A DNA stretch of 61,183 nt from Ferranicluibacter rubi (lineage in GTDB: Bacteria > Pseudomonadota > Alphaproteobacteria > Rhizobiales > Rhizobiaceae), in contig NZ_JAANCM010000018.1 in assembly GCF_011603255.1 (NCBI RefSeq), positions 1 to 61,183 on the forward strand. The letters run 5' to 3'. A program made the translations under genes and the position numbers. This document shows, one piece after another, positions 1 to 61,183 of this stretch. A model generated the notes under the pieces. The model was given only the letters and a program-made list of their open reading frames with translations. It had not been told where the DNA came from and did no database searches. Positions within the stretch are counted from its first letter, which is position 1. Every line of letters starts with the position of its first letter.

Positions 1-32
1 GCGCCTCACTGCGCGCCTCACTGCGCGCCTCG
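1..32. repeat. In-frame 12-nt tandem repeat within lpxB
   Basis: The unit gcgcctcactgc occurs twice in full (1-12, 13-24) and once partially (25-32). Because it is 12 nt long it keeps the lpxB frame and encodes an Ala-Arg-Ser-Glu-type tetrapeptide repeat on the minus strand. More copies may lie beyond the edge. Confidence 0.7.
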
Positions 33-604
33 CCCCGCGCCCACTGCGCCGCGCGCACCGCCAGCACATCCGCATCCGAGGCCAGCCGATGCCCTACATA
101 GGTCGTCGGCGGCCCGCCCAGCGTTTCCATCGCCTCCGGCTCGAACGGCAAGACGGCGAGGACATGGTCGACGTAAGGCCGCATCCGCAGCGCCCGCTCC
201 GGCTTCCACGCCCAGACGCTCGGGCAGACGTAATCGACGATCGGCAGGTCGGGCAGCGACGCCCGCACCAGCTTGGCCACGCGGTGGGTGAAGTCGGGAC
301 TGTCGATGATGACGAGCACATCCGGCTTTGCAGCGACGATCGCCTGCGCCGTCTGGCGAATGCGCAGCAGCAGCTTCGGCAAACGGGCCAGCACCTGCGA
401 AATGCCCATGATCGAGAGTTCGGAGTAATCGAACAGCGAGACGAGCCCCTGTTCCTCCAGCGCCTCGCCCCCCACGCCGACCAGCGAGACGGACCCGACA
501 CGGTCCTTCAGCGCCCGGATCAGATCCCCGCCGAGAAGATCTCCGGAGACCTCGCCAGCAATGACCGCAACCTTGATGGGACCGTGCTCGTTCTCTCTCG
601 GCAT
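1..604 (-). CDS. lpxB: Lipid-A-disaccharide synthase (partial, 3' end outside window)
   Basis: Glycosyltransferase family 19 enzyme that condenses UDP-2,3-diacylglucosamine with lipid X to form lipid A disaccharide at the inner face of the cytoplasmic membrane. About 200 N-terminal residues are present. The opening reads MPRENEHGPIKVAVIAGEVS, followed by GDLLGG (residues 17-26), the typical LpxB nucleotide-binding start; DSPDFTHRVAK and CPSVWAWKP follow in the expected order. The ATG at 604 directly precedes this motif. It is the last visible gene of the lpx cluster, 96 bp after lpxI. The frame runs off the left edge, where it is made of a 12-nt tandem repeat (see separate entry). Confidence 0.93.
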   Translation of the reverse strand, partial: MPRENEHGPIKVAVIAGEVSGDLLGGDLIRALKDRVGSVSLVGVGGEALEEQGLVSLFDYSELSIMGISQVLARLPKLLLRIRQTAQAIVAAKPDVLVIIDSPDFTHRVAKLVRASLPDLPIVDYVCPSVWAWKPERALRMRPYVDHVLAVLPFEPEAMETLGGPPTTYVGHRLASDADVLAVRAAQWARGEARSEARSEA

Positions 605-700
605 GCGTGCTCCTCGAAAATCGCTCGCGGAACGACAATGCGCCCGCCGTCCGTCACAGTGTCACCAACCGCCGGGAAACCGGCCTCTTCGTCCGAAGGT

Positions 701-1591
701 TCACGAAACCGGCAGAGCGCGATCGAGCCCGGTTACGAACAGGCCCGAGCGATCGGCCAGATCGATGGTGGCCGCCCGCTCCAGAACCAGCGCCCGGCCG
801 GCCTCCACGGCAATGCCCGCAAGGCCCGCCGCCAATGCACTCTCGATCGTCGAAGGCCCGATGGAGGGCAGATCGGCGCGGAGGTCCTGCTGCGGCTTGC
901 AGAGCTTGACCAGCACGCCACGGCGGCGCTGCGAAATCCGTCCGTCTCGACGCAGGCCCGCCACGCGCGCAATCATCGCGTCGGTGCCCTCGGGGCCCTC
1001 GAGTGCCACGACCCGTCCACCGACCGCGATGGCGCCCTGCCCGACATCGAGCTTGCCCAGCGCATTGGCCGCCGCCGTTGCCGCTGCGATATCCCTTTGG
1101 TCATCGTCATTGGGCGAGATCCGCCCGATCGGCCCGATCTCGGCCAGAAGTTCCGGCACGATCTCCTGTACGCCGATGACCCGGGCGCCGCTCGCCTCGA
1201 TCAGCGCGATCGCCATCTTCAGCACCGCATCGTCGCCGCCGGAGATCAGCGTCTTCAGCACCGCCGGCACGCGCGACAGCGTCTTCAGCGTCGGGCGGAT
1301 ATCCCGCCATTCCGGCCGCCGCTGCACGCCGCCGGACAGCACGACCCGGTCGATGCCTTCATTCCGGAATGTCGCGCTGATATCGCGAAAATTACCGATC
1401 CCCAGCGTGCAGCTGTCATAGCCGCCCCAGCCGTCTCCGGCCTCGCCCGTCAGCGCGATGATATAAGGATTTTCGCCATGCGCCCGCGCCGCATCCGCCA
1501 CATGATGCGGCAGACGCCCACCGCCGGCGATGATCGCCAGACGGCCCCGACCCTTGCGGTCTCCAGACGATTCCGGGCTCTGGCCCGGCAC
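701..1591 (-). CDS. lpxI: UDP-2,3-diacylglucosamine pyrophosphatase LpxI
   Basis: Hydrolyses UDP-2,3-diacylglucosamine to lipid X and UMP, the step before LpxB. The 296-residue product belongs to the LpxI family (formerly DUF1009), which replaces LpxH in many alphaproteobacteria. Visible signatures are the N-terminal IIAGGGRLPHHVADAAR (20-36) and the conserved C-terminal ALEGPEGTDAMI (196-207). It starts 5 bp after the lpxA stop, so it is cotranscribed with lpxA, and lpxB follows. The position between lpxA and lpxB is itself diagnostic. The first about 15 residues are polar and poorly conserved, so a slightly later start is possible. Confidence 0.92.
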   Translation of the reverse strand: MPGQSPESSGDRKGRGRLAIIAGGGRLPHHVADAARAHGENPYIIALTGEAGDGWGGYDSCTLGIGNFRDISATFRNEGIDRVVLSGGVQRRPEWRDIRPTLKTLSRVPAVLKTLISGGDDAVLKMAIALIEASGARVIGVQEIVPELLAEIGPIGRISPNDDDQRDIAAATAAANALGKLDVGQGAIAVGGRVVALEGPEGTDAMIARVAGLRRDGRISQRRRGVLVKLCKPQQDLRADLPSIGPSTIESALAAGLAGIAVEAGRALVLERAATIDLADRSGLFVTGLDRALPVS

Positions 1592-1596
1592 GGCGC

Positions 1597-2409
1597 TCAG
1601 CCCTTCTTTCCCCGGGTGGGGGACGAGAGCGCGCGATCGCTTTCCGCGCCGATGAAATCGAGGATCTCCATGACCGGCGCGCAGTCCAGATAATCATCGC
1701 GGATCGCCGCCGCATTGGCCCGAACCGAGCCCGTGCCTTCGAAGATCGACTTGTAGGCGCGGCGCACTTGATGGATCACAGCTTTGTCATGGCCGGCACG
1801 CGACATGCCGACGACGTTGAGCCCCGAGAGAATGCCCGGATTGCCGTTCAGCATGCCATAGGGAATGACGTCATAGCTGACGGCCGAGAGACCGCCGACG
1901 AAGGCCTGCCGGCCGACGCGCGTGAACTGATGTACGGCCGAGCCGCCCCCCAGAATGGCACGATCCTCGACCACGACATGGCCGGCCAGCATCACATTGT
2001 TGGACAGGATGATGTTGCTGCCGAGCCGGCAGTCATGCGCCACATGCGCATAGGCGAGAAACAGGTTGTTGTCGCCGACGGAGGTCAGGCCACCATGCTC
2101 CACGGTGCCCGTGTTCATCGTCACGCCCTCGCGGATCGTGCAGTTCTCGCCGATCACGAGCCGGGTATCGACCGCGCTGTGATGCACGCTTTGCGAATCG
2201 CCGCCGATCACCGCCGAGGGGAAGATCCTCGTTCCCCGGCCGACGCTCGTGCGGCCGATGACCACCACATGGCTCATCAGCACGACATCGTCGGCAAGCT
2301 CCACCAGACCGCCGACATGGCAGAACGGGCCGATGGTGACGTTCTCGCCGATGACGGCCCCGTCCTCGATGACGGCGGACGGATGAACCTTGGCGCTCTC
2401 GGCAATCAT
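1597..2409 (-). CDS. lpxA: UDP-N-acetylglucosamine acyltransferase
   Basis: First enzyme of lipid A synthesis: transfers a 3-hydroxyacyl chain from ACP to the 3-OH of UDP-GlcNAc. The 270-residue protein is built of hexapeptide repeats forming a left-handed beta-helix, for example [14 protein letters not shown] and [17 protein letters not shown]. His122 and His125 in AHVAHDC align with the catalytic pair of E. coli LpxA, at the same residue numbers. The length matches the family (about 262-275). One base separates its start from the fabZ stop (TGACATG), which implies translational coupling. Confidence 0.96.
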
Positions 2410-2410
2410 G

Positions 2411-2893
2411 TCAGGCTTCGTCCTTGCTGATGATCATCGCGCCGATATCAGCTTCCGCGACGAGGTGCCCGTCAACTTTGGCATCGCAATGAAACTTCCA
2501 GATACTGCCGCGCTGCTTCTGCTTGACCACGTGATACTCGACCCGGTCGCCCGGCACGACGGGCTTGCGGAAACGCGCGTTGTCGATGGTCATGAAGTAG
2601 ACGAGATTGCTGCCCGTCGCCGTCTTGCGCGCACAGATCGCGCCCGCCGTCTGGGCCATGCCCTCGATCAGCAGAACGCCGGGCATGATCGGCTGGTCGG
2701 GAAAGTGGCCCGTGAAATGCGGCTCGTTCGCCGTGACGTTCTTGATGCCGATCGCCGAATTGTCGCTGTCGATCTCGATGATCTTGTCGACCAGCAGAAA
2801 CGGATAGCGGTGGGGCAAGAGCTTCATGATCTCGCGGATGTCGGCCGTGCCGAGAACGGTTGCCCCCGTATCGCCCATTGGGGTGTCGCTCAT
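2411..2893 (-). CDS. fabZ: 3-hydroxyacyl-[ACP] dehydratase FabZ
   Basis: Dehydrates 3-hydroxyacyl-ACP in the fatty acid elongation cycle and competes with LpxA and LpxD for 3-hydroxyacyl-ACP, which explains its place between them. The 160-residue hotdog-fold protein shows [12 protein letters not shown] and the active-site helix with His63 ([11 protein letters not shown]) and Glu77 (LLIEGMAQ). Its ATG overlaps the lpxD stop as ATGA, so it is read as part of one lpxD-fabZ-lpxA-lpxI-lpxB message. Confidence 0.96.
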
Positions 2894-3960
2894 TGCTTGT
2901 CTCCCGTCGTCGTCTTACGCTTTCTTAAGTTGGCCCGTGCCGCGATCTCGGCTGCTTCCCGCAGGAAGTCGCGCATGGGGCGCGCGGGAATGCCGCCATA
3001 CCGCTCGCCGGCCGGCACGTCCGCGGCCACGCCGCTCATCGCGCCGATCTGGCTGCGGTCGCCGATCGTGATATGTCCGTTGATGGCCGCCGCGCCGCCG
3101 ATCATGACGCCGTCGCCGATGCGCGTGCTGCCGGCAATGCCAACCTTGGCCGCGATGCCGCAATGGCGCCCGATGCGGACGTTGTGACCGACCTGCACGA
3201 GATTATCGATCTTCGTGCCTTCGCCGATGACCGTGTCGTCCATCGCGCCGCGGTCGATCGTCGTGTTGGCGCCGATCTCCACATGATCCTGCAGGATGAC
3301 GCGGCCGATCTGCACGATCTTGATCATGCCGCCGCGCGGACCCGGCGCATTGCCGAAGCCGTCCTGCCCGATACGGGCGCCGGGGTGGATGATGACATTG
3401 TTGCCGACGAGCGAGCAGAGGATCGTCGCACCGGCCGAAATCGTGCAGTCGCGGCCGATCCGCACGCCCGGGCCGACGACGACGCCGGCGGCGATGCGCG
3501 TGCCGGAGCCGATCTCGACCCCTGCCCCGATCACGGCCGTAGCCTCGATATCGATGCCGTCTTCCAGCCGTGCCGTGGGATCGACGAAGGCCGCCGGCGA
3601 GATACCGCTCTGTCCGCCGAGATTCTGGATCGGACGCAGCGCCTCGGGATGAAAGATGGCGCCGGCAAGCGCGAAGGCGGTGTGGGGATATTTCGCGAGC
3701 AGCACCGGAATATGCGGCGGTACGATCGACGCAACGCTTTCGTCGCAGATCACGGCAGCCGCCTGCGATGTCGTGAACTCGTCACGATATCGCCGCTGCA
3801 GCATGTAGCAGATGTCGCGAGGGCCGGCCCGATAGGTCGGCGCAACGGACGAAACGATCCGGTCACCGGCCGTCTCGTCCTGCAGCGAAGCGCCGATGCG
3901 CTCCGCCAGATCACTCAGGCGGAGCCCGTCATGCGGCGGGAAAAACCAGTTAACATCCAT
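2890..3960 (-). CDS. lpxD: UDP-3-O-(3-hydroxyacyl)glucosamine N-acyltransferase
   Basis: Third step of lipid A synthesis: adds the N-linked 3-hydroxyacyl chain to UDP-3-O-acyl-glucosamine. The protein is 356 residues: an N-terminal uridine-binding domain (1-110), then hexapeptide repeats of a left-handed beta-helix (140-310). The catalytic His is in [16 protein letters not shown] (His259). The ATG at 3960 was chosen because [20 protein letters not shown] begins the family homology; the open frame continues upstream without family features. It lies 47 bp after bamA and overlaps fabZ by four bases. Confidence 0.95.
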
Positions 3961-4007
3961 GGGCCAGACTCCAGAACAGTTTGGCATGCAGTTCTGGACT
4001 GCCGATA

Positions 4008-6350
4008 TCAGAAATTCGACGAAATACCGAACTTGATGTTCTGTACCTTGTCGTAATCTTCCTTGGCGATCGGAACCGCGTAATCGACGCGGAGCGGACC
4101 GAAGGGCGAAGCCCACAGCAGGCCGACACCGAGCGATGCACGCAGCGACGCATCCGTACCGACGATGCGGTCGCTGGCTCGGGTGCTGACATCGTTGCCG
4201 TACAGCGTGCCGGCATCTGCGAAGACGGCGCCACGGAAGCCTGCATCGCGCGGAACGCCCGGCAGCGGGAACGTCGCCTCGGCCGAAGCCGTGAAGTACG
4301 TCGTGCCACCGATCGCATCGCCATATTCGCGGCTGCGCGGACCGATACCGTTCCGCTCGAAGCCGCGGATTTCGTTGCTGCCGATCTGGAACTGGTCGAA
4401 CACTTCCATCTCGCCGCCCGTACCGACGACATGGCCGGCACCGGCCGACAGCGACGCAATCACGTCGGCATCGTCGTTCACGGTGTAGTACCACTTGGCC
4501 TTGGCCGTCAGCTTGTAGAAGTCGGACGTGCCGCCGAGGCCGGCAAATTCCTGCGTCGCCGTCGCCAGGATGCCTTCATGCGGCAGCTGGGCGTCGTCGA
4601 GCGAGTTGTAGGTGAACGAGTTGGAGATCGACGAACGCGTCCACGGCGAGAAGTTCACGACGCGACGGTAGGGCGACGACAGGTCGGCCAGCTCGTCGTC
4701 GGACGCGTGGTAGTCGAGTTCCGTGTAGTTGTAGCGCAGCGTCGATGACAGGCGCTCGGTGATCGGCGCGGTGACGCGCAGGCTGAAGCCCTGATCCTCG
4801 TAGCTGTAGTTGTCGTCGTTGAAGTCGTTCTCGTTCTTGAAGACGTCGAAGCCGGCTGCCAGGCGATAGCCGAGGAAGTAGGGCTCGGTGAACGAGACGT
4901 TGTAGGTCTTGCTATCTTCGCCACGACCGGCTGCGACGCGGATGTACTGGCCACGGCCGAGGAAGTTCTTTTCCTCGATCGAGGCTTCCACGAGGAAGCC
5001 GCCGCCATTGCCGGCAGAGTAGCCGGCGCCGATGCCGAACGAACCGGTCGACTGGTCCTGCACATCGACGATGACGACCACGCGATCGGACGCAGTGCCG
5101 GCCTGGGTCGAGATGTTGACGGTCGAGAAGTACCCGAGCGCTTCGAGGCGGCGCTTGGCCGTCGCGATCATTTCCTGGTTGAAGGCGTCGCCTTCGCTCA
5201 TGTCGAATTCGCGACGGATGACGTAGTCGCGCGTGCGGGTGTTGCCGCGGATTTCGATGCGCTCGATATAGGCGCGCTCACCCTGGTCGACGAGATAATC
5301 GACGGCGATCGTGCGGCCCGCAAAGTCGCGGTTGCCGCGCGGCGTGACGCGGGCGAAGGGATACCCTTGCGCGGCGACGCGCTTGGAGATCTCCGACATC
5401 GTTTCCTGAACGTCCTTGGCCTTGTAGATCGTGCCCTGACGGCTCTGGACCAGACCCTTCAGTTCTTCGGCATTGATGCCTTCGACGGTCGATTCGACAT
5501 TGACGGCACCGAAGTCGTAGCGCTCGCCTTCTTCGATCGTGATCGTCACTGTGTACTCGTTCGACGTCTCGTCGAGAACGGCGTCGGAGCTGACGACGCG
5601 GAAGTCGGCATAGCCACGGTTGTAATAGAACTGGCGAAGCTGCTCCTCGTCGGCACGCAGCTTGTCGGCATTGTAGACGTCTTTCCGGTTGAGGAAGGAC
5701 AGGATGCCGGACTTCTTGGTGGAGATGACGCCCTGCAGACGGCCATCGCTATAGGCATTGTTGCCGACGAAGTTGATCGAGCGGATCTTGGTCCGGTCGC
5801 CTTCGTTGACGACGAAGGCGACGTTGATGCGCCCTTCCGCGATCGGCGCCGTCTGAACGGTCACGGTCACGTCGTTGCGGCCGATGCCGGCATAGGCATC
5901 CTTGATCGACTGGATGTCGGCCTGCGCGGTCGCCTCGCTATAGGCGCCCAGCGAGCGAGTCTTGACGACCGCGGCCAGCTTTTCGTCGGTGATCTTGCGG
6001 TTGCCGTTGAAGACCACCTGATTGATCAGGTTGTTCTCGCTGACGGACACGACCAGCGCACCACCGGAAACGTTGATGCTGACATTGGAGAAGTAACCCG
6101 TGGCATACAGGCGCTTCACCGAAGCGTCGATGTCGCTATTGGTGAACTCCCGGCCGGGAACGATGGTGATGTTGGAGCGAACCGTCTCAGCGCTGACGCG
6201 CGTTGCACCACGAACGTCGATACGACGGATCGTTGCAGCTTCAGCGACAGACGCACTGGCAAGAACGACGACGCCAGTTCCAGACGCGACAATCCCTGCA
6301 GACAGCGCAACCGCCGACACCGCGTTCAAAAACTTTGAACCAGCCTTCAT
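4008..6350 (-). CDS. bamA: Outer membrane protein assembly factor BamA
   Basis: Central Omp85 component of the BAM complex that folds beta-barrel proteins into the outer membrane. The 780-residue precursor has a Sec signal peptide with probable cleavage after Ala38 ([10 protein letters not shown]), five POTRA domains (about 39-345) and a 16-strand barrel with many Tyr/Asp-rich strands. It ends in ...KFGISSNF, the terminal Phe being the expected beta-signal. A 233-bp AT-richer gap separates it from rseP, so bamA may also have its own promoter. The neighbours rseP and lpxD match the usual alphaproteobacterial order. Confidence 0.97.
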
Positions 6351-6583
6351 GTTCTGATCTTACCTTCTTCCAATGTCCCGCGGCGAACTCGTGCCGACTC
6401 CGGTCATGCCTGCCGTTTTACCCGCTTTTCTCATACAAGCAAGGTAGCACGTTAATTTCCGTTTACTTCAATTCCCACCGTGGCTGAACGGCCACTACTG
6501 ACAAGAATTATCGTAAACAAATCGTTTCTAATCAAACCTTTGAAGAGAAGCCTTGCTCCTGTTTAGCGCCTCTTCCTTAACCT

Positions 6584-7738
6584 TTAGCCAACCGCGCCGC
6601 TCATTCGTCCGACAAGCGAGGAAATATCGTTCCAGGTGGCGAAAACCATCAGCATCAGCACCATGGCAAAGCCGATGCGAAATGCGATGTCCTGGGCGGA
6701 GGGGCCGAGCGGACGGCCGCGAATGGCCTCGATCGCATAAAACATCAGGTGACCGCCATCGAGCACCGGCACCGGCATCAGGTTGAGAAGACCGATGGAG
6801 ACCGAGAGGACGGCGGCAAGCTGCAGCACGGCGGCAACGCCGAGCGTCGCCATCTGCCCCGATGCCTGCGCCACACGGATGGGCCCGCCGAGCTGGTCGG
6901 CCTTCATGTGGCCGGTCACGAGATTGCCGATATAGGCGAAGGTGCCGGTGACGATATGCCAGCTTTCCACGGCGCCCTGCCCGATCGCTTCCAGCGGACC
7001 GAAACTCTGCAGGCGGAAATTGCCGCTCTCCTGGTTCGTCACGATGCCGATGATGCCCATTTCCATCTTGTTGCCGAACTGGTCGGTGATCTCGGTGCGC
7101 TTCGGCACCATCGGCACCTCCAGCAGCTGCCCGTCGCGGCGGATTTCCACGACGATCGGCATTTCCGGGCGCACGCCCACATAGCGGCGTACGTCGTCGA
7201 AGGTCGTGACCGTGGAGCCGTCGATGGAGACGAGCAGGTCGCCCGGCCGAATGCCCGATTCGGCCGCCGCACTGCCTGCCTTCACCTCGGAGACGACGGG
7301 ATCGGCGATCGGCTTGCCGTAAGCAGAAAACAGCAGGGCATAGATGACGATGGCGAGGATGAAATTGGCGATCGGACCGGCGGCAACCGTCGCCGCCCGC
7401 TTCCAGAGCGCCGCACCCAGAAAGGTCCGCCCGCGCTCCTCGGCCGAGAGCCCCTCGAGCGCCTGGTAGTCCGGCTTGCTCGCCGCATCCTCGTCGCCAT
7501 AGAACTTGACGTAGCCGCCGAGCGGAATGGCGCAGAACTTCCAGCGCGTGCCGCGCCGGTCGTTGAAGCCGACGAGCTCCGGCCCGAAGCCGATGGAAAA
7601 GGCGACGATCTTGATGCCCGACCAGCGCCCGACGAGGTAATGGCCCATTTCATGCACGAAGACGAGCAGCGTCAGGACCAGAAGAAACGGGACGATGTAG
7701 CCCACGAAGAGATGGAGGAGATCGGCCAGGTAGGTCAT
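6584..7738 (-). CDS. rseP: Site-2 protease RseP
   Basis: Intramembrane zinc metalloprotease (M50B) that cleaves anti-sigma factors and remnant signal peptides in the inner membrane. HEMGH (residues 29-33) in the first membrane helix provides two zinc ligands and the catalytic Glu; the third ligand is the Asp in LMPVPVLDGGH near residue 335. A periplasmic PDZ domain lies between (about 130-200, containing SGIRPGDLLVSIDG). The length of 384 is normal for alphaproteobacteria, which usually have one clear PDZ where E. coli has two. It lies downstream of cdsA. Confidence 0.96.
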   Translation of the reverse strand: MTYLADLLHLFVGYIVPFLLVLTLLVFVHEMGHYLVGRWSGIKIVAFSIGFGPELVGFNDRRGTRWKFCAIPLGGYVKFYGDEDAASKPDYQALEGLSAEERGRTFLGAALWKRAATVAAGPIANFILAIVIYALLFSAYGKPIADPVVSEVKAGSAAAESGIRPGDLLVSIDGSTVTTFDDVRRYVGVRPEMPIVVEIRRDGQLLEVPMVPKRTEITDQFGNKMEMGIIGIVTNQESGNFRLQSFGPLEAIGQGAVESWHIVTGTFAYIGNLVTGHMKADQLGGPIRVAQASGQMATLGVAAVLQLAAVLSVSIGLLNLMPVPVLDGGHLMFYAIEAIRGRPLGPSAQDIAFRIGFAMVLMLMVFATWNDISSLVGRMSGAVG

Positions 7739-7921
7739 TGTCGTCCTTGTCAGGTCGCTGAAAGCGAGCGAGATCGTCGAAAGCTGGCGCCACGCGCACC
7801 CGTGGAAGCAAGCCCGGCTGCTCCGTCTTATAGAGATGGCGCATGCAATGCGATATGGGCCTCGAAATCACGTTTTTGCGGGCCCGCCACCGCCCCGGCC
7901 CGCCTGGTCGTCATCATGACG

Positions 7922-8749
7922 TCAGAGCCCGAGAAGCAACGAGCCGATCTTGCCGCCGGCGCCCGTCATGGCCTCCCCGAGCGCGATGATCAGCGCCGCG
8001 AAACAGGCGACCACGAGCCCGTCCACCCGGTCCCAGACGCCGCCATGCCCCGGAATGATGCGGCCGCTGTCCTTCACGCCGCACCGGCGCTTCACATAGG
8101 ATTCGAACAGATCGCCGCACTGGCTCGCGATCGACAGCGCGAGCGCGACCAGCGGGATGCGCGCATCTTCGAGCGAGAAGTACGAGGCGTAGACGGCCGT
8201 TCCCGCAACGACGCCCGAGACCGCGCCGCCGATGGCGCCGGACCACGTCTTGCCGGGCGAGATGCTGGGCGCGAGCTTCGGGCCGCCGATGGCCCGGCCG
8301 AAGAAGAAGGCGAGGATATCGGTCGCCCAGACCACCGCGAAGACGAAGAGCATGGCGACGAAGCCGACCTGCGTGTCGTCGCGGATGGTCGCGAGCGAGA
8401 TCGTCGTCATCCCGGCATAGGCGACGCCCCCCGGCAGCCACCAGCCCCGGCCGTGGAAGCGCGACCAGACGATGGCGGCGATGGAGGCGAGAATGAGAAC
8501 CGGCAAGGCATATTCGTCGCCGCCGCCGATGATGAGAACGGCCACGACCGCCTGCACGCCCCAGCCGGCGAAATAGGCGCCACGATCGCCCTCGGCGATC
8601 CGCGTCATGCTCGACCATTCATGCCAGACGGCGAGCCCGATGATGGCCGAGAGAATGGCAAAGGCCGGACCGCCGATCCAGGTGTCGCCGAGCGCGACGG
8701 CCGCAAGCACGATCCCGGAAACGATTCGAAGCTGGAGTTCGCGGCCCAT
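7922..8749 (-). CDS. cdsA: Phosphatidate cytidylyltransferase
   Basis: Makes CDP-diacylglycerol from phosphatidic acid and CTP, the precursor of all membrane phospholipids. The 275-residue multi-pass membrane protein carries the C-terminal signature KDSGRIIPGHGGVWDRVDG and the preceding PGKTWSGAIGG and QCGDLFESYVKR. The ATG at 8749 overlaps the uppS stop by one base (TGATG), which fixes the start and suggests translational coupling. Upstream sequence in the same frame is uppS antisense-frame noise, not part of the protein. Confidence 0.95.
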   Translation of the reverse strand: MGRELQLRIVSGIVLAAVALGDTWIGGPAFAILSAIIGLAVWHEWSSMTRIAEGDRGAYFAGWGVQAVVAVLIIGGGDEYALPVLILASIAAIVWSRFHGRGWWLPGGVAYAGMTTISLATIRDDTQVGFVAMLFVFAVVWATDILAFFFGRAIGGPKLAPSISPGKTWSGAIGGAVSGVVAGTAVYASYFSLEDARIPLVALALSIASQCGDLFESYVKRRCGVKDSGRIIPGHGGVWDRVDGLVVACFAALIIALGEAMTGAGGKIGSLLLGL

Positions 8750-9528
8750 CACGAACCGACCGCGAGGCTGGCCGGAGGCGGGGTGGCGGACGAGGCGGCA
8801 GCAGAGGCCGGAGCGACATTGCCGAAGCGCCGATCGCGCTGCCGATAGATGTCGATGGCGCGCATCAGCATCGCCCGGTCGAAGTCGGGCCAGTATTCCG
8901 GCATGAAGACGAACTCCGAATAGGCGGATTGCCAGAGCAGGAAGTTGGAGAGCCGCTCCTCGCCGCTGGTGCGGATCACGAGGTCGGGATCCGGCATGCC
9001 GGCCGTATCGAGCCGGCTGGCGATCAGCGGCGGCGTGATCTGCTCGGGGCTCAGCCGTCCCTCGGCCACATCCACCGCCAGCGACTGCATGGCCCGGGCG
9101 ATCTCGTCGCGCGAGCCGTAGTTGAAGGCGATGCAGACGGTGATCGCCGTATTGTTGCGCGTCGTCTCCTCTGCCTCCAGGAGCAGCGGCAGGACGTCGC
9201 TGCGCAGGTTCCAGCGGTCGCCGATGATGCGGACCCGCACGTTCTGGCGGTGCAGTTCCGCCAGATCCCGGCGGATGAACACCTTCAGCAGGCCCATGAG
9301 GTCGTTGACCTCCGGTTCCGGCCGGCTCCAGTTCTCCGAGGAGAACGCGTAGAGCGTGAGATAGCGGATGCCAAGTTCGCCGGCCGCACGCACAGTTTCG
9401 CGAACGGCCTCTACGCCCTTGCGGTGTCCCATGGTCCGCGGCAGGCCGCGCCGGGCGGCCCAACGGCCATTGCCGTCCATGATGATGGCGATATGGAGGG
9501 GAAGCGTTCTGGCGGACGGATCGGACAT
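8749..9528 (-). CDS. uppS: Di-trans,poly-cis undecaprenyl diphosphate synthase
   Basis: cis-Prenyltransferase making the C55 lipid carrier for peptidoglycan and O-antigen. The 259-residue protein has the family start [19 protein letters not shown] with catalytic Asp18 and a conserved RTMGHRKG; the second half contains [19 protein letters not shown], the other signature. The C-terminal about 20 residues are Ala/Pro-rich and specific to the lineage. It lies between frr and cdsA, with a one-base overlap to cdsA. Confidence 0.96.
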
Positions 9529-9572
9529 GGACGGCCTGACTTCGCGGAAGAGGAGAAAACGCAGTATGCAGA

Positions 9573-10133
9573 CTAGACCTGCATGATTTCCTTTTCCTTA
9601 TCGACGAGCAAGCGGTCCACGTCGGAAATCATATCGTCGGTCATCTTCTGGACCTTTTCCGACTGGATGCGGCTGATGTCCTGACCGATCGTGCCGTCCT
9701 TCTCCGCCTTTTTCAGGTTGTCCATGCCGTCGCGACGAACGTGGCGGATCGCAACCTTGCTCTTTTCGGCATAATCATGCGCCACCTTCACCAGCGACCG
9801 GCGACGCTCTTCGTTGAGCTCCGGCAGGGGAATGCGCAGTGTCTGGCCGTCCATGATCGGGTTCAGGCCGAGATTCGATTCGCGAATCGCCCGGTCCACG
9901 GCGCTCACCATGGAGCGATCCCAGATGGACACGCCCAGCATGCGCGGCTCGGGCACCGTGATGTTGGCGACCTGGTTCAGGGGGACGCGCGAGCCGTAGG
10001 CTTCGACCATCACCGGATCGAGAACGTTGGCCGAAGCCCGTCCCGTCCGCAGCGAGGCGATGTCGTTCTTGAACGCAGCGATCGCGCCATCCATGCGGCG
10101 CTTCAGGTCGTTGAGGTCGATACCTTCACTCAT
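9573..10133 (-). CDS. frr: Ribosome recycling factor
   Basis: Splits post-termination ribosomes together with EF-G. The 186 residues match the universal length (about 185). The three-helix bundle sequence shows [21 protein letters not shown] at the N-terminal hinge (split here: [14 protein letters not shown] then VMVEAYG) and [16 protein letters not shown] in the C-terminal helix. It starts 57 bp after the pyrH stop and precedes uppS. Confidence 0.97.
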
Positions 10134-10190
10134 GTTCTATGCTCCGTGCTCGGCCCGTGCGATCCCGCTTTCTGCGAGACCCCTGCCGTT

Positions 10191-10913
10191 TCAGTTGTCG
10201 GTGACGATGGTGGCGCGGCCGCCGCCCGTCAGGATATCGGTGAACCCGCCCTTCTCATGGATCGAGAAGACGATGATCGGAATGCTGTTTTCGCGCGCGA
10301 GCGCCACGGCCGAAACGTCCATGACCGCGAGGCCCTTGTCGAGCACTTCGCTATGCGTCAGCCGCTCGAAGCGGGTCGCGTTCGGGTCCTTCTTGGGGTC
10401 GGCCGAATAGATGCCGTCCACTTGCGTGCCCTTGAAGATCGCCTGGGCGCCCATTTCCGCTGCGCGGAGGGCAGCGGCCGAATCAGTCGTGAAGAACGGG
10501 TTGCCCGTGCCGCCGGCAAAGATCACGACGCGGCCGAGTGACAGGTGGTAGAGCGTCGCGCGCTGGGAAAAGCTCTCGCAGATCTCCGGCATGGCGATGG
10601 CCGACAGGACCACCGTGTCGATGTCGAGCTTGCGCAGCGAGGTCGCCAGCGCCAGCGCATTGATGACGGTCGCCAGCATGCCCATATGGTCGCCCGTCAC
10701 GCGGTCGCCACCCTTGGACGCCACAGCGACACCACGGAAGATGTTGCCGCCACCGACGACCACGCCCACTTCGACGCCCATGGCGCGTGCAGCGGCGATG
10801 TCGGAGGCGATCCGGTCGACAACGGTAACGTCGATGCCAAACCCCTGATCGCCCATCAGCGCTTCGCCGGAGGCTTTCAAAAGTACGCGTTTATACAGCG
10901 GTTCGGCCGACAT
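10191..10913 (-). CDS. pyrH: Uridylate kinase
   Basis: Hexameric UMP kinase (amino acid kinase fold) that phosphorylates UMP to UDP for pyrimidine and UDP-sugar synthesis. The 240-residue product begins MSAEPLYKRVLLKASGEAL, with VVVGGGNIFRG as the nucleotide-binding loop and QAIFKGTQVDGIYSADP near the C-terminus. The ATG at 10913 was preferred over an upstream in-frame ATG at 10970 because an AGGAG sits at proper distance before it and homology begins there. It lies between tsf and frr. Confidence 0.96.
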   Translation of the reverse strand: MSAEPLYKRVLLKASGEALMGDQGFGIDVTVVDRIASDIAAARAMGVEVGVVVGGGNIFRGVAVASKGGDRVTGDHMGMLATVINALALATSLRKLDIDTVVLSAIAMPEICESFSQRATLYHLSLGRVVIFAGGTGNPFFTTDSAAALRAAEMGAQAIFKGTQVDGIYSADPKKDPNATRFERLTHSEVLDKGLAVMDVSAVALARENSIPIIVFSIHEKGGFTDILTGGGRATIVTDN

Positions 10914-11049
10914 CGTCACTCCTGTCGTGGCGCGCGTCCGGTCGTCCGGCGCGCTGTTTGGGTCAAGCATACGGCACCCGCAGAGGCTGCATCGCTTCCG
11001 GACGATCAGTCCACCGGATCGACGCTAATTGCGTCCAGCCGGATACACG

Positions 11050-11080
11050 AAGGGCACCGCGTTGTCCACGCGATGCCCTT
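11050..11080 (-). terminator. Hairpin downstream of tsf
   Basis: aagggcaccgcg (11050-11061) pairs with cgcgatgccctt (11069-11080) across a 7-nt loop, with one G-U type mismatch. It lies between the tsf stop and pyrH start. The T tract on the minus strand is poor, so it may attenuate rather than stop transcription. Confidence 0.45.
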
Positions 11081-11106
11081 CCGATTTGCGCAAAGCTGAA
11101 GAAGAA

Positions 11107-12033
11107 TCAGCCCTTGGCGACAGCGGCCACTTCGGCTGCGAAGTCGCTTTCTTCCTTCTCGACGCCTTCGCCGAGCAGGAGGCGGGCCATGCCCGTGACT
11201 TCGATCGGCGCGCCGACCGTCTTTTCGGCTTCCTTGATGGCAGCCTCGACCGTGAGGTCGGGGTTCATCACGAAGGACTGGCTGAGCAGCGCGACTTCTT
11301 CGAAGAACTTGCGCATGCGGCCATCGACCATCTTTTCGATGATGTTGTCCGGCTTGCCCGACGCACGGGACTGCTCGATGAACACGTTGCGTTCGCGTTC
11401 GGCAACCGCTGCATCGACTTCCGTCGAGCGGATGGCGAGCGGGTTGGTGGCAGCGATGTGCATGGCGACCTGGCGGCCGATGGCGTTCAGGGCGTCCTTG
11501 TCGCCGGTGGACTTCAGAGCCACGAGCACGCCGAGCTTGCCGAGACCGTCGGCCACCGCATTGTGGATGTAGGTCGAGACGACGCCGTCCTCGACGGAGA
11601 GCAGGGCTGCACGGCGCAGCGTCATGTTCTCGCCGATCGTGCCGATCGCGTCCTTGATGCTGTCGGAAACCGACTTGCCGGTCGCGGGATAGGTGGCGGC
11701 GTTGATCGCATCGACCGTGCCGTCCGTGTCGACGGCGACTTTGGCGAAGCCGCGAACCAGTTCCTGGAAGGCGTCGTTACGGGCGACGAAGTCGGTCTCG
11801 GAGTTGACTTCGATGACGACGGCCTTGGTGCCGGCGCTGGTGATGCCGATCAGGCCTTCGGCGGCCGTGCGGCCTGACTTCTTGTCGGCCTTGGCGATGC
11901 CCTTGGCGCGCAGCCAGTCGATCGCGGCTTCCATGTCGCCGTTGGTTTCGCCCAGTGCCTTCTTGCAATCCATCATGCCTGCGCCGGACTTCTCGCGCAG
12001 TTCCTTCACCATTGCTGCAGTAATGGTCGTCAT
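11107..12033 (-). CDS. tsf: Elongation factor Ts
   Basis: Nucleotide exchange factor for EF-Tu. The 308-residue protein shows the family start [20 protein letters not shown] followed by KKAL, then [12 protein letters not shown]-type core [15 protein letters not shown] and the C-terminal dimerisation region. Length and gene order after rpsB are standard. A hairpin with a T-rich tail lies between rpsB and this gene, so the level relative to rpsB may be adjusted there. Confidence 0.97.
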
Positions 12034-12180
12034 CGTCTTGGCCTCTTTCTGTGTCTCGTCCGGTGCGCTCAGATACGGTCGAGCGGCGTTTGCCGGAAAG
12101 TGTGTGAGGGTGTGCCCCCTCAGGATGACATCGTGATGAACAGTCTCACCCGATGTGGACCCGCACCGTGGCGGTATCCT

Positions 12181-12226
12181 CGAAAAGAAGCGGGGCCGCC
12201 CACTTCATCAGTCGCAAACGGCCCCG
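12181..12226 (-). terminator. Hairpin between rpsB and tsf (possible attenuator)
   Basis: cggggccg (12191-12198) pairs perfectly with cggccccg (12219-12226); on the minus strand the stem is followed by CTTCTTTTCG (12190-12181). It lies in the 247-bp rpsB-tsf gap. A second short stem, ggcacc/ggtgcc, is at 12243-12259. Partial termination between the two genes is an inference. Confidence 0.5.
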
Positions 12227-12280
12227 TTCGGTCAATCGTGGCTGGCACCGCTCCGGTGCCGCCGATGATCGTGCTTGGTA

Positions 12281-13054
12281 TCAGGCGTCGGTCGCGACGG
12301 CTTCTTCCAGAGCCGGCTCGAGCGGCAGGTCGGCGGATGCGCCGAGGTCGCGGCCGGACGAACCCTGCTGACGGGCGATGCCGTCGAGGGCTGCACGGGC
12401 GATCAGGTCGCAATACAGCGAGATGGCGCGAGAAGCGTCGTCATTGCCGGGGATCGCGTAATCGATCTGGTCCGGATCGCAGTTCGAGTCGATAACGGCG
12501 ACGACCGGGATGCCAAGACGCTTGGCTTCTTCGATCGCGATCGACTCCTTGTTGGTGTCGATGATGAACATCAGGTCGGGAACGCCGCCCATGTCTCGGA
12601 TACCGCCGAGAGCGCGGTTGAGCTTTTCGCGCTCGCGCTCGAGGTTCAGGCGTTCCTTCTTGGTGAAGCCCGAAGCGTCGGACGCAAGGATCTCGTCGAG
12701 CTTGCGCAGGCGCTGGATCGAGTTGGAGATCGTCTTCCAGTTGGTCATCATGCCGCCGAGCCAGCGGGCGTTGACGTAATACTGGGCCGAACGCTTTGCG
12801 CTGTCCGCGATGATTTCCGACGCCTGGCGCTTGGTGCCGACGAAGAGAACGCGGCCGCCCTTGGCAACCGTGTCGCTGACGGCCTGAAGGGCGCGCGACA
12901 GCATGGGCACGGTCTGTGCAAGGTCGATGATGTGAACGTTGGAACGTTCGCCGAAGATGTAGGGCTTCATCTTCGGGTTCCAGCGGTGAGTCTGGTGGCC
13001 GAAGTGAACACCAGCTTCAAGAAGCTGGCGCATGCTGAAATCGGGCAATGCCAT
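12281..13054 (-). CDS. rpsB: 30S ribosomal protein S2
   Basis: Small-subunit ribosomal protein. The 257 residues begin [20 protein letters not shown], and contain [11 protein letters not shown] and GTNIP-type [18 protein letters not shown]. The ATG at 13054 has AAGGA eight bases upstream; a longer in-frame extension to 13132 lacks family similarity. It is the first gene of the minus-strand run toward lpxB and has a candidate promoter at 13180-13208. The acidic Ala/Glu-rich C-terminus is usual in rhizobia. Confidence 0.97.
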
Positions 13055-13179
13055 GCCGTTTATCCTTTTCCGGTTGAACCTCCGTGGGGAAAACAGCACC
13101 ATCAGATGACGGTGCCACCGGGCGGAACGCAACGGATGTCTCCCGAAACGTCCCAGACCCCACGTGTGGAATGCGGCCC

Positions 13180-13208
13180 GCCATACAGCGGGACGCCGCG
13201 GATATCAA
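13180..13208 (-). promoter_or_regulatory. Candidate housekeeping promoter of rpsB
   Basis: On the minus strand TTGATA (13208-13203), a 17-bp spacer and TATGGC (13185-13180) form a good sigma-70 type promoter about 125 bp before the rpsB start. This leaves room for the long leader often seen before rpsB. No other match of this quality was seen in the gap. Confidence 0.55.
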
Positions 13209-13258
13209 GGAAAAAGGCGTGAAGTTCGAGGTTTTATGCCCTCAATCGCCGACGCTGC

Positions 13259-14101
13259 CTACTTGCAGGTGCCCTCGCCGCCCTGCTTGAACATTTCGAG
13301 GTTGGCCAGTTTGCCGCTGAGCACGAAGTCCCCGTAATCCATCGTCAGGTCGCGGGTGATGCCATTCTCATAGAGCTTGAAGGCCATGCGGTAGATCGGC
13401 ACGGCGTCTCCCGTCGCCTCGTCGTTGAAGTAGGAGATCGTCACCGGCCAGAACGGCTTTTGCGCCATCACGCCGGCTTTGCCGACATCCGCATCCTCGT
13501 CGCCGGCCTTCGGCTTGTGCTGCGCGCCGACCAGCGTCGTCGTCACCAGCGTCTTGTCGCCGCTGTCGGAGCCGTCGAAGATCCGCGATTCGAAAATTTT
13601 GTCGCCGCGCTTGGCGCGGTCGATCACTTCGAGCATATGCTCGGTCGGAAACAGGCTGTGGGCCAGCGCCACCTCCCGCTTGTCCGGCGCCGTCAGGTCC
13701 ACCGTCACACCGTCCTTGGCGTCATGGGCGAGCCCACGCACTTCCTTGTCCAGCTTCTCGTCGGTGAAGGAGCGCGTGAGGAAGCGGAAATTGCCGGTCT
13801 TCAGGTCCTCGAAGGTTGTCGTCTGCTGGTCCGTCAGCCGCACGTCCTCGCCGGTATCCACCTTGGTCACGAAGCGGAAGCTCACCGTATAGCCGTCGCA
13901 GGCCGAGCCGTTGAACTCGTAGACCATGCGGCCGTACATGCTGGAAATGCCCGAGCGCTCTGAGGAATCCTTCAGCTCGAGATCGTAGACGGCACGATGC
14001 GGAACCAGGATGTTCGCCGTGGCGTTCCCCGTCCCGACCACCGTCGTCCCCAGAAGTGCTGCGGATACGACGACGGATCGGGTCATGCCTGAACGAAACA
14101 T
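13259..14101 (-). CDS. eipB: Cell envelope integrity protein EipB (DUF1849)
   Basis: Periplasmic beta-spiral protein of the EipB/DUF1849 family, known in Brucella to maintain envelope integrity under stress. The 280-residue precursor has a signal peptide ending near residue 29 (ATA/NILVPHRAVYDLEL). Two cysteines, Cys68 in GSACDGYTVSFRF and Cys279 in the C-terminal GEGTCK, correspond to the conserved disulfide of the family. It is transcribed on its own, divergently from the RidA-like gene, and ends about 50 bp before the rpsB promoter. Confidence 0.9.
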   Translation of the reverse strand: MFRSGMTRSVVVSAALLGTTVVGTGNATANILVPHRAVYDLELKDSSERSGISSMYGRMVYEFNGSACDGYTVSFRFVTKVDTGEDVRLTDQQTTTFEDLKTGNFRFLTRSFTDEKLDKEVRGLAHDAKDGVTVDLTAPDKREVALAHSLFPTEHMLEVIDRAKRGDKIFESRIFDGSDSGDKTLVTTTLVGAQHKPKAGDEDADVGKAGVMAQKPFWPVTISYFNDEATGDAVPIYRMAFKLYENGITRDLTMDYGDFVLSGKLANLEMFKQGGEGTCK

Positions 14102-14243
14102 TCAACTGCTCCTGTTGGATCGACGCGCGATGCTATATTGAAGCATGCGTCGAAAGCGGGGCGGCGGATCGGTTTCCGCCGCAACGCACAATGAAGTGCA
14201 TGACGCATTCCCCATGAGAATACAATATTGTCCGGAGACATCC

Positions 14244-14711
14244 ATGTCCGCAGAAATCGAAGCCCGCATCGAACAGCTCGGCATCACCCTGCCGGTTGCC
14301 GCCGCCCCGGCCGCAAACTACGTCCCCTTCGTCATCAGCGGCCAGCACCTCTATATTTCCGGACAGCTGCCGATGGAAAACGGCAAGGTCGCCGTGCTCG
14401 GTCTCGTGGGCGCTGACGTTGATGTCACCGGCGCCCAGCGCGCCGCCGAACTCTGCGCCATCAACGTGCTGGCCCAGGCCAAGGCGGCGCTTGACGGCGA
14501 TCTCGGCCGCATCCGCCGCATCGTCAAGCTGAACGGCTTCATCGCCTCGGCGCCGGGCTTCACCGACCAGCACCTCGTCATGAACGGCGCGTCAAACCTC
14601 ATCGTCACCATCCTCGGCGAAGCCGGCGTCCACGCCCGCGCCGCCGTCGGCATGGCCGGCCTGCCCTTCAACGCCGCCGTCGAGATCGACGCCGTCATCG
14701 AGATCGCGTGA
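14244..14711 (+). CDS. RidA family protein
   Basis: Member of the RidA/YjgF/YER057c/UK114 superfamily; canonical RidA hydrolyses reactive enamines and imines. The 155-residue product is longer than classical RidA (about 128) and belongs to the branch with LPVAAAPAANYVPFVISG at the N-terminus and GAQRAAELCAINVLAQAKA, whose substrate is not known. The ATG at 14244 follows GGAGA. The stop overlaps the GTG start of the next gene (GTGA), so it is first in a four-gene plus-strand unit. Confidence 0.9.
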   Translation: MSAEIEARIEQLGITLPVAAAPAANYVPFVISGQHLYISGQLPMENGKVAVLGLVGADVDVTGAQRAAELCAINVLAQAKAALDGDLGRIRRIVKLNGFIASAPGFTDQHLVMNGASNLIVTILGEAGVHARAAVGMAGLPFNAAVEIDAVIEIA

Positions 14712-15472
14712 CGAAGATGCCCGCACTTTCTCAGAATAAGGACACTTCTTTCCTAAAGGCCCAGCCGGTCGCCCATCGCGGCTACCACGACATGAACAAT
14801 GCGATCTGGGAAAACACCATCTCCGCCTTCCAGCGCGCCATCGACCACGGCTACGCCATCGAATGCGACCTGCAATATACGGCGGACGGCGTGCCCGTGG
14901 TCTTCCACGATGACGACATGAAGCGCCTCTGCGGCGTCGAGGGCGACATCCGCGTGAAGACCGTCGGCGAACTCGGCCTGTTCTCCATCGGCAACACGTC
15001 CGACCGCATCCCCTCGCTCTCCCAGCTCCTGCGCCTCGTCAAGGGCCGCGTGCCCCTGGTGCTGGAGCTGAAGGGCCGCCAGGGCGACGACGAGGGCTTT
15101 GCCGATTCCGTGGTCGATATCCTCGAAAGCTATAGCGGCCCGGTCGCGCTGATGAGCTTCGACCACTGGCTGCTCAAGGACCTGAAGGCGCTCGAATCGC
15201 GCTTCCCCCTCGGCCTCACCGCCGAAGGCGCACGGCCGGAGGAGTTTGCGCTGCACGAGGAAGCCATGGCGCTCGGTCTCGATTTCATCTCCTACCACTA
15301 TGGCCACCTGCCGAACCCCTTCATCTCGGCCCAGCGCGACCTCGGCCGCACCGTGATCACCTGGACAGTGCGCGACGAGGCGGCGGCGGACCACACCTTC
15401 CTGCATGCCGACCAGATGACCTTCGAGGGCTTCGAACCGCGGCCGCGTTCAACCGGGGATCTGGTGGCCTGA
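14708..15472 (+). CDS. ugpQ: Glycerophosphodiester phosphodiesterase
   Basis: Cytosolic GDPD hydrolysing glycerophosphodiesters to glycerol-3-phosphate and an alcohol. The 254-residue protein shows the catalytic and metal residues in order: VAHRGYHD (His23, Arg24), ENTISAF (Glu35, Asn36), IECDLQYTADG (Glu52, Asp54) and VVFHDD (His67). No signal peptide is present. The GTG at 14708 overlaps the upstream stop; an ATG at 14717 is the alternative. It is followed three bases later by the acetyltransferase-like gene. Confidence 0.92.
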   Translation: MTKMPALSQNKDTSFLKAQPVAHRGYHDMNNAIWENTISAFQRAIDHGYAIECDLQYTADGVPVVFHDDDMKRLCGVEGDIRVKTVGELGLFSIGNTSDRIPSLSQLLRLVKGRVPLVLELKGRQGDDEGFADSVVDILESYSGPVALMSFDHWLLKDLKALESRFPLGLTAEGARPEEFALHEEAMALGLDFISYHYGHLPNPFISAQRDLGRTVITWTVRDEAAADHTFLHADQMTFEGFEPRPRSTGDLVA

Positions 15473-15475
15473 CGC

Positions 15476-16684
15476 ATGGCAGACGAAGTCAGCATCCGCA
15501 TCGAGACGTCGTTCAGGGACATCGACAAGGCCGCCTGGGATCGCCTCATCGGCACGTCGAAGGGCTCGAGCACCCCTGAGGTGCCCTTCAACCCCTTCGT
15601 CTCCCACGCCTATCTCTCGGCGCTCGAGGACTCCGGCTCGGCCACGGCCGAGACCGGCTGGCTCGGCCAGCATCTGCTGATGGAAGATGGCAACGGCGCG
15701 CTGGCCGGCGCGCTCGTCTGCTACCTGAAGAACCACAGCCAAGGCGAGTACGTCTTCGACCACGGCTGGGCCGATGCGCTGGAGCGGGCAGGCGGGCGCT
15801 ATTACCCGAAACTCCAAAGCTCCGTGCCCTTCACCCCGGCCACAGGCCCGCGCCTGCTGGCGGCGTCCGAGCCCTTCTCAGCCGAAGCCGTGCACATGGC
15901 GCTGGCGGCGGGCCTGACGGAGCTTGCCAAGCGCCACAAGGTCTCCTCCGCCCACGTCACCTTCGTGCCCGAAGCGGAAGTTCCGACCTTCGAGGACGCC
16001 GACTTTCTCCATCGCACGGACCAGCAATTCCACTTCACCAATGACAACTATGCCAGCCACGACGATTTCCTGGAGACGCTCGCCTCCCGCAAGCGCAAGG
16101 CGCTGAAGAAGGAGCGCCGCGCGGCGCTCGAAAACGGCATCACAGTGGACTGGCTGACCGGCGCGGACTTGACCGAAGAGATCTGGGATCAGTTCTTCCG
16201 CTTCTACATGGACACCGGCAGCCGCAAATGGGGCCGCCCCTACCTCACCCGCGCCTTCTACTCGCTGATATCAGAGCGCATGGCCGACGATATCCTCCTC
16301 GTCATGGCCAAGCGCGAGGGCCGCTACATCGCCGGCGCCATCAACTTCATCGGCGGCGATGCCCTCTACGGCCGCCACTGGGGTGCGATCGAGGATCACC
16401 CCTTCCTGCATTTCGAGGTCTGCTACCACCAGGCCATCGATTTCGCGATTTCCCGCGGCCTGAAGCGCGTCGAAGCCGGCGCGCAAGGGGAGCACAAGCT
16501 CGCCCGCGGCTACCTCCCCGTCACCACCCACTCCGCCCACTACTTCACGCATCCCGGCCTGAAACACGCGGTTGCCGATTATCTCGAGCGCGAACGCCTC
16601 GACGTGGAAGCCATGGGCGACATCCTCACCGAGCACAGCCCCTTCCGGAAGGGCGAGCGGCAGGATGTGGAATCCGACACCTGA
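15476..16684 (+). CDS. GNAT / FemAB-like N-acyltransferase (PF04339 type)
   Basis: 402-residue protein of the peptidogalycan/FemAB-like group (formerly DUF482), a double-GNAT fold of uncertain substrate. Visible conserved segments are NPFVSHAYLSALEDSGS, FDHGWADALERAG, the basic SRKRKALKKERRAAL, and VEAGAQGEHKLARGY with THSAHYF near the C-terminus. It is tightly coupled to the phosphodiesterase (3-bp gap) and precedes HIT. By family an aminoacyl- or acyl-transfer reaction is expected; the acceptor cannot be told from sequence. Confidence 0.85.
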   Translation: MADEVSIRIETSFRDIDKAAWDRLIGTSKGSSTPEVPFNPFVSHAYLSALEDSGSATAETGWLGQHLLMEDGNGALAGALVCYLKNHSQGEYVFDHGWADALERAGGRYYPKLQSSVPFTPATGPRLLAASEPFSAEAVHMALAAGLTELAKRHKVSSAHVTFVPEAEVPTFEDADFLHRTDQQFHFTNDNYASHDDFLETLASRKRKALKKERRAALENGITVDWLTGADLTEEIWDQFFRFYMDTGSRKWGRPYLTRAFYSLISERMADDILLVMAKREGRYIAGAINFIGGDALYGRHWGAIEDHPFLHFEVCYHQAIDFAISRGLKRVEAGAQGEHKLARGYLPVTTHSAHYFTHPGLKHAVADYLERERLDVEAMGDILTEHSPFRKGERQDVESDT

Positions 16685-16703
16685 TATTTACAAGGGACCT
16701 CTC

Positions 16704-17126
16704 ATGACCCAGTACGACACCAACAACATCTTCGCAAAAATCCTGCGCGGCGAGATCCCCTCCCACACGGTCTACGAAGACGACGCCGTCATCGCCTTCA
16801 TGGACGTCATGCCGCAGGCCGACGGCCACGCGCTCGTCGTGCCGAAATCCCCTTCGCGCAACCTGCTCGACGCCGACCCCGCCACCCTGCCCGCGCTGAT
16901 CGCCGCCGTCCAAAAACTCGCCGTCGCCTCGAAAAAGGCCTTCGTGGCCGACGGCATCACCATCATGCAGTTCAACGAAGCCCCCGCCGGCCAGTCCGTC
17001 TTCCACCTCCACTTTCACATCATCCCCCGCCACGAAGGCCACCCCATGCGCGCCCATTCCGGCACCATGGAAGACGGCGACATCCTGAAGGCCAACGCCG
17101 AAAAACTTCGCGCCGCATTGGGATAA
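16704..17126 (+). CDS. HIT family protein (Hint type)
   Basis: 140-residue histidine triad nucleotide hydrolase/transferase. The triad reads HLHFHIIPR (about residues 100-108), with FAKILRGEIPSHTVYEDDA at the N-terminus as in Hint proteins. Substrates of the family are adenosine 5'-phosphoramidates and related adducts. The start at 16704 has AAGGGA upstream. It is last in the RidA-phosphodiesterase-GNAT-HIT unit and is followed by a palindromic element rather than a classical terminator. Confidence 0.93.
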   Translation: MTQYDTNNIFAKILRGEIPSHTVYEDDAVIAFMDVMPQADGHALVVPKSPSRNLLDADPATLPALIAAVQKLAVASKKAFVADGITIMQFNEAPAGQSVFHLHFHIIPRHEGHPMRAHSGTMEDGDILKANAEKLRAALG

Positions 17127-17150
17127 GGAAGCCGCGCACGCCACCCTGCC

Positions 17151-17258
17151 GTCATGCTCGGGCCTGTCCCGAGCATCTGCTGCACTGCCCGAGATCTGAA
17201 GGACCATGGTGTTCGCGGGGACGACAGCAGATCCTCGGCACAAGGCCTCGGGATGACG
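17151..17258. repeat. RIME1-like palindromic intergenic element
   Basis: A 108-bp element bounded by gtcatgctcgggcctgtccc and its imperfect inverse ending ggcctcgggatgac. Each half holds an inner palindrome (ctcggg...cccgag and its partner), so RNA could form one long stem with side arms. Size and the gtcat...cccgag-atctgc layout resemble RIME1, the intergenic element described in Rhizobium. It fills the gap between the HIT gene and the convergent membrane protein. Confidence 0.7.
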
Positions 17259-17286
17259 TCTCGCGAGGTCTGCGCGCGTTTCAGTC

Positions 17287-18306
17287 CTATCGAAACGCCG
17301 CCCGCATCAAAAACAGCGCCGCGCCGAGAATCAGCAGCGGCATCACCAAAATCTTCACGAGATAGGAAACCGCGATCGCGATCGAGGCCGTGAACAGGTC
17401 GGACGAGATTGCGATACCGTCGGTGATGACCTTGGTCTTGGACGCCACCCCCTCCGTCAGCGAGGTCACCAGCCCGGAGGCCGCCGAGACCGTGCCCGAG
17501 ATCGCTGATTGCGACTGATCGACCGCCGAGCCGAGCCGCCCGAGGAAACTCGTATCCGGTGCGGCTTGCGGAACGGCGGGCACCTGCGTCTCCCGGAGCG
17601 CATCGATCTGCCCGACGGCTTCCGCGTCGTAATCCGCATTGATCCGGTCGAACACGACAGTCGCGCCCTGCCAGGCATCGTCCGTCATGCGCGCGCCCGC
17701 ATGGAAGGCGACGGCATAGGACAGCGGCAGCACCACCGCCCCCAGCAGGCAGAGCGTCAGCACCGCATGCATCAGCCGCTCCGCAAAGCGCGGCAGCCGA
17801 CGTCGCGTGAGGCTGACACATGCCCGCAGCAGCGACACGCCGGCAAGCCCGATGGCCGCCACCTTGGCGACCGGCAGGAACAGCGTCGAGAGCACACCCG
17901 AGACGATGGCGAGCCAGAAGAGTAGGTCGGCCATCCGGTCGATCGTGTTCGTCACCGGCTGCAGCAGCTGCCCCGGGCTCGCAGTCACCGAAGCCACCCC
18001 GACGCCGCCGGTCACATCCGCATCCTTCGCCACGCTCATCACCGAGTTCATCACCCGCAGCGTGCCGTAGAGCGCCGTGCTGCCGATGGTGACGTCGCGA
18101 TTATACTGCGCCGCTCGGTCCGCCAGCGGATTGACGACGACGAGCAGCACGCCGAGTGCTGCCAGCGCCAGCCAGCGAAGGCAGAGCGCGGCGCGCCTCG
18201 GCCCCGAGGCCCGCCGCTGAAGCAGACTGCCATCGCCCGCATCCCGACGCGGCATCCTCCCGTCGATCATAGCTGAGGTATTTCTGGCCATAGGGCTCCC
18301 GCTCAT
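17287..18306 (-). CDS. Unrecognised inner-membrane protein
   Basis: 339 residues, function not recognised. There is a basic N-terminus (about 45 residues), a membrane segment with LRWLALAALGVLLVVV, a polar stretch with repeated Val/Asp (KDADVTGGVGVASV), two further hydrophobic regions (LLFWLAIVSGVLSTLFLPVA and AVLTLCLLGAVVLPLSYAVA), a soluble Ser/Thr/Ala-rich portion (about 230-290) and a C-terminal hydrophobic hairpin ending LILGAALFLMRAAFR. It starts six bases after the azlD stop, so it is probably cotranscribed with azlCD. In-frame ATGs at 18291 and 18270 are alternative starts. Confidence 0.75.
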   Translation of the reverse strand: MSGSPMARNTSAMIDGRMPRRDAGDGSLLQRRASGPRRAALCLRWLALAALGVLLVVVNPLADRAAQYNRDVTIGSTALYGTLRVMNSVMSVAKDADVTGGVGVASVTASPGQLLQPVTNTIDRMADLLFWLAIVSGVLSTLFLPVAKVAAIGLAGVSLLRACVSLTRRRLPRFAERLMHAVLTLCLLGAVVLPLSYAVAFHAGARMTDDAWQGATVVFDRINADYDAEAVGQIDALRETQVPAVPQAAPDTSFLGRLGSAVDQSQSAISGTVSAASGLVTSLTEGVASKTKVITDGIAISSDLFTASIAIAVSYLVKILVMPLLILGAALFLMRAAFR

Positions 18307-18312
18307 CTCGTG

Positions 18313-18663
18313 TCAGAACCCGAGAAGATAGAGCCCTGCCCCCAGAAAGGCGATGGCCGCGGCGATGCCGATGGCCGGCACCTGCCGTCCGAGAAAGAAG
18401 GCGAGCGCGCCGACGGCGATCGACCCCACGCGCAGCCAGAGCGGCGAGCTTTCCAGAACGCCGGTGGGAAACACGATGAGCTTGGAAACGACGCCCGCCA
18501 CCAGCGCGGTCGCCACGGCCCGCACCCAGTTGAGAACCTCGGAATCCTCCCGTAGCCGCCGCCCGGCGACGACGCCGAGCCAGCGCCAGATGTCGGTCGC
18601 GAGAAACCCGGCAATCGCGATGAACACGTAGCCCCAGGCATCCGGTTGCCAGTTCATGCCCAT
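18313..18663 (-). CDS. azlD: AzlD family branched-chain amino acid exporter subunit
   Basis: Small subunit of the AzlCD-type amino acid exporter (PF05437). The 116-residue protein has four hydrophobic segments, e.g. GYVFIAIAGFLATDIWRWLG, AVATALVAGVVSKLIVFP and IAVGALAFFLGR, and the expected length. It sits 24 bp after azlC in the same direction. In this family AzlC and AzlD work together; valine/azaleucine-like substrates are known for B. subtilis AzlCD, but substrate here is inferred only by family. Confidence 0.85.
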   Translation of the reverse strand: MGMNWQPDAWGYVFIAIAGFLATDIWRWLGVVAGRRLREDSEVLNWVRAVATALVAGVVSKLIVFPTGVLESSPLWLRVGSIAVGALAFFLGRQVPAIGIAAAIAFLGAGLYLLGF

Positions 18664-18687
18664 TCCCCCATCAAACCCGGGCCCCCA

Positions 18688-19434
18688 TCAAACCCGTGCC
18701 TCCAGCCGCCGGCGCCGCAGCACGTCGAGCCCCCAGGCCAGTGTCCCCCCGACGATGCCGGAAAGCAGCAGGTCGAAATCCGGCGCAAACAGCGTGGCAA
18801 ACGGCCCGAGCAGAAGGCCGACAACCAGCGCGATATGGATGACCGGATGCCGCCCGGAACTCCAGATGGAGGCGAGGAAATAGACCGGCGTCAGGAAGAA
18901 GAGACAACCGGCGACGATCGGCGGAAACTCCGCCACATACTGGTAGAGCACGCCGACGACGAGCATGTTGGCAAGCACGAGGGTCAAGCCGAGGCCCAGC
19001 ACATAGGAGACCCGGTACACCCGCGGCACATGCTGCACGCGCTCCATCGCCATGACCCAGGCCGTCACGGCGATCAGGTGGGAGACGATCAGCAGCACCC
19101 AGGTGCGCGTTTTTTCCGCACGAATCTCCGGGATCAGCGCCGCCACCATCGGCATCAGCCGGATCGACGATAGCGTCACCGCCACGAAGGCCGCGAAAAG
19201 ATTGGCCCCGGACTGGATCGAGCCCACGAGAATGAGCTTTGCCGGCAGCGCCCAGACGATCCCCGTCATGAACACCGCCTGATCGACGGGCACGCCCGAC
19301 TGCTGCGCGAAGGCCGTGAATCCGACGAAGGAAATCAACAGGATCGCCGCCGGCAGGCTGAAAATGCCCTGCATGCCCTTGAGGAACCAGAACCCCGCCG
19401 TTCCCTCGCTACCATCATTCCTGAAGTAAGCCAC
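18688..19434 (-). CDS. azlC: AzlC family branched-chain amino acid exporter subunit
   Basis: Large subunit of the AzlCD exporter (PF03591), about 248 residues with six or seven hydrophobic segments. Family features are LPAAILLISFVGFTAFAQQSG, GANLFAAFVAVTLSSIRLMPM and a C-terminal IVGGTLAWGLDVLRRRRLE. A GTG at 19434 preceded by GGGAAGGGCGGC is preferred here; a TTG at 19473 would add 13 residues. The gene diverges from the MFS pump, with about 250 bp between the preferred starts. Confidence 0.83.
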   Translation of the reverse strand: MAYFRNDGSEGTAGFWFLKGMQGIFSLPAAILLISFVGFTAFAQQSGVPVDQAVFMTGIVWALPAKLILVGSIQSGANLFAAFVAVTLSSIRLMPMVAALIPEIRAEKTRTWVLLIVSHLIAVTAWVMAMERVQHVPRVYRVSYVLGLGLTLVLANMLVVGVLYQYVAEFPPIVAGCLFFLTPVYFLASIWSSGRHPVIHIALVVGLLLGPFATLFAPDFDLLLSGIVGGTLAWGLDVLRRRRLEARV

Positions 19435-19680
19435 GCCGCCCTTCCCGCACCCGCCCCGCCTTGTCGGCTGCAAACGGTGCCTGAACCTGTATACCGGACC
19501 AGATGGCGCGACGACGATCCCCCGTCAAGCCATTCCTACCACGCAGCGCTGGTCGTTGGAGCGAAGGCGATCACGGGGGCTGGGAACGCCCCCGAAATCC
19601 CCGATGACCTTGACAGCCGTCTGCCCCGGCCCGCACAAATCTGCCGACCTGCAACCTCCACCCCGCCCGAAAGGACACCG

Positions 19681-20886
19681 ATGACAAGCCTGCGCGAGCG
19701 GATCCTTCTCTACGCCTGCCTGACCTCCCTCACCGCGCTCAGCATCGATGGCCTCCTGCCTGCTCTTCGCGGCATCGGCGCCGAAATGGCCGCAACGCCG
19801 CCGCTCTCCACCCAGTCCATCATCGCGCTGTTCATCTTCGGCATGGCCATCGGCGAGCTCTTCCTCGGGCCCCTGTCGGACGCCATCGGTCGTCGTAAGG
19901 CGCTCCTTCTGGGTCTCGGCCTCTACGCCGTGGGCACCCTCGTCGCCCTCCAGTCAACATCGCTTCCCATGCTGGTGCTCGGCCGCATCCTTCAGGGCAT
20001 CGGCGTGGCCGGCCCGAAGATCGCCACGCGCGCGATGATCCGCGACCAGTTCGAGGGCGATGCCATGGCCCGCATTCTTTCATTCATGTTCACGCTCTTC
20101 ATCCTCGTGCCCATGCTGGCGCCGCTTCTGGCGCAAGGCCTGATGATGCTGGCCGGCTGGCGCGCCATCTTCGCAGCCTACCTCGCCATCGCGCTCCTCC
20201 TCGGCATCTGGTTCGTCAATCGCCAACCCGAAACGCTGCCCCCGGCCCGCCGCATTCCCCTCCGCCCGAAAAGCCTCCTGGCGAACGCCGCCCGTATCCT
20301 CGCATCCCCTCGCGTGACACGCCTCACCCTCGCAACCGGCCTCGTCTTCGGCGCGCAGCTTCTCTATCTCGCGACCGCCGCCGATCTCTTCTTCGACATT
20401 TACGGCATCGCCGAGACCTTTCCGCTCTACTTCGCGCTCCTTGCCGTAGGCGTCGGCCTCGCCTCCTTCGTCAATGCGCGATGCGTCTCCCGCTATGGCA
20501 TGGAGGCGATGGCCCGCGCCGGCTATGCCGGCCTCATCGCAGCCGGACTGGCGCTGCTGGCGGCATCCGCCGTCTGGTCCGGCAGGCCACCGCTCGCTCT
20601 CTTCTTGCTGTCCGCCTTCCCCGCCTTCTTCGCCATCGGCATCCTCTTCGGCAATCTCAACGCTATGGCCATGCGCTCGCTCGGCAACATGGCCGGCCTC
20701 GGCGCCTCCCTCATCGCCTCCGGCTCCAGCCTCGTCGCCACCCTGTTTGCAACGCTCTTCGGCCGCTTCTACGATGGAACCCTCTTCACCCTCGCAACAG
20801 CCCTCGCCCTCGCCGGCATCGTCGCTTTCGTGCTGACCGAGTGGGCGAGGAAGGGTGACGCAGGGGTGATCGAGGCGGTTCGGTAG
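19681..20886 (+). CDS. MFS transporter, Bcr/CflA drug-resistance family
   Basis: 401-residue 12-helix proton-driven efflux protein of the DHA1 Bcr/CflA group. Visible are the helix 2-3 loop motif GPLSDAIGRRKALLLGLG, the helix 4-5 region VLGRILQGIGVAGPKIATRA and R-D at MIRDQFEGD. The ATG at 19681 follows AAAGGA at 8 bases, while the upstream open frame is Pro-rich and implausible. It stands alone, between the divergent azlC and a methyltransferase. The drug or metabolite exported cannot be named. Confidence 0.88.
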   Translation: MTSLRERILLYACLTSLTALSIDGLLPALRGIGAEMAATPPLSTQSIIALFIFGMAIGELFLGPLSDAIGRRKALLLGLGLYAVGTLVALQSTSLPMLVLGRILQGIGVAGPKIATRAMIRDQFEGDAMARILSFMFTLFILVPMLAPLLAQGLMMLAGWRAIFAAYLAIALLLGIWFVNRQPETLPPARRIPLRPKSLLANAARILASPRVTRLTLATGLVFGAQLLYLATAADLFFDIYGIAETFPLYFALLAVGVGLASFVNARCVSRYGMEAMARAGYAGLIAAGLALLAASAVWSGRPPLALFLLSAFPAFFAIGILFGNLNAMAMRSLGNMAGLGASLIASGSSLVATLFATLFGRFYDGTLFTLATALALAGIVAFVLTEWARKGDAGVIEAVR

Positions 20887-21002
20887 AAAGCCCGGAGAAA
20901 ACGAAGGCATAGCCATTCGCGTCCACCACAGGCATGCTGGCGTCACCCCCTGTGGGACAGGGACGAACACCTCGAGCGCGCCGAGCGCCGCCGGAGAAGA
21001 CC

Positions 21003-21740
21003 ATGGCCCAGAATATCTACGACAACCCCGCCTTCTTCAGCGGCTACAGCCAGCTGCCCCGGCAGGTGAAGGGGCTGGACGGCGCCCCAGAATGGCCCGC
21101 CATCCGCGCCATGCTTCCGACGCTGAAGGACAAGACCATTGCCGATCTCGGCTGCGGTTTCGGCTGGGCGGCGCGCTGGATGCGCGCGCAGGGCGCAGCC
21201 GAAATCCACGGATACGATCTCTCGGAGAACATGATCGACAGGGCCCGGGCCGATACGGCGGACCCGGCGATCGCCTACCACATCGCGGACCTAGAGACAC
21301 TGGACCTGCCGCAAGCCCGCTTCGATCTCGTCTACAGCGCCCTGGCCTTCCACTATGTCGAGGACTTCCGCAGGCTCGTGGCGACGATCGGGCATTCGCT
21401 GGTCGATGGCGGAGACCTGATCTTCACCATCGAGCATCCCATCTTCATGGCAGCCCGGCACCCCCACTGGATCGCCGACAAAGACGGCCGCAAGACCTGG
21501 CCGGTCAACGGCTATTCCATCGAAGGCGAGCGTCGCACCGACTGGTTTGCCAAAGGCGTCCGCAAATACCACCGCACCCTGGCAACGACGCTCAACACGC
21601 TCCTTGACGCCGGTTTCGCGATGCGCCGGATCGCCGAATTTGCACCCACGCCAAACCAGATCGCCGCCACGCCGGAGCTTGCCGAGGAGCTGGAACGCCC
21701 CATGATGCTCATCGTCTCCGCCCGCAAGACGGGTGCGTGA
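21003..21740 (+). CDS. Class I SAM-dependent methyltransferase
   Basis: 245-residue Rossmann-fold methyltransferase (UbiE/Methyltransf_11 type). Motif I is IADLGCGFGWAARWMRAQGA, motif II GYDLSENMIDRARA, followed by FDLVYSALAFHYVEDF. The acceptor is unknown; the short C-terminal lid with EHPIFMAARHPHW resembles methyltransferases of small molecules. The ATG at 21003 has a GGAGAAG upstream. It is probably monocistronic, or a second gene after the MFS pump (116-bp gap). Confidence 0.88.
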   Translation: MAQNIYDNPAFFSGYSQLPRQVKGLDGAPEWPAIRAMLPTLKDKTIADLGCGFGWAARWMRAQGAAEIHGYDLSENMIDRARADTADPAIAYHIADLETLDLPQARFDLVYSALAFHYVEDFRRLVATIGHSLVDGGDLIFTIEHPIFMAARHPHWIADKDGRKTWPVNGYSIEGERRTDWFAKGVRKYHRTLATTLNTLLDAGFAMRRIAEFAPTPNQIAATPELAEELERPMMLIVSARKTGA

Positions 21741-21852
21741 GAAGGGTTTCCGGTTCGCCAAGCGATCAGCCGAAAACCATACGAGGAGCATCTGCCGCCG
21801 ACGTCCGAAAGACCCGACATCCGGGCAGAGCACGAACATCCCCGCCCGCGAT

Positions 21853-21885
21853 CGTCATCCCCAGGCCTAGTGCCAAGGATCTGCC
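21853..21885. repeat. Degenerate half of a RIME1-like element
   Basis: gtcatccccaggcctagtgc followed by caaggatctgcc resembles the right half of the element at 17151-17258 in inverse orientation, without a matching partner arm. It looks like a decayed copy. Confidence 0.45.
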
Positions 21886-21955
21886 GATCCCAACAAAATC
21901 AATCCGTTGCAGACGACAGCGACAAGCCCGAACAGGACGAGAGAGCCTTCAACAA

Positions 21956-21984
21956 ACAAAAATGCCGGGCACTGGGCCCGGCAT
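21956..21984 (-). terminator. Intrinsic terminator of clpSA
   Basis: atgccgggc (21962-21970) and gcccggcat (21976-21984) form a perfect 9-bp stem with a 5-base loop; on the minus strand it is followed by TTTTTGTTTG. It lies 23 bp after the clpA stop. Confidence 0.85.
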
Positions 21985-22007
21985 CTCTCGTTCTCTATCG
22001 CCTGCGT

Positions 22008-24524
22008 TTACTTCCGCGGCACCTTCGGAACCGTCCGGCCCTTGCGGGGCGCGGCGTCGGTGCCGGTGTCCTTGGCCGAGGTCGCGTCCGTGTCGTCGGA
22101 CTTCGCCTTCTTCGGCTTCGGCCCGGTGTCGGCACCCACCGTTTCCATCTCGGCGGCGGCCTTGGCGGCCTTGGTCGGCTTGCGGGGCTTCTGCTCCACC
22201 TCAGCCTTCGGCTTGATGCGGGCCGTCTCCGAGATCGTCTCGAGGATCAGCCCCTTCTTGCCGTCCGGCTTCAGACCGACGGTGACCTTGACGACGCCGC
22301 CCTTCTTGAGCTTGCCGAACAGGATCTCCTCGGCGAGCGGCTTCTTGATGTGCTCCTGGATCACGCGAGACAGCGGGCGGGCGCCCATCTTCTCGTCGTA
22401 GCCCTTGTCGGACAGCCAGGCGATCGCATCCTCATGCAGGTCGAACGTGACATTGCGTTCCGACAGCTGGGTTTCCAGCTGCATCACGAACTTCTGCACG
22501 ACCTGATGGATGACCGGCGTCGGCAGCGAGCCGAACGGGATCACCGCATCCAGACGGTTGCGGAACTCGGGCGTGAACAGGCGGTTCAGCGCCTCCACAT
22601 CCTCGCCCTCGCGCTTGGACGAGCCGAAGCCGAAGGCGGCCTTGGCCATGTCGGACGCGCCCGCATTGGTCGTCATGATCAGAATGACGTTGCGGAAGTC
22701 GATCTTCTTGCCGTTATGGTCCGTCAGCTGGCCATGATCCATGACCTGCAGCAGAATGTTGAACAGGTCCGGATGCGCCTTCTCGATTTCGTCGAGCAGC
22801 AGAACCGAATGCGGATGCTGGTCGATGCCATCGGTCAGGAGACCGCCCTGGTCGAAGCCGACATAGCCGGGAGGTGCGCCGAGCAGTCGCGAGACCGTGT
22901 GGCGTTCCATATATTCCGACATGTCGAAGCGCAGCAGTTCGACGCCGAGTGAGACGGCCAACTGCTTGGCCACCTCCGTCTTGCCCACGCCGGTCGGGCC
23001 GGAGAAGACGTAGGAGCCGATCGGCTTGTTCGGCTCGCGCAGGCCTGCCCGCGCCAGCTTGATGGCAGACGACAGCGCCTCGATCGCGAGATCCTGACCG
23101 TAGACGACCGAGCGCAGTTCCTTTTCGAGGTTGGCGAGAACGGTCTCATCGTCCTTCGAAACGGTCTTGGGCGGAATGCGGGCCATCGTCGCGATGGTCG
23201 CCTCGATTTCCTTCTCGGTGATCAGCTTGCGGCGCTTGTTCAGCGGCAGCAGCATCTGGGCCGCACCGGTCTCGTCGATCACGTCGATCGCCTTGTCCGG
23301 CAGCTTGCGGTCGTTGATGTAGCGGGCCGACAGCTCGACGGCGGACTTGATGGCCTCGTTCGAGTATTTCAGCTTGTGATAGTCCTCGAAGTAGGGCTTC
23401 AGGCCCTTCATGATCTCGATCGTGTCGTCGATGGTCGGTTCGACGACGTCGATCTTCTGGAAGCGGCGTACCAGCGCCCGGTCCTTCTCGAAGAACTGAC
23501 GATATTCCTTGTAGGTGGTCGAGCCGATGCAGCGAATCGCGCCCGAGGACAGCGCCGGCTTCAGAAGGTTCGACGCATCCATAGCACCGCCAGACGTCGC
23601 ACCCGCACCGATAACGGTGTGAATCTCGTCGATGAACAGCACGGCGCCCGGATACTCCTCAAGCTCCTTGACGACCTGCTTCAAACGCTCCTCAAAGTCG
23701 CCGCGATAGCGGGTACCGGCGAGCAGCGTGCCCATGTCGAGCGAGAAGATTGTGGCGTCCTGCAACGCTTCCGGCACCTTCTTTTCGACGATACGCTTGG
23801 CTAGGCCTTCGGCGATCGCCGTCTTGCCCACGCCCGGATCGCCCACATAGAGCGGGTTGTTCTTGGAACGACGGCACAGGACCTGGATCGTGCGATTGAC
23901 CTCGGTGTGACGGCCGATCAGCGGGTCGATCTTGCCGATCTTGGCCTTCTCGTTGAGATTGACGCAATAGGCCGTCAAGGCATCCTGCGGCTTCTTGGGG
24001 CCGCCCTCTTCCTGGTCGCGCGACGCCTTCGGCGCCTCGTCGGTATCCTCGGCGCCGCGCGGCGTGCGCGTTTCCGAAGCGCCCGGCCGCTTGCCGATGC
24101 CGTGGCTAATGAAGTTGACAGCGTCGTAGCGCGTCATCTCCTGCTCCTGCAGGAAATAGGCCGCATGGCTTTCACGCTCGGCGAAGATGGCGACGAGCAC
24201 GTTCGCGCCCGTCACTTCCTCGCGGCCGGACGACTGCACATGAATGACGGCGCGCTGAATGACGCGCTGGAAGCCGGCGGTCGGCTTCGAGTCCTCGTCA
24301 TACCCGGTGATCAGGTTGCCGAGTTCGTTGTCGACATAGTCCGACACCGTCTTGCGCAAGGCATCCAGGTTGACGTTGCAGGCGCCCATGACGGCAGCCG
24401 CATCGCCGTCGTCGATCAGCGCCAGCAGCAGGTGTTCGAGTGTCGCATATTCGTGGTGGCGCTCGTTGGCCAGCGTGAGAGCCTGGTGCAGCGCCTTTTC
24501 AAGGCTTGTTGAAAATGTTGGCAC
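22008..24524 (-). CDS. clpA: ATP-dependent Clp protease ATP-binding subunit ClpA
   Basis: AAA+ unfoldase that feeds substrates, including N-degron proteins delivered by ClpS, to ClpP. The 838 residues contain the N-terminal Clp repeat domain (1-145), two AAA+ modules with Walker A GDPGVGKTAIAEG (about 230) and GPTGVGKTEVAKQL (about 510), Walker B LFIDEIHT and LLLDEIEK, and the D2-small domain. E. coli ClpA has 758 residues: the extra length is a linker near 145-180 and a Lys/Ala/Pro-rich tail of about 70 residues after the D2 domain. It follows clpS by 9 bp. Confidence 0.96.
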   Translation of the reverse strand: MPTFSTSLEKALHQALTLANERHHEYATLEHLLLALIDDGDAAAVMGACNVNLDALRKTVSDYVDNELGNLITGYDEDSKPTAGFQRVIQRAVIHVQSSGREEVTGANVLVAIFAERESHAAYFLQEQEMTRYDAVNFISHGIGKRPGASETRTPRGAEDTDEAPKASRDQEEGGPKKPQDALTAYCVNLNEKAKIGKIDPLIGRHTEVNRTIQVLCRRSKNNPLYVGDPGVGKTAIAEGLAKRIVEKKVPEALQDATIFSLDMGTLLAGTRYRGDFEERLKQVVKELEEYPGAVLFIDEIHTVIGAGATSGGAMDASNLLKPALSSGAIRCIGSTTYKEYRQFFEKDRALVRRFQKIDVVEPTIDDTIEIMKGLKPYFEDYHKLKYSNEAIKSAVELSARYINDRKLPDKAIDVIDETGAAQMLLPLNKRRKLITEKEIEATIATMARIPPKTVSKDDETVLANLEKELRSVVYGQDLAIEALSSAIKLARAGLREPNKPIGSYVFSGPTGVGKTEVAKQLAVSLGVELLRFDMSEYMERHTVSRLLGAPPGYVGFDQGGLLTDGIDQHPHSVLLLDEIEKAHPDLFNILLQVMDHGQLTDHNGKKIDFRNVILIMTTNAGASDMAKAAFGFGSSKREGEDVEALNRLFTPEFRNRLDAVIPFGSLPTPVIHQVVQKFVMQLETQLSERNVTFDLHEDAIAWLSDKGYDEKMGARPLSRVIQEHIKKPLAEEILFGKLKKGGVVKVTVGLKPDGKKGLILETISETARIKPKAEVEQKPRKPTKAAKAAAEMETVGADTGPKPKKAKSDDTDATSAKDTGTDAAPRKGRTVPKVPRK

Positions 24525-24533
24525 GTCGGATCC

Positions 24534-24884
24534 TCATTTCTTTTCCATGACGCATTGCAGCGGGTGCTGATGCTGGCGGGCGAAATCCATCACCTGCGTC
24601 ACTTTGGTTTCGGCGACTTCGTAGGTAAAGACGCCGCATTCCCCGACGCCGTGATTGTGGACACTCAGCATGATCAGTGTCGCCGCCTCGGTATCCTTCT
24701 GGAAGAAACGCTCCAGCACGTGGATCACGAACTCCATCGGCGTGTAGTCATCGTTCAGAAGCAGCACGCGGTACAGGCTCGGCTTCTTGGTCTGTGTCTT
24801 CGTCCTAGACATGACCGAGGTGCCGCGATTGGAATCACCATTCCCATCGCCACTCTTGGCCATCCGGATCGGCAGAGCGATCAT
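24534..24884 (-). CDS. clpS: ATP-dependent Clp protease adaptor ClpS
   Basis: N-end-rule adaptor that binds N-terminal hydrophobic residues and docks on the ClpA N-domain. The 116 residues carry the core [20 protein letters not shown] with the substrate-pocket residues (N-D-D, M), and [19 protein letters not shown]. The first about 30 residues are a flexible, variable extension; an internal ATG at [10 protein letters not shown] is possible. It is the first gene of a clpS-clpA operon. Confidence 0.95.
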
Positions 24885-25102
24885 TCGTCTTCATTCCCTC
24901 GTGGGGTCGCAAAGCTTGGGAGCCCATTGCGACCATTCCATGACACATCAGATAGTGTGTCTCGCAGCGATTTTAAGCCCGTTCCATTCCACTGCAACGA
25001 TATTCGAACCGCGCCCTCAAGTTTGATGTCTTTTGTCGTCTTCGCCCGGAAAGCGGAGCCGTAAAAGCATGGTCCAGGCACATATGGGGACGATCCGGAC
25101 AC

Positions 25103-25136
25103 AAAAAAGCCGGCCGCGGCACCCCGCAGCCGGCTT
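25103..25136 (-). terminator. Intrinsic terminator of the phasin gene
   Basis: aagccggc (25107-25114) pairs with gccggctt (25129-25136); on the minus strand the stem is followed by a run of T (complement of 25103-25108). It lies about 40 bp after the phasin stop. Confidence 0.85.
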
Positions 25137-25174
25137 TCGTCATTTCGAAGGGCACGAGCCCTGTATGGCGCCGA

Positions 25175-25558
25175 TCAGGCGGCGGCGGACTTTGCGGCCG
25201 AAGCAGCGGCTTTCGTTGCCGTCTGCATGGCGTTCGCGGCCTGCGCCATCGGTGCTTCGTAGGGCTTGTAGCTGTCCTTGGCGAGATCCGTATACATGCC
25301 GCCGAGCTTGGTGGCTTCGGAGACGTAGCCCTCATAGGACGACGTCAGGAAGGAGGTCTGCAGTTCGACGGCCGCTTCGATGCTGCGCACGCCGGTCAGC
25401 TTCTGCATATGCGCCACGCTGTCCTCGAAGCTCTTCTTGGAATACTCCGCCGCTTCCATGGCAATCGCCTGAAAGCCCTTGGTCATGGCAGCATAGCTGT
25501 TGGTCATGATTTCCATGGCGTCTTTTCCGGCAAAACCGGCATTCGAGAAGTTGAACAT
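25175..25558 (-). CDS. Phasin family protein
   Basis: 127-residue amphipathic helical protein coating polyhydroxyalkanoate granules. It begins MFNFSNAGFAGKDAMEIMTN, followed by FQAIAMEAAEYSKKSFED and VELQTSFLTSSYEGYVSEAT, the Phasin_2 pattern (MFNF start, heptad Ala/Ser/Glu, no Cys), and ends in an Ala/Lys tail. The ATG at 25558 is preferred because AGGAGG lies 7 bases upstream; ATG 25564 would be only one base from it. A sigma-70 type promoter and two identical 11-mers are upstream. It is monocistronic between two terminators. Confidence 0.9.
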   Translation of the reverse strand: MFNFSNAGFAGKDAMEIMTNSYAAMTKGFQAIAMEAAEYSKKSFEDSVAHMQKLTGVRSIEAAVELQTSFLTSSYEGYVSEATKLGGMYTDLAKDSYKPYEAPMAQAANAMQTATKAAASAAKSAAA

Positions 25559-25589
25559 GCGCATTCCTCCTGATGTCTTTGATCGCAAT

Positions 25590-25618
25590 AGCTTAGGTGC
25601 AGTGCACAATAAAGTCAA
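25590..25618 (-). promoter_or_regulatory. Phasin promoter
   Basis: On the minus strand TTGACT (25618-25613), a 17-bp spacer and TAAGCT (25595-25590) lie about 30 bp before the start codon. The leader is therefore short and carries the AGGAGG at its end. One operator repeat occupies the spacer. Confidence 0.7.
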
Positions 25619-25638
25619 GTTTCGGCAGTGCAGTGCAC
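25597..25638. promoter_or_regulatory. Duplicated GTGCAGTGCAC operator, PhaR-type candidate
   Basis: The 11-mer gtgcagtgcac occurs at 25597-25607, inside the -35/-10 spacer, and again at 25628-25638, just upstream of the -35. Start-to-start distance is 31 bp, about three helical turns. PhaR repressors of PHA granule genes in Paracoccus and Rhodobacter bind TGC-rich CTGC/GCAG-type sites before phasin genes. The match in character and place makes PhaR the likely binder; this is inference. Confidence 0.6.
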
Positions 25639-25675
25639 CATCTCGTGATTCACGAAGCCTCGTCGTGCGGACACG

Positions 25676-25707
25676 AAAAAGCCCGGCGGGCAGTGGCCGG
25701 CCGGGCT
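25676..25707 (-). terminator. Intrinsic terminator after DUF3126 gene
   Basis: agcccggc (25680-25687) pairs with gccgggct (25700-25707), followed on the minus strand by TTTTTCG. It separates the DUF3126 gene from the phasin promoter. Confidence 0.8.
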
Positions 25708-25744
25708 GAAATGTCATTGGGATGCGAACGTTGAGGCGAAAACC

Positions 25745-25948
25745 TCAGAGATCGATGTCAAGGATCGCCATGGAGAAGCTGAAGGACAGTTCTCCGTCTT
25801 CCTCGTCGCGAAACACCACGCCTAGAAACTCGTCTCCGAGATAGACCTCGGCCGACTCGTCCTTCTTGGGACGAGCCTTGACGACGATCTGCGGGTTGAA
25901 AATGCGCTTGAAGTAGGCTTCGAGTTTTTTGATGTCTTCAGGCTTCAA
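25745..25948 (-). CDS. DUF3126 family small protein
   Basis: 67-residue conserved rhizobial protein of unknown function. It reads LKPEDIKKLEAYFKRIFNP, then QIVVKARPKKDESAEVYLGD and ends FSFSMAILDIDL. The start is a TTG at 25948: homology begins at KPED, and AGGAG lies 7 bases before this TTG, whereas a longer in-frame ATG at 25990 has no good site and adds basic residues foreign to the family. It is transcribed alone and followed by a terminator; cysE is upstream. Confidence 0.88.
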   Translation of the reverse strand: MKPEDIKKLEAYFKRIFNPQIVVKARPKKDESAEVYLGDEFLGVVFRDEEDGELSFSFSMAILDIDL

Positions 25949-26088
25949 GTCGTGTCTCCTAGCAGTTTTAGAGTGCGGCGCTTCTCTCATAAAGCCGCAA
26001 GGGGTGTAAACCCTGCATCAACGGCGATTGCAGCCGCTACACACAAGCTGTGCAGGGAGCGCAGGTTCCCAAAAAAAAGCGTCAGGCC

Positions 26089-26928
26089 TCAGATCTCGAA
26101 GCTTTGCAGTACCTGATCCATCGAGCGCGACGGCTCCGAGCAGCCGGCCTCGCCCACCACCCGCGCCGGCACGCCGGCAACGGTCACCTTCGGCGGAACC
26201 GGCTTCAGCACCACAGAACCCGCCGCCACACGCGAACATTGGCCGACATGGATATTGCCGAGGATCTTGGCGCCCGCGCCGATCAGCACGCCATTGCCGA
26301 TCTTCGGATGCCGGTCGCTGCCCTCCTTGCCGGTGCCGCCCAGCGTCACCCCGTGCAGGATCGAGACATTGTCGCCGATCACGGCCGTTTCGCCGACGAC
26401 GAGGCCTGTGGCATGGTCGAGGAAGATCCCCTTGCCAATCCGCGCGCCGGGATTGATGTCGGTCTGGAACACCGAGGACGAGCGGCTTTGCAGGTAGAGC
26501 GCCAGATCGCGCCGTCCGCGCAGCAGCAGCCAATGGGCCAGCCGATGGGTCTGGATGGCGTGGAAACCCTTGAAATAGAGGATCACTTCCATGAAGCGGG
26601 TGCAGGCGGGATCGCGGTCGTAGACGGCCTGGATATCGACGCGCAGGATACCGGCCCATTCCGGCCAGTCCTCGGCCATCTCCAGAAAGGCCTGACGCAC
26701 GAGGCTCGCATCGAGATCGGCATGGTCGAGGCGCTGCGCGATCCGGTGGATGACGCTGTCCTCCAGCGAACGCTGGTTGATGATCGTGGAATAAAGGAAG
26801 GCCGACAGCATCGGCTCGTGCGCCGACGCATGCAGCGCCTCGTCCTTCATGCTGTCCCAGATCGGGTCCATCGTCTTGACGGTCTCGTTCGAACGCATGT
26901 CCATGATCATGTCGGTCCTGGCGACCAT
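26089..26928 (-). CDS. cysE: Serine O-acetyltransferase
   Basis: Acetylates L-serine with acetyl-CoA, committing serine to cysteine synthesis. The 279 residues have the helical N-terminal domain (FMEVILYFKGFHAIQTHRLA, 110-131), then hexapeptide repeats with DINPGARIGKGIFLDHATG and VSILHGVTLGGTGKEGSDRH; the catalytic His pair (GFHAIQTHR... and DHATG) is present. The C-terminal SMDQVLQSFEI ends in Ile, as needed for binding into cysteine synthase CysK. It probably has its own promoter in the 80-bp gap from the hydrolase. Confidence 0.95.
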   Translation of the reverse strand: MVARTDMIMDMRSNETVKTMDPIWDSMKDEALHASAHEPMLSAFLYSTIINQRSLEDSVIHRIAQRLDHADLDASLVRQAFLEMAEDWPEWAGILRVDIQAVYDRDPACTRFMEVILYFKGFHAIQTHRLAHWLLLRGRRDLALYLQSRSSSVFQTDINPGARIGKGIFLDHATGLVVGETAVIGDNVSILHGVTLGGTGKEGSDRHPKIGNGVLIGAGAKILGNIHVGQCSRVAAGSVVLKPVPPKVTVAGVPARVVGEAGCSEPSRSMDQVLQSFEI

Positions 26929-27011
26929 GTCGCACTCCTTCGCGGCCGCACGTCTGCGGATCGGGTTTTCATGACAATAGGGCAGTTTCGCCCAAGTTTA
27001 AATGGGGGGCC

Positions 27012-27809
27012 TCAGCCTTCTTGGTTCTCGGCCTCATGCTCGCCAAGAAACGCCAGAACCGCCGCCTTGAACACCCGGTCGCCGACGGCGAGCATGTGGT
27101 CGCGGTTGGGAATGTCGATCGCGACCGCCCGCGGCATCAGATCGGCCAGCGCCTGGCCCGAGCCCGCGATGTCGTCCTTCGTTCCCACGCCGATCAGCGT
27201 CGGCACGTCGATCCGGCCCATCTCGGCTTCGGTCAGCAGTTCGCGCGATGTGGCGATGCAGGCAGCAAGGGCTTTCCTGTCGCTCTTCGTCTGGTCGGCG
27301 AACATGCGGAACATCCGCCCGCGCTCATGGCTGACGTCGTCGAGCGACGGCGCCAGCAGCGCGTCGGCGATCGGGTCCCAGTCGCCCACCCCCGTCACCA
27401 TGCCGATCCCGAGGCCGCCCAGCACCAGCGTGCGCACCCGGTCGGGATGGGACAGCGCCAGAAACGCCGACACCCGCGCGCCCATCGAATAGCCCATCAC
27501 ATGCGCGGAGCCGAGCCCAAGATGCGTCAACAGGGCGACCGCATCGCCCGCCATGGCATCGGGATGGTAGAGGGCGGGATCGGTCGGCTTGCTGCTGGCC
27601 CCATGGCCGCGATTGTCGAGCGCGATCACCCGGTAGCCGGCATCGCCCAATGTCTTCAGCCAGCCGGGAAACACCCAGTTGACGCTCGCCGACGAGGCGA
27701 AGCCATGGATCAGCAGCACCGGCGCGCCGGCCGGATCTCCCGCATCGAAGAAAGCGATATCGAGCCCCTCATGGCGGAAGCTCGAAAAGGGTGGCGGTGA
27801 CAGATCCAT
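27012..27809 (-). CDS. Alpha/beta hydrolase
   Basis: 265-residue alpha/beta-hydrolase of unknown substrate. It has the oxyanion-loop VLLIHGFASS (31-40), NRGHGASSKP, the nucleophile elbow GYSMGAR with Ser108, an acid in GVGTKDD and a His in PNRDHMLAVG (about 240). The family includes esterases, C-C hydrolases and haloperoxidases; there is no signal peptide. It lies upstream of cysE in the same direction and diverges from the zinc-finger gene. Confidence 0.88.
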   Translation of the reverse strand: MDLSPPPFSSFRHEGLDIAFFDAGDPAGAPVLLIHGFASSASVNWVFPGWLKTLGDAGYRVIALDNRGHGASSKPTDPALYHPDAMAGDAVALLTHLGLGSAHVMGYSMGARVSAFLALSHPDRVRTLVLGGLGIGMVTGVGDWDPIADALLAPSLDDVSHERGRMFRMFADQTKSDRKALAACIATSRELLTEAEMGRIDVPTLIGVGTKDDIAGSGQALADLMPRAVAIDIPNRDHMLAVGDRVFKAAVLAFLGEHEAENQEG

Positions 27810-28011
27810 CTCGGCGGGTCCTGTGATATTGTCTTAACAGTTCCCTTTAAAGCCGAGTGCCTTGCGGAAAAACCCCGTGCCCTGCAAAAAACGCGGGCGA
27901 GTGCCGGCAATCGTCTACCTTTTTGCGCCGAACCGGCCTAATGTCCGCGCCGAAAGCGCCTGACCCTCCCCCGCGGCGGCGCGACAGACAGACGAGACAG
28001 TGGAGAACGAC

Positions 28012-28257
28012 ATGGCCGGGCACGGTATTCCTCATTTCCAGAACGATGGCGGTCACGCGGTGATCGAGGTCGGCGTCAAGGAATTCATGTGCACCGGCGC
28101 CTCCGTGCCCTACGATCATCCGCACATCTATCTCGACATGGGCGACGACAACGAGAAGGTCTGTTCCTACTGCTCGACCCTCTTCCGCTTCAACGGCGCG
28201 CTGAAGATGGATGAGACCCGCCCGACCGGTTGCCTGTTCCAGACCAAGGCGGCCTGA
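28012..28257 (+). CDS. Zinc-finger domain protein (zf-CHCC)
   Basis: 81-residue protein of the PF10276 type, related to the zinc-binding part of the mitochondrial complex I subunit NDUFS6. Ligands are Cys27 (EFMCTGA), His36 or His38 (YDHPHIYLD), Cys51 and Cys54 (VCSYCSTLF). The family is widespread in alphaproteobacteria with no firm role outside complex I. The ATG at 28012 follows GGAG. A 12-bp gap to the FAD monooxygenase suggests cotranscription. Confidence 0.9.
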   Translation: MAGHGIPHFQNDGGHAVIEVGVKEFMCTGASVPYDHPHIYLDMGDDNEKVCSYCSTLFRFNGALKMDETRPTGCLFQTKAA

Positions 28258-28269
28258 CGGCCTCGCACC

Positions 28270-29502
28270 GTGACGAATCCGCCGCCCGGATCCGGCCCTT
28301 GCCGCACCATCACGGACCTGCCGCAAAAGCGTTTGCCTGGCACACGCGCACCCATCACCGTGGTCGGAGCCGGCATAGCCGGCCTCACCGCAGCCCTGTC
28401 ACTCGCAGCCAAGGGCTTCGAGGTCGATATCGTCGAGCGGGCGGCAAACCTCGATGAGGTCGGCGCCGGCTTGCAGCTATCGCCGAACGCGACGCGCATT
28501 CTCGATGCTCTCGGCCTGACCGCAAGGCTGCAGCCCCATTGGGTGGAGCCATCGGAGATCCGCCTCGTCGATGGCCGCAGTCTCCGGACGATCGCGAAGG
28601 TTCCGGCCGGCGCCTTCGCCCGCACCCGCTGGCACGCGCCCTACGCCGTCATTGCGCGCTCCGCGCTCCAGGGCGCGCTGGCAGATGCCGTGCGCGCCCA
28701 CCCGCTCTGCCGCCTGCATCTGGACACGGCCATTTGCGATGCAACGCCAGCGTCGCTCTCGGCCATCACGCGGCGCCTGCCGGGCCTCATCGTCGGTGCC
28801 GACGGCATCGGCTCCAAAGTCCGCCTCGCCGTTGCAGGCCACGGAAAGGCCCGCCTTTCCGGCAACATCGCCTGGCGGCTCACCCTGCCCCGCCACGCCG
28901 CGGTGTCGCCCTTCGATCCCACCGTCGTCACGGCCTATCTCGGCCGCCGCGCCCATCTCGTCGCCTATCCGATCGGCGCGTCCGGCGGTGTCAATCTTGT
29001 GGCCATCGGCAGCGGGATGACGCAGGCGGACACGAGCGAAGAGGCTTTCCGGGCGGCCATTGCGCAGCTTCTTTCGGGCTGGCACCCCGACATCCGGTCG
29101 GCACTCTCCAGGGCCGGAACGCTCGGTTCCTGGCCCTTGATCGAGGTCGAGGACGGTGCATGGCACGACGGCACGCGCATCCTCATCGGCGATGCCGCCC
29201 ACGCCATGATGCCGTTTGCCGCCCAGGGCGCCGCCATGGCCATCGAGGATGCCTTCGAACTTGCAGACGCGATCGGAAAACACGGCGACCTCACCGCGTG
29301 TCTCGACGCCTTCGTCCAGACCCGCAAGGCGCGCGTCGCCCGCGTGCGCGCCCGCGGCGCCTTCAACCGCTTTGCCTACCACGCCTCCGGCCCCGTCCGT
29401 CTCGGCCGAAACCTTGTCCTGTCGTTGCGCACGCCGGAAAGACTGGCCGAGGATTTCGACTGGCTCTACGGCCATCGCCTCCCCGGCCAGAAGACGCCTT
29501 AA
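28270..29502 (+). CDS. FAD-dependent monooxygenase (salicylate hydroxylase-like)
   Basis: 410-residue class A flavoprotein monooxygenase. The N-terminal Rossmann motif is ITVVGAGIAGLTAALSLA (GxGxxG 33-38), the mid-protein motif is GLIVGADGIGSKVR, and the FAD ribityl-binding GDAAHAMMPFAAQGAAMAIE is present near 308. Salicylate 1-hydroxylase and 3-hydroxybenzoate hydroxylases belong to this family; no aromatic-degradation genes are nearby, so the substrate stays open. It starts with GTG, and its stop overlaps the convergent metC stop region by four bases. Confidence 0.85.
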   Translation: MTNPPPGSGPCRTITDLPQKRLPGTRAPITVVGAGIAGLTAALSLAAKGFEVDIVERAANLDEVGAGLQLSPNATRILDALGLTARLQPHWVEPSEIRLVDGRSLRTIAKVPAGAFARTRWHAPYAVIARSALQGALADAVRAHPLCRLHLDTAICDATPASLSAITRRLPGLIVGADGIGSKVRLAVAGHGKARLSGNIAWRLTLPRHAAVSPFDPTVVTAYLGRRAHLVAYPIGASGGVNLVAIGSGMTQADTSEEAFRAAIAQLLSGWHPDIRSALSRAGTLGSWPLIEVEDGAWHDGTRILIGDAAHAMMPFAAQGAAMAIEDAFELADAIGKHGDLTACLDAFVQTRKARVARVRARGAFNRFAYHASGPVRLGRNLVLSLRTPERLAEDFDWLYGHRLPGQKTP

Positions 29503-30695
29503 GCGCTGACCGCCGCCGCTGCCGCAAACCCGGCTTCCAGATCCCGCCGCAGATCCGGCACGTCCTCGAGCCCGATTTGCAGCCGGATGACCGGCCCCTC
29601 CGCCGGCTGCTTGCAGATCGTCCGGTCCGACAGCCCGACAACGAGCGCGAGGCTCTCATACCCGCCCCAGGAATAGCCGAGCCCGAAGATCGAGAGCGCA
29701 TCGAGAAACGCATGCGCCCGCGCCTTTACCTGCGCCTGCTCGGAGACCTTGAGCACGAAGGAGAAGATCCCGCTCGCGCCCGTGAAATCCCGCTTCCAGA
29801 TGTCGTGGCCCGGAAAACGCGGCAGCGCCGGATGCAGCACCCGCTCCACGTCCTCGTGCTCTTCCAGCCAGCGGGCGAGATTGAGCGCGCTTTCCTGATG
29901 CCGCTCCAGCCGCACGCCCATGGTCCGCAGGCCGCGCAGGATCTGATAGCTGTCATCCGGCGAGCCGCAGATGCCGAGCGTGATCGTCGCCTCGTGCAGC
30001 TGTTCCCAGTGCTTGGCATTGGCCGAAACCGTGCCCATCAGAATGTCGGAATGCCCGCTAGGATACTTCGTCGCCGCATGGATCGAGATATCGACGCCAT
30101 GATCGAGCGGCTTGAAATAGAGCGGCGTCGCCCAGGTATTGTCCATGGTCACGACGCAGCCATGCCTGTGCGCCACGCCCGAGATTGCCGAGATGTCCTG
30201 CATCTCGAACGTGTTGGAGCCCGGCGCTTCGGTATGCACCAGCCGGGTGTTCGGCCGGATCAGCGCCTCGATGCCGGCGCCGATGGCGGGATCGTAATAT
30301 TCGACCGTCACGCCCATCCGCGTCAGCATCGTGTTGCAGAAATTCCGCGTCGGGAAATAGACGCTGTCGACGATCAGCGCGTGATCGCCGGAGGAGAGGA
30401 AGGCGAGAAACGGCACGGTGACGGCCGCAAGCCCGCTTGGCACGAGAATCGTGCCCGCCGACCCCTCCAGCGCGTCGATCGCCTCGCAGAGCGCATCCGT
30501 GGTGGGCGTACCGCGCGTGCCATAGGTGTACTTCTGCGCCCGCGTGTCCATCGTCCGCGCATCGGGAAACAGCACCGTGGAGGCCCGCACGATCGGCGGG
30601 TTGACGAAACCGTGATAGTCCGACGGCACGTTGCCCGTATGCGCAAGCCGCGTGTTCACACCCGCCGTCGCCAGAAAATCCCTCTTGTCGCTCAT
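29499..30695 (-). CDS. metC: Cystathionine beta-lyase
   Basis: PLP enzyme that cleaves cystathionine to homocysteine, ammonia and pyruvate in methionine synthesis. The 398 residues include the PLP-binding YGTRGTPTTDAL, the SGLAAV loop and the Schiff-base lysine in HAATKYPSGHSD (Lys210, the same number as in E. coli MetC). The ATG at 30695 has AAGGA at 7 bases. It diverges from aapJ and ends convergently with the monooxygenase. The Cys/Met metabolism family is closely related, so gamma-synthase activity is the main alternative, but the overall pattern favours MetC. Confidence 0.9.
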   Translation of the reverse strand: MSDKRDFLATAGVNTRLAHTGNVPSDYHGFVNPPIVRASTVLFPDARTMDTRAQKYTYGTRGTPTTDALCEAIDALEGSAGTILVPSGLAAVTVPFLAFLSSGDHALIVDSVYFPTRNFCNTMLTRMGVTVEYYDPAIGAGIEALIRPNTRLVHTEAPGSNTFEMQDISAISGVAHRHGCVVTMDNTWATPLYFKPLDHGVDISIHAATKYPSGHSDILMGTVSANAKHWEQLHEATITLGICGSPDDSYQILRGLRTMGVRLERHQESALNLARWLEEHEDVERVLHPALPRFPGHDIWKRDFTGASGIFSFVLKVSEQAQVKARAHAFLDALSIFGLGYSWGGYESLALVVGLSDRTICKQPAEGPVIRLQIGLEDVPDLRRDLEAGFAAAAAVSA

Positions 30696-31092
30696 GTCTA
30701 GGTCCTTGTCCTCAAAGCAGCAACGCATGCCCCCGGGCGCCGTCCTGCCCACGGCAGCGCGTCGTCCTCAGGGGGTCTTTCGAGCTTCTTGTCGGTCCGC
30801 TTCGCGTCAAAGGTCAAGCCCGGATCGTCAGATCCAGCGAAGCCCGCGCCTAACGCTGCCTCATTTTTCGCCAGCACTTTGCACTCACCAGCAGGATAAG
30901 CGGATAAAATGAGCAGACCGTCCGATAATGTTGAAACGGCCTAGAATTTCGGCAACGTGACTTGACCCGTCAGACATTTACGAATGAGATAGACCCCACT
31001 CGCGCCAGGAGGGTGGCGGGGGCGTTTCTTCCGGCAAGCCGTCAAGGCATCCGGGATGAGGGCGACAGAAAACTTAAAAAAGGGTCTCAAGA
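30696..31092. other. Divergent intergenic region metC / aapJ
   Basis: 397 bp without a gene. For metC only the AAGGA ribosome site is clear; no SAM-II riboswitch core could be recognised on the minus strand. For aapJ, ttgacc (30962-30967) with a 17-bp spacer to tgagat (30985-30990) is a weak promoter candidate, and AAAAAAGGG at 31074-31082 is the ribosome site. Nitrogen regulation by NtrC, known for aap in R. leguminosarum, is not visible as a clear motif. Confidence 0.4.
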
Positions 31093-32121
31093 ATGGCAAC
31101 AAGAATTCTCCCGATCGTGATCGGCGCCGCTGTCCTGGGTTTCGGTGCCCATGCAGCTTCCGCCGGCACGCTCGATGACGTGAAGGCCAAGGGCTTCGTG
31201 CAGTGCGGCGTGAACGGTTCCAACCTCGCGGGCTTCGGTGCCCAGGACTCTTCCGGCAACTGGACCGGCCTCGACGCCGACCTCTGCAAGGGCGTTGCCG
31301 CTGCCGTTTTCGGCGATGCGACCAAGGTCAAGTTCACCCCCCTATCCGCCAAGGACCGCTTCCCGGCGCTGCAGTCGGGCGAAATCGACATGCTCGCCCG
31401 CAACACGACCTGGAGCGCCAGCCGCGACAGCCAGCTCGGCTTCGACTTCCGCGCGGTCAACTATTATGACGGCCAGGGCTTCATGGTGAAGAAGGAACTC
31501 GGCGTGAAGTCGGCTCTGGAGCTCAACGGCGCCTCCGTCTGCGTCCAGTCGGGTACCACCACCGAGCTCAACCTCGCCGACTACTTCCGCGCCAACAAGA
31601 TGGAATTCAAGCCCGTCGTGTTCGAAGCGCAGGACGAAGCCGACGCCGCCTACAATGCCGGCCGTTGCGACGTCTACACCACCGACCAGTCGGGCCTCTA
31701 TTCGATCCGCCTGAAGATGGCGAACCCGGCTGATCACGTCGTTCTCCCGGAAATCATCTCCAAGGAGCCGCTCGGCCCCGCCGTTCGCCAGAACGATTCG
31801 AAGTGGTTCGACGTCGTGTCCTTCACGCATTACGCCACGATCACGGCGGAAGAGTTCGGCATCACCCAGGCCAACGTCGAAGAAATGAAGAAGTCGGAAA
31901 ACCCCGACATCAAGCGTTTCCTCGGTGAAGAAGCCAACAGCACGCTCGGCGCCGATCTCGGCCTGCCCAAGGACTGGGCCGTCCAGGTCATCAAGGCCGT
32001 CGGCAACTACGGCGAACTGTTCGAACGCAATGTCGGCCAGGGCTCCCCGCTCAAGATCGAGCGTGGCCTGAACGCGCTGTGGAACAAGGGCGGACTGCAG
32101 TACGCACCGCCGATCCGTTGA
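31093..32121 (+). CDS. aapJ: General L-amino acid ABC transporter, substrate-binding protein
   Basis: Periplasmic binding protein of the broad-specificity L-amino acid uptake system Aap. The 342-residue precursor has a signal peptide cleaved after Ala24 (HAASA/GTLDDVKAKG), the SBP_bac_3 signature GLDADLCKGVAAAVFG, and EAQDEADAAYNAGRCDVYTT with a cysteine pair typical of AapJ. It is the first gene of aapJQMP and its AAGGG site is strong, in line with the excess of binding protein needed. Confidence 0.95.
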   Translation: MATRILPIVIGAAVLGFGAHAASAGTLDDVKAKGFVQCGVNGSNLAGFGAQDSSGNWTGLDADLCKGVAAAVFGDATKVKFTPLSAKDRFPALQSGEIDMLARNTTWSASRDSQLGFDFRAVNYYDGQGFMVKKELGVKSALELNGASVCVQSGTTTELNLADYFRANKMEFKPVVFEAQDEADAAYNAGRCDVYTTDQSGLYSIRLKMANPADHVVLPEIISKEPLGPAVRQNDSKWFDVVSFTHYATITAEEFGITQANVEEMKKSENPDIKRFLGEEANSTLGADLGLPKDWAVQVIKAVGNYGELFERNVGQGSPLKIERGLNALWNKGGLQYAPPIR

Positions 32122-32239
32122 TCGACCGCTGATATCGAGGGGGCGGGCTCGGTCCCGTTGTGGCATGGCCCGCCCCTTCTTCAGACTTCAGAACGTCTTG
32201 AACACCCGGAAAAAAGGGTGACCGACAGGGGACAAGTGA

Positions 32240-33451
32240 ATGGCTGCAAACGACGTCCGCACCGGGGGCGGCGCGCATCGACCGACGATGTCGCTTCTCT
32301 ATAATCCGGCTTTCCGAAGCATTCTCTTCCAGATCGTGACCGTGGTCGTCGTCTTCGGCGCCATCTACTATGCCGCGACCAACGTCGTCGCCAACCTCGC
32401 ACGCTCCGGCATGTCCAGCGGCTTCGGCTTCCTCAACAGCCGCGCCGGCTTCGACATCGGCCAGCAGCTGATCGCCTACTCACCCGATTCCACCTATTTC
32501 AGCGCGCTTCTCGTCGGCCTGCTCAATACCTTGCTCATCGCCTTCTGGGGCATCATCACGGCGACCATCGTCGGCCTGCTGATCGGCATCGGCCGTCTGT
32601 CGAAGAACTGGCTGATCGCCAAGCTCTGCACGATCTACGTCGAAGTCTTCCGCAACATCCCGCCGCTGCTCGTCATCTTCTTCTGGTATCTCGGCGTCCT
32701 CGCGCTCCTGCCGAACGTCCGCACCATCTTCCAGCATGTGAAGGACAATCCCGGCGCCTTCTTCTTCGTCAGCAATCGCGGCATCTACTTCCCGTCCCCC
32801 GTTCCCGGCGAAAGCTTCGTCTATGTCGCCGCCGCCTTCGTTCTCGGCATCCTCGCGGCCATCGCCTTCACCAAGTGGGCCACCGCTCACCAGCTGAAGA
32901 CCGGCAAGCGGCCGCCTGTCCTGGCCGTCAATCTCGGCCTGATCGTCGCCTTGCCCCTCGTCGTCTTCCTCGTGCTCGGCAGCCCGATGACGCTCGATTA
33001 TCCCGTGCCCGGCTCGTTCAACATGAGCGGCGGCATGGTCATCGGCCCGGAATTCCTGTCGCTCTACCTGGCACTGTCCTTCTACACGGCCTCCTTCATC
33101 GCTGAAATCGTGCGCGCCGGCATACGCGGCGTCGCGACCGGCCAGACGGAAGCCTCCTACGCGCTCGGCCTGCGCTCCGGCCTTGCCACCCGCCTCGTCG
33201 TGCTGCCGCAGGCCATGCGGATCATCATCCCGCCGCTGACCTCGCAGTATCTCAACCTCATCAAGAACTCGTCGCTGGCCGTCGCTGTCGGCTTCGCAGA
33301 TCTCGTCGCCGTCGGCAACACGATCCTCAACCAGTCCGGCCGCTCGATCGAGATCATCTCCATTTGGATGCTGATCTACGTCTCGATCAGCCTGATCACG
33401 TCCGTCTTCATGAACTGGTTCAATGCCCGCATGGCACTGGTGGAGCGCTGA
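32240..33451 (+). CDS. aapQ: General L-amino acid ABC transporter permease AapQ
   Basis: 403-residue inner-membrane permease of the HisM family with eight or so membrane segments. The long insertion between helices (about 160-260, with [14 protein letters not shown]) is typical of AapQ/BztB. The EAA loop, contact site for AapP, reads [20 protein letters not shown]. It follows aapJ after 118 bp and abuts aapM (TGATATG). Works as a heterodimer with AapM. Confidence 0.95.
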
Positions 33452-33452
33452 T

Positions 33453-34607
33453 ATGGCCCAGAACATCGCCTTCGTCCGCCATGATTTCATCGCGCCGGAA
33501 ACCCCGCCCTCGACGGATTCGACCGTCGTCGGCTGGCTGCGCAAGAACCTGTTCGCGACGCCGACCGACAGCGTCCTCTCTCTGATCGGCATCTTCGCCG
33601 TCCTCTACTACCTGCCCGGCGCCCTCAACTGGCTCTTCATCCAGGCCGTATGGACCGGCGCCGATCGCACGGTCTGCACCACCGCGGCACAGGGCGGCAT
33701 CCAGCCGGATGGCTGGAGCGGTGCCTGCTGGGCCTATGTCAACGATCGCTTCATCCAGTTCATGTTCGGCTCCTACCCGCGCGATCAGCTCTGGCGGCCT
33801 CTGCTGGTGCTGGCCATCGCCATCGCCATTCTCATCCCGTTCCTGATGCCGAAGGTCCCGCGCAAGGGGCTGAACACCATCCTGCTCCTCATCGTCCTGC
33901 CGATCATCGCCTATGTGCTGCTGCTCGGCGGGCGGTTCGGCCTCTCCTATGTCGAGACGTCGCTCTGGGGCGGGCTGATGGTCACGCTCATCTTGTCCTT
34001 CGTCGGCATCGCCGTCTCGCTGCCGCTCGGCATCGTGCTGGCGCTCGGGCGGCGGTCGGAAATGCCGATCGTCAAGACCGCCTGCGTCGTGTTCATCGAG
34101 TTCATCCGCGGCGTCCCGCTGATCACCGTCCTGTTCATGGCGAGCGTGCTCCTGCCGATGTTCCTGCCGCCGGGCACCAACTTCGACAAGTTCCTGCGCG
34201 CGCTCGTCGGCGTCTCCATCTTCGCCGCCGCCTACATGGCCGAAGTCATCCGCGGCGGCCTGCAGGCCATTCCGAAAGGGCAGTACGAAGCAGCCGACGC
34301 GCTCGGCCTCAACTACTTCCACAAGACGACCTTCATCATCCTGCCGCAGGCGATCAAGCTGGTCATTCCCGGCATCGTCAACACCTTCATCGGCCTGTTC
34401 AAGGATACCTCGCTCGTCACCATCATTTCGATGTACGATCTGCTCGGCATCGTGAAGGCCAGCTTCGGTGACAGCGGCTGGAGCACGCCGGTGACCCCCA
34501 TGACGGGCCTCATCTTTGCCGGCTTCGTCTTCTGGATCTTCTGCTTCGGCATGTCACGCTATTCCGCCTTCGTCGAGCGTCGCCTCGATACCGGCCACAA
34601 ACGATAA
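33453..34607 (+). CDS. aapM: General L-amino acid ABC transporter permease AapM
   Basis: 384-residue permease partner of AapQ. It begins [20 protein letters not shown]; membrane segments include [20 protein letters not shown] and [20 protein letters not shown]. The EAA loop is [20 protein letters not shown]. The ATG at 33453 was chosen since it follows directly on the aapQ stop; an earlier in-frame ATG would lie inside aapQ. Two cysteines in the periplasmic loop ([10 protein letters not shown] and [10 protein letters not shown]) could form a disulfide. Confidence 0.95.
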
Positions 34608-34622
34608 CACGAGGGACTGACC

Positions 34623-35393
34623 ATGGCTGAAGCCGCCCAGAAATTGACTGTTTCGTCCACCGACGTCGCCATCGAGATCGTCGGCATGAACAAGTGGTAC
34701 GGGGATTTCCACGTGCTGCGCGATATCAACCTGAAGGTCATGCGCGGCGAGCGCATCGTCATCGCCGGCCCCTCGGGCTCCGGCAAATCGACGATGATCC
34801 GCTGCATCAACCGGCTGGAGGAACACCAGAAGGGCACCATCATCGTCGATGGCATCGAGCTCACCAACGATCTGAAGAAGATCGACGAGGTCCGCCGCGA
34901 AGTCGGCATGGTGTTCCAGCACTTCAACCTCTTCCCGCACCTGACGATTCTCGAAAACTGCACGCTCGCCCCCATCTGGGTCCGCAAGATGCCGAAGAAG
35001 CAGGCCGAGGAAATTGCGATGCACTATCTGCAGCGCGTGAAGATCCCCGAACAGGCCCACAAATACCCGGGCCAGCTCTCCGGCGGCCAGCAGCAGCGCG
35101 TCGCCATCGCCCGGGCGCTGTGCATGAAGCCGAAGATCCTGCTCTTCGACGAGCCGACCTCGGCTCTCGATCCGGAAATGGTCAAGGAAGTCCTCGACAC
35201 CATGGTGAGCCTTGCCGAGGAAGGCATGACCATGCTCTGCGTCACCCACGAAATGGGCTTCGCCCGCCAGGTCGCCAACCGCGTCATCTTCATGGACCAG
35301 GGCCAGATCGTCGAGCAGAACGCGCCTGCCGAATTCTTCGACAACCCGCAGCACGAGCGCACCAAGCTCTTCCTCAGCCAGATCCTGCACTAG
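34623..35393 (+). CDS. aapP: General L-amino acid ABC transporter ATP-binding protein
   Basis: 256-residue ATPase energising AapQM. Walker A is GPSGSGKST (49-57), the ABC signature [15 protein letters not shown] and Walker [15 protein letters not shown]. The protein ends SQILH. Its TAG stop at 35391-35393 is contributed by an inverted-repeat element that begins at 35390, so the original 3' end of the gene has been replaced or abutted by the element. No classical terminator follows, and the element may serve as one. Confidence 0.95.
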
Positions 35394-35494
35394 AGTTTGT
35401 CAGGGATAAGGGGAATCCGGTTATCCCGAAGAGACAAACGACAACAGAGGGATTGAGAGTCTGGCTGGTTCAGAATGAACCTGACAGACTCTAG
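35390..35494. repeat. 105-bp element with terminal inverted repeats abutting aapP
   Basis: Left end ctagagtttgtcagg (35390-35404) and right end cctgacagactctag (35480-35494) are inverted copies with one mismatch. Two nested palindromes lie inside: ggataa...ttatcc near 35404-35428 and agagtctg...cagactct at 35457-35492. It resembles a MITE-like or mosaic palindromic element; no ORF is inside. It provides the aapP stop codon. Confidence 0.7.
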
Positions 35495-35600
35495 AGCATT
35501 TCCAGCCGAAGCGGCGTCGCTTCGGCGTCGGAGAATGCTGCGAAAGCAAGAGGTGGTGCTGTTCCGGTGAACGCGTGTTAACCGAAACGGCATGAATCGC
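35491..35600. repeat. GAGCATTTCC-type rhizobial intergenic repeat
   Basis: Begins ctagagcatttccagccg, contains cgtcggagaatgctgcgaaa and ends in ccgaaacggcatgaatcgc. A related copy lies at 52620-52722 (agcattccagccggagcgg ... ggaatgcggaagacggagag). The sequence type is common between genes in Rhizobiales. The rest of the gap to 35703 shows no gene. Confidence 0.5.
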
Positions 35601-35702
35601 TTAGATCTCCCCACGGCGCGCAGCATTTTTCATCCTGCGCGCCCGTCACCCGCTTGAGCTTATCCGCCACATCCTTATGCTAGGCATACAGCCTGAGAGT
35701 GT

Positions 35703-37490
35703 ATGACGCTTTCAGGGGCCAAGACGGGAAGAGCCGGAATCTTTTCCGGATGGGGTGGGGATATGACAGGCAGCAAGACACCGTTCACGACGATCTCGGC
35801 GACGGGCAATCCGAATATCGATGGCGTGCTCTCGAACAATGCCTGGAGCGGCGGGGCCCTGACCTACGCCTTTCCTGCAACGCGGGCCGACTACGATTAT
35901 GACGATCTCTCCGGGAGCTTCTTTCCCGTCTCTCCGCAGCAGGTCGCTGCCGCCCTGTTCATCATGGAGCAATCCAGCGGCAACGCGGCCGACGATGGGT
36001 TCTCGCTCGAAGGCTTCACGCTTCTCGATCTCCGCCGCGGCAGCCCGACCGACGCCACCCTGCGTTTCGCCGGCACCGACACGGCCAACCCGACCGCTTT
36101 CGCCTTCTACCCCGGCCCGTCGTCCGTTTCGGGCGATATCTGGTTCGGCGATGGCTACGCCGGCACGGATTTCGACTACCTGAAGCCGAAGGCGGGCAAT
36201 TATGCCTGGCATACCCTCGTCCACGAACTCGGACACGCGCTCGGCCTGAAGCACGGGCACGAGGCGGAAATGAACGCCGCCCTGCCGCGAGGCATGGACA
36301 GCGTCGAGTTTACGGTGATGACCTACAAGGCCTATATCGGCGCATCCGTCGAAGACGGCTACAGCTATGGCGCCTATGACGCGCCGCAGACCTTCATGGC
36401 GCTCGATATCGCGGCCCTGCAGGCCATGTATGGCGCCGACTACAGCGTCATGTCCGGCGATACCGTCTACCGCTGGACGCCGAAGACGGGCGCGACCATC
36501 ATCGACGGCCAGACCACCATTTCACCAGGCGCCAACAAGATCTTCGCGACCCTCTGGGACGGTGGCGGCAGGGACACGTTCGACCTGACGGCGTACAAGA
36601 CCAACCTATCGATCGATCTTCGCGCCGGCGGCTTTTCCGTGTTCGACAAGGCGCAGCTCGCCGATCTCGGTGGCGGCCCGAATGGCGGTCATGCGCGCGG
36701 CAATATCTTCAACGCGCTGCTGCACGACGGCAACACCGCCTCGCTGATCGAGAACGTCAATGCCGGCTCCGGCAACGACCGCATCGTCGGCAACGAGGTC
36801 GCCAATTTTCTCGCGGGCAATGGCGGCAAGGACACGCTGTTCGGCCTCAACGGCAACGACATCCTCATGGGCGGTGCCGGGGCCGATGCGCTCGACGGCG
36901 GCAACGGCCTCGACACGGCCTCCTATCTCGACGCGACCGCCGGCATTACCGCAAGCCTGCTCAAGCCCTCGGGAAACAAGGGTTTTGCCGCGGGCGATAC
37001 GTTCAAGTCGATCGAGAACATCACAGGCTCGGCTTTTGCCGATACGCTCACCGGCGACAATGCCGCCAATCGCCTGGACGGCAGCAAGGGCAATGACAGG
37101 CTGAGCGGCGGCAACGGAAACGATACGCTGATCGGTGGGGTCGGCAGCGACATCCTGACCGGCGGCGCCGGCGCCGATACCTTCGTCTATGCCAGCTGGA
37201 CGGAGTCGCAAACCGCCACCAAACTGCGCGACACGATCACCGACTTCTCGTCCAGCAGCGGCGACCGCATCGACCTCTCCGGCATCGACGCCAACCTTCT
37301 CTTGGACGGCGTGCAGCATTTCTCGTTCATCGGCGCGAGCACCTTTACCAAGACCGGCGGAGAACTCCGCTTCGCGACCCTCAAGTCCACGACCTATGTC
37401 TACGGCGATCTCGACGGCGACGGAAAATCCGATCTCGCCCTCTACTTCGACGACCGCCTGACCCTGCAAGCCGGCGACTTCATCGTCTGA
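35703..37490 (+). CDS. Secreted RTX metalloprotease, serralysin type (M10B)
   Basis: 595-residue zinc protease. The zinc site HELGHALGLKH (about 174-184) and the Met-turn VMTY (about 205) define a metzincin of the serralysin group. From about 355 to 485 there are nonapeptide RTX repeats such as GGKDTLFGLNGNDILMGG and NGNDTLIGGVGSD, which bind calcium. There is no Sec signal; the C-terminus (YFDDRLTLQAGDFIV) suits type I secretion. No ABC/MFP secretion genes or inhibitor lie nearby, so export must use a system elsewhere. An ATG at 35763 behind GGGGTGGGG is a plausible alternative start. Confidence 0.88.
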   Translation: MTLSGAKTGRAGIFSGWGGDMTGSKTPFTTISATGNPNIDGVLSNNAWSGGALTYAFPATRADYDYDDLSGSFFPVSPQQVAAALFIMEQSSGNAADDGFSLEGFTLLDLRRGSPTDATLRFAGTDTANPTAFAFYPGPSSVSGDIWFGDGYAGTDFDYLKPKAGNYAWHTLVHELGHALGLKHGHEAEMNAALPRGMDSVEFTVMTYKAYIGASVEDGYSYGAYDAPQTFMALDIAALQAMYGADYSVMSGDTVYRWTPKTGATIIDGQTTISPGANKIFATLWDGGGRDTFDLTAYKTNLSIDLRAGGFSVFDKAQLADLGGGPNGGHARGNIFNALLHDGNTASLIENVNAGSGNDRIVGNEVANFLAGNGGKDTLFGLNGNDILMGGAGADALDGGNGLDTASYLDATAGITASLLKPSGNKGFAAGDTFKSIENITGSAFADTLTGDNAANRLDGSKGNDRLSGGNGNDTLIGGVGSDILTGGAGADTFVYASWTESQTATKLRDTITDFSSSSGDRIDLSGIDANLLLDGVQHFSFIGASTFTKTGGELRFATLKSTTYVYGDLDGDGKSDLALYFDDRLTLQAGDFIV

Positions 37491-37511
37491 CAGGCACGCC
37501 TTGCCCAGAAC

Positions 37512-37869
37512 CGCCCCTCACCCCGCTTGCGGCGCGAGGGGACGCACCAAGCGCGGCGCTTTCATATGTGGCGAAAGCCATGCCCCAAGTCCCTTCGCCC
37601 CGCGCGCGGGGAGAAGGTGGCGGCAGCCGGATGAGGGGCTGCTACAGGCCTTTGCGGGTGCGGCTCTAAAGAAAAACCCTCTCTGGCCTGCCGGCCATCT
37701 CCCCCACAAGGGGGGAGAAGACATGCGGCGGCCGCTCGTGCTTTCGTGGGCATCGAGCGTCTGGCAAGGCTTCTGCAGGTACGATCTTGGACGTGGAACG
37801 AGCGGCCCGCCCCGAGTCTTCTCGCCCCTTGTGGGGGAGATGGCCGGCAGGCCAGAGAGGGTCTTTCTT
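37512..37869. repeat. Composite palindrome cluster 1
   Basis: Mosaic of two repeat modules. Module B (cccgcgcgcggggagaagg type) is at 37512-37544 and 37586-37640. Module A (ctctctggcctgccggccat then ctcccccacaagggg) is at 37669-37724 and, inverted, at 37813-37869, leaving an unrelated 88-bp spacer. The gap 37491-37900 has no gene. The A pair could form a giant hairpin between the protease and the convergent fpr. Confidence 0.85.
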
Positions 37870-37900
37870 GTCCAACCCCCTCATCCTCACCCCAAAAACA

Positions 37901-38713
37901 TCACCCCACGAACGCCCGCTCGATCACGAACTCGCCCGGCTTGTTGTTCGAACCCTCGTTCAGTCCAGCCTCTTCCAACAGCAGCTTCGTGTCCTTCAGC
38001 ATCTCGGTCGAGCCGCAGATCATGCCGCGGTCGATCTCAGGGTCGAAGGCGGGGACGCCGAGGTCGGTGAAGAGCTTGCCGTTGCGGATAAGGTCGGTGA
38101 TGCGGCCGCGGAAGGGATAGTCCTCGCGGGTTGCGGTGGCGTAGTGGCGCAGTTTGTCCCCCACCACTTCGGCCAGGAACTCGTGGTTGCGGATTTCCTC
38201 GATCAGGTCGAAGCCGTATTTCAGCTCGGCCACGTCGCGGGTGGTGTGGGTCAGAATGACCTCGTCGAACTTTTCGAACGTTTCCGGCTCGCGGATCAGG
38301 CTGGCAAAGGGCGCGATGCCGGTGCCGGTCGAGAACATATAGAGCCGCTTGCCGGGCGTCAGCGCGTCCAGCACCAGCGTGCCCGTCGGCTTCTTGCGCA
38401 TAAGCACCTGGTCGCCGGGCTGGATGGCCTGGAGATGTGAGGTCAGCGGCCCATCCGGCACCTTGATCGAGAAGAACTCCAGTTCCTCGTCCCAGGCGGG
38501 GCTGGCGATCGAATAGGCGCGATAGACCGGCTTGCCGTCGACCATCAGGCCGATCATGGCAAACTCGCCCGAGCGAAAGCGGAAGCCGGCCGGACGTGTC
38601 ATGCGGAAGCGGAACAGCCGGTCGGTATAATGCGTGACGCTGGTCACGGTCTCGGCAAATACGCCGGCCGGTACGGTCGCGGCGAAATCCTCTGTCTTGG
38701 CCGGAGCATTCAT
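37901..38713 (-). CDS. fpr: Ferredoxin/flavodoxin--NADP reductase
   Basis: 270-residue FAD enzyme moving electrons between NADPH and ferredoxin or flavodoxin. FAD binding: VYRAYSIASPAWDEELEFF; NADP binding: MFSTGTGIAPFASLIREP; the C-terminus GEFVIERAFVG is diagnostic for the bacterial subclass. It lies downstream of the sulfite reductase operon (204-bp gap) and can supply its electrons, which fits this recurrent neighbourhood. It ends directly at repeat cluster 1. Confidence 0.95.
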   Translation of the reverse strand: MNAPAKTEDFAATVPAGVFAETVTSVTHYTDRLFRFRMTRPAGFRFRSGEFAMIGLMVDGKPVYRAYSIASPAWDEELEFFSIKVPDGPLTSHLQAIQPGDQVLMRKKPTGTLVLDALTPGKRLYMFSTGTGIAPFASLIREPETFEKFDEVILTHTTRDVAELKYGFDLIEEIRNHEFLAEVVGDKLRHYATATREDYPFRGRITDLIRNGKLFTDLGVPAFDPEIDRGMICGSTEMLKDTKLLLEEAGLNEGSNNKPGEFVIERAFVG

Positions 38714-38917
38714 CTGTGCGTCTCATCCTCGTGGGTGCGTCGAGCCGAAGCTCGGATACGGAGCGAGCGAAAGGCTGACTGCGCCTCTCAGGTTTTCATG
38801 CGCGGAATATTCCAAACCGGCGCCCAAGGAAAGCAATTCCATTTCAAAATCACGCGGCAGCGGAGATTGCCGCAGCGCATGAGCGTCCATCACCGCGCGA
38901 CAGAAGAGCAGGCCGGA

Positions 38918-39430
38918 TCAGGAAACCCGCCGCCAGCTATAGGAGCCGGCCTCACCAGACGGCCGCGCCGTCGGCTGGTAATGCTCGTCGATGCCGGGCA
39001 GGCGCCCTTCGCCCAGCCGCTTCAGCGCCGTTGCATTGGTCACGGCAAAACTGTCGATGCCACAGCGCAGCATCAGCGGCACCTGGTCGATCAACACGTC
39101 GCCGATGGCGCGGATCTCGCCGTCGAACTTCAGCCGCGACCGCAAGAGCGAAGCGTGCGAAAACGCCCGCCCGTCGTTGAAGGCGGGAAAAGCGACGGCG
39201 ACGAGCGCGATATGGTCGAGATAGGGCTGCAGCCGCGACACGTCGTCGGCCGGGTTCACCAGCACGCCGAGCCCGGTCTCCCCGGCTTCCGCTTTCTCGA
39301 TGAAGGTCGTCAGCCCGTGGATCGCGCGCTCGTTGGAGCCGGCCTGCGTCTCCCCAGTCTCAATGACCTCTGCCTCGAGAACCCATGCGTCGTCGGTCAC
39401 GAACCCGGTCGTCTTCCAGATCTGCGTCAT
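38918..39430 (-). CDS. DUF934 protein, sulfite/nitrite reductase accessory (CysH-linked type)
   Basis: 170-residue DUF934 protein, a constant companion of siroheme sulfite reductase genes in proteobacteria. It reads MTQIWKTTGFVTDDAWVLEA and holds VLVNPADDVSRLQPYL, FPAFNDGRAFSHASLLRSRL and RAIGDVLIDQVPLMLRCGID. The ATG at 39430 follows the cysI stop after one base (TGAGATG), so it is translationally coupled. The function is thought to be assistance in sulfite reduction; biochemistry is lacking. Confidence 0.88.
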   Translation of the reverse strand: MTQIWKTTGFVTDDAWVLEAEVIETGETQAGSNERAIHGLTTFIEKAEAGETGLGVLVNPADDVSRLQPYLDHIALVAVAFPAFNDGRAFSHASLLRSRLKFDGEIRAIGDVLIDQVPLMLRCGIDSFAVTNATALKRLGEGRLPGIDEHYQPTARPSGEAGSYSWRRVS

Positions 39431-39431
39431 C

Positions 39432-41105
39432 TCAGGCGGCTTCCTGTTCCTTGGCGCCGTACAGCGCATCCTTGAAGGGCTGCGGGCCCACGCGGCGGTA
39501 GGCGGCGAGGAAGGTCTCCTCCTTCGACAGCCGCAGGCCGAGATAGGTATCGACGATCGTCTCCACCGCATCCGTCACCTTCTCCGGCTCGAACCCGCGA
39601 CCGATAATCTCGCCGATCGAGGTCGTCTCGTCGCCGGAGCCGCCGAGCGTGATCTGGTAGAGCTCGGCCCCCTTCTTCTCCACGCCCAGCAGGCCGATAT
39701 GGCCGACATGGTGGTGGCCGCAGGCATTGATGCAGCCGGAGATCTTGATCTTCAGCTCGCCGATATTGGCCTGCCGCTCGGGATCGCCGAATCGCGTCGA
39801 AATCTCCTGCGCCACCGGAATGGAGCGGGCATTGGCCAGCGCGCAATAGTCGAGCCCGGGACAGGCAATGATATCGGTGATCAGCCCGGCATTAGCCGTC
39901 GCCAGCCCCGTCGCCACCAGCCCGCGATAGACGGCCTCGAGATCGGCCAGCGCCACATGCGGCAGGATGATGTTCTGCTCGTGGCTGATGCGGATCTCGT
40001 CGAAGGCGTAGTCCTCGGCGATATCGGCCACGGCCTCCATCTGCACGTCGGTCGCGTCGCCCGGAATGCCGCCGATCGGCTTCAGCGAGATCGTCACCAT
40101 GCCGTAATCGGGGTTCTTGTGCGGCGCCACGTTCTGGTGCACCCAGCGGGCGAAGTCCGGATCGGCCTTCTTCCAGCTCGCAAGGTTCGCCCAGCCCTCG
40201 GGACGCTCACCCAGCGCCGGCGGCGCGAAGTAAGCGGAGATCGCCGCGATATCGGCGTCGGGCAGCTTCAACTCTGTGTTCTTCAGCTGCAGGAATTCCT
40301 GCTCCACCTGCCCTGCCAGCACCTCGGCGCCGGTCTCGTGCACAAGGATCTTGATGCGCGCCTTGTACTTGTTGTCGCGCCGGCCGTGCAGATTGTACAC
40401 GCGCATGATCGCGGTGGTGTAGGACAGCAGGTCCTCTTCCGGCAGGAAGTCGCGGATCTTCTTGGCGATCATGGGGGTGCGCCCCTGCCCACCGCCGACA
40501 TAGACGGCAAAGCCGATGCGGCCCTGATCATCTTTCTTCAGGTGCAGCCCGATATCGTGCACCTGGATCGCGGCGCGGTCGCGCTCGGCCCCGGTCACGG
40601 CGATCTTGAACTTGCGCGGCAGGAACGAGAATTCCGGATGCACCGACGACCACTGCCGCAGGATTTCGGCGTAAGGCCGGGGGTCGGCGACCTCGTCGGC
40701 AGCGGCACCCGCAAAATGGTCGGCCGTCACGTTGCGAATGCAATTGCCCGAGGTCTGGATCGCGTGCATCTCGACGCTGGCGAGATCGGCCAGAATGTTC
40801 GGCGTGTCGGACAGCGCCGGCCAGTTGTACTGGATGTTCTGCCGCGTGGTGAAATGCCCGTAACCGCGATCGTATTTCCGCGCGATATGCGCCAGCATCC
40901 GCATCTGCCGGCCGTTCAGCGTACCATAGGGAATGGCGACGCGCAGCATGTAGGCGTGCAGCTGCAGGTACACGCCGTTCATCAGCCGCAGCGGCTTGAA
41001 CGCGTCTTCCGCAAGCTCGCCGGACAGGCGACGCCCCACCTGGTCGCGAAACTGCTCGACGCGGGCAGATACGAAAGCATGATCGAATTCGTCGTAGCGA
41101 TACAT
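39432..41105 (-). CDS. cysI: Assimilatory sulfite reductase hemoprotein (nitrite/sulfite reductase family)
   Basis: 557-residue siroheme and [4Fe-4S] enzyme reducing sulfite to sulfide. Cofactor cysteines appear as CPGLDYC (C-x5-C) and GCINACGHHH (C-x3-C) near 415 and 465. The substrate-arginine region GHFTTRQNIQYNWP and TSGNCIRNVTADHFAG are present. Context (cysG upstream, DUF934 downstream, fpr nearby) supports sulfite rather than nitrite as substrate. A 16-nt direct repeat lies 18 bp before the start. Confidence 0.93.
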   Translation of the reverse strand: MYRYDEFDHAFVSARVEQFRDQVGRRLSGELAEDAFKPLRLMNGVYLQLHAYMLRVAIPYGTLNGRQMRMLAHIARKYDRGYGHFTTRQNIQYNWPALSDTPNILADLASVEMHAIQTSGNCIRNVTADHFAGAAADEVADPRPYAEILRQWSSVHPEFSFLPRKFKIAVTGAERDRAAIQVHDIGLHLKKDDQGRIGFAVYVGGGQGRTPMIAKKIRDFLPEEDLLSYTTAIMRVYNLHGRRDNKYKARIKILVHETGAEVLAGQVEQEFLQLKNTELKLPDADIAAISAYFAPPALGERPEGWANLASWKKADPDFARWVHQNVAPHKNPDYGMVTISLKPIGGIPGDATDVQMEAVADIAEDYAFDEIRISHEQNIILPHVALADLEAVYRGLVATGLATANAGLITDIIACPGLDYCALANARSIPVAQEISTRFGDPERQANIGELKIKISGCINACGHHHVGHIGLLGVEKKGAELYQITLGGSGDETTSIGEIIGRGFEPEKVTDAVETIVDTYLGLRLSKEETFLAAYRRVGPQPFKDALYGAKEQEAA

Positions 41106-41123
41106 CGTTTGTCTTTTCCTTAA

Positions 41124-41159
41124 AGCCCAACGTCCGGGAAGCCCAACGTCCGGGAAGCC
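41124..41159. repeat. 16-nt tandem direct repeat upstream of cysI
   Basis: agcccaacgtccggga is present twice head-to-tail (41124-41139, 41140-41155), with a further agcc. It lies just upstream of the cysI ribosome site (AAGGA on the minus strand). It may be a replication slip or a duplicated regulator site. Confidence 0.6.
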
Positions 41160-41287
41160 AGGCGTCTCGTGCAGAAGACCTTGAGAAGCATCTGCACATC
41201 CGGTGCGCCGCGCGTGTTTTCCCTTAAACCAGACCCGGCCTCGGGAAAAGCAATGCGACGGAAGATTCTATCCGCGATGCGCCGGCG

Positions 41288-41599
41288 TTACACCGCCGCC
41301 ACATGGTGCAGGCCCTTGTAGCCCGGCGCATACTCCATCGTCGGTCCCTCCGCACGGATCCGCTCGCGCAGCCGCAAGGGCCTGAGCACGCCGTCCACTT
41401 CCACCACCTCGATCACGTTGACATCAACGACCTTGTTGTCGGCAAAGGCCGTCTTGCCCGCCGCTTCCAGCGCGCTCACAGCCTCGGCATGACGCGCGAT
41501 GAAGGCATCCTGCAGGCTCTCGCCCCAGTTGCCGGCCGCATCCAGCCAGACGGAAATGCCGTCGGACAGTCGGTTGGCCGTCAGGACCTTGTCACTCAT
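41288..41599 (-). CDS. DUF2849 family protein
   Basis: 103-residue conserved alphaproteobacterial protein found between cysG and cysI; function unknown. It reads MSDKVLTANRLSDGISVWLD, then AEAVSALEAAGKTAFADNKV, and LRPLRLRERIRAEGPT. Of two adjacent ATGs the one at 41599 is favoured since AAGGAG is 7 bases upstream; the other (41605) would be one base from it. It overlaps or abuts the cysG end. Confidence 0.88.
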   Translation of the reverse strand: MSDKVLTANRLSDGISVWLDAAGNWGESLQDAFIARHAEAVSALEAAGKTAFADNKVVDVNVIEVVEVDGVLRPLRLRERIRAEGPTMEYAPGYKGLHHVAAV

Positions 41600-41601
41600 C
41601 G

Positions 41602-43080
41602 TCATGCTCCTTGCACGTCATGTTGGTTTTCCGGGAGATCGGCGCGGGAAACAGCCGCCAGACCTGCCTCGTGAGAAAGACCGGCCCGCCGGGACAGCGG
41701 CTCCGACCGCTCGAAATTCGCACCTGCCACCGCATCGCCGATGATGACCATCACCGGCCCGTCGAGATCGTCGCGCGCCTCCAGCCCCGGCAGTTCGCTC
41801 AGCGTCCCGTGCAGCAGCCGCCGGTCGGCCCGGCTGGCATTCTCCACCACGGCCACCGTCGTATCCCGGTGCAGCCCGGCAGCGATCAGCCGTGCAGCGA
41901 CCGAGGCCGCCACCGTCCGCCCCATATAGACGGAGATCGTGGCACCGGAGACCGCCAAACGCGCCCAGTCGGGCAGCACGTCGCCGGTCAGGTCATGGCC
42001 GGTCGTGAAGATCAGCGACGACGCCACGCCGCGCAGCGTCAGCGGCAGTTCGAAATCGGCCGCAGCGGCAAAGGCGGAGGTGATGCCCGGCACGATCTCG
42101 TAGCCGATGCCCGCGTCCCGCAGCGCCGCCATTTCCTCGCCCGCTCGGCCATAAACCAGCGGGTCGCCGGACTTCAGCCGCACGACGCGCTTGCCCTCGC
42201 GGCCGAGACGCACCAGCAGCTGGTTGATCTCGCCTTGAGACTTCGAATGGCAACCCTTGCGTTTGCCGACGGACAGCCGCTCGGCATCGCGCCGGCCCAT
42301 ATCGACGATCGCCTGCGGCACCAACGCGTCGTAGACGAGCACGTCCGCTTCCATCATCACCCGCTGGGCGCGCAGCGTCAGCAGGTCCACGGCACCCGGC
42401 CCGGCGCCGACGAGATAGACGCGGCCTTCGACCACGCTGCCCGCCTTCAAGAGGCGCGTCGCCTCGCGGCGCGCGGCGGAAACATCGTTGGCAGCCACAT
42501 GCGCGGCCACGCCGCCGGTAAAGAACCGCTTCCAGAACTGCCGGCGCGGCGCACCGCGCGGCAAAAGCTTTTCGGCCGCGATGCGGTAGGATTGCGCAAG
42601 GCCGGCAAGACTGCCGAGCGAAGGCTGCAGCAATTGATCGATCTGCGCGCGGATCATCTGCGCGAGGACAGGTCCCGCCCCCTCCGTGCCGATCGCCACG
42701 GCCACCGGCGCGCGGTTCACCAGAGCGGGCGTCAGGAAATCGCAATAGTCCGGCTGGTCCACGGCATTGGCCGGGATCCGCGCCGCACGCGCTGCCGCCA
42801 CGATCTGCCGGTCCTGCGCAGCATCGCCGGTTGCGGCAAACACCAGAACGGCCCCTTCGACCTGCCCTGCATCGAAGACGACGGCAATGCGCTCGATGCC
42901 CTTCTCGGCCAGGAACAGCGCATAATCCGGCTCCGCATTATCGGCATAGGCGACAATGCGCGCCTGCGTGTTCAGAAGCAGGCGAACCTTGGCATAGGCC
43001 TCGTCGCCATTGCCGAACACCGCCACGCATTTCTGCGCAACGCGAAAAAAAGCCGGGAATACGGTCAGTTGCTCGCTCAT
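41602..43080 (-). CDS. cysG: Siroheme synthase CysG (bifunctional)
   Basis: 492-residue fusion making siroheme from uroporphyrinogen III for the sulfite reductase. The N-terminal precorrin-2 dehydrogenase/ferrochelatase domain (1-210) begins LTVFPAFFRVAQKCVAVFGN; the C-terminal uroporphyrinogen methyltransferase (215-460) has VYLVGAGPGAVDLLTLRA, VRLKSGDPLVYGRAGEE and VPGITSAFAAAADFELPLT. The start at 43080 was set by homology; the AAGGA is rather far (17 bases). It heads the cysG-DUF2849-cysI-DUF934 operon. Confidence 0.95.
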   Translation of the reverse strand: MSEQLTVFPAFFRVAQKCVAVFGNGDEAYAKVRLLLNTQARIVAYADNAEPDYALFLAEKGIERIAVVFDAGQVEGAVLVFAATGDAAQDRQIVAAARAARIPANAVDQPDYCDFLTPALVNRAPVAVAIGTEGAGPVLAQMIRAQIDQLLQPSLGSLAGLAQSYRIAAEKLLPRGAPRRQFWKRFFTGGVAAHVAANDVSAARREATRLLKAGSVVEGRVYLVGAGPGAVDLLTLRAQRVMMEADVLVYDALVPQAIVDMGRRDAERLSVGKRKGCHSKSQGEINQLLVRLGREGKRVVRLKSGDPLVYGRAGEEMAALRDAGIGYEIVPGITSAFAAAADFELPLTLRGVASSLIFTTGHDLTGDVLPDWARLAVSGATISVYMGRTVAASVAARLIAAGLHRDTTVAVVENASRADRRLLHGTLSELPGLEARDDLDGPVMVIIGDAVAGANFERSEPLSRRAGLSHEAGLAAVSRADLPENQHDVQGA

Positions 43081-43297
43081 GACGATGGGGAATCTGTCCT
43101 TTGTGGGTTGGTTAGATATCGCCCATCCTACGCGCAAAATGAAGAAACAGAAATCCGCCAGCCCCTGACGCGGCGTATTCTTTTCCTCAGGCGGGGAAGT
43201 ATCGGAGCAAATGTGTCCCGCCGCCGCCCTGCGGTGCATTGCACCTGCCCGGCCTTCATCGTTACAGTGGCGCACCGACCACAGGGAACCGTACCCG

Positions 43298-43885
43298 ATG
43301 TCTACCGATCCGCTTGCCGCCCGCCTCCTCTCCGTCATCGAAAGCGACATCTTGCCGCTGACGCAAAAAGGCGTGGCCGCCGGCAACAAGATCTTCGGCG
43401 CCGCCATCCTGCGCAAGTCCGATCTGTCCCTCGTCGTCGCCGAGACCAACAACGAGACGGAAAATCCGCTCTGGCACGGTGAAGTCCACACGCTGAAGCG
43501 ATTCTATGAACGTCAACCGGGCCACGACACCAAGGACCTGATCTTCCTGTCCACCCACGAGCCCTGCTCCATGTGCCTCTCGGCCATCACCTGGGCGGGC
43601 TTCGATAATTTCTATTATTTCTTCAGCCACGAAGACAGCCGCGACAGCTTCGCCATCCCCCACGACCTCGTCATTCTCAAGGAAGTCTTCCGGCTGGAGC
43701 CCGGCGGCTATGCCCGCCAGAACGCCTTCTGGCGCTCCGCCGCCATCGCCGACCTTATCGTCACCAGCGACGAGCCCGACCGCGCCGGCCTGAAAGCCCA
43801 GGACGCCCGCATCCGCCGCCGCTATATGGAATTGTCCGACGCCTACCAGTCCGGCAAGTCTGGAAACGCTATTCCCCTTGCCTGA
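43298..43885 (+). CDS. Nucleoside/nucleobase deaminase family protein
   Basis: 195-residue protein of the cytidine/deoxycytidylate deaminase superfamily. The zinc site is HGEVHT (His60, Glu62) and EPCSMCLSAITWAG (Cys90, Cys93). The long C-terminal part with FFSHEDSRDSFAIPHDLVILKEVF sets it apart from guanine and tRNA-adenosine deaminases, so the substrate is open. The start has AGGGAA at 9 bases. It is followed closely by mazG, another nucleotide-metabolism gene. Confidence 0.85.
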   Translation: MSTDPLAARLLSVIESDILPLTQKGVAAGNKIFGAAILRKSDLSLVVAETNNETENPLWHGEVHTLKRFYERQPGHDTKDLIFLSTHEPCSMCLSAITWAGFDNFYYFFSHEDSRDSFAIPHDLVILKEVFRLEPGGYARQNAFWRSAAIADLIVTSDEPDRAGLKAQDARIRRRYMELSDAYQSGKSGNAIPLA

Positions 43886-43916
43886 AAACCCTTCCCCCGA
43901 TGCGGAAATCCGCCCG

Positions 43917-44768
43917 ATGACCGACGCGATGCAGCCCTCACGCGACATCCATCAGCTCCTCGACATCATGTCCGCCCTGCGCGCGCCCGAAACCGGCTGC
44001 CCCTGGGACATCGTCCAGACCTTCGAGACCATCAAGCCCTACACGATCGAGGAGGCCTACGAGGTCGCCGACGCGATCGAGCGCGACGACATGGACGACC
44101 TCTGCGAGGAACTGGGCGACCTCCTCCTGCAAGTGGTTTTCCACGCGCGGATCGCCGAGGAAGCCGGCGCCTTCGACTTCGGCAACGTGGTCGAGGCCGT
44201 CACCACCAAGATGATCCGCCGCCACCCCCACGTCTTTGCCCGCTCGGATGCCGATACGCCCGACGCCGTCAAGCTCCAGTGGGATGCGATCAAGCAAGCC
44301 GAAAAAGCCGAACGCCGCGCCCGCCGCCTCCGCCGGGCGATGACCGACGACGCGTCCGGCTTCCTCGACGGCGTCCAGCGCCACCAGCCGGCCCTGAGCG
44401 AAGCCCTGAAGCTCCAGCAACGCGCTGCCAAAGTCGGCTTCGACTGGTCGGAACCCGAGCCCATCCTCGACAAGATCGAGGAGGAAATCGCAGAACTGCG
44501 CGAGGCGCTCCGCAGCGGCGACACGGCCAAAGTCACCGACGAACTCGGCGACCTCGTCTTCGCCGTGGTCAACATCGGCCGCCACACCGGCACCGACCCC
44601 GAAATGGCGCTCCGCGGCACCAACACCAAATTCCGCCGCCGCTTCCGCCACATCGAGACGGAACTTCAAGCATCAGGCGAAAGCCTGGAAGCCGCCACGC
44701 TGGACCGCATGGAAGCCCTCTGGCAAGACGCCAAAGCCATCGAGCGCGCGCTGGACGGGACGCGGTAA
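43917..44768 (+). CDS. mazG: Nucleoside triphosphate pyrophosphohydrolase MazG
   Basis: House-cleaning NTPase hydrolysing noncanonical (d)NTPs to monophosphates. About 283 residues with two MazG repeats: CPWDIVQTFETIKPYTIEEA plus EELGDLLLQVVFHARIAEE, and the second EEIAELREALRSGDTAKVTD plus ELGDLVFAVVNIGRH; the EExxE...ExxD magnesium motifs are intact. The ATG at 43917 is chosen; an earlier TTG at 43878 overlaps the deaminase gene. The gene ends at repeat cluster 2. Confidence 0.93.
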   Translation: MTDAMQPSRDIHQLLDIMSALRAPETGCPWDIVQTFETIKPYTIEEAYEVADAIERDDMDDLCEELGDLLLQVVFHARIAEEAGAFDFGNVVEAVTTKMIRRHPHVFARSDADTPDAVKLQWDAIKQAEKAERRARRLRRAMTDDASGFLDGVQRHQPALSEALKLQQRAAKVGFDWSEPEPILDKIEEEIAELREALRSGDTAKVTDELGDLVFAVVNIGRHTGTDPEMALRGTNTKFRRRFRHIETELQASGESLEAATLDRMEALWQDAKAIERALDGTR

Positions 44769-44773
44769 GTCAA

Positions 44774-45101
44774 GGAAAACCCTCTCTGGCCTGCCGGCCA
44801 TCTCCCCCACAAGGGGGGAGAAGACCCGGGGCTGGCCGCTCGCCCAGATTACCAGGCGTCGGAGGAAGCGAGCGAGCCCCACGAGTCTTCTCCCGCCTTG
44901 TGGGGGAGATGGCCGGCAGGCCAGAGAGGGTCTTTCTTCAAAACCGCACCCGAAAACAGCCCCTTATCCGGCTGCCGCCACCTTCTCCCCGCACGCGGGG
45001 CGAAGGAACCCGAGGCACCGCTTCCACCTCACATCAAAACACTGAGCAGGCCACGTCCCCTCTCCCCGCATGCGGGGAGAGGGCTAGGGTGAGGGGCAGC
45101 C
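44774..45101. repeat. Composite palindrome cluster 2
   Basis: Same modules as cluster 1: A at 44774-44826 and inverted at 44884-44937, then B at 44958-45013 and 45053-45101 (ccctctccccgcatgcgggg with agagggctagggtgagggg). The order A, inverted A, B, B is identical to cluster 3 at 53025. The gap 44769-45159 has no gene. Confidence 0.85.
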
Positions 45102-45159
45102 ACGAGAGAGACGTTCAGCCACAGTCCGACGAAAGCATCACCCCTGTGAAACCAACCCT

Positions 45160-46179
45160 TCACTCCGTCCGCCCACTCACCCCCGCCTGCTCGAACGTCG
45201 CCATACCCGAATGACACGCCGCCGCCGCCTTCACGATGCCGGCCGCAAGCGCCGCCCCGGTCCCCTCACCGAGCCGCATGCCGAGCGCCAGCAGCGGCGT
45301 CTTGCCCAGCTGTTCGATGGCGGCCATGTGACCGGGTTCGCCGGAGACGTGGCCGATCAGGCAGTGGTCGAGGGCGGCCGGATTGATGGCCTTGAGGATG
45401 GCGCCGGCGGCGGTTGCGACATAGCCGTCGATGATCACAGGGATCTTCTGCATGCGGGCGGCGAGGATCGCGCCAGCCATCGCCGCCACTTCGCGCCCGC
45501 CGAGGCGCCGCAGCACCTCCAGCGGATCGGAGAGATGGTCGCCATGCAGCGTCACCGCGGCCTCAACGGCGGCGATCTTGCGCTCCAGCAGCTCCCCGTG
45601 CGAGCCCGTGCCCGGACCCACCCAGTCGCGCGCCGAACCGCCATAGAGCGCAAGGTTGATGGCCGCCGCAATCGTCGTATTGCCGATGCCCATTTCGCCG
45701 ATGCAGAGCAAGTCCGTGCCGCCAGCAACCGCTTCCATGCCAAAAGCCATGGTCGCCGCGCAGTCGCGCTCCGTCAGCGCCGCTTCCTGCGTGATGTCGC
45801 CGGTGGGGTAGTCGAGCGCGAGGTCGAACACCTTCAGCCCGAGATCGTTGGTCACGCAGATCTGGTTGATGGCGGCCCCGCCGGCCGCGAAGTTCTCCAC
45901 CATCTGCGCCGTCACCGACGGCGGATAGGGCGTGATGCCCTGTGCGGCGACGCCGTGGTTGCCGGCGAAAATCGCGACCAGCGGCCGTGTCACGGCCGGC
46001 GCACGACCCTGCCACGCCGCCAGCCAGAAGGCGATTTCCTCCAGCCGGCCGAGCGCGCCCGCCGGCTTGGTCAGCTGCGCATCGCGCGCACGGGCTGCCG
46101 CCAGTGCGCCGGAATCAGGGCCCGGCAGCTGGCGCAGAAGCGCGCGAAAATCGTCGAACGGAAGACCGCTGGCACTCAT
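45160..46179 (-). CDS. cobT: Nicotinate-nucleotide--dimethylbenzimidazole phosphoribosyltransferase
   Basis: Activates the lower ligand 5,6-dimethylbenzimidazole to alpha-ribazole phosphate in cobalamin assembly (called CobU in the Pseudomonas denitrificans scheme). The 339 residues include TKPAGALGRLEEIAFWLAAW, VAIFAGNHGVAAQGI, CIGEMGIGNTTIAAAI and the C-terminal LGMRLGEGTGAALAAGIVKA whose Glu is the catalytic base in Salmonella CobT. It diverges from cobS across a 350-bp gap. Confidence 0.95.
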   Translation of the reverse strand: MSASGLPFDDFRALLRQLPGPDSGALAAARARDAQLTKPAGALGRLEEIAFWLAAWQGRAPAVTRPLVAIFAGNHGVAAQGITPYPPSVTAQMVENFAAGGAAINQICVTNDLGLKVFDLALDYPTGDITQEAALTERDCAATMAFGMEAVAGGTDLLCIGEMGIGNTTIAAAINLALYGGSARDWVGPGTGSHGELLERKIAAVEAAVTLHGDHLSDPLEVLRRLGGREVAAMAGAILAARMQKIPVIIDGYVATAAGAILKAINPAALDHCLIGHVSGEPGHMAAIEQLGKTPLLALGMRLGEGTGAALAAGIVKAAAACHSGMATFEQAGVSGRTE

Positions 46180-46288
46180 CTGGCTATCCCTTTCCTCCGG
46201 CTGCTTGTCAGCCGGTCACTGGCCGCTCGCGCTGCCCGGCTGATCGTCAGGCGAAGCGTCGGCACGTCATCTTGTCTCGCGCCCTCTT

Positions 46289-46451
46289 AGAGGCTGCTTG
46301 GAAACCCGGCGGCTGAGAGCTGGCGAGGGATTCTCGCGCTCCGGCAGAAGAGGATCGCAGCCGATATCCTGAGATATCGGCAAGATTCTCGACGCACCGG
46401 GGCACGAAAAGCACCGCCGGATCGACCCGTCCGGGTTTTCAAACAGTCTCT
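46289..46451. repeat. 163-bp terminal-inverted-repeat element between cobT and cobS
   Basis: Left end agaggctgcttggaaacccgg split as agaggctgcttggaaaccc + gg (46289-46309) and right end ccgggttttcaaacagtctct split as ccgggttttcaaacagtct + ct (46431-46451) are inverted with three mismatches, all transitions. A nested ccgatatc/agatatcgg palindrome is near 46360-46380. No ORF or transposase is present. The rest of the 46180-46529 gap shows a small tccggca/tgccgga hairpin at 46466-46487 and no recognisable cobalamin riboswitch. Confidence 0.65.
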
Positions 46452-46529
46452 TAAAGCGCATGACGATCTCCGGCAACGGCTTATGCCGGACCTTCGCCGC
46501 CAGACACGACACCCGCAGGAGCAAAACGC

Positions 46530-47321
46530 GTGACGAACCCTGCCACCGCCTTCCTCACCGATACGATGCGCGCCATCGCCTTCCTCAGCCGCCTGCGCGT
46601 GCCCGCCCGCTTCTTCGAAGACGATGACGGCCGCATGGGCCGCACGGTGCGCGCCTTCCCGCTCGCCGGTCTCCTCATCACCCTGCCGGCAAGCCTCGTC
46701 TTCGCCCTGTCCCTGGCCTTCGATGCCGATCCGCTGCTCGCCGCCCTTCTCGCCCTGACGGTGCAGACCCTCGTCACCGGCGCGCTGCACGAGGATGGCC
46801 TTGCGGATGCGGCAGACGGGCTCGGCGGCGGGCGCACGCGCGGCCATGCCCTTGAGATCATGAAGGACAGCCGCGTCGGTGCCTATGGCGTCATCGCGCT
46901 GGTGCTCACGCTCGCGCTCCGGGCCGTGGCCATCGCCGATCTCGCGGATCATCTCTCAAGCGCCGGCTGCGCGCTGGCGCTCATGGCCATCGCCGCGCTC
47001 AGCCGGGCGGGCATGGTCTGGCACTGGTCGCAGCTGCCGCCGGCGCGCGACACCGGCGTGGCCGCCGGTGCCGGCCAGCCGCAGCCCGCCGCCGTCACCA
47101 CGGCGCTCGCCACCGGCACCGTGCTTTCCGGTCTTCTCCTGCTGGTGGCCGGCGTCCCGCTCCTCGCCGCCCTCATCGCCTTTGCCGCCTTCGCAGCCGC
47201 GGTTCCGCTCTGGACACGATATGTGCGGGAGAGGATTTCGGGCCATACGGGCGACACAATCGGAGCCACACAACAGCTGACGGAAACAGCCCTCCTCGTC
47301 GCCCTTGCGATCTTCGCCTGA
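46530..47321 (+). CDS. cobS: Adenosylcobinamide-GDP ribazoletransferase (cobalamin synthase)
   Basis: Integral membrane enzyme joining adenosylcobinamide-GDP and alpha-ribazole(-phosphate), the last assembly step (CobV in rhizobial naming). The 263-residue protein has about six membrane segments and the family motif LHEDGLADAADGLGGGRTRG with metal-binding Asp/Glu, and IMKDSRVGAYGVIALVL. The GTG at 46530 has AGGAG at 8 bases. It sits divergent to cobT, its partner in the lower-ligand pathway. Confidence 0.94.
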   Translation: MTNPATAFLTDTMRAIAFLSRLRVPARFFEDDDGRMGRTVRAFPLAGLLITLPASLVFALSLAFDADPLLAALLALTVQTLVTGALHEDGLADAADGLGGGRTRGHALEIMKDSRVGAYGVIALVLTLALRAVAIADLADHLSSAGCALALMAIAALSRAGMVWHWSQLPPARDTGVAAGAGQPQPAAVTTALATGTVLSGLLLLVAGVPLLAALIAFAAFAAAVPLWTRYVRERISGHTGDTIGATQQLTETALLVALAIFA

Positions 47322-47363
47322 GGCGCCGATATAACGACACATCACGCCCAGCCCGGACCTTTC

Positions 47364-47594
47364 ATGGAATCACCCTGTACCTCCGTCTGCTCCATCGATG
47401 CTGCCACCGGCTACTGTCGCGGCTGCGGGCGAACGGGCGACGAGATCGCGACATGGACGCTCTTCAGCGACCGCGAGCGCCGCCACATCATGACCGGCTT
47501 GCACACGCGCATGAGCGCGCTCGATGCCGGTTCACGTCTGGAAACGCGGAGCGTCCGCAACGACCGCATGGCCCGGGAGCGCACGAGAAAATGA
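47364..47594 (+). CDS. DUF1289 family cysteine-rich protein
   Basis: 76-residue protein with the typical SPCTSVCSIDAATGYCRGCG, then RTGDEIATWTLFSDRER; four or five cysteines suggest a metal site. Function unknown; the family (YdhL-like) is often in the vicinity of cobalamin or protease genes in rhizobia. The stop overlaps the next start (ATGA), so both are cotranslated. Confidence 0.9.
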   Translation: MESPCTSVCSIDAATGYCRGCGRTGDEIATWTLFSDRERRHIMTGLHTRMSALDAGSRLETRSVRNDRMARERTRK

Positions 47595-48289
47595 ACAGGC
47601 TGACCGTCGCGCTCGGCATTCTCGGCCTGGGGCTCGTCCTTCTGCTTTTCAATCACGACAGCGGGCGTACGCTGGGTCTCGGCAATGACAGCTTTGCGAG
47701 CCTGATCGGCATGACGGCCCTCCTCACCGTCTTTGCTGCCGGCATCTGGCGCAGCCGCACCTTAAGCGACAGCGTCCGGCAGTTCGCCTTGTGGGTGCTG
47801 ATCTTCCTCGCCGTCGTCACCGCCTATCTCTATCGCGGCGAGCTCGAATCCTATTGGGCACGCCTCTCCGGCGGCCTCATGCCCGGCCGCGCCGCCGTCT
47901 TCACCGACAATGAAGGCTATCAGGAAGTCGTGCTGCACAAGGTCATGAACGGCCATTTCGAGGCGAACGTCGCCGTCAACGGCGCGAGCGTCCAGATGCT
48001 GGTCGATACCGGCGCCAGCACCATCGCCCTCTCCTACGCCGACGCCAAGAACCTCGGCCTCGACCCCGAAAACCTCGCCTATACCCAGCGCCTGATGACC
48101 GCCAACGGCGAAGCCCGCGGCGCCCCCGTCACCTTGTCACAAGTCGCCATCGGTCCCATTATCCGCAACGACGTCCGCGCCACCGTCGCCGAAGACGGCA
48201 AGCTCGATCAGAGCCTGCTGGGCATGAGCTTCCTCTCCACGCTCGACATGATGCAGATGAAGACGGACGAGTTGCGATTGCGGGATTAA
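47591..48289 (+). CDS. Retropepsin-like aspartic protease (TIGR02281 type)
   Basis: 232-residue membrane-anchored protein. Two hydrophobic segments (LTVALGILGLGLVLLLF and WVLIFLAVVTAYLY) precede a periplasmic domain with the single retropepsin motif MLVDTGASTIALSYADAK (about 136-153) and LGMSFLSTLDMMQM at the end, as in clan AA proteases that dimerise. In Rickettsia a homologue (APRc) is an active protease. The start overlaps the DUF1289 stop. It converges with mazF. Confidence 0.9.
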   Translation: MNRLTVALGILGLGLVLLLFNHDSGRTLGLGNDSFASLIGMTALLTVFAAGIWRSRTLSDSVRQFALWVLIFLAVVTAYLYRGELESYWARLSGGLMPGRAAVFTDNEGYQEVVLHKVMNGHFEANVAVNGASVQMLVDTGASTIALSYADAKNLGLDPENLAYTQRLMTANGEARGAPVTLSQVAIGPIIRNDVRATVAEDGKLDQSLLGMSFLSTLDMMQMKTDELRLRD

Positions 48290-48296
48290 GTCAGAA

Positions 48297-48656
48297 TTAG
48301 GCGATGTCGATGATGCCGACCACGCGGGCGACGATATCGTCAACCGTCGCGGCATCGAGGGTATCGGTGTATCGAGCGGTCTTTTGTCTGACCCGTTCTA
48401 CGATATCCAGGCTTCGGACCTGATTGCACAGAGCAACGCCATTGGTTGCGTGTCCGGTAATATTGACGGCCATGCCGGCTTTTCGGGCAAAAGCCCCACC
48501 CGTCGTGATGGCCACCGTGAGGCACATCCCTAGCGCGTTGATCTCGCGCGGCGAGATGACGACGCAGCGATGATTGTCCTTCATCTCATGTCCGACGACG
48601 GGGTTCAGATCGACGACGAAGACGTCACCTCGTTTCGGAACATTGCTCCGGACCAT
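48297..48656 (-). CDS. mazF: MazF/PemK family mRNA interferase toxin
   Basis: 119-residue endoribonuclease toxin. It begins MVRSNVPKRGDVFVVDLNPV, followed by VGHEMKDNHRCVVISPREIN, with the conserved R/S/P-type RxxVV-xSP core, TTGGAFARKAGMAV and LCNQVRSLDIVER as in ChpB/MazF. Its ATG overlaps the antitoxin stop (TGATG), the standard coupling. Cleavage specificity cannot be read from sequence. Confidence 0.93.
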   Translation of the reverse strand: MVRSNVPKRGDVFVVDLNPVVGHEMKDNHRCVVISPREINALGMCLTVAITTGGAFARKAGMAVNITGHATNGVALCNQVRSLDIVERVRQKTARYTDTLDAATVDDIVARVVGIIDIA

Positions 48657-48919
48657 CAGAGCACTTCATTCCCGACAGGCGCGCCAGCCTCCCAGTCCGC
48701 TGCCTGCTTGTTCAGGGCCACCATTTCGTCGGCGCCTTCCAGAAGCTCGGCAAGCGTATATCTCTTCTTCGTCTTCAGCGGCGTTGCGACGAGCGCACCA
48801 TTGTCGACAATCAGCGCCAGCTCCGTGCCGACGTCCGCGCCCAGCATCTTCAGAAGCGCAGGCGGAATGCTGAAGACCGTGGCGCCGCCCTGACGGCGAA
48901 TTTTAGCTGTGTTGGACAT
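48656..48919 (-). CDS. mazE: AbrB/MazE family antitoxin
   Basis: 87-residue antitoxin with an N-terminal swapped-hairpin DNA-binding domain (AKIRRQGGATVFSIPPALLK, LGADVGTELALIVDNGALV) and a C-terminal toxin-binding tail (LLEGADEMVALNKQAADWEA). It has a GGAGGG ribosome site and a promoter with an inverted repeat over the -10 box, as expected for autoregulation by the MazE-MazF complex. Confidence 0.92.
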   Translation of the reverse strand: MSNTAKIRRQGGATVFSIPPALLKMLGADVGTELALIVDNGALVATPLKTKKRYTLAELLEGADEMVALNKQAADWEAGAPVGNEVL

Positions 48920-48937
48920 CCGAGCACCCTCCAGAAT

Positions 48938-48972
48938 GTGCTACTTATATAGCACTCCATGAGGATCGGCAA
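48938..48972 (-). promoter_or_regulatory. mazEF promoter with autoregulatory operator
   Basis: On the minus strand TTGCCG (48972-48967), a 17-bp spacer and TATAAG (48949-48944). The inverted repeat gtgcta-N6-tagcac (48938-48955) is centred exactly on the -10 hexamer, so bound antitoxin would block polymerase. The start codon follows 19 bp downstream of the repeat. Confidence 0.75.
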
Positions 48973-48988
48973 GGCGATACGATCGCCC

Positions 48989-49746
48989 CTAATTCCTCAA
49001 CCGATACCCCGTCCGGAAGATCCACACCAGCAGTCCCATCAGTACCGCTAGAAACGCGATGATGATGCCGAAGCTGACCAGCGGGCTCACCTCCGAGATC
49101 TCGAAGAACGACCAGCGGAAGCCGGAGATGAGGTAGAGCACCGGGTTGGCGTGGCTGACCGCCTGCCAGAAGGGCGGCAGCATCGAGACCGAATAGAAAC
49201 TGCCGCCAAGGAAGACGAGCGGCGGGATGACCAGCATGGGAATGAGGTTCAGCTGCTCGAAATCCTTGGCCCAGATGCCGATGAGGAAGCCGAACAGCGA
49301 GAAGGTCACCGCCGTCAGCACGAAAAACACCAGCATGACGAAGGGGTGGGCGATCGAGAGGTCCACGAACAGCGCGGCCGTGGCGAGGATGATCAGCCCG
49401 ACCAGCATACCCTTGGTCGCCGCCGCCCCGACATAGCCGAGCACGATCTCGGTCATGGAGATCGGCGACGACAGGATCTCGTAGATCGTGCCGGTGAATT
49501 TTGGGAAATAGATGCCGAACGAGCCGTTGCCGATGCACTGCGTCAGCAGCGTCAGCATGATCAGCCCGGGCGTGATGAACGCGCCGTAGGAGACGCCGTC
49601 GATCTCCTGGATGCGCGAGCCCACCGCCGCACCGAAGACGATGAAATAGAGCGAGGTGGAGATGACGGGAGACACCACGCTCTGCAGCAGCGTGCGCCGC
49701 GTGCGCGCCATTTCGAACAGGTAGATCGCCTTGACCGCTTCGAAAT

Positions 49747-49750
<4 letters not shown>
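48989..49750 (-). CDS. ABC-2 type exporter permease (YadH-like)
   Basis: 253-residue permease with six membrane helices. Conserved ABC-2 segments are [40 protein letters not shown] and [27 protein letters not shown]. It closely matches the YadH/NodJ branch, which exports unknown or lipochitooligosaccharide-like substrates; nothing nearby suggests nodulation. The start overlaps the ATPase stop (ATGA). Confidence 0.92.
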
Positions 49751-50673
<923 letters not shown>

Positions 50674-50779
50674 GGGGGTGATCCGGACTGTTGGGGACGG
50701 GATGCCTTATATGGCATTCCCCCGCCAAAAGTCATCCGGCGACCTTGAACCGATCTTTTCCGCTGTCATCAATCCTTCG

Positions 50780-50926
50780 CCAGAATCAATCACGGTCGCC
50801 GGGCACACGGCGCCGCTTCATTGCCCGCCTCTGTGGTTTGCACCGATCGGCTGGCAGTCCCCTCCGCCCGGTTTCTTGAGGCCGGCACCCGTCTGAAAAC
50901 GGGAGACCGGCCTTCTTTTTCCGCCG
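50780..50926 (+). ncRNA. Candidate small RNA ending at an orphan plus-strand terminator
   Basis: Genes on both sides are on the minus strand, yet a good plus-strand terminator is present: gaggccgg/ccggcctt enclosing cccgtc/gacgg-like inner stem cccgt-ctgaaa-acggg, then tctttttcc. A weak promoter, ttgaac (50745-50750) with 17 bp to atcaat (50768-50773), would start a transcript of about 145 nt. Its C/T-rich section cagtcccctccgccc could pair with ribosome binding sites. No family was recognised; the call is inference. Confidence 0.35.
50878..50925 (+). terminator. Orphan intrinsic terminator, plus strand
   Basis: aggccgg at about 50879 pairs with ccggcct ending about 50915, with an inner cccgt/acggg stem, followed by tctttttcc. 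On the minus strand there is no T run, so it cannot serve the flanking minus-strand genes well. Confidence 0.6.
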
Positions 50927-50939
50927 CCCACTGGTTTCG

Positions 50940-52127
50940 TCAACTACAATGACGATAGCCGGATTTCCGTGACCGCAGGTCGAAGTGGAAATGGTCCTTG
51001 TGGAACGGATCGCTGCCCGGCCCCAGCACCGTGTTGAAATATTTGCAGCTGTACTGCCGCACCGCCTTCAGCAAACCCTTTTCCCGAAAGGCGAAGAAGC
51101 CCGGCTTGCGCACGTCGATCTCTTTGCCGTTCTTTAGCACGAACTTGCCGACGTCGATGGCATTGCCATGCGCGTGTTCGGACATGGCCGCGCCGCGGCG
51201 CGAGTTCATCGTCCGGCAGGAATAGCCGCCGAGCGGCTTGATGGTGCCGATACCGCTGAGATAGCGGTATCGGGCCGACGGCGCGAGTTCGTTCTTCACC
51301 CACAGCGCAAAGGCTTCCGTCACCTCGCAGTTCAGCTTCACCGCCGGCTTGACGTTGATATCGCCCGAGAGGCCGGAAAGCTGGATCGGATAGTCGATGC
51401 CGCAGGACGGTCCGTTGGAGATGCGCGGCACGTCTGTAAAGGTCACGCCCAGCTTCGTCAGCCGCTTGCGACAGGCAATCTCGGAGGCCGGCATCTGCCC
51501 GCTGAAATCCGGTTCGGAAACCGCATCGACGGGATTGCCGGCCCGCGGCAAAAAGGCCACCTGCTGCTCGCGCGCCTTGTCCCGCCGCTCGATCATCACC
51601 CGCTGTTCCTGCTCCAGAAACTGCGCCTTGCGCCGCGCTTCCATCTCCATCCGCTCGGGCGTCAGCGGCGGCAGGTCCGGATCGCCCCCGCCCGACGCAG
51701 CCGACGCAATATCGCCCGGCATAGCCGGCGTGACCGCAGCCGTCGCGCGCGTGGGCACCGAAAGCACATGCACGCTGCTCGTCCCGATCCCATCCACCAG
51801 CACCGGTCCCGAACTCGGCCCCAAACTGGCAGGAACACTCTGCCCCGCATGAATATCGCGGCTCTGCTCCTCCGCCAGCCCGACCACGGGCGCGGCGGTC
51901 ACCATGCTATCGATATCGACACCATTCGCGGGGATTGGCGAAGACGCCTCGCGCACGGGATAGGTCGCCACCCGCTCCTGCCGCGCTGCCGTCACGGGCC
52001 GCACGCCGCTCATCCGCTCCGGCGGCTCCAGCACATCCGTGGAGCACGCCGCCAGCGCCAGCATCAGCCCGACGGAAACCAACGGTCGGCGAGAAATACG
52101 TCTGGAAGCCTGTGAATGGTTCGCCAT
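50940..52127 (-). CDS. Extensin-like family lipoprotein (putative peptidoglycan endopeptidase fold)
   Basis: 395-residue protein with a lipoprotein signal (LMLALAACS, Cys28) and a long Pro/Ala-rich linker (30-215), including the heptad-like RRKAQFLEQEQRVMIERRDK. The C-terminal domain (about 215-395, PF06904) has ACRKRLTKLGVTF, CRTMNSRRGAAMSEHAHGNA and HKDHFHFDL. The SEHAHGNAIDVG and HxH patterns resemble zinc ligands of D-Ala-D-Ala/VanX-type (LAS) peptidases, so a cell-wall role is likely. Six cysteines may form disulfides. It is monocistronic. Confidence 0.85.
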   Translation of the reverse strand: MANHSQASRRISRRPLVSVGLMLALAACSTDVLEPPERMSGVRPVTAARQERVATYPVREASSPIPANGVDIDSMVTAAPVVGLAEEQSRDIHAGQSVPASLGPSSGPVLVDGIGTSSVHVLSVPTRATAAVTPAMPGDIASAASGGGDPDLPPLTPERMEMEARRKAQFLEQEQRVMIERRDKAREQQVAFLPRAGNPVDAVSEPDFSGQMPASEIACRKRLTKLGVTFTDVPRISNGPSCGIDYPIQLSGLSGDINVKPAVKLNCEVTEAFALWVKNELAPSARYRYLSGIGTIKPLGGYSCRTMNSRRGAAMSEHAHGNAIDVGKFVLKNGKEIDVRKPGFFAFREKGLLKAVRQYSCKYFNTVLGPGSDPFHKDHFHFDLRSRKSGYRHCS

Positions 52128-52739
52128 GCCGGATATCGCCTTTCGAACGGAACCGGTTTCCCGGAGAAGACCCCGGCCCTCCGACAGGACCGGATTTGCC
52201 GGGCAGAACCAGAGAAGGGTCGCACGCCGGAGAAGACTGCCGCCCCTCTTCGGTCATTTCCGGGCACGCGGCGCGGGCGATAGCCAATCGCTCGACTTTA
52301 GGCAATCATGGTAAATGAAAGATTACGATAGAGCGCCGCGCGCGCGATCGAACGCGCAAAGGTCGCTCTACATTTTGACTCTATAGCATTCCTCCGTCAG
52401 GTGAGAATCCTGACGGAGGAATGCTATAGCGCGGTTTCGGACCACCCGTCGCCGTTTACTCCGGCGCGCAAACCCGCTATCGTCAACGCACCGGCCAAGC
52501 CTTCGCGCATCGCCGGTACGGGCGTCTTACGTCCGCATCCCGAGGGGGCTCGGGACAGGACAGCATGAAACGGTGATCGCAGCACGGCCTGGCAACGAAA
52601 CACGGGCCGTCATGCGAAGACATCGGGAGCATTCCAGCCGGAGCGGTATCGCGTCGGGGAATGCGGAAGACGGAGAGGAGACGCATTTCGGGTGACCTGT
52701 GCTCACCGGAAATGCTCATGCGGGAAAAGAGGGCCGGGC
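52128..52739. other. 612-bp intergenic region upstream of extensin-like gene
   Basis: No gene seen. It contains the perfect palindrome at 52381-52429 and, at about 52620-52722, a copy of the GAGCATTTCC-type repeat found at 35491-35600. The section 52440-52610 shows no feature. The AT-rich 52310-52380 stretch (aatgaaagattacgatagag) is the likeliest promoter zone for the extensin-like gene. Confidence 0.5.
52381..52429. repeat. Perfect 21-bp-stem palindrome
   Basis: ctatagcattcctccgtcag+g (52381-52401) is the exact inverse of cctgacggaggaatgctata+g (52409-52429) around the loop tgagaat. No T run follows on either strand. The ends (ctatagcatt) resemble those of the aapP-linked element (ctagagcatt), so it may be a small member of the same class. 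Confidence 0.9.
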
Positions 52740-52985
52740 ATGGACCATATGCAGCAGACCATGGAAAACAGAACGCCCGATACCCTCGCAGGCCCCGGTG
52801 CCCTCGCAGGTATGGCCGTCACCGTCGTCGCCGACCGCGACGAATGGAACGTCGTCATCGTCGAGGACGGCGTCGAGCGCCGGCAATCCTTCGTCCAGCA
52901 CGACTGGGCCCTCAGCTACGCCCGAGGCCAACGCCTCCGCCTCGGCCTCCCCACCATCCCCGACCCGTCATCCGGAACGGCCTGA
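52740..52985 (+). CDS. Conserved small hypothetical protein
   Basis: 81-residue protein: MDHMQQTMENRTPDTLAGPG, then a core MAVTVVADRDEWNVVIVEDG, VERRQSFVQHDWALSYARGQ and RLRLGLPTIP. The core pattern (DRDEWNV-I-EDG-E-RQSF...A-S-A-GQR-RLG) looks like a family kept among rhizobia; no function is known. A GTG/ATG further upstream (52692) adds Cys-rich residues and is less likely. The gene ends just before repeat cluster 3. Confidence 0.7.
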   Translation: MDHMQQTMENRTPDTLAGPGALAGMAVTVVADRDEWNVVIVEDGVERRQSFVQHDWALSYARGQRLRLGLPTIPDPSSGTA

Positions 52986-53024
52986 GGGCGGCGCGCTCGA
53001 CGTTTGGTGTCCCCGGTCGAAAAA

Positions 53025-53360
53025 AGAAAAACCCTCTCTGGCCTGCCGGCCATCTCCCCCACAAGGGGGGAAAAGACTCGTGGCCGGCCGCTCGCTTCAA
53101 AGAAACGTTCAAGATTGAAGCTGAGGCGCGCGCCGAGTCCTCTCCCCCCTTGTGGGGGAGATACCCGGCAGGGCAGAGAGGGCCTTTCTTCTTTAATCCC
53201 ATAAACATAGCGCAGAGACCGCCCCTCATCCCGCTGCCGCGACCTTCTCCCCGCACGCGGGGCGAAGGGACCTGTGGCACCGGACTGCCGCAATTGAAAA
53301 CGCCAAGCAGGGCACGTCCCCTCGCCCCGCAAGCGGGGAGAGGGCTAGGGTGAGGGGCAA
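53025..53360. repeat. Composite palindrome cluster 3
   Basis: Modules A (53025-53078), inverted A (53134-53190), B (53219-53280) and B (53311-53360), in the same order and similar spacing as cluster 2. Between the two B modules both clusters have a related link (agcagg-cacgtcccct). The remaining gap 53361-53622 holds no recognisable gene or element. Confidence 0.85.
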
Positions 53361-53622
53361 ACCCCACCCGCAGAGCGTCCCAAGCATCCTCATCCCGCGC
53401 ACCACCTCGCGACGACAGCGCGCGAATCCCCGGACGCGGCCACAAGAGCCCACTGCAAAGCCCCAACACATCCCACACCAAAGCCATCGCCACTTTCCAC
53501 CATCGAGGGGATGACGAACGCCCGTAACCGCGATACGCACGGGACCACGCAAACCCGTCCACGGCATGCCCCCGGACGGCCCCATCCCCGGTGCGCAGGC
53601 GCCGAAGCAAACGGAGATTGTC

Positions 53623-54003
53623 ATGGCGACGCCGAGTGGTGAACTGACCTTGCGAACCCTGGCCATGCCGGCCGATGCCAATGCTGCGGGCGATATTTTC
53701 GGCGGCTGGGTCATGGCCCAGATGGACCTTTCCTGCGGCATCCGCGCCGCCGAGCGCGCCCGTGGCCGCGTCGTCACGGCCGCCGTGCGCGAAATGGCCT
53801 TCGCTTTGCCGGTCAAGATCGGCGACACCCTCTGCATCTACACCGACATCGCCGCCGTCGGCCGCACCTCGATCACGCTGACGGTCGAAGCCTGGGCCCA
53901 GCGCTACCTCTCCGACCGCATGGAAAAAGTCACCGACGCCACCTTCGTCATGGTCGCCCTCGACGCCGAAGGCCACCCCACCCCCGTCCCCGGCGAACGC
54001 TAA
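53623..54003 (+). CDS. Acyl-CoA thioesterase (YciA type)
   Basis: 126-residue hotdog-fold thioesterase acting on acyl-CoA. It has the YciA pattern [20 protein letters not shown], then [20 protein letters not shown] with the catalytic Asp of the GDIFGGW/MD region, and [14 protein letters not shown]. The ATG at 53623 has GGAG upstream and fits the family start; ATG 53566 is an alternative with 19 extra residues. It is monocistronic. Confidence 0.88.
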
Positions 54004-54096
54004 CCCCTGGAGACCAAGCACGCCGGCCGACCCATCGTACCGACGACCCGGTCATCTCTCACCCACGGCTTACGACTTACGGCTGAGGACCAATCT

Positions 54097-54188
<92 letters not shown>

Positions 54189-54212
54189 GCCGAACACCAC
54201 CTCCCCCAACGC

Positions 54213-54241
54213 AAAAAGGGCGCCGCTCCCGCAACGCCCTT
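54213..54241 (-). terminator. Intrinsic terminator of the chemoreceptor gene
   Basis: aagggcg (54216-54222) pairs with cgccctt (54235-54241); on the minus strand TTTTTGC follows. It lies 22 bp after the chemoreceptor stop. Confidence 0.8.
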
Positions 54242-54262
54242 CCCACAAAGCTCTCGCCCGCC

Positions 54263-56074
54263 TCAGGCCGCCCGTCGCACCGATCGCTCCCCGTCGCCGG
54301 CAAGCCGGAAGGTCTGCAGCAGATCCTTCAGCGTGCGGCTTTCCTGCGCCAGAGTCTGGCTGGCCGCCGTGGTTTCCTCGACCATGGCCGCGTTCTGCTG
54401 GGTCATCTGGTCCATGCTGTTGACGGCGACGTTCACCTCCTGCAGGCCCGTCGCCTGCTCGCGGGCGGCGGTGGCGATGGAGGCGACGTGGTCGTTGACG
54501 CGGTTGACCAGCGTTTCGATCTCCATCAGCGCATCACCCGTCGAGCGGACGAGGGCGACGCCGGTTTCCACCTCGCCGGTCGAGCTGCGGATCAGCTCTT
54601 TGATCTCCTTGGCCGCCTGCGCGGAGCGCTGGGCCAGCTCGCGGACTTCCTGCGCGACGACGGCAAAGCCGCGGCCCGCCTCGCCCGCCCTGGCCGCCTC
54701 GACGCCGGCATTCAGCGCCAGCAGGTTGGTCTGGAAGGCGATCTCGTCGATCACGCCGATGATCTGGCTGATGCGTTCCGAGGAGCCCTCGATCCGGCTC
54801 ATGGCCGCGATGGCGCTGCGCACGATCTCGCCGGATTTCGCCGCGCTCGATTTGGTCTCCGCCACCATGCTGCGCGCCTCGCCGGCCCGCTCGGAGGCGT
54901 TGCGCACCGTCGATGTGATCTGGTCGAGCGCTGCCGCCGTCTCCTCCAGCGCCGCCGCCTGCTGTTCCGTGCGCCGCGACAGGTTGCCGGCCGCCTCAGA
55001 AATGTCGCCGGCATTCTCGTGCACGACGTCGGTGGAGCGCGCGATGGACTGCACGGCACCGGCCAGCGCCGCCACCGCATCGTTGAAGTCGTCGCGCAGC
55101 TTGGCATATTCCGGCGAGATCGCGCCGATCTCCGCCGTCAGGTCGCCGCGTGCCAGCGCTTCCAGCGCATTGCCGATGGTGGCCATGGCGTCCGCCTGCT
55201 CCTGCGTCTGGCGTGCCGTGCGCGCTTCGTTACCGCGACGCTCGGTCTCTATCTCGCCTTGCTGCGTCGCCTCGCGCGCCCGCTGGGCGATCCGCTCGGA
55301 GACGCTGTCGCGCAGCACGCCGAGCGCGCTCGCCATCTGGCCGATCTCGTCGCCGCGATCCGTCTCCGGCACCGGTGACGAGACGTCTTCCCGGGAGATC
55401 GCCAGCATTGAGGCCTTCAGCCGCTCCACCGGGCCGACCACGCTGCGCACGACCGCGAGCGCGACGCCGAGGATCAGCAGGGCGGCCACGCCGGAGATCA
55501 CCGAAAGCTGGATCAGCCCCTGCCGGAACATCGCCGCGAGATCGTCCGCATAGACCCCGGTGCCAACGACCCATCCCCAGGGTTGGAAGCCGATGACGTA
55601 GGAATATTTCAGCACAGGCTTGTCGACGCCGGGCTTCGCCCAATAGTAGTCGACCGTGCCCTGCCCCTGCGCCTTCACCACCTTGACGAATTCCGTGAAC
55701 AGGTGCTTGCCGTTGGGATCGGCGGTAGCGCTCTGGTCCGTGCCTTCCATCTCCGGTTTGATCGGATGCATGATGACGCGCTGCTGCATGTCGTTGATCC
55801 AGAGATAGCCGCTGTTCTGGAAGCGCATGGCGCGGACCGCATCGAGCGCGGCGGCCTGCGCGGCGCCTTGAGTCATTTTGCCGGCCGTCTCCAGCCCGTT
55901 ATAATAGGTAAAGATGCCGATGGCGCTCTGGTCCATCGCCGCAAGCAGGGCCTTGCGCTCGGTCACCAGCCGGTCATGCGCCTGGAACAGCGAAAACGTC
56001 AGGGCACCCGCCATGATCAGCAATGCCATCGCCACCAGCGCATAGAGCCGCACGGAAATTCGAAAATACTTCAT
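54263..56074 (-). CDS. Methyl-accepting chemotaxis protein with Cache domain
   Basis: 603-residue chemoreceptor. It has an N-terminal membrane helix (about 7-29), a periplasmic single Cache domain (30-185, with [20 protein letters not shown] and [14 protein letters not shown]), a second helix (about 190-212), HAMP, a linker and the methyl-accepting signalling domain whose hairpin tip is [20 protein letters not shown]. The sCache_2 type often senses carboxylates such as pyruvate or propionate. The ATG at 56074 begins [16 protein letters not shown]. It is transcribed alone, divergently from uvrB. Confidence 0.93.
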
Positions 56075-56200
56075 TGTCCAGTCCCCCATCTTTTTAATTC
56101 AGAAGGAGAAGATGCTGTGCAAATGGTTTCTAATGTATGAGCGATGCGTCGCAAAGTTGCACGAAATGTCCGAAGACGAGCCGGGACGAGAGTCCGCAAC

Positions 56201-56215
56201 GAACCCGTCACAAAC
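56201..56215 (+). promoter_or_regulatory. Candidate LexA box upstream of uvrB
   Basis: gaac-ccgtcac-aaac deviates by one base from the alphaproteobacterial LexA site GAAC-N7-GAAC. It lies about 80 bp before the uvrB start. uvrB is SOS-controlled in several alphaproteobacteria; the call rests on that and on one near match. Confidence 0.4.
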
Positions 56216-56293
56216 TTGATCGCCCCCCGGGCGTCGTACCCGATGTGTTCTTCTCCCCTTCACTTTCGCCGAGACTCTCTCCATATTTCCGCC

Positions 56294-59200
56294 ATGGCCA
56301 GATCCCCGAAGAAAACAGCTGCTTCCCCGCGTGAGACATCCGGGTTCGAAGAAGCTCCCCAGGCGCCGTTCGAAGGCGCCCCCATATCCGGTTCCGTCGC
56401 CGACTGGGTGAAGCAGCTCGAAGCCGAGGCCGAGGCGACCTCGCACGAGACCCGCCGCGATGTCGCCTCGAAAGCCGGCAAGCACCGCAAGCAGGTCGAG
56501 ATCGCCGCCGCCAAGGCGAAGGCGAAGCCGGTCGAGCCCGCCCTCAAAACCTCGAAATCCGCGCGCGGCACCTCCATGGGCGGCGCCAGCGATCCGAAGT
56601 CGCGCGCCGCCGCCGGCCTGCCCGCGGTCTCCGGCATGGACATCTCGCTGGAGGACTCCGCCACCCTCGCGCCCGGCGCCGTCACCGCCACGGTGGATGC
56701 GCTGGCGAGCCTGATCGAAAGCGGCAATCCGCTGTTCAAGGACGGCAAGATGTGGACGCCGCATCGTCCCGCCCGCCCGTCCAAGTCCGAAGGCGGCATC
56801 CATATCGAGATGGTCAGCGAGTACCAGCCGGCCGGCGACCAGCCGACGGCCATCAAGGACCTCGTGGAAGGCCTCAACAATGGCGAGCGCAGCCAGGTCC
56901 TGCTCGGCGTCACCGGCTCGGGCAAGACCTTCACCATGGCCAAGGTGATCGAGGCCACCCAGCGCCCCGCCGTCATCCTCGCGCCCAACAAGACGCTGGC
57001 CGCCCAGCTCTATTCCGAGTTCAAGAACTTCTTCCCCAACAATGCGGTGGAGTATTTCGTCTCCTATTACGACTACTACCAGCCGGAAGCCTATGTGCCG
57101 CGGTCGGATACCTTCATCGAGAAGGAAAGCTCGATCAACGAGCAGATCGACCGCATGCGCCACTCCGCCACCCGCTCGCTGCTGGAGCGCGACGACGTCA
57201 TCATCGTCGCCTCGGTCTCCTGCATCTACGGTATCGGCTCGGTCGAGACCTACACCGCCATGGCGTTCCAGATGTCGGTCGGCGACCGCCTCGACCAGCG
57301 CCAGCTGCTGGCCGACCTCGTCGCCCAGCAGTACAAGCGCCGCGACATGGACTTCCAGCGCGGCAGCTTTCGCGTCCGGGGCGACACGATCGAACTGTTC
57401 CCCGCCCACCTGGAGGATGCGGCCTGGCGCATCTCCATGTTCGGCGACGAGATCGACGCCATCACCGAGTTCGACCCGCTGACCGGCAACAAGACCGGCG
57501 ACCTGAAGTCGGTCAAGATCTACGCCAACAGCCACTACGTCACCCCGCGCCCGACGCTCAACGCCGCCATCAAATCGATCAAGGAGGAGCTGAAGCTTCG
57601 CCTCGCCGAGCTGGAAAAGGCCGGCCGCCTGCTGGAAGCCCAGCGGCTGGAGCAGCGCACGCGCTACGACATCGAGATGCTGGAGGCCACCGGCTCCTGC
57701 GCCGGCATCGAGAACTATTCCCGCTACCTCACCGGCCGCCGCCCCGGCGAGCCGCCACCGACCCTGTTCGAATACATCCCCGACAACGCCCTGCTCTTCA
57801 TCGACGAGAGCCACGTCTCCGTCAGCCAGATCGGCGGCATGTACCGGGGCGACTTTCGGCGAAAAGCAACCCTTGCCGAATACGGCTTCCGCCTGCCCTC
57901 CTGCATGGACAACCGCCCGCTCCGCTTCGAGGAATGGGACGCCATGCGCCCCGATACGGTCGCGGTCTCCGCCACCCCGGCCGCCTGGGAAATGGAGCAG
58001 GCCGGCGGCGTCTTCGCCGAGCAGGTCATCCGCCCGACGGGCCTCATCGATCCCCCGGTCGAGGTGCGCCCGGCCAAAAGCCAGGTGGATGACGTGCTGG
58101 GCGAAATCCGCGAGACCGCCGCCAAGGGCTACCGCACGCTCTGCACCGTGCTGACCAAGCGCATGGCGGAAGACCTCACCGAATATCTGCACGAGCAGAA
58201 CATCCGCGTCCGCTACATGCACTCCGACATCGACACGCTGGAGCGCATCGAGATCATCCGCGATCTCCGGCTCGGCGCCTTCGACGTCCTCGTCGGCATC
58301 AACCTGCTGCGCGAAGGCCTCGACATCCCCGAATGCGCCTTCGTCGCCATCCTCGATGCCGACAAGGAAGGTTTCCTCCGCTCGGAAACCTCCCTCGTCC
58401 AGACCATCGGTCGCGCCGCGCGAAACGTCGACGGCAAGGTCGTGCTCTATGCCGACAAGGTCACCGGCTCCATGCAGCGCGCCATGGACGAAACCTCCCG
58501 CCGCCGCGAAAAGCAGATGGCCTATAACGAGGCCCACGGCATCACCCCGGAATCCGTCAAGGCGAAGATCTCCGACATCCTCGACTCGGTCTATGAGCGC
58601 GACCACGTCCGCGCCGACATCGCAGGCGCCTCCGGCAAGGGCTTCGGCTCCGTCGGCCACATGGTCGGCAACAACCTCGCCGCCCATCTCGAAGCGCTCG
58701 AAAAACAGATGCGCAACGCCGCCACCGACCTCGACTTCGAAACCGCCGCCCGCCTCCGCGACGAAATCAAACGCCTCAAAGCCACCGAACTCGCCACCAT
58801 GGACGACCCGATGGCCCGGCAGGAGGCAAAGGCCCAGGAAGGTTTTGTTAGCAAGGCCGACCAGAAGACCGCCAAGGCAAGAGACGCGGCGAAGGGGCAG
58901 GAAGTCGCCACCGGTAAATCGAAAGCTACGCGAGACCCGAATGCTACGGCAGACGAGGACGCAGACAGCGCCACGGGCGCCAGTCCTTCTCCCCGCGCGC
59001 CGGGAGAAGGTGCCCGCAGGGCGGATGAGGGGCAGCCACAACCCGCACCCTCCCTCTTCCGCCAGAACACCCTCGACAATATGGGCCCCGGCACCGACAC
59101 CGAACGCCCCCTCTTCCGCCGCAACGACCTCGACGAAATGACCGTCGGCCGCACCGAAAAACCCGTCCCCGGCGCCCTGCCGGTCAAACCCGACGCAGCA

Positions 59201-59371
59201 AAGGCCACGAAACGCTTCTCACCGCTGACGGAAGGCCTGCCGGAACAAGCCAAAGACGACCCGCGCCCGCTGGTTCGGGCGAAGGCGGGTGTCGGAAGCT
59301 ATGAGGATGCGGGGGATGTGAAGCGGCAGAAGGGGCGGACGAAGGGGAAGACCGGGCGGCCGGGGCGGTGA
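56294..59371 (+). CDS. uvrB: Excinuclease ABC subunit B
   Basis: DNA damage-binding helicase-like subunit of nucleotide excision repair. The protein has about 1025 residues against about 670 in E. coli. The first 170 residues are a Lys/Ala/Ser-rich extension; the core begins at [19 protein letters not shown]. Walker A is [12 protein letters not shown], the beta-hairpin [19 protein letters not shown], Walker [10 protein letters not shown], helicase motif [11 protein letters not shown], and the UVR domain [15 protein letters not shown] polar tail of about 190 residues follows, including a stretch encoded by palindrome module B. The ATG at 56294 ([14 protein letters not shown]) is preferred; earlier in-frame starts lack support. 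Confidence 0.95.
58987..59035. repeat. Palindrome module B inside uvrB coding sequence
   Basis: cttctccccgcgcgccggga plus gaaggtgcccgcagggcgga plus tgaggggc is the same module as in the intergenic clusters (compare 37586-37640). It is translated in frame as [18 protein letters not shown] in the disordered tail of UvrB. Confidence 0.85.
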
Positions 59372-59378
59372 GCAACAA

Positions 59379-60890
59379 CTAAAGCTGCCCATCAACCTCT
59401 ATAGTATGTAGTGCTGTTCTTAAGCTTTCCATAACTGTGTCTTCTAGATAGGCATAGAATGGTGATTTTAGGTCAACGTAGGGTATTTTGTTATCATCGG
59501 TATAATCTTGCAAGGTTCCTTCGTCGTCTTTACGTTTGTTACGTTGAAATAATTCGCGATATCTTCTTGGCGTTATTCCGAAGAAATGCGAAAAATCGAC
59601 AGAAGGATAATCATGATATTCACCGCGCTCTTGCCGGTCGATATTGATTGAATCTGCATGAAGACGTGACGCCAAGCTTTTCGGATAAGGCTCCAAATAG
59701 TAAACTTGGCTTATGCCACTGGAGACTATATGTTTTGCGCACATGTGACAAGGAAAGGTAGTTGTGTAAAGTACAGATCCAGACAAAGCGCCGCGCAAGC
59801 GGGCAGCATCTGTAATTGCTGACATTTCAGCGTGAACAATGCGCCCGTACTCCAACGCATCCATAAAACCAGTGTTACTTAGCCTTTTTAATTTTTCTGA
59901 ACTTAAAGAATCCATAGGTACATCGACTACCCGCAATATCTCTTCGAGTAGTTCCTTTTTTCGTCTATCGTTAGAGTCGGTTTTCCGTTGAAACTCTCGA
60001 TCATCATATTTTTCGTCCGGCCAGTAGGTTCCACCCCCGGCTTTCGGAACCTCGTTTGAACCGAGCGCTATTATTTCGCCTTTTGAACTGAAAATTGCTG
60101 CACCGACTTGACGCGAAAGATCGGAAGTTCGCAGCGCTGCAGACTTCGCTGCAAACATTCCATATTCCATTTTACTTGGAGTAATAGTATTAGAAGAAAA
60201 TAAAAGCTCAAGAAAACGATTAAGCTGCTCCACCAATGGTGGAGATCTAACATCGCGGTTCAGAACAAGATCCGCATCATGAAATATCTTGGCGACACGC
60301 TGCCCAAACGGCTCTTTCAATTGATTTTCATCAGTATCGACAAGCTGCTCAGCGCTTGATCGGAACGATGCATGTACCGCTTGTCCAGCGTCTTCGGCAA
60401 ATTTCCTAGCAAGATAATCAACTCTTGATGACCTCATTGAGTAAACAGATATTTGAAAAAATACTTTTCCATACACCGAGCGTAGCAAATCTATTTCTTC
60501 AGGCCTCTTAAATTGATGAACGATAAATACATTTTTGGTAAACTTATCGTTGCTAATATCACTTTTGTTCATTCGAGATTCAACGATAGACTGAACAGTG
60601 AGCGCAGCTAGAACAGATGGATCGTTGGCAAACTCTCTCAGTTGATTGCCATAGGATATATAGCTGTCATACCGCTTATTTAGAGGTTTATTTACAAGCT
60701 CTTTTCGTGGAACAACGATTTTTTCCATACGTTTAAAGAGGTCGGTAACACGAAGTTCATGGACGGTATAACCAACTGAGCTAAAAAACTTTTTTAACTC
60801 GGATATTGTTTCGACAAGGGGGGTTCCGATAGGGGACACCAAGCCTATCACTATCTCGGGAAATTCGATGCGAGGGATGAGTGGAGTCAT
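59379..60890 (-). CDS. Anti-phage dCTP deaminase
   Basis: About 503-residue two-domain protein. The N-terminal half (10-230) starts PEIVIGLVSPIGTPLVETIS, a P-loop-kinase-like fold whose loop lacks the usual Lys; it holds NVFIVHQFKRPEEIDLLRSV-YG, similar to the family of anti-phage dCTP deaminases. The C-terminal half is a deoxycytidylate deaminase with the zinc site VHAEMSAITD (His352, Glu354) and TFPCHMCAKHIV (Cys380, Cys383). Known homologues deplete dCTP to stop phage replication. Codons and G+C differ from the neighbours, which marks transfer. The start has a weak AAGG at 10 bases. It diverges from the 70-codon gene by 52 bp and converges with uvrB at 7 bp. Confidence 0.88.
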   Translation of the reverse strand: MTPLIPRIEFPEIVIGLVSPIGTPLVETISELKKFFSSVGYTVHELRVTDLFKRMEKIVVPRKELVNKPLNKRYDSYISYGNQLREFANDPSVLAALTVQSIVESRMNKSDISNDKFTKNVFIVHQFKRPEEIDLLRSVYGKVFFQISVYSMRSSRVDYLARKFAEDAGQAVHASFRSSAEQLVDTDENQLKEPFGQRVAKIFHDADLVLNRDVRSPPLVEQLNRFLELLFSSNTITPSKMEYGMFAAKSAALRTSDLSRQVGAAIFSSKGEIIALGSNEVPKAGGGTYWPDEKYDDREFQRKTDSNDRRKKELLEEILRVVDVPMDSLSSEKLKRLSNTGFMDALEYGRIVHAEMSAITDAARLRGALSGSVLYTTTFPCHMCAKHIVSSGISQVYYLEPYPKSLASRLHADSINIDRQERGEYHDYPSVDFSHFFGITPRRYRELFQRNKRKDDEGTLQDYTDDNKIPYVDLKSPFYAYLEDTVMESLRTALHTIEVDGQL

Positions 60891-60942
60891 GGCTGCAGCC
60901 TTCGAATCGTGAGAGTATGATTTTAATACAGGAGGTCACATC

Positions 60943-61155
60943 ATGGTTGTAAAATCAAACCCAACACTCGCGGCTCAGCTAGCGAATAAGAGGCTTGGAA
61001 GGGTCATATCATCACATCGAGATTATCTCTCTGACTGGAGAGCAGAGCGCTTTGATAGATCCTCCCTAATTTCCTACGTCAGTGGTGACGAAAATCAAAG
61101 CGATGTGATTATTCATCCCAACTCAGATTACAATGGCGACCTTATAAAGTCGTAG
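60943..61155 (+). CDS. Unrecognised 70-residue protein divergent from the defence gene
   Basis: Function not recognised. The product is MVVKSNPTLAAQLANKRLGR, VISSHRDYLSDWRAERFDRS, SLISYVSGDENQSDVIIHPN, SDYNGDLIKS: a basic first half that could be helical, and a polar acidic second half; no cysteine, signal or membrane segment. AGGAGG sits exactly 7 bases before the ATG, so it is surely well translated. A TATGAT (60916-60921) could be its -10 box. It shares a 52-bp divergent region with the dCTP deaminase, so a regulator, inhibitor or accessory of that gene is possible; this is inference. Confidence 0.65.
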   Translation: MVVKSNPTLAAQLANKRLGRVISSHRDYLSDWRAERFDRSSLISYVSGDENQSDVIIHPNSDYNGDLIKS

Positions 61156-61183
61156 TAACTGCAAACCGGAACAACCCACCCCC

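Follow-up and report, generated by a model that had tools for sequence, protein, structure and literature searches.

We report that the anti-phage dCTP deaminase gene at the end of the window (the whole stretch of DNA analysed here, which is an entire contig of 61,183 bp from Ferranicluibacter rubi) is adjoined by a divergent open reading frame (ORF) of 70 codons, and that a small gene in this position accompanies the deaminase in most members of a clade of its relatives. We believe, with a probability of about 0.5, that the pair is a divergent two-gene anti-phage module in which a small protein restrains the deaminase in place of the RNA AvcI. In the available parts of the published reports, AvcI is described as an RNA antitoxin upstream of avcD (PMC10511110, PMC9455884, PMC12409362) that holds AvcD off until the enzyme is freed when phage halts host transcription (PMC10511110, PMC12409362). 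Judged by its sequence, the enzyme is a member of the known AvcD-kind family of anti-phage dCTP deaminases; what is new in the clade is the divergent small gene. The literature searched, which did not extend to the founding papers of 2022, yielded no description of the small protein of this clade, and a prior description is possible.

The deaminase gene (59379..60890, minus strand) opens with ATG and encodes 503 aa. The preliminary description had assigned it to the anti-phage family from its letters, and the profile searches bear this out: NCBIfam NF041025 (“anti-phage dCTP deaminase”) reaches 436 bits, above its cut-off of 400, and the PADLOC dCTPase model matches at 7.5e-160. The same description had proposed a fusion of a degenerate P-loop-kinase-like half with a zinc deaminase half. 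Pfam matches are confined to the deaminase half; profile positions 1-435 of 437 of NF041025 align on residues 12-453, so that the family model covers the N-terminal half as well and the fusion is not a chance one. A 92% identical protein is found in Rhizobium sp. Leaf371, and one E. coli plasmid enzyme is about 33% identical.

The motifs of both halves, all on the minus strand, were compared in an alignment of 110 relatives, the window included. The P-loop-like loop GLVSPIGTP (residues 16-24; 60819..60845) lacks Lys, and Lys is absent from aligned residues 20-25 in all 110 proteins; the Lys-less loop is therefore normal for the family. The zinc and catalytic motif H353-A354-E355 (59826..59834) is invariant in 110/110, as are P380, C381, H382 and C384 of the second zinc motif, P380-C381-H382-M383-C384 (59739..59753). 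The claim of a Lys-less loop combined with intact zinc motifs thus holds; the number of the catalytic Glu has to be corrected from 354 to 355. The serine S49 of the published AvcD mutant presumably occupies a position in the Lys-less loop. The inactive version of AvcD is given, in the available part of the report, as the double mutant S49K+E376A (PMC10511110).

The small ORF, which comparison with relatives marks as a candidate partner or antitoxin protein of 70 aa, lies at 60943..61155 on the plus strand. A Shine-Dalgarno site AGGAGG (60930..60935, plus strand) precedes its ATG by 7 bases and is also present in Leaf371. Both start codons are separated by a gap of 52 bp (60891..60942), where the divergent promoters would be located at least partly; a promoter scan gave 3 sites against 3.6 expected, with none in this gap. 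The deaminase had been said to sit alone, which is not the case: the divergent ORF with its Shine-Dalgarno site adjoins it and is linked to it across the clade.

The Leaf371 counterpart of the small ORF has 68 codons. Within its first 42 codons, the window and Leaf371 show 6 differences at first, 3 at second and 19 at third codon positions; the region upstream of the small ORF shows 11 differences in 74 aligned bases, some of them within the deaminase gene. In 11 pairs of small ORFs aligned as DNA, with 83 out-of-frame bases set aside, differences amount to 195/622, 164/624 and 337/624 at codon positions 1, 2 and 3; most of these pairs were chosen for protein resemblance, which favours third-position change, while the window/Leaf371 pair is free of such a choice. 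The small protein is 62-64% identical where the enzyme is 92% identical, which indicates fast divergence. The counterpart on the Pararhizobium gei plasmid NZ_CP119410 is annotated as a hypothetical protein (WP_275791396.1). The small protein of the window has no family match in Pfam, NCBIfam, PADLOC or PHROGs, and therefore no function can be borrowed for it. Weak Pfam matches of the small ORFs were dismissed as noise, including T6SS_Tle1-like_C for the Leaf371 ORF (E 0.00072; 19.6 of 34 bits) and others with E of about 0.03 or worse.

The linkage of the two genes was assessed by a fixed rule: a divergent ORF of 45-110 codons with a Shine-Dalgarno site and a start at most 200 bp from the deaminase start; expected counts were taken from dinucleotide shuffles. 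By this rule the window's own ORF is found, with its start 52 bp upstream and AGGAGG before it. The sample was the 110 relatives that remained after dropping matches starting after query residue 15, loci with less than 290 bp upstream, proteins under 400 aa and repeated proteins; this filter also removed L038 and L050/L054, where the deaminase is in pieces and the small ORF is present. Among relatives at least 45% identical to the window deaminase the rule finds the ORF in 22/28 (2.1 expected), at 38-45% in 31/44 (4.3 expected), at 36.5-38% in 4/10 (1.1 expected) and below that in 2/28 (2.4 expected). In a “quick” tree of the 110 deaminases, midpoint-rooted for drawing, 70 proteins including that of the window fall on one side of a branch with SH-aLRT 98, and it is this side of the supported branch that we call the clade. 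The ORF is found in 56 of its 70 members (6.5 expected) versus 3 of the 40 outside (3.4 expected). As a control, same-strand ORFs, taken with no position limit and no shuffle value of their own, occur in 5/70 and 9/40, respectively.

Inspection by eye changed some labels: L073, L074, L076, L079 and L084 were raised, L106, L139 and L153 were lowered, and L125 was already negative, which gives 61/70 in the clade and 0/40 outside. A resemblance test, for which no eye is needed, asks for a divergent ORF of 38-115 codons having a phmmer relative (E at most 0.001) before another deaminase, and it gives 57/70 versus 0/40. The 13 clade members that lack such an ORF include L064 and L081, which also fail the fixed rule; among the five raised labels, L074 has no relative before another deaminase. 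Relaxing the rule (at least 38 codons, Shine-Dalgarno site not required) reveals an ORF in 7 of the 9 negative-labelled clade members, six of these ORFs having a relative before another deaminase and the one in L121 having none. The resulting 68/70 is not relied on, because under the relaxed rule some ORF also turns up in 12 of the 15 viral loci that fall outside the clade.

Viral contigs served as a fresh sample, in which 35 of 39 loci were examined and L242-L245, with short weak matches, were left out. The nearest relative falls in the clade for 20 of the 35. By the fixed rule, 12 of these 20 have the ORF versus 1 of the 15 others; the resemblance test gives 19/20 and 4/15, where the four make up two pairs of near-copies. 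Near-copies inflate the linkage counts. Among the 20 clade loci, 3 repeat at 100% identity proteins counted before, and several more are near-copies of one another. For two viral loci, L226 and L235, identity to the nearest member of the tree is only about 46%. The viral loci carrying the deaminase together with a divergent small ORF are L207-L221, L223, L224, L226, L235 and L240; prophages may spread the pair.

Several sequence types can be told apart among the small proteins: one like [HQ]xxYxxW, which includes that of the window, one like RRGPxxI, and smaller groups. That all of them form a single family of one origin was considered but is not supported, since no alignment is obtained between types A3 and A4 (hhalign gives a probability of 0.2%). 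In seven loci of the RGP type, a conserved DNA block lies between both starts (alignment A5, columns 303-312; A6, columns 42-50), with GGAAC in 7/7 and GGAACTTAA in 5, and this may be an operator or promoter element.

Profiles of the small proteins were also run against 337 genomes of the order, with at most 18 candidates scored per genome, so that misses are possible. Among the candidates scored, A4 gave 5 strong matches and A3 gave 3, and 8/8 stand next to a deaminase. Six of these belong to the profiles themselves; the two non-members, in genomes G129 and G220, stand next to deaminase copies that are in pieces. Broken deaminase copies have thus kept a divergent small ORF at their side (L050/L054 in G220 and L038 in G129). 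Weak matches elsewhere (E above 0.001) number four for A4 and one for A3.

We presume that the module acts as follows. The 503-aa deaminase, once active, would drain deoxycytidine nucleotides and so limit phage DNA synthesis, an activity expected from its family. The 70-codon ORF probably encodes a real, fast-changing small protein of the module, as its linkage and coding pattern among relatives suggest. This protein would most likely bind and restrain the deaminase as a labile antitoxin, taking the role played by the RNA AvcI in Vibrio and E. coli; when phage shuts off host gene expression, the resupply of antitoxin would stop and the enzyme would be freed. The short divergent promoter region could balance both genes against each other. 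A small protein replacing AvcI as a labile inhibitor is, we infer, the simplest reading; the observed pattern would look no different if the protein regulated transcription, served as a cofactor or sensed phage.

Other explanations have to be weighed against this. That the enzyme is a housekeeping deaminase (ComEB, TadA or dCMP deaminase) carrying an unrelated extension is hardly credible. The deaminase half does resemble dCMP deaminases in the PDB (2w4l, the best match, E 1.2e-8; 1vq2, E 2.5e-7), and human CDADC1 (9hfq) is matched at E 0.0048; against this, NF041025 is above its cut-off over its whole length, whereas ComEB reaches 44.7 of 219.45 bits and TadA 13.4 of 150, so a better match to a housekeeping family, which the preliminary description had named as a refutation, was not what the search returned. 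The distribution of the deaminase is also patchy, relatives being present in 26 of 397 genomes drawn from the order (E 1e-20) and in 13 of 398 genomes of the phylum and 15 of 385 of the class (1e-40), with the window's own genome included in each count. We consider it very improbable that this is an ordinary single-gene dCTP deaminase next to an unrelated small ORF. Such a view has on its side that PADLOC and NCBIfam yielded one model for the deaminase and none for the small protein, but it is contradicted by the association over 110 relatives and the viral contigs and by the position of all eight strong profile matches next to a deaminase. Chance as the origin of the small ORF was likewise rejected, in view of the shuffle expectations and the contrast between the inside and the outside of the clade.

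The regulator may instead be an AvcI-like RNA from this region, with the ORF incidental, and we regard this as unlikely. It has a precedent in AvcI itself, the RNA antitoxin upstream of avcD in the available parts of the reports (PMC10511110, PMC9455884, PMC12409362). Set against it are the third-position excess in the small ORF, seen in the window/Leaf371 pair and in the 11 pairs, and the weak consensus folds on both strands in two groups of loci: -5.4 and -2.2 kcal/mol for seven loci of the RGP type, 0 and -0.04 kcal/mol for five of the window type. The best match in a search of Rfam was mir-4677 at E 0.23, far under the gathering score; the RNA search was run without an AvcI model or sequence, and its failure to find an RNA is no proof of absence. 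The view of the small ORF as RNA only was set aside on the grounds of the folds and the codon pattern. In a possible alternative, to which we give tentative weight, the small protein would serve the enzyme in another way: by autoregulating the divergent pair, by acting as a positive cofactor, or by sensing phage as a subunit of the deaminase. The divergent layout with a short shared gap, the conserved block between the starts in seven RGP-type loci (GGAAC, mostly GGAACTTAA) and the fast divergence of the small protein all agree with it; on the other side, no DNA-binding family was found among the matches of the small protein, and the persistence of the small ORF beside the broken deaminases of G220 and G129 is no less expected of an antitoxin than of a sensor.

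In 6 of 48 loci outside the clade, and in 0 of 70 inside, the deaminase is preceded by a same-strand ORF of 57-79 codons with similar tails ending in Trp: SKSLKW twice, SKKITW, SKIDW, SKLDW and QKLTW, encoded by differing codons. Three of these SKxxW-tail ORFs are at L159:705-887, L246:695-877 and L247:709-894, and the others are upstream of the deaminase in L135, L138 and L252. The organisms include E. coli (two loci), K. pneumoniae and V. coralliilyticus; other gammaproteobacterial loci, e.g. those of V. nigripulchritudo, Pantoea and Pseudomonas, lack such an ORF. The ORFs lie upstream of the enzyme, as the RNA AvcI is reported to do with respect to avcD, and, if they are translated, the RNA view of AvcI may be incomplete. 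Start-codon changes in the upstream region reportedly left the inhibition intact in studies of AvcI, which speaks against a same-strand protein. It is tempting to propose, although we find it rather doubtful, that anti-phage dCTP deaminases are generally two-protein systems with a small fast-changing inhibitor, divergent in the alphaproteobacterial clade or same-strand in some gammaproteobacteria, and that the defence is triggered when a labile protein, and not just an RNA, is lost.

The setting of the locus was clarified as follows. The neighbour of the deaminase is uvrB (56144..59371, plus strand; named from sequence), which is convergent with it, the stop codons being 7 bases apart, and this order is kept in Leaf371. 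The GC content falls from about 0.65 to 0.52 and 0.43 over the last two kilobases profiled, and the deaminase does stand beside uvrB, as had been stated, in DNA of low GC. The proposed junction between core and accessory DNA did not hold. The deaminase is at the end of the contig; in Leaf371 it occupies the same place and is followed by a SnoaL-like gene (name from sequence), and in the genome of the window that gene is at the extreme end of another contig (C6). The ends of C6 and of the window contig (C9) map side by side on a single Leaf371 stretch, so the “junction” is an assembly break. The insert between uvrB and the SnoaL-like gene is about 1.8 kb as read from these sequences.

In relatives, the 3' side of uvrB (window 59372-61183; L182-L193, L024, L025) is a cargo site. 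Genes from listed defence families occupy it in seven of 15 genomes (14 and the window's own), which counts in favour of an anti-phage module: the window-type deaminase in the genome of the window and in that of Leaf371 (G003), a 36% identical deaminase in G022, Drt2 reverse transcriptases in G001 (6.3e-114) and G002 (1e-120), a GmrSD_N/NsnA-like protein in G009 (NsnA 9e-23) and a “beta” protein in G016 (4.2e-43). The cargo of G004, G005 and G017 (L184:1433-2812, L185:485-1593 and L193:1219-2980) has no PADLOC or Pfam match at E 0.01, and these genes are candidates for undescribed defence genes. The family search covered 10 cargo proteins from 7 genomes, the cargo or flanks of G006, G010, G014, G015 and G020 being left out; an empty uvrB site was not found among the genomes of the genus examined.

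Within the literature covered, the control of nucleotide-draining enzymes has so far been described for the RNA-controlled branch. A clade-wide linked small gene offers a two-gene handle on this control in rhizobia and other Alphaproteobacteria, and it allows control by RNA, by protein or by both to be tested. Cloning the deaminase alone from the branch of the window may omit its control, and tools for finding defence systems gain a second gene to look for.

Among known proteins, human CDADC1 (9hfq) and the dCMP deaminases (2w4l, 1vq2) share the zinc deaminase core; the difference is that their matches are limited to the deaminase half of the window protein. The anti-phage dCTP deaminases of Tal et al. 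2022 are said to belong, by name, to the same NCBIfam and PADLOC families, and the divergent small gene is absent from the family models examined. The deaminase beside uvrB in G022 (L025) resembles that of the window in family (474.7 bits) and in its neighbour; however, it is 36% identical, lies outside the clade and has no divergent small ORF by the rule. The closest comparison is with AvcID of Vibrio and E. coli, a type III toxin-antitoxin system, with which the window shares the enzyme family, the zinc half and the Lys-less loop, as well as a regulator, putative in the window, encoded directly upstream of the enzyme as far as the available part of the report describes it (PMC10511110). The published regulator is an RNA according to that part, whereas the candidate in the window is a divergent ORF of 70 codons, and the groups of loci that were folded gave no conserved RNA structure.
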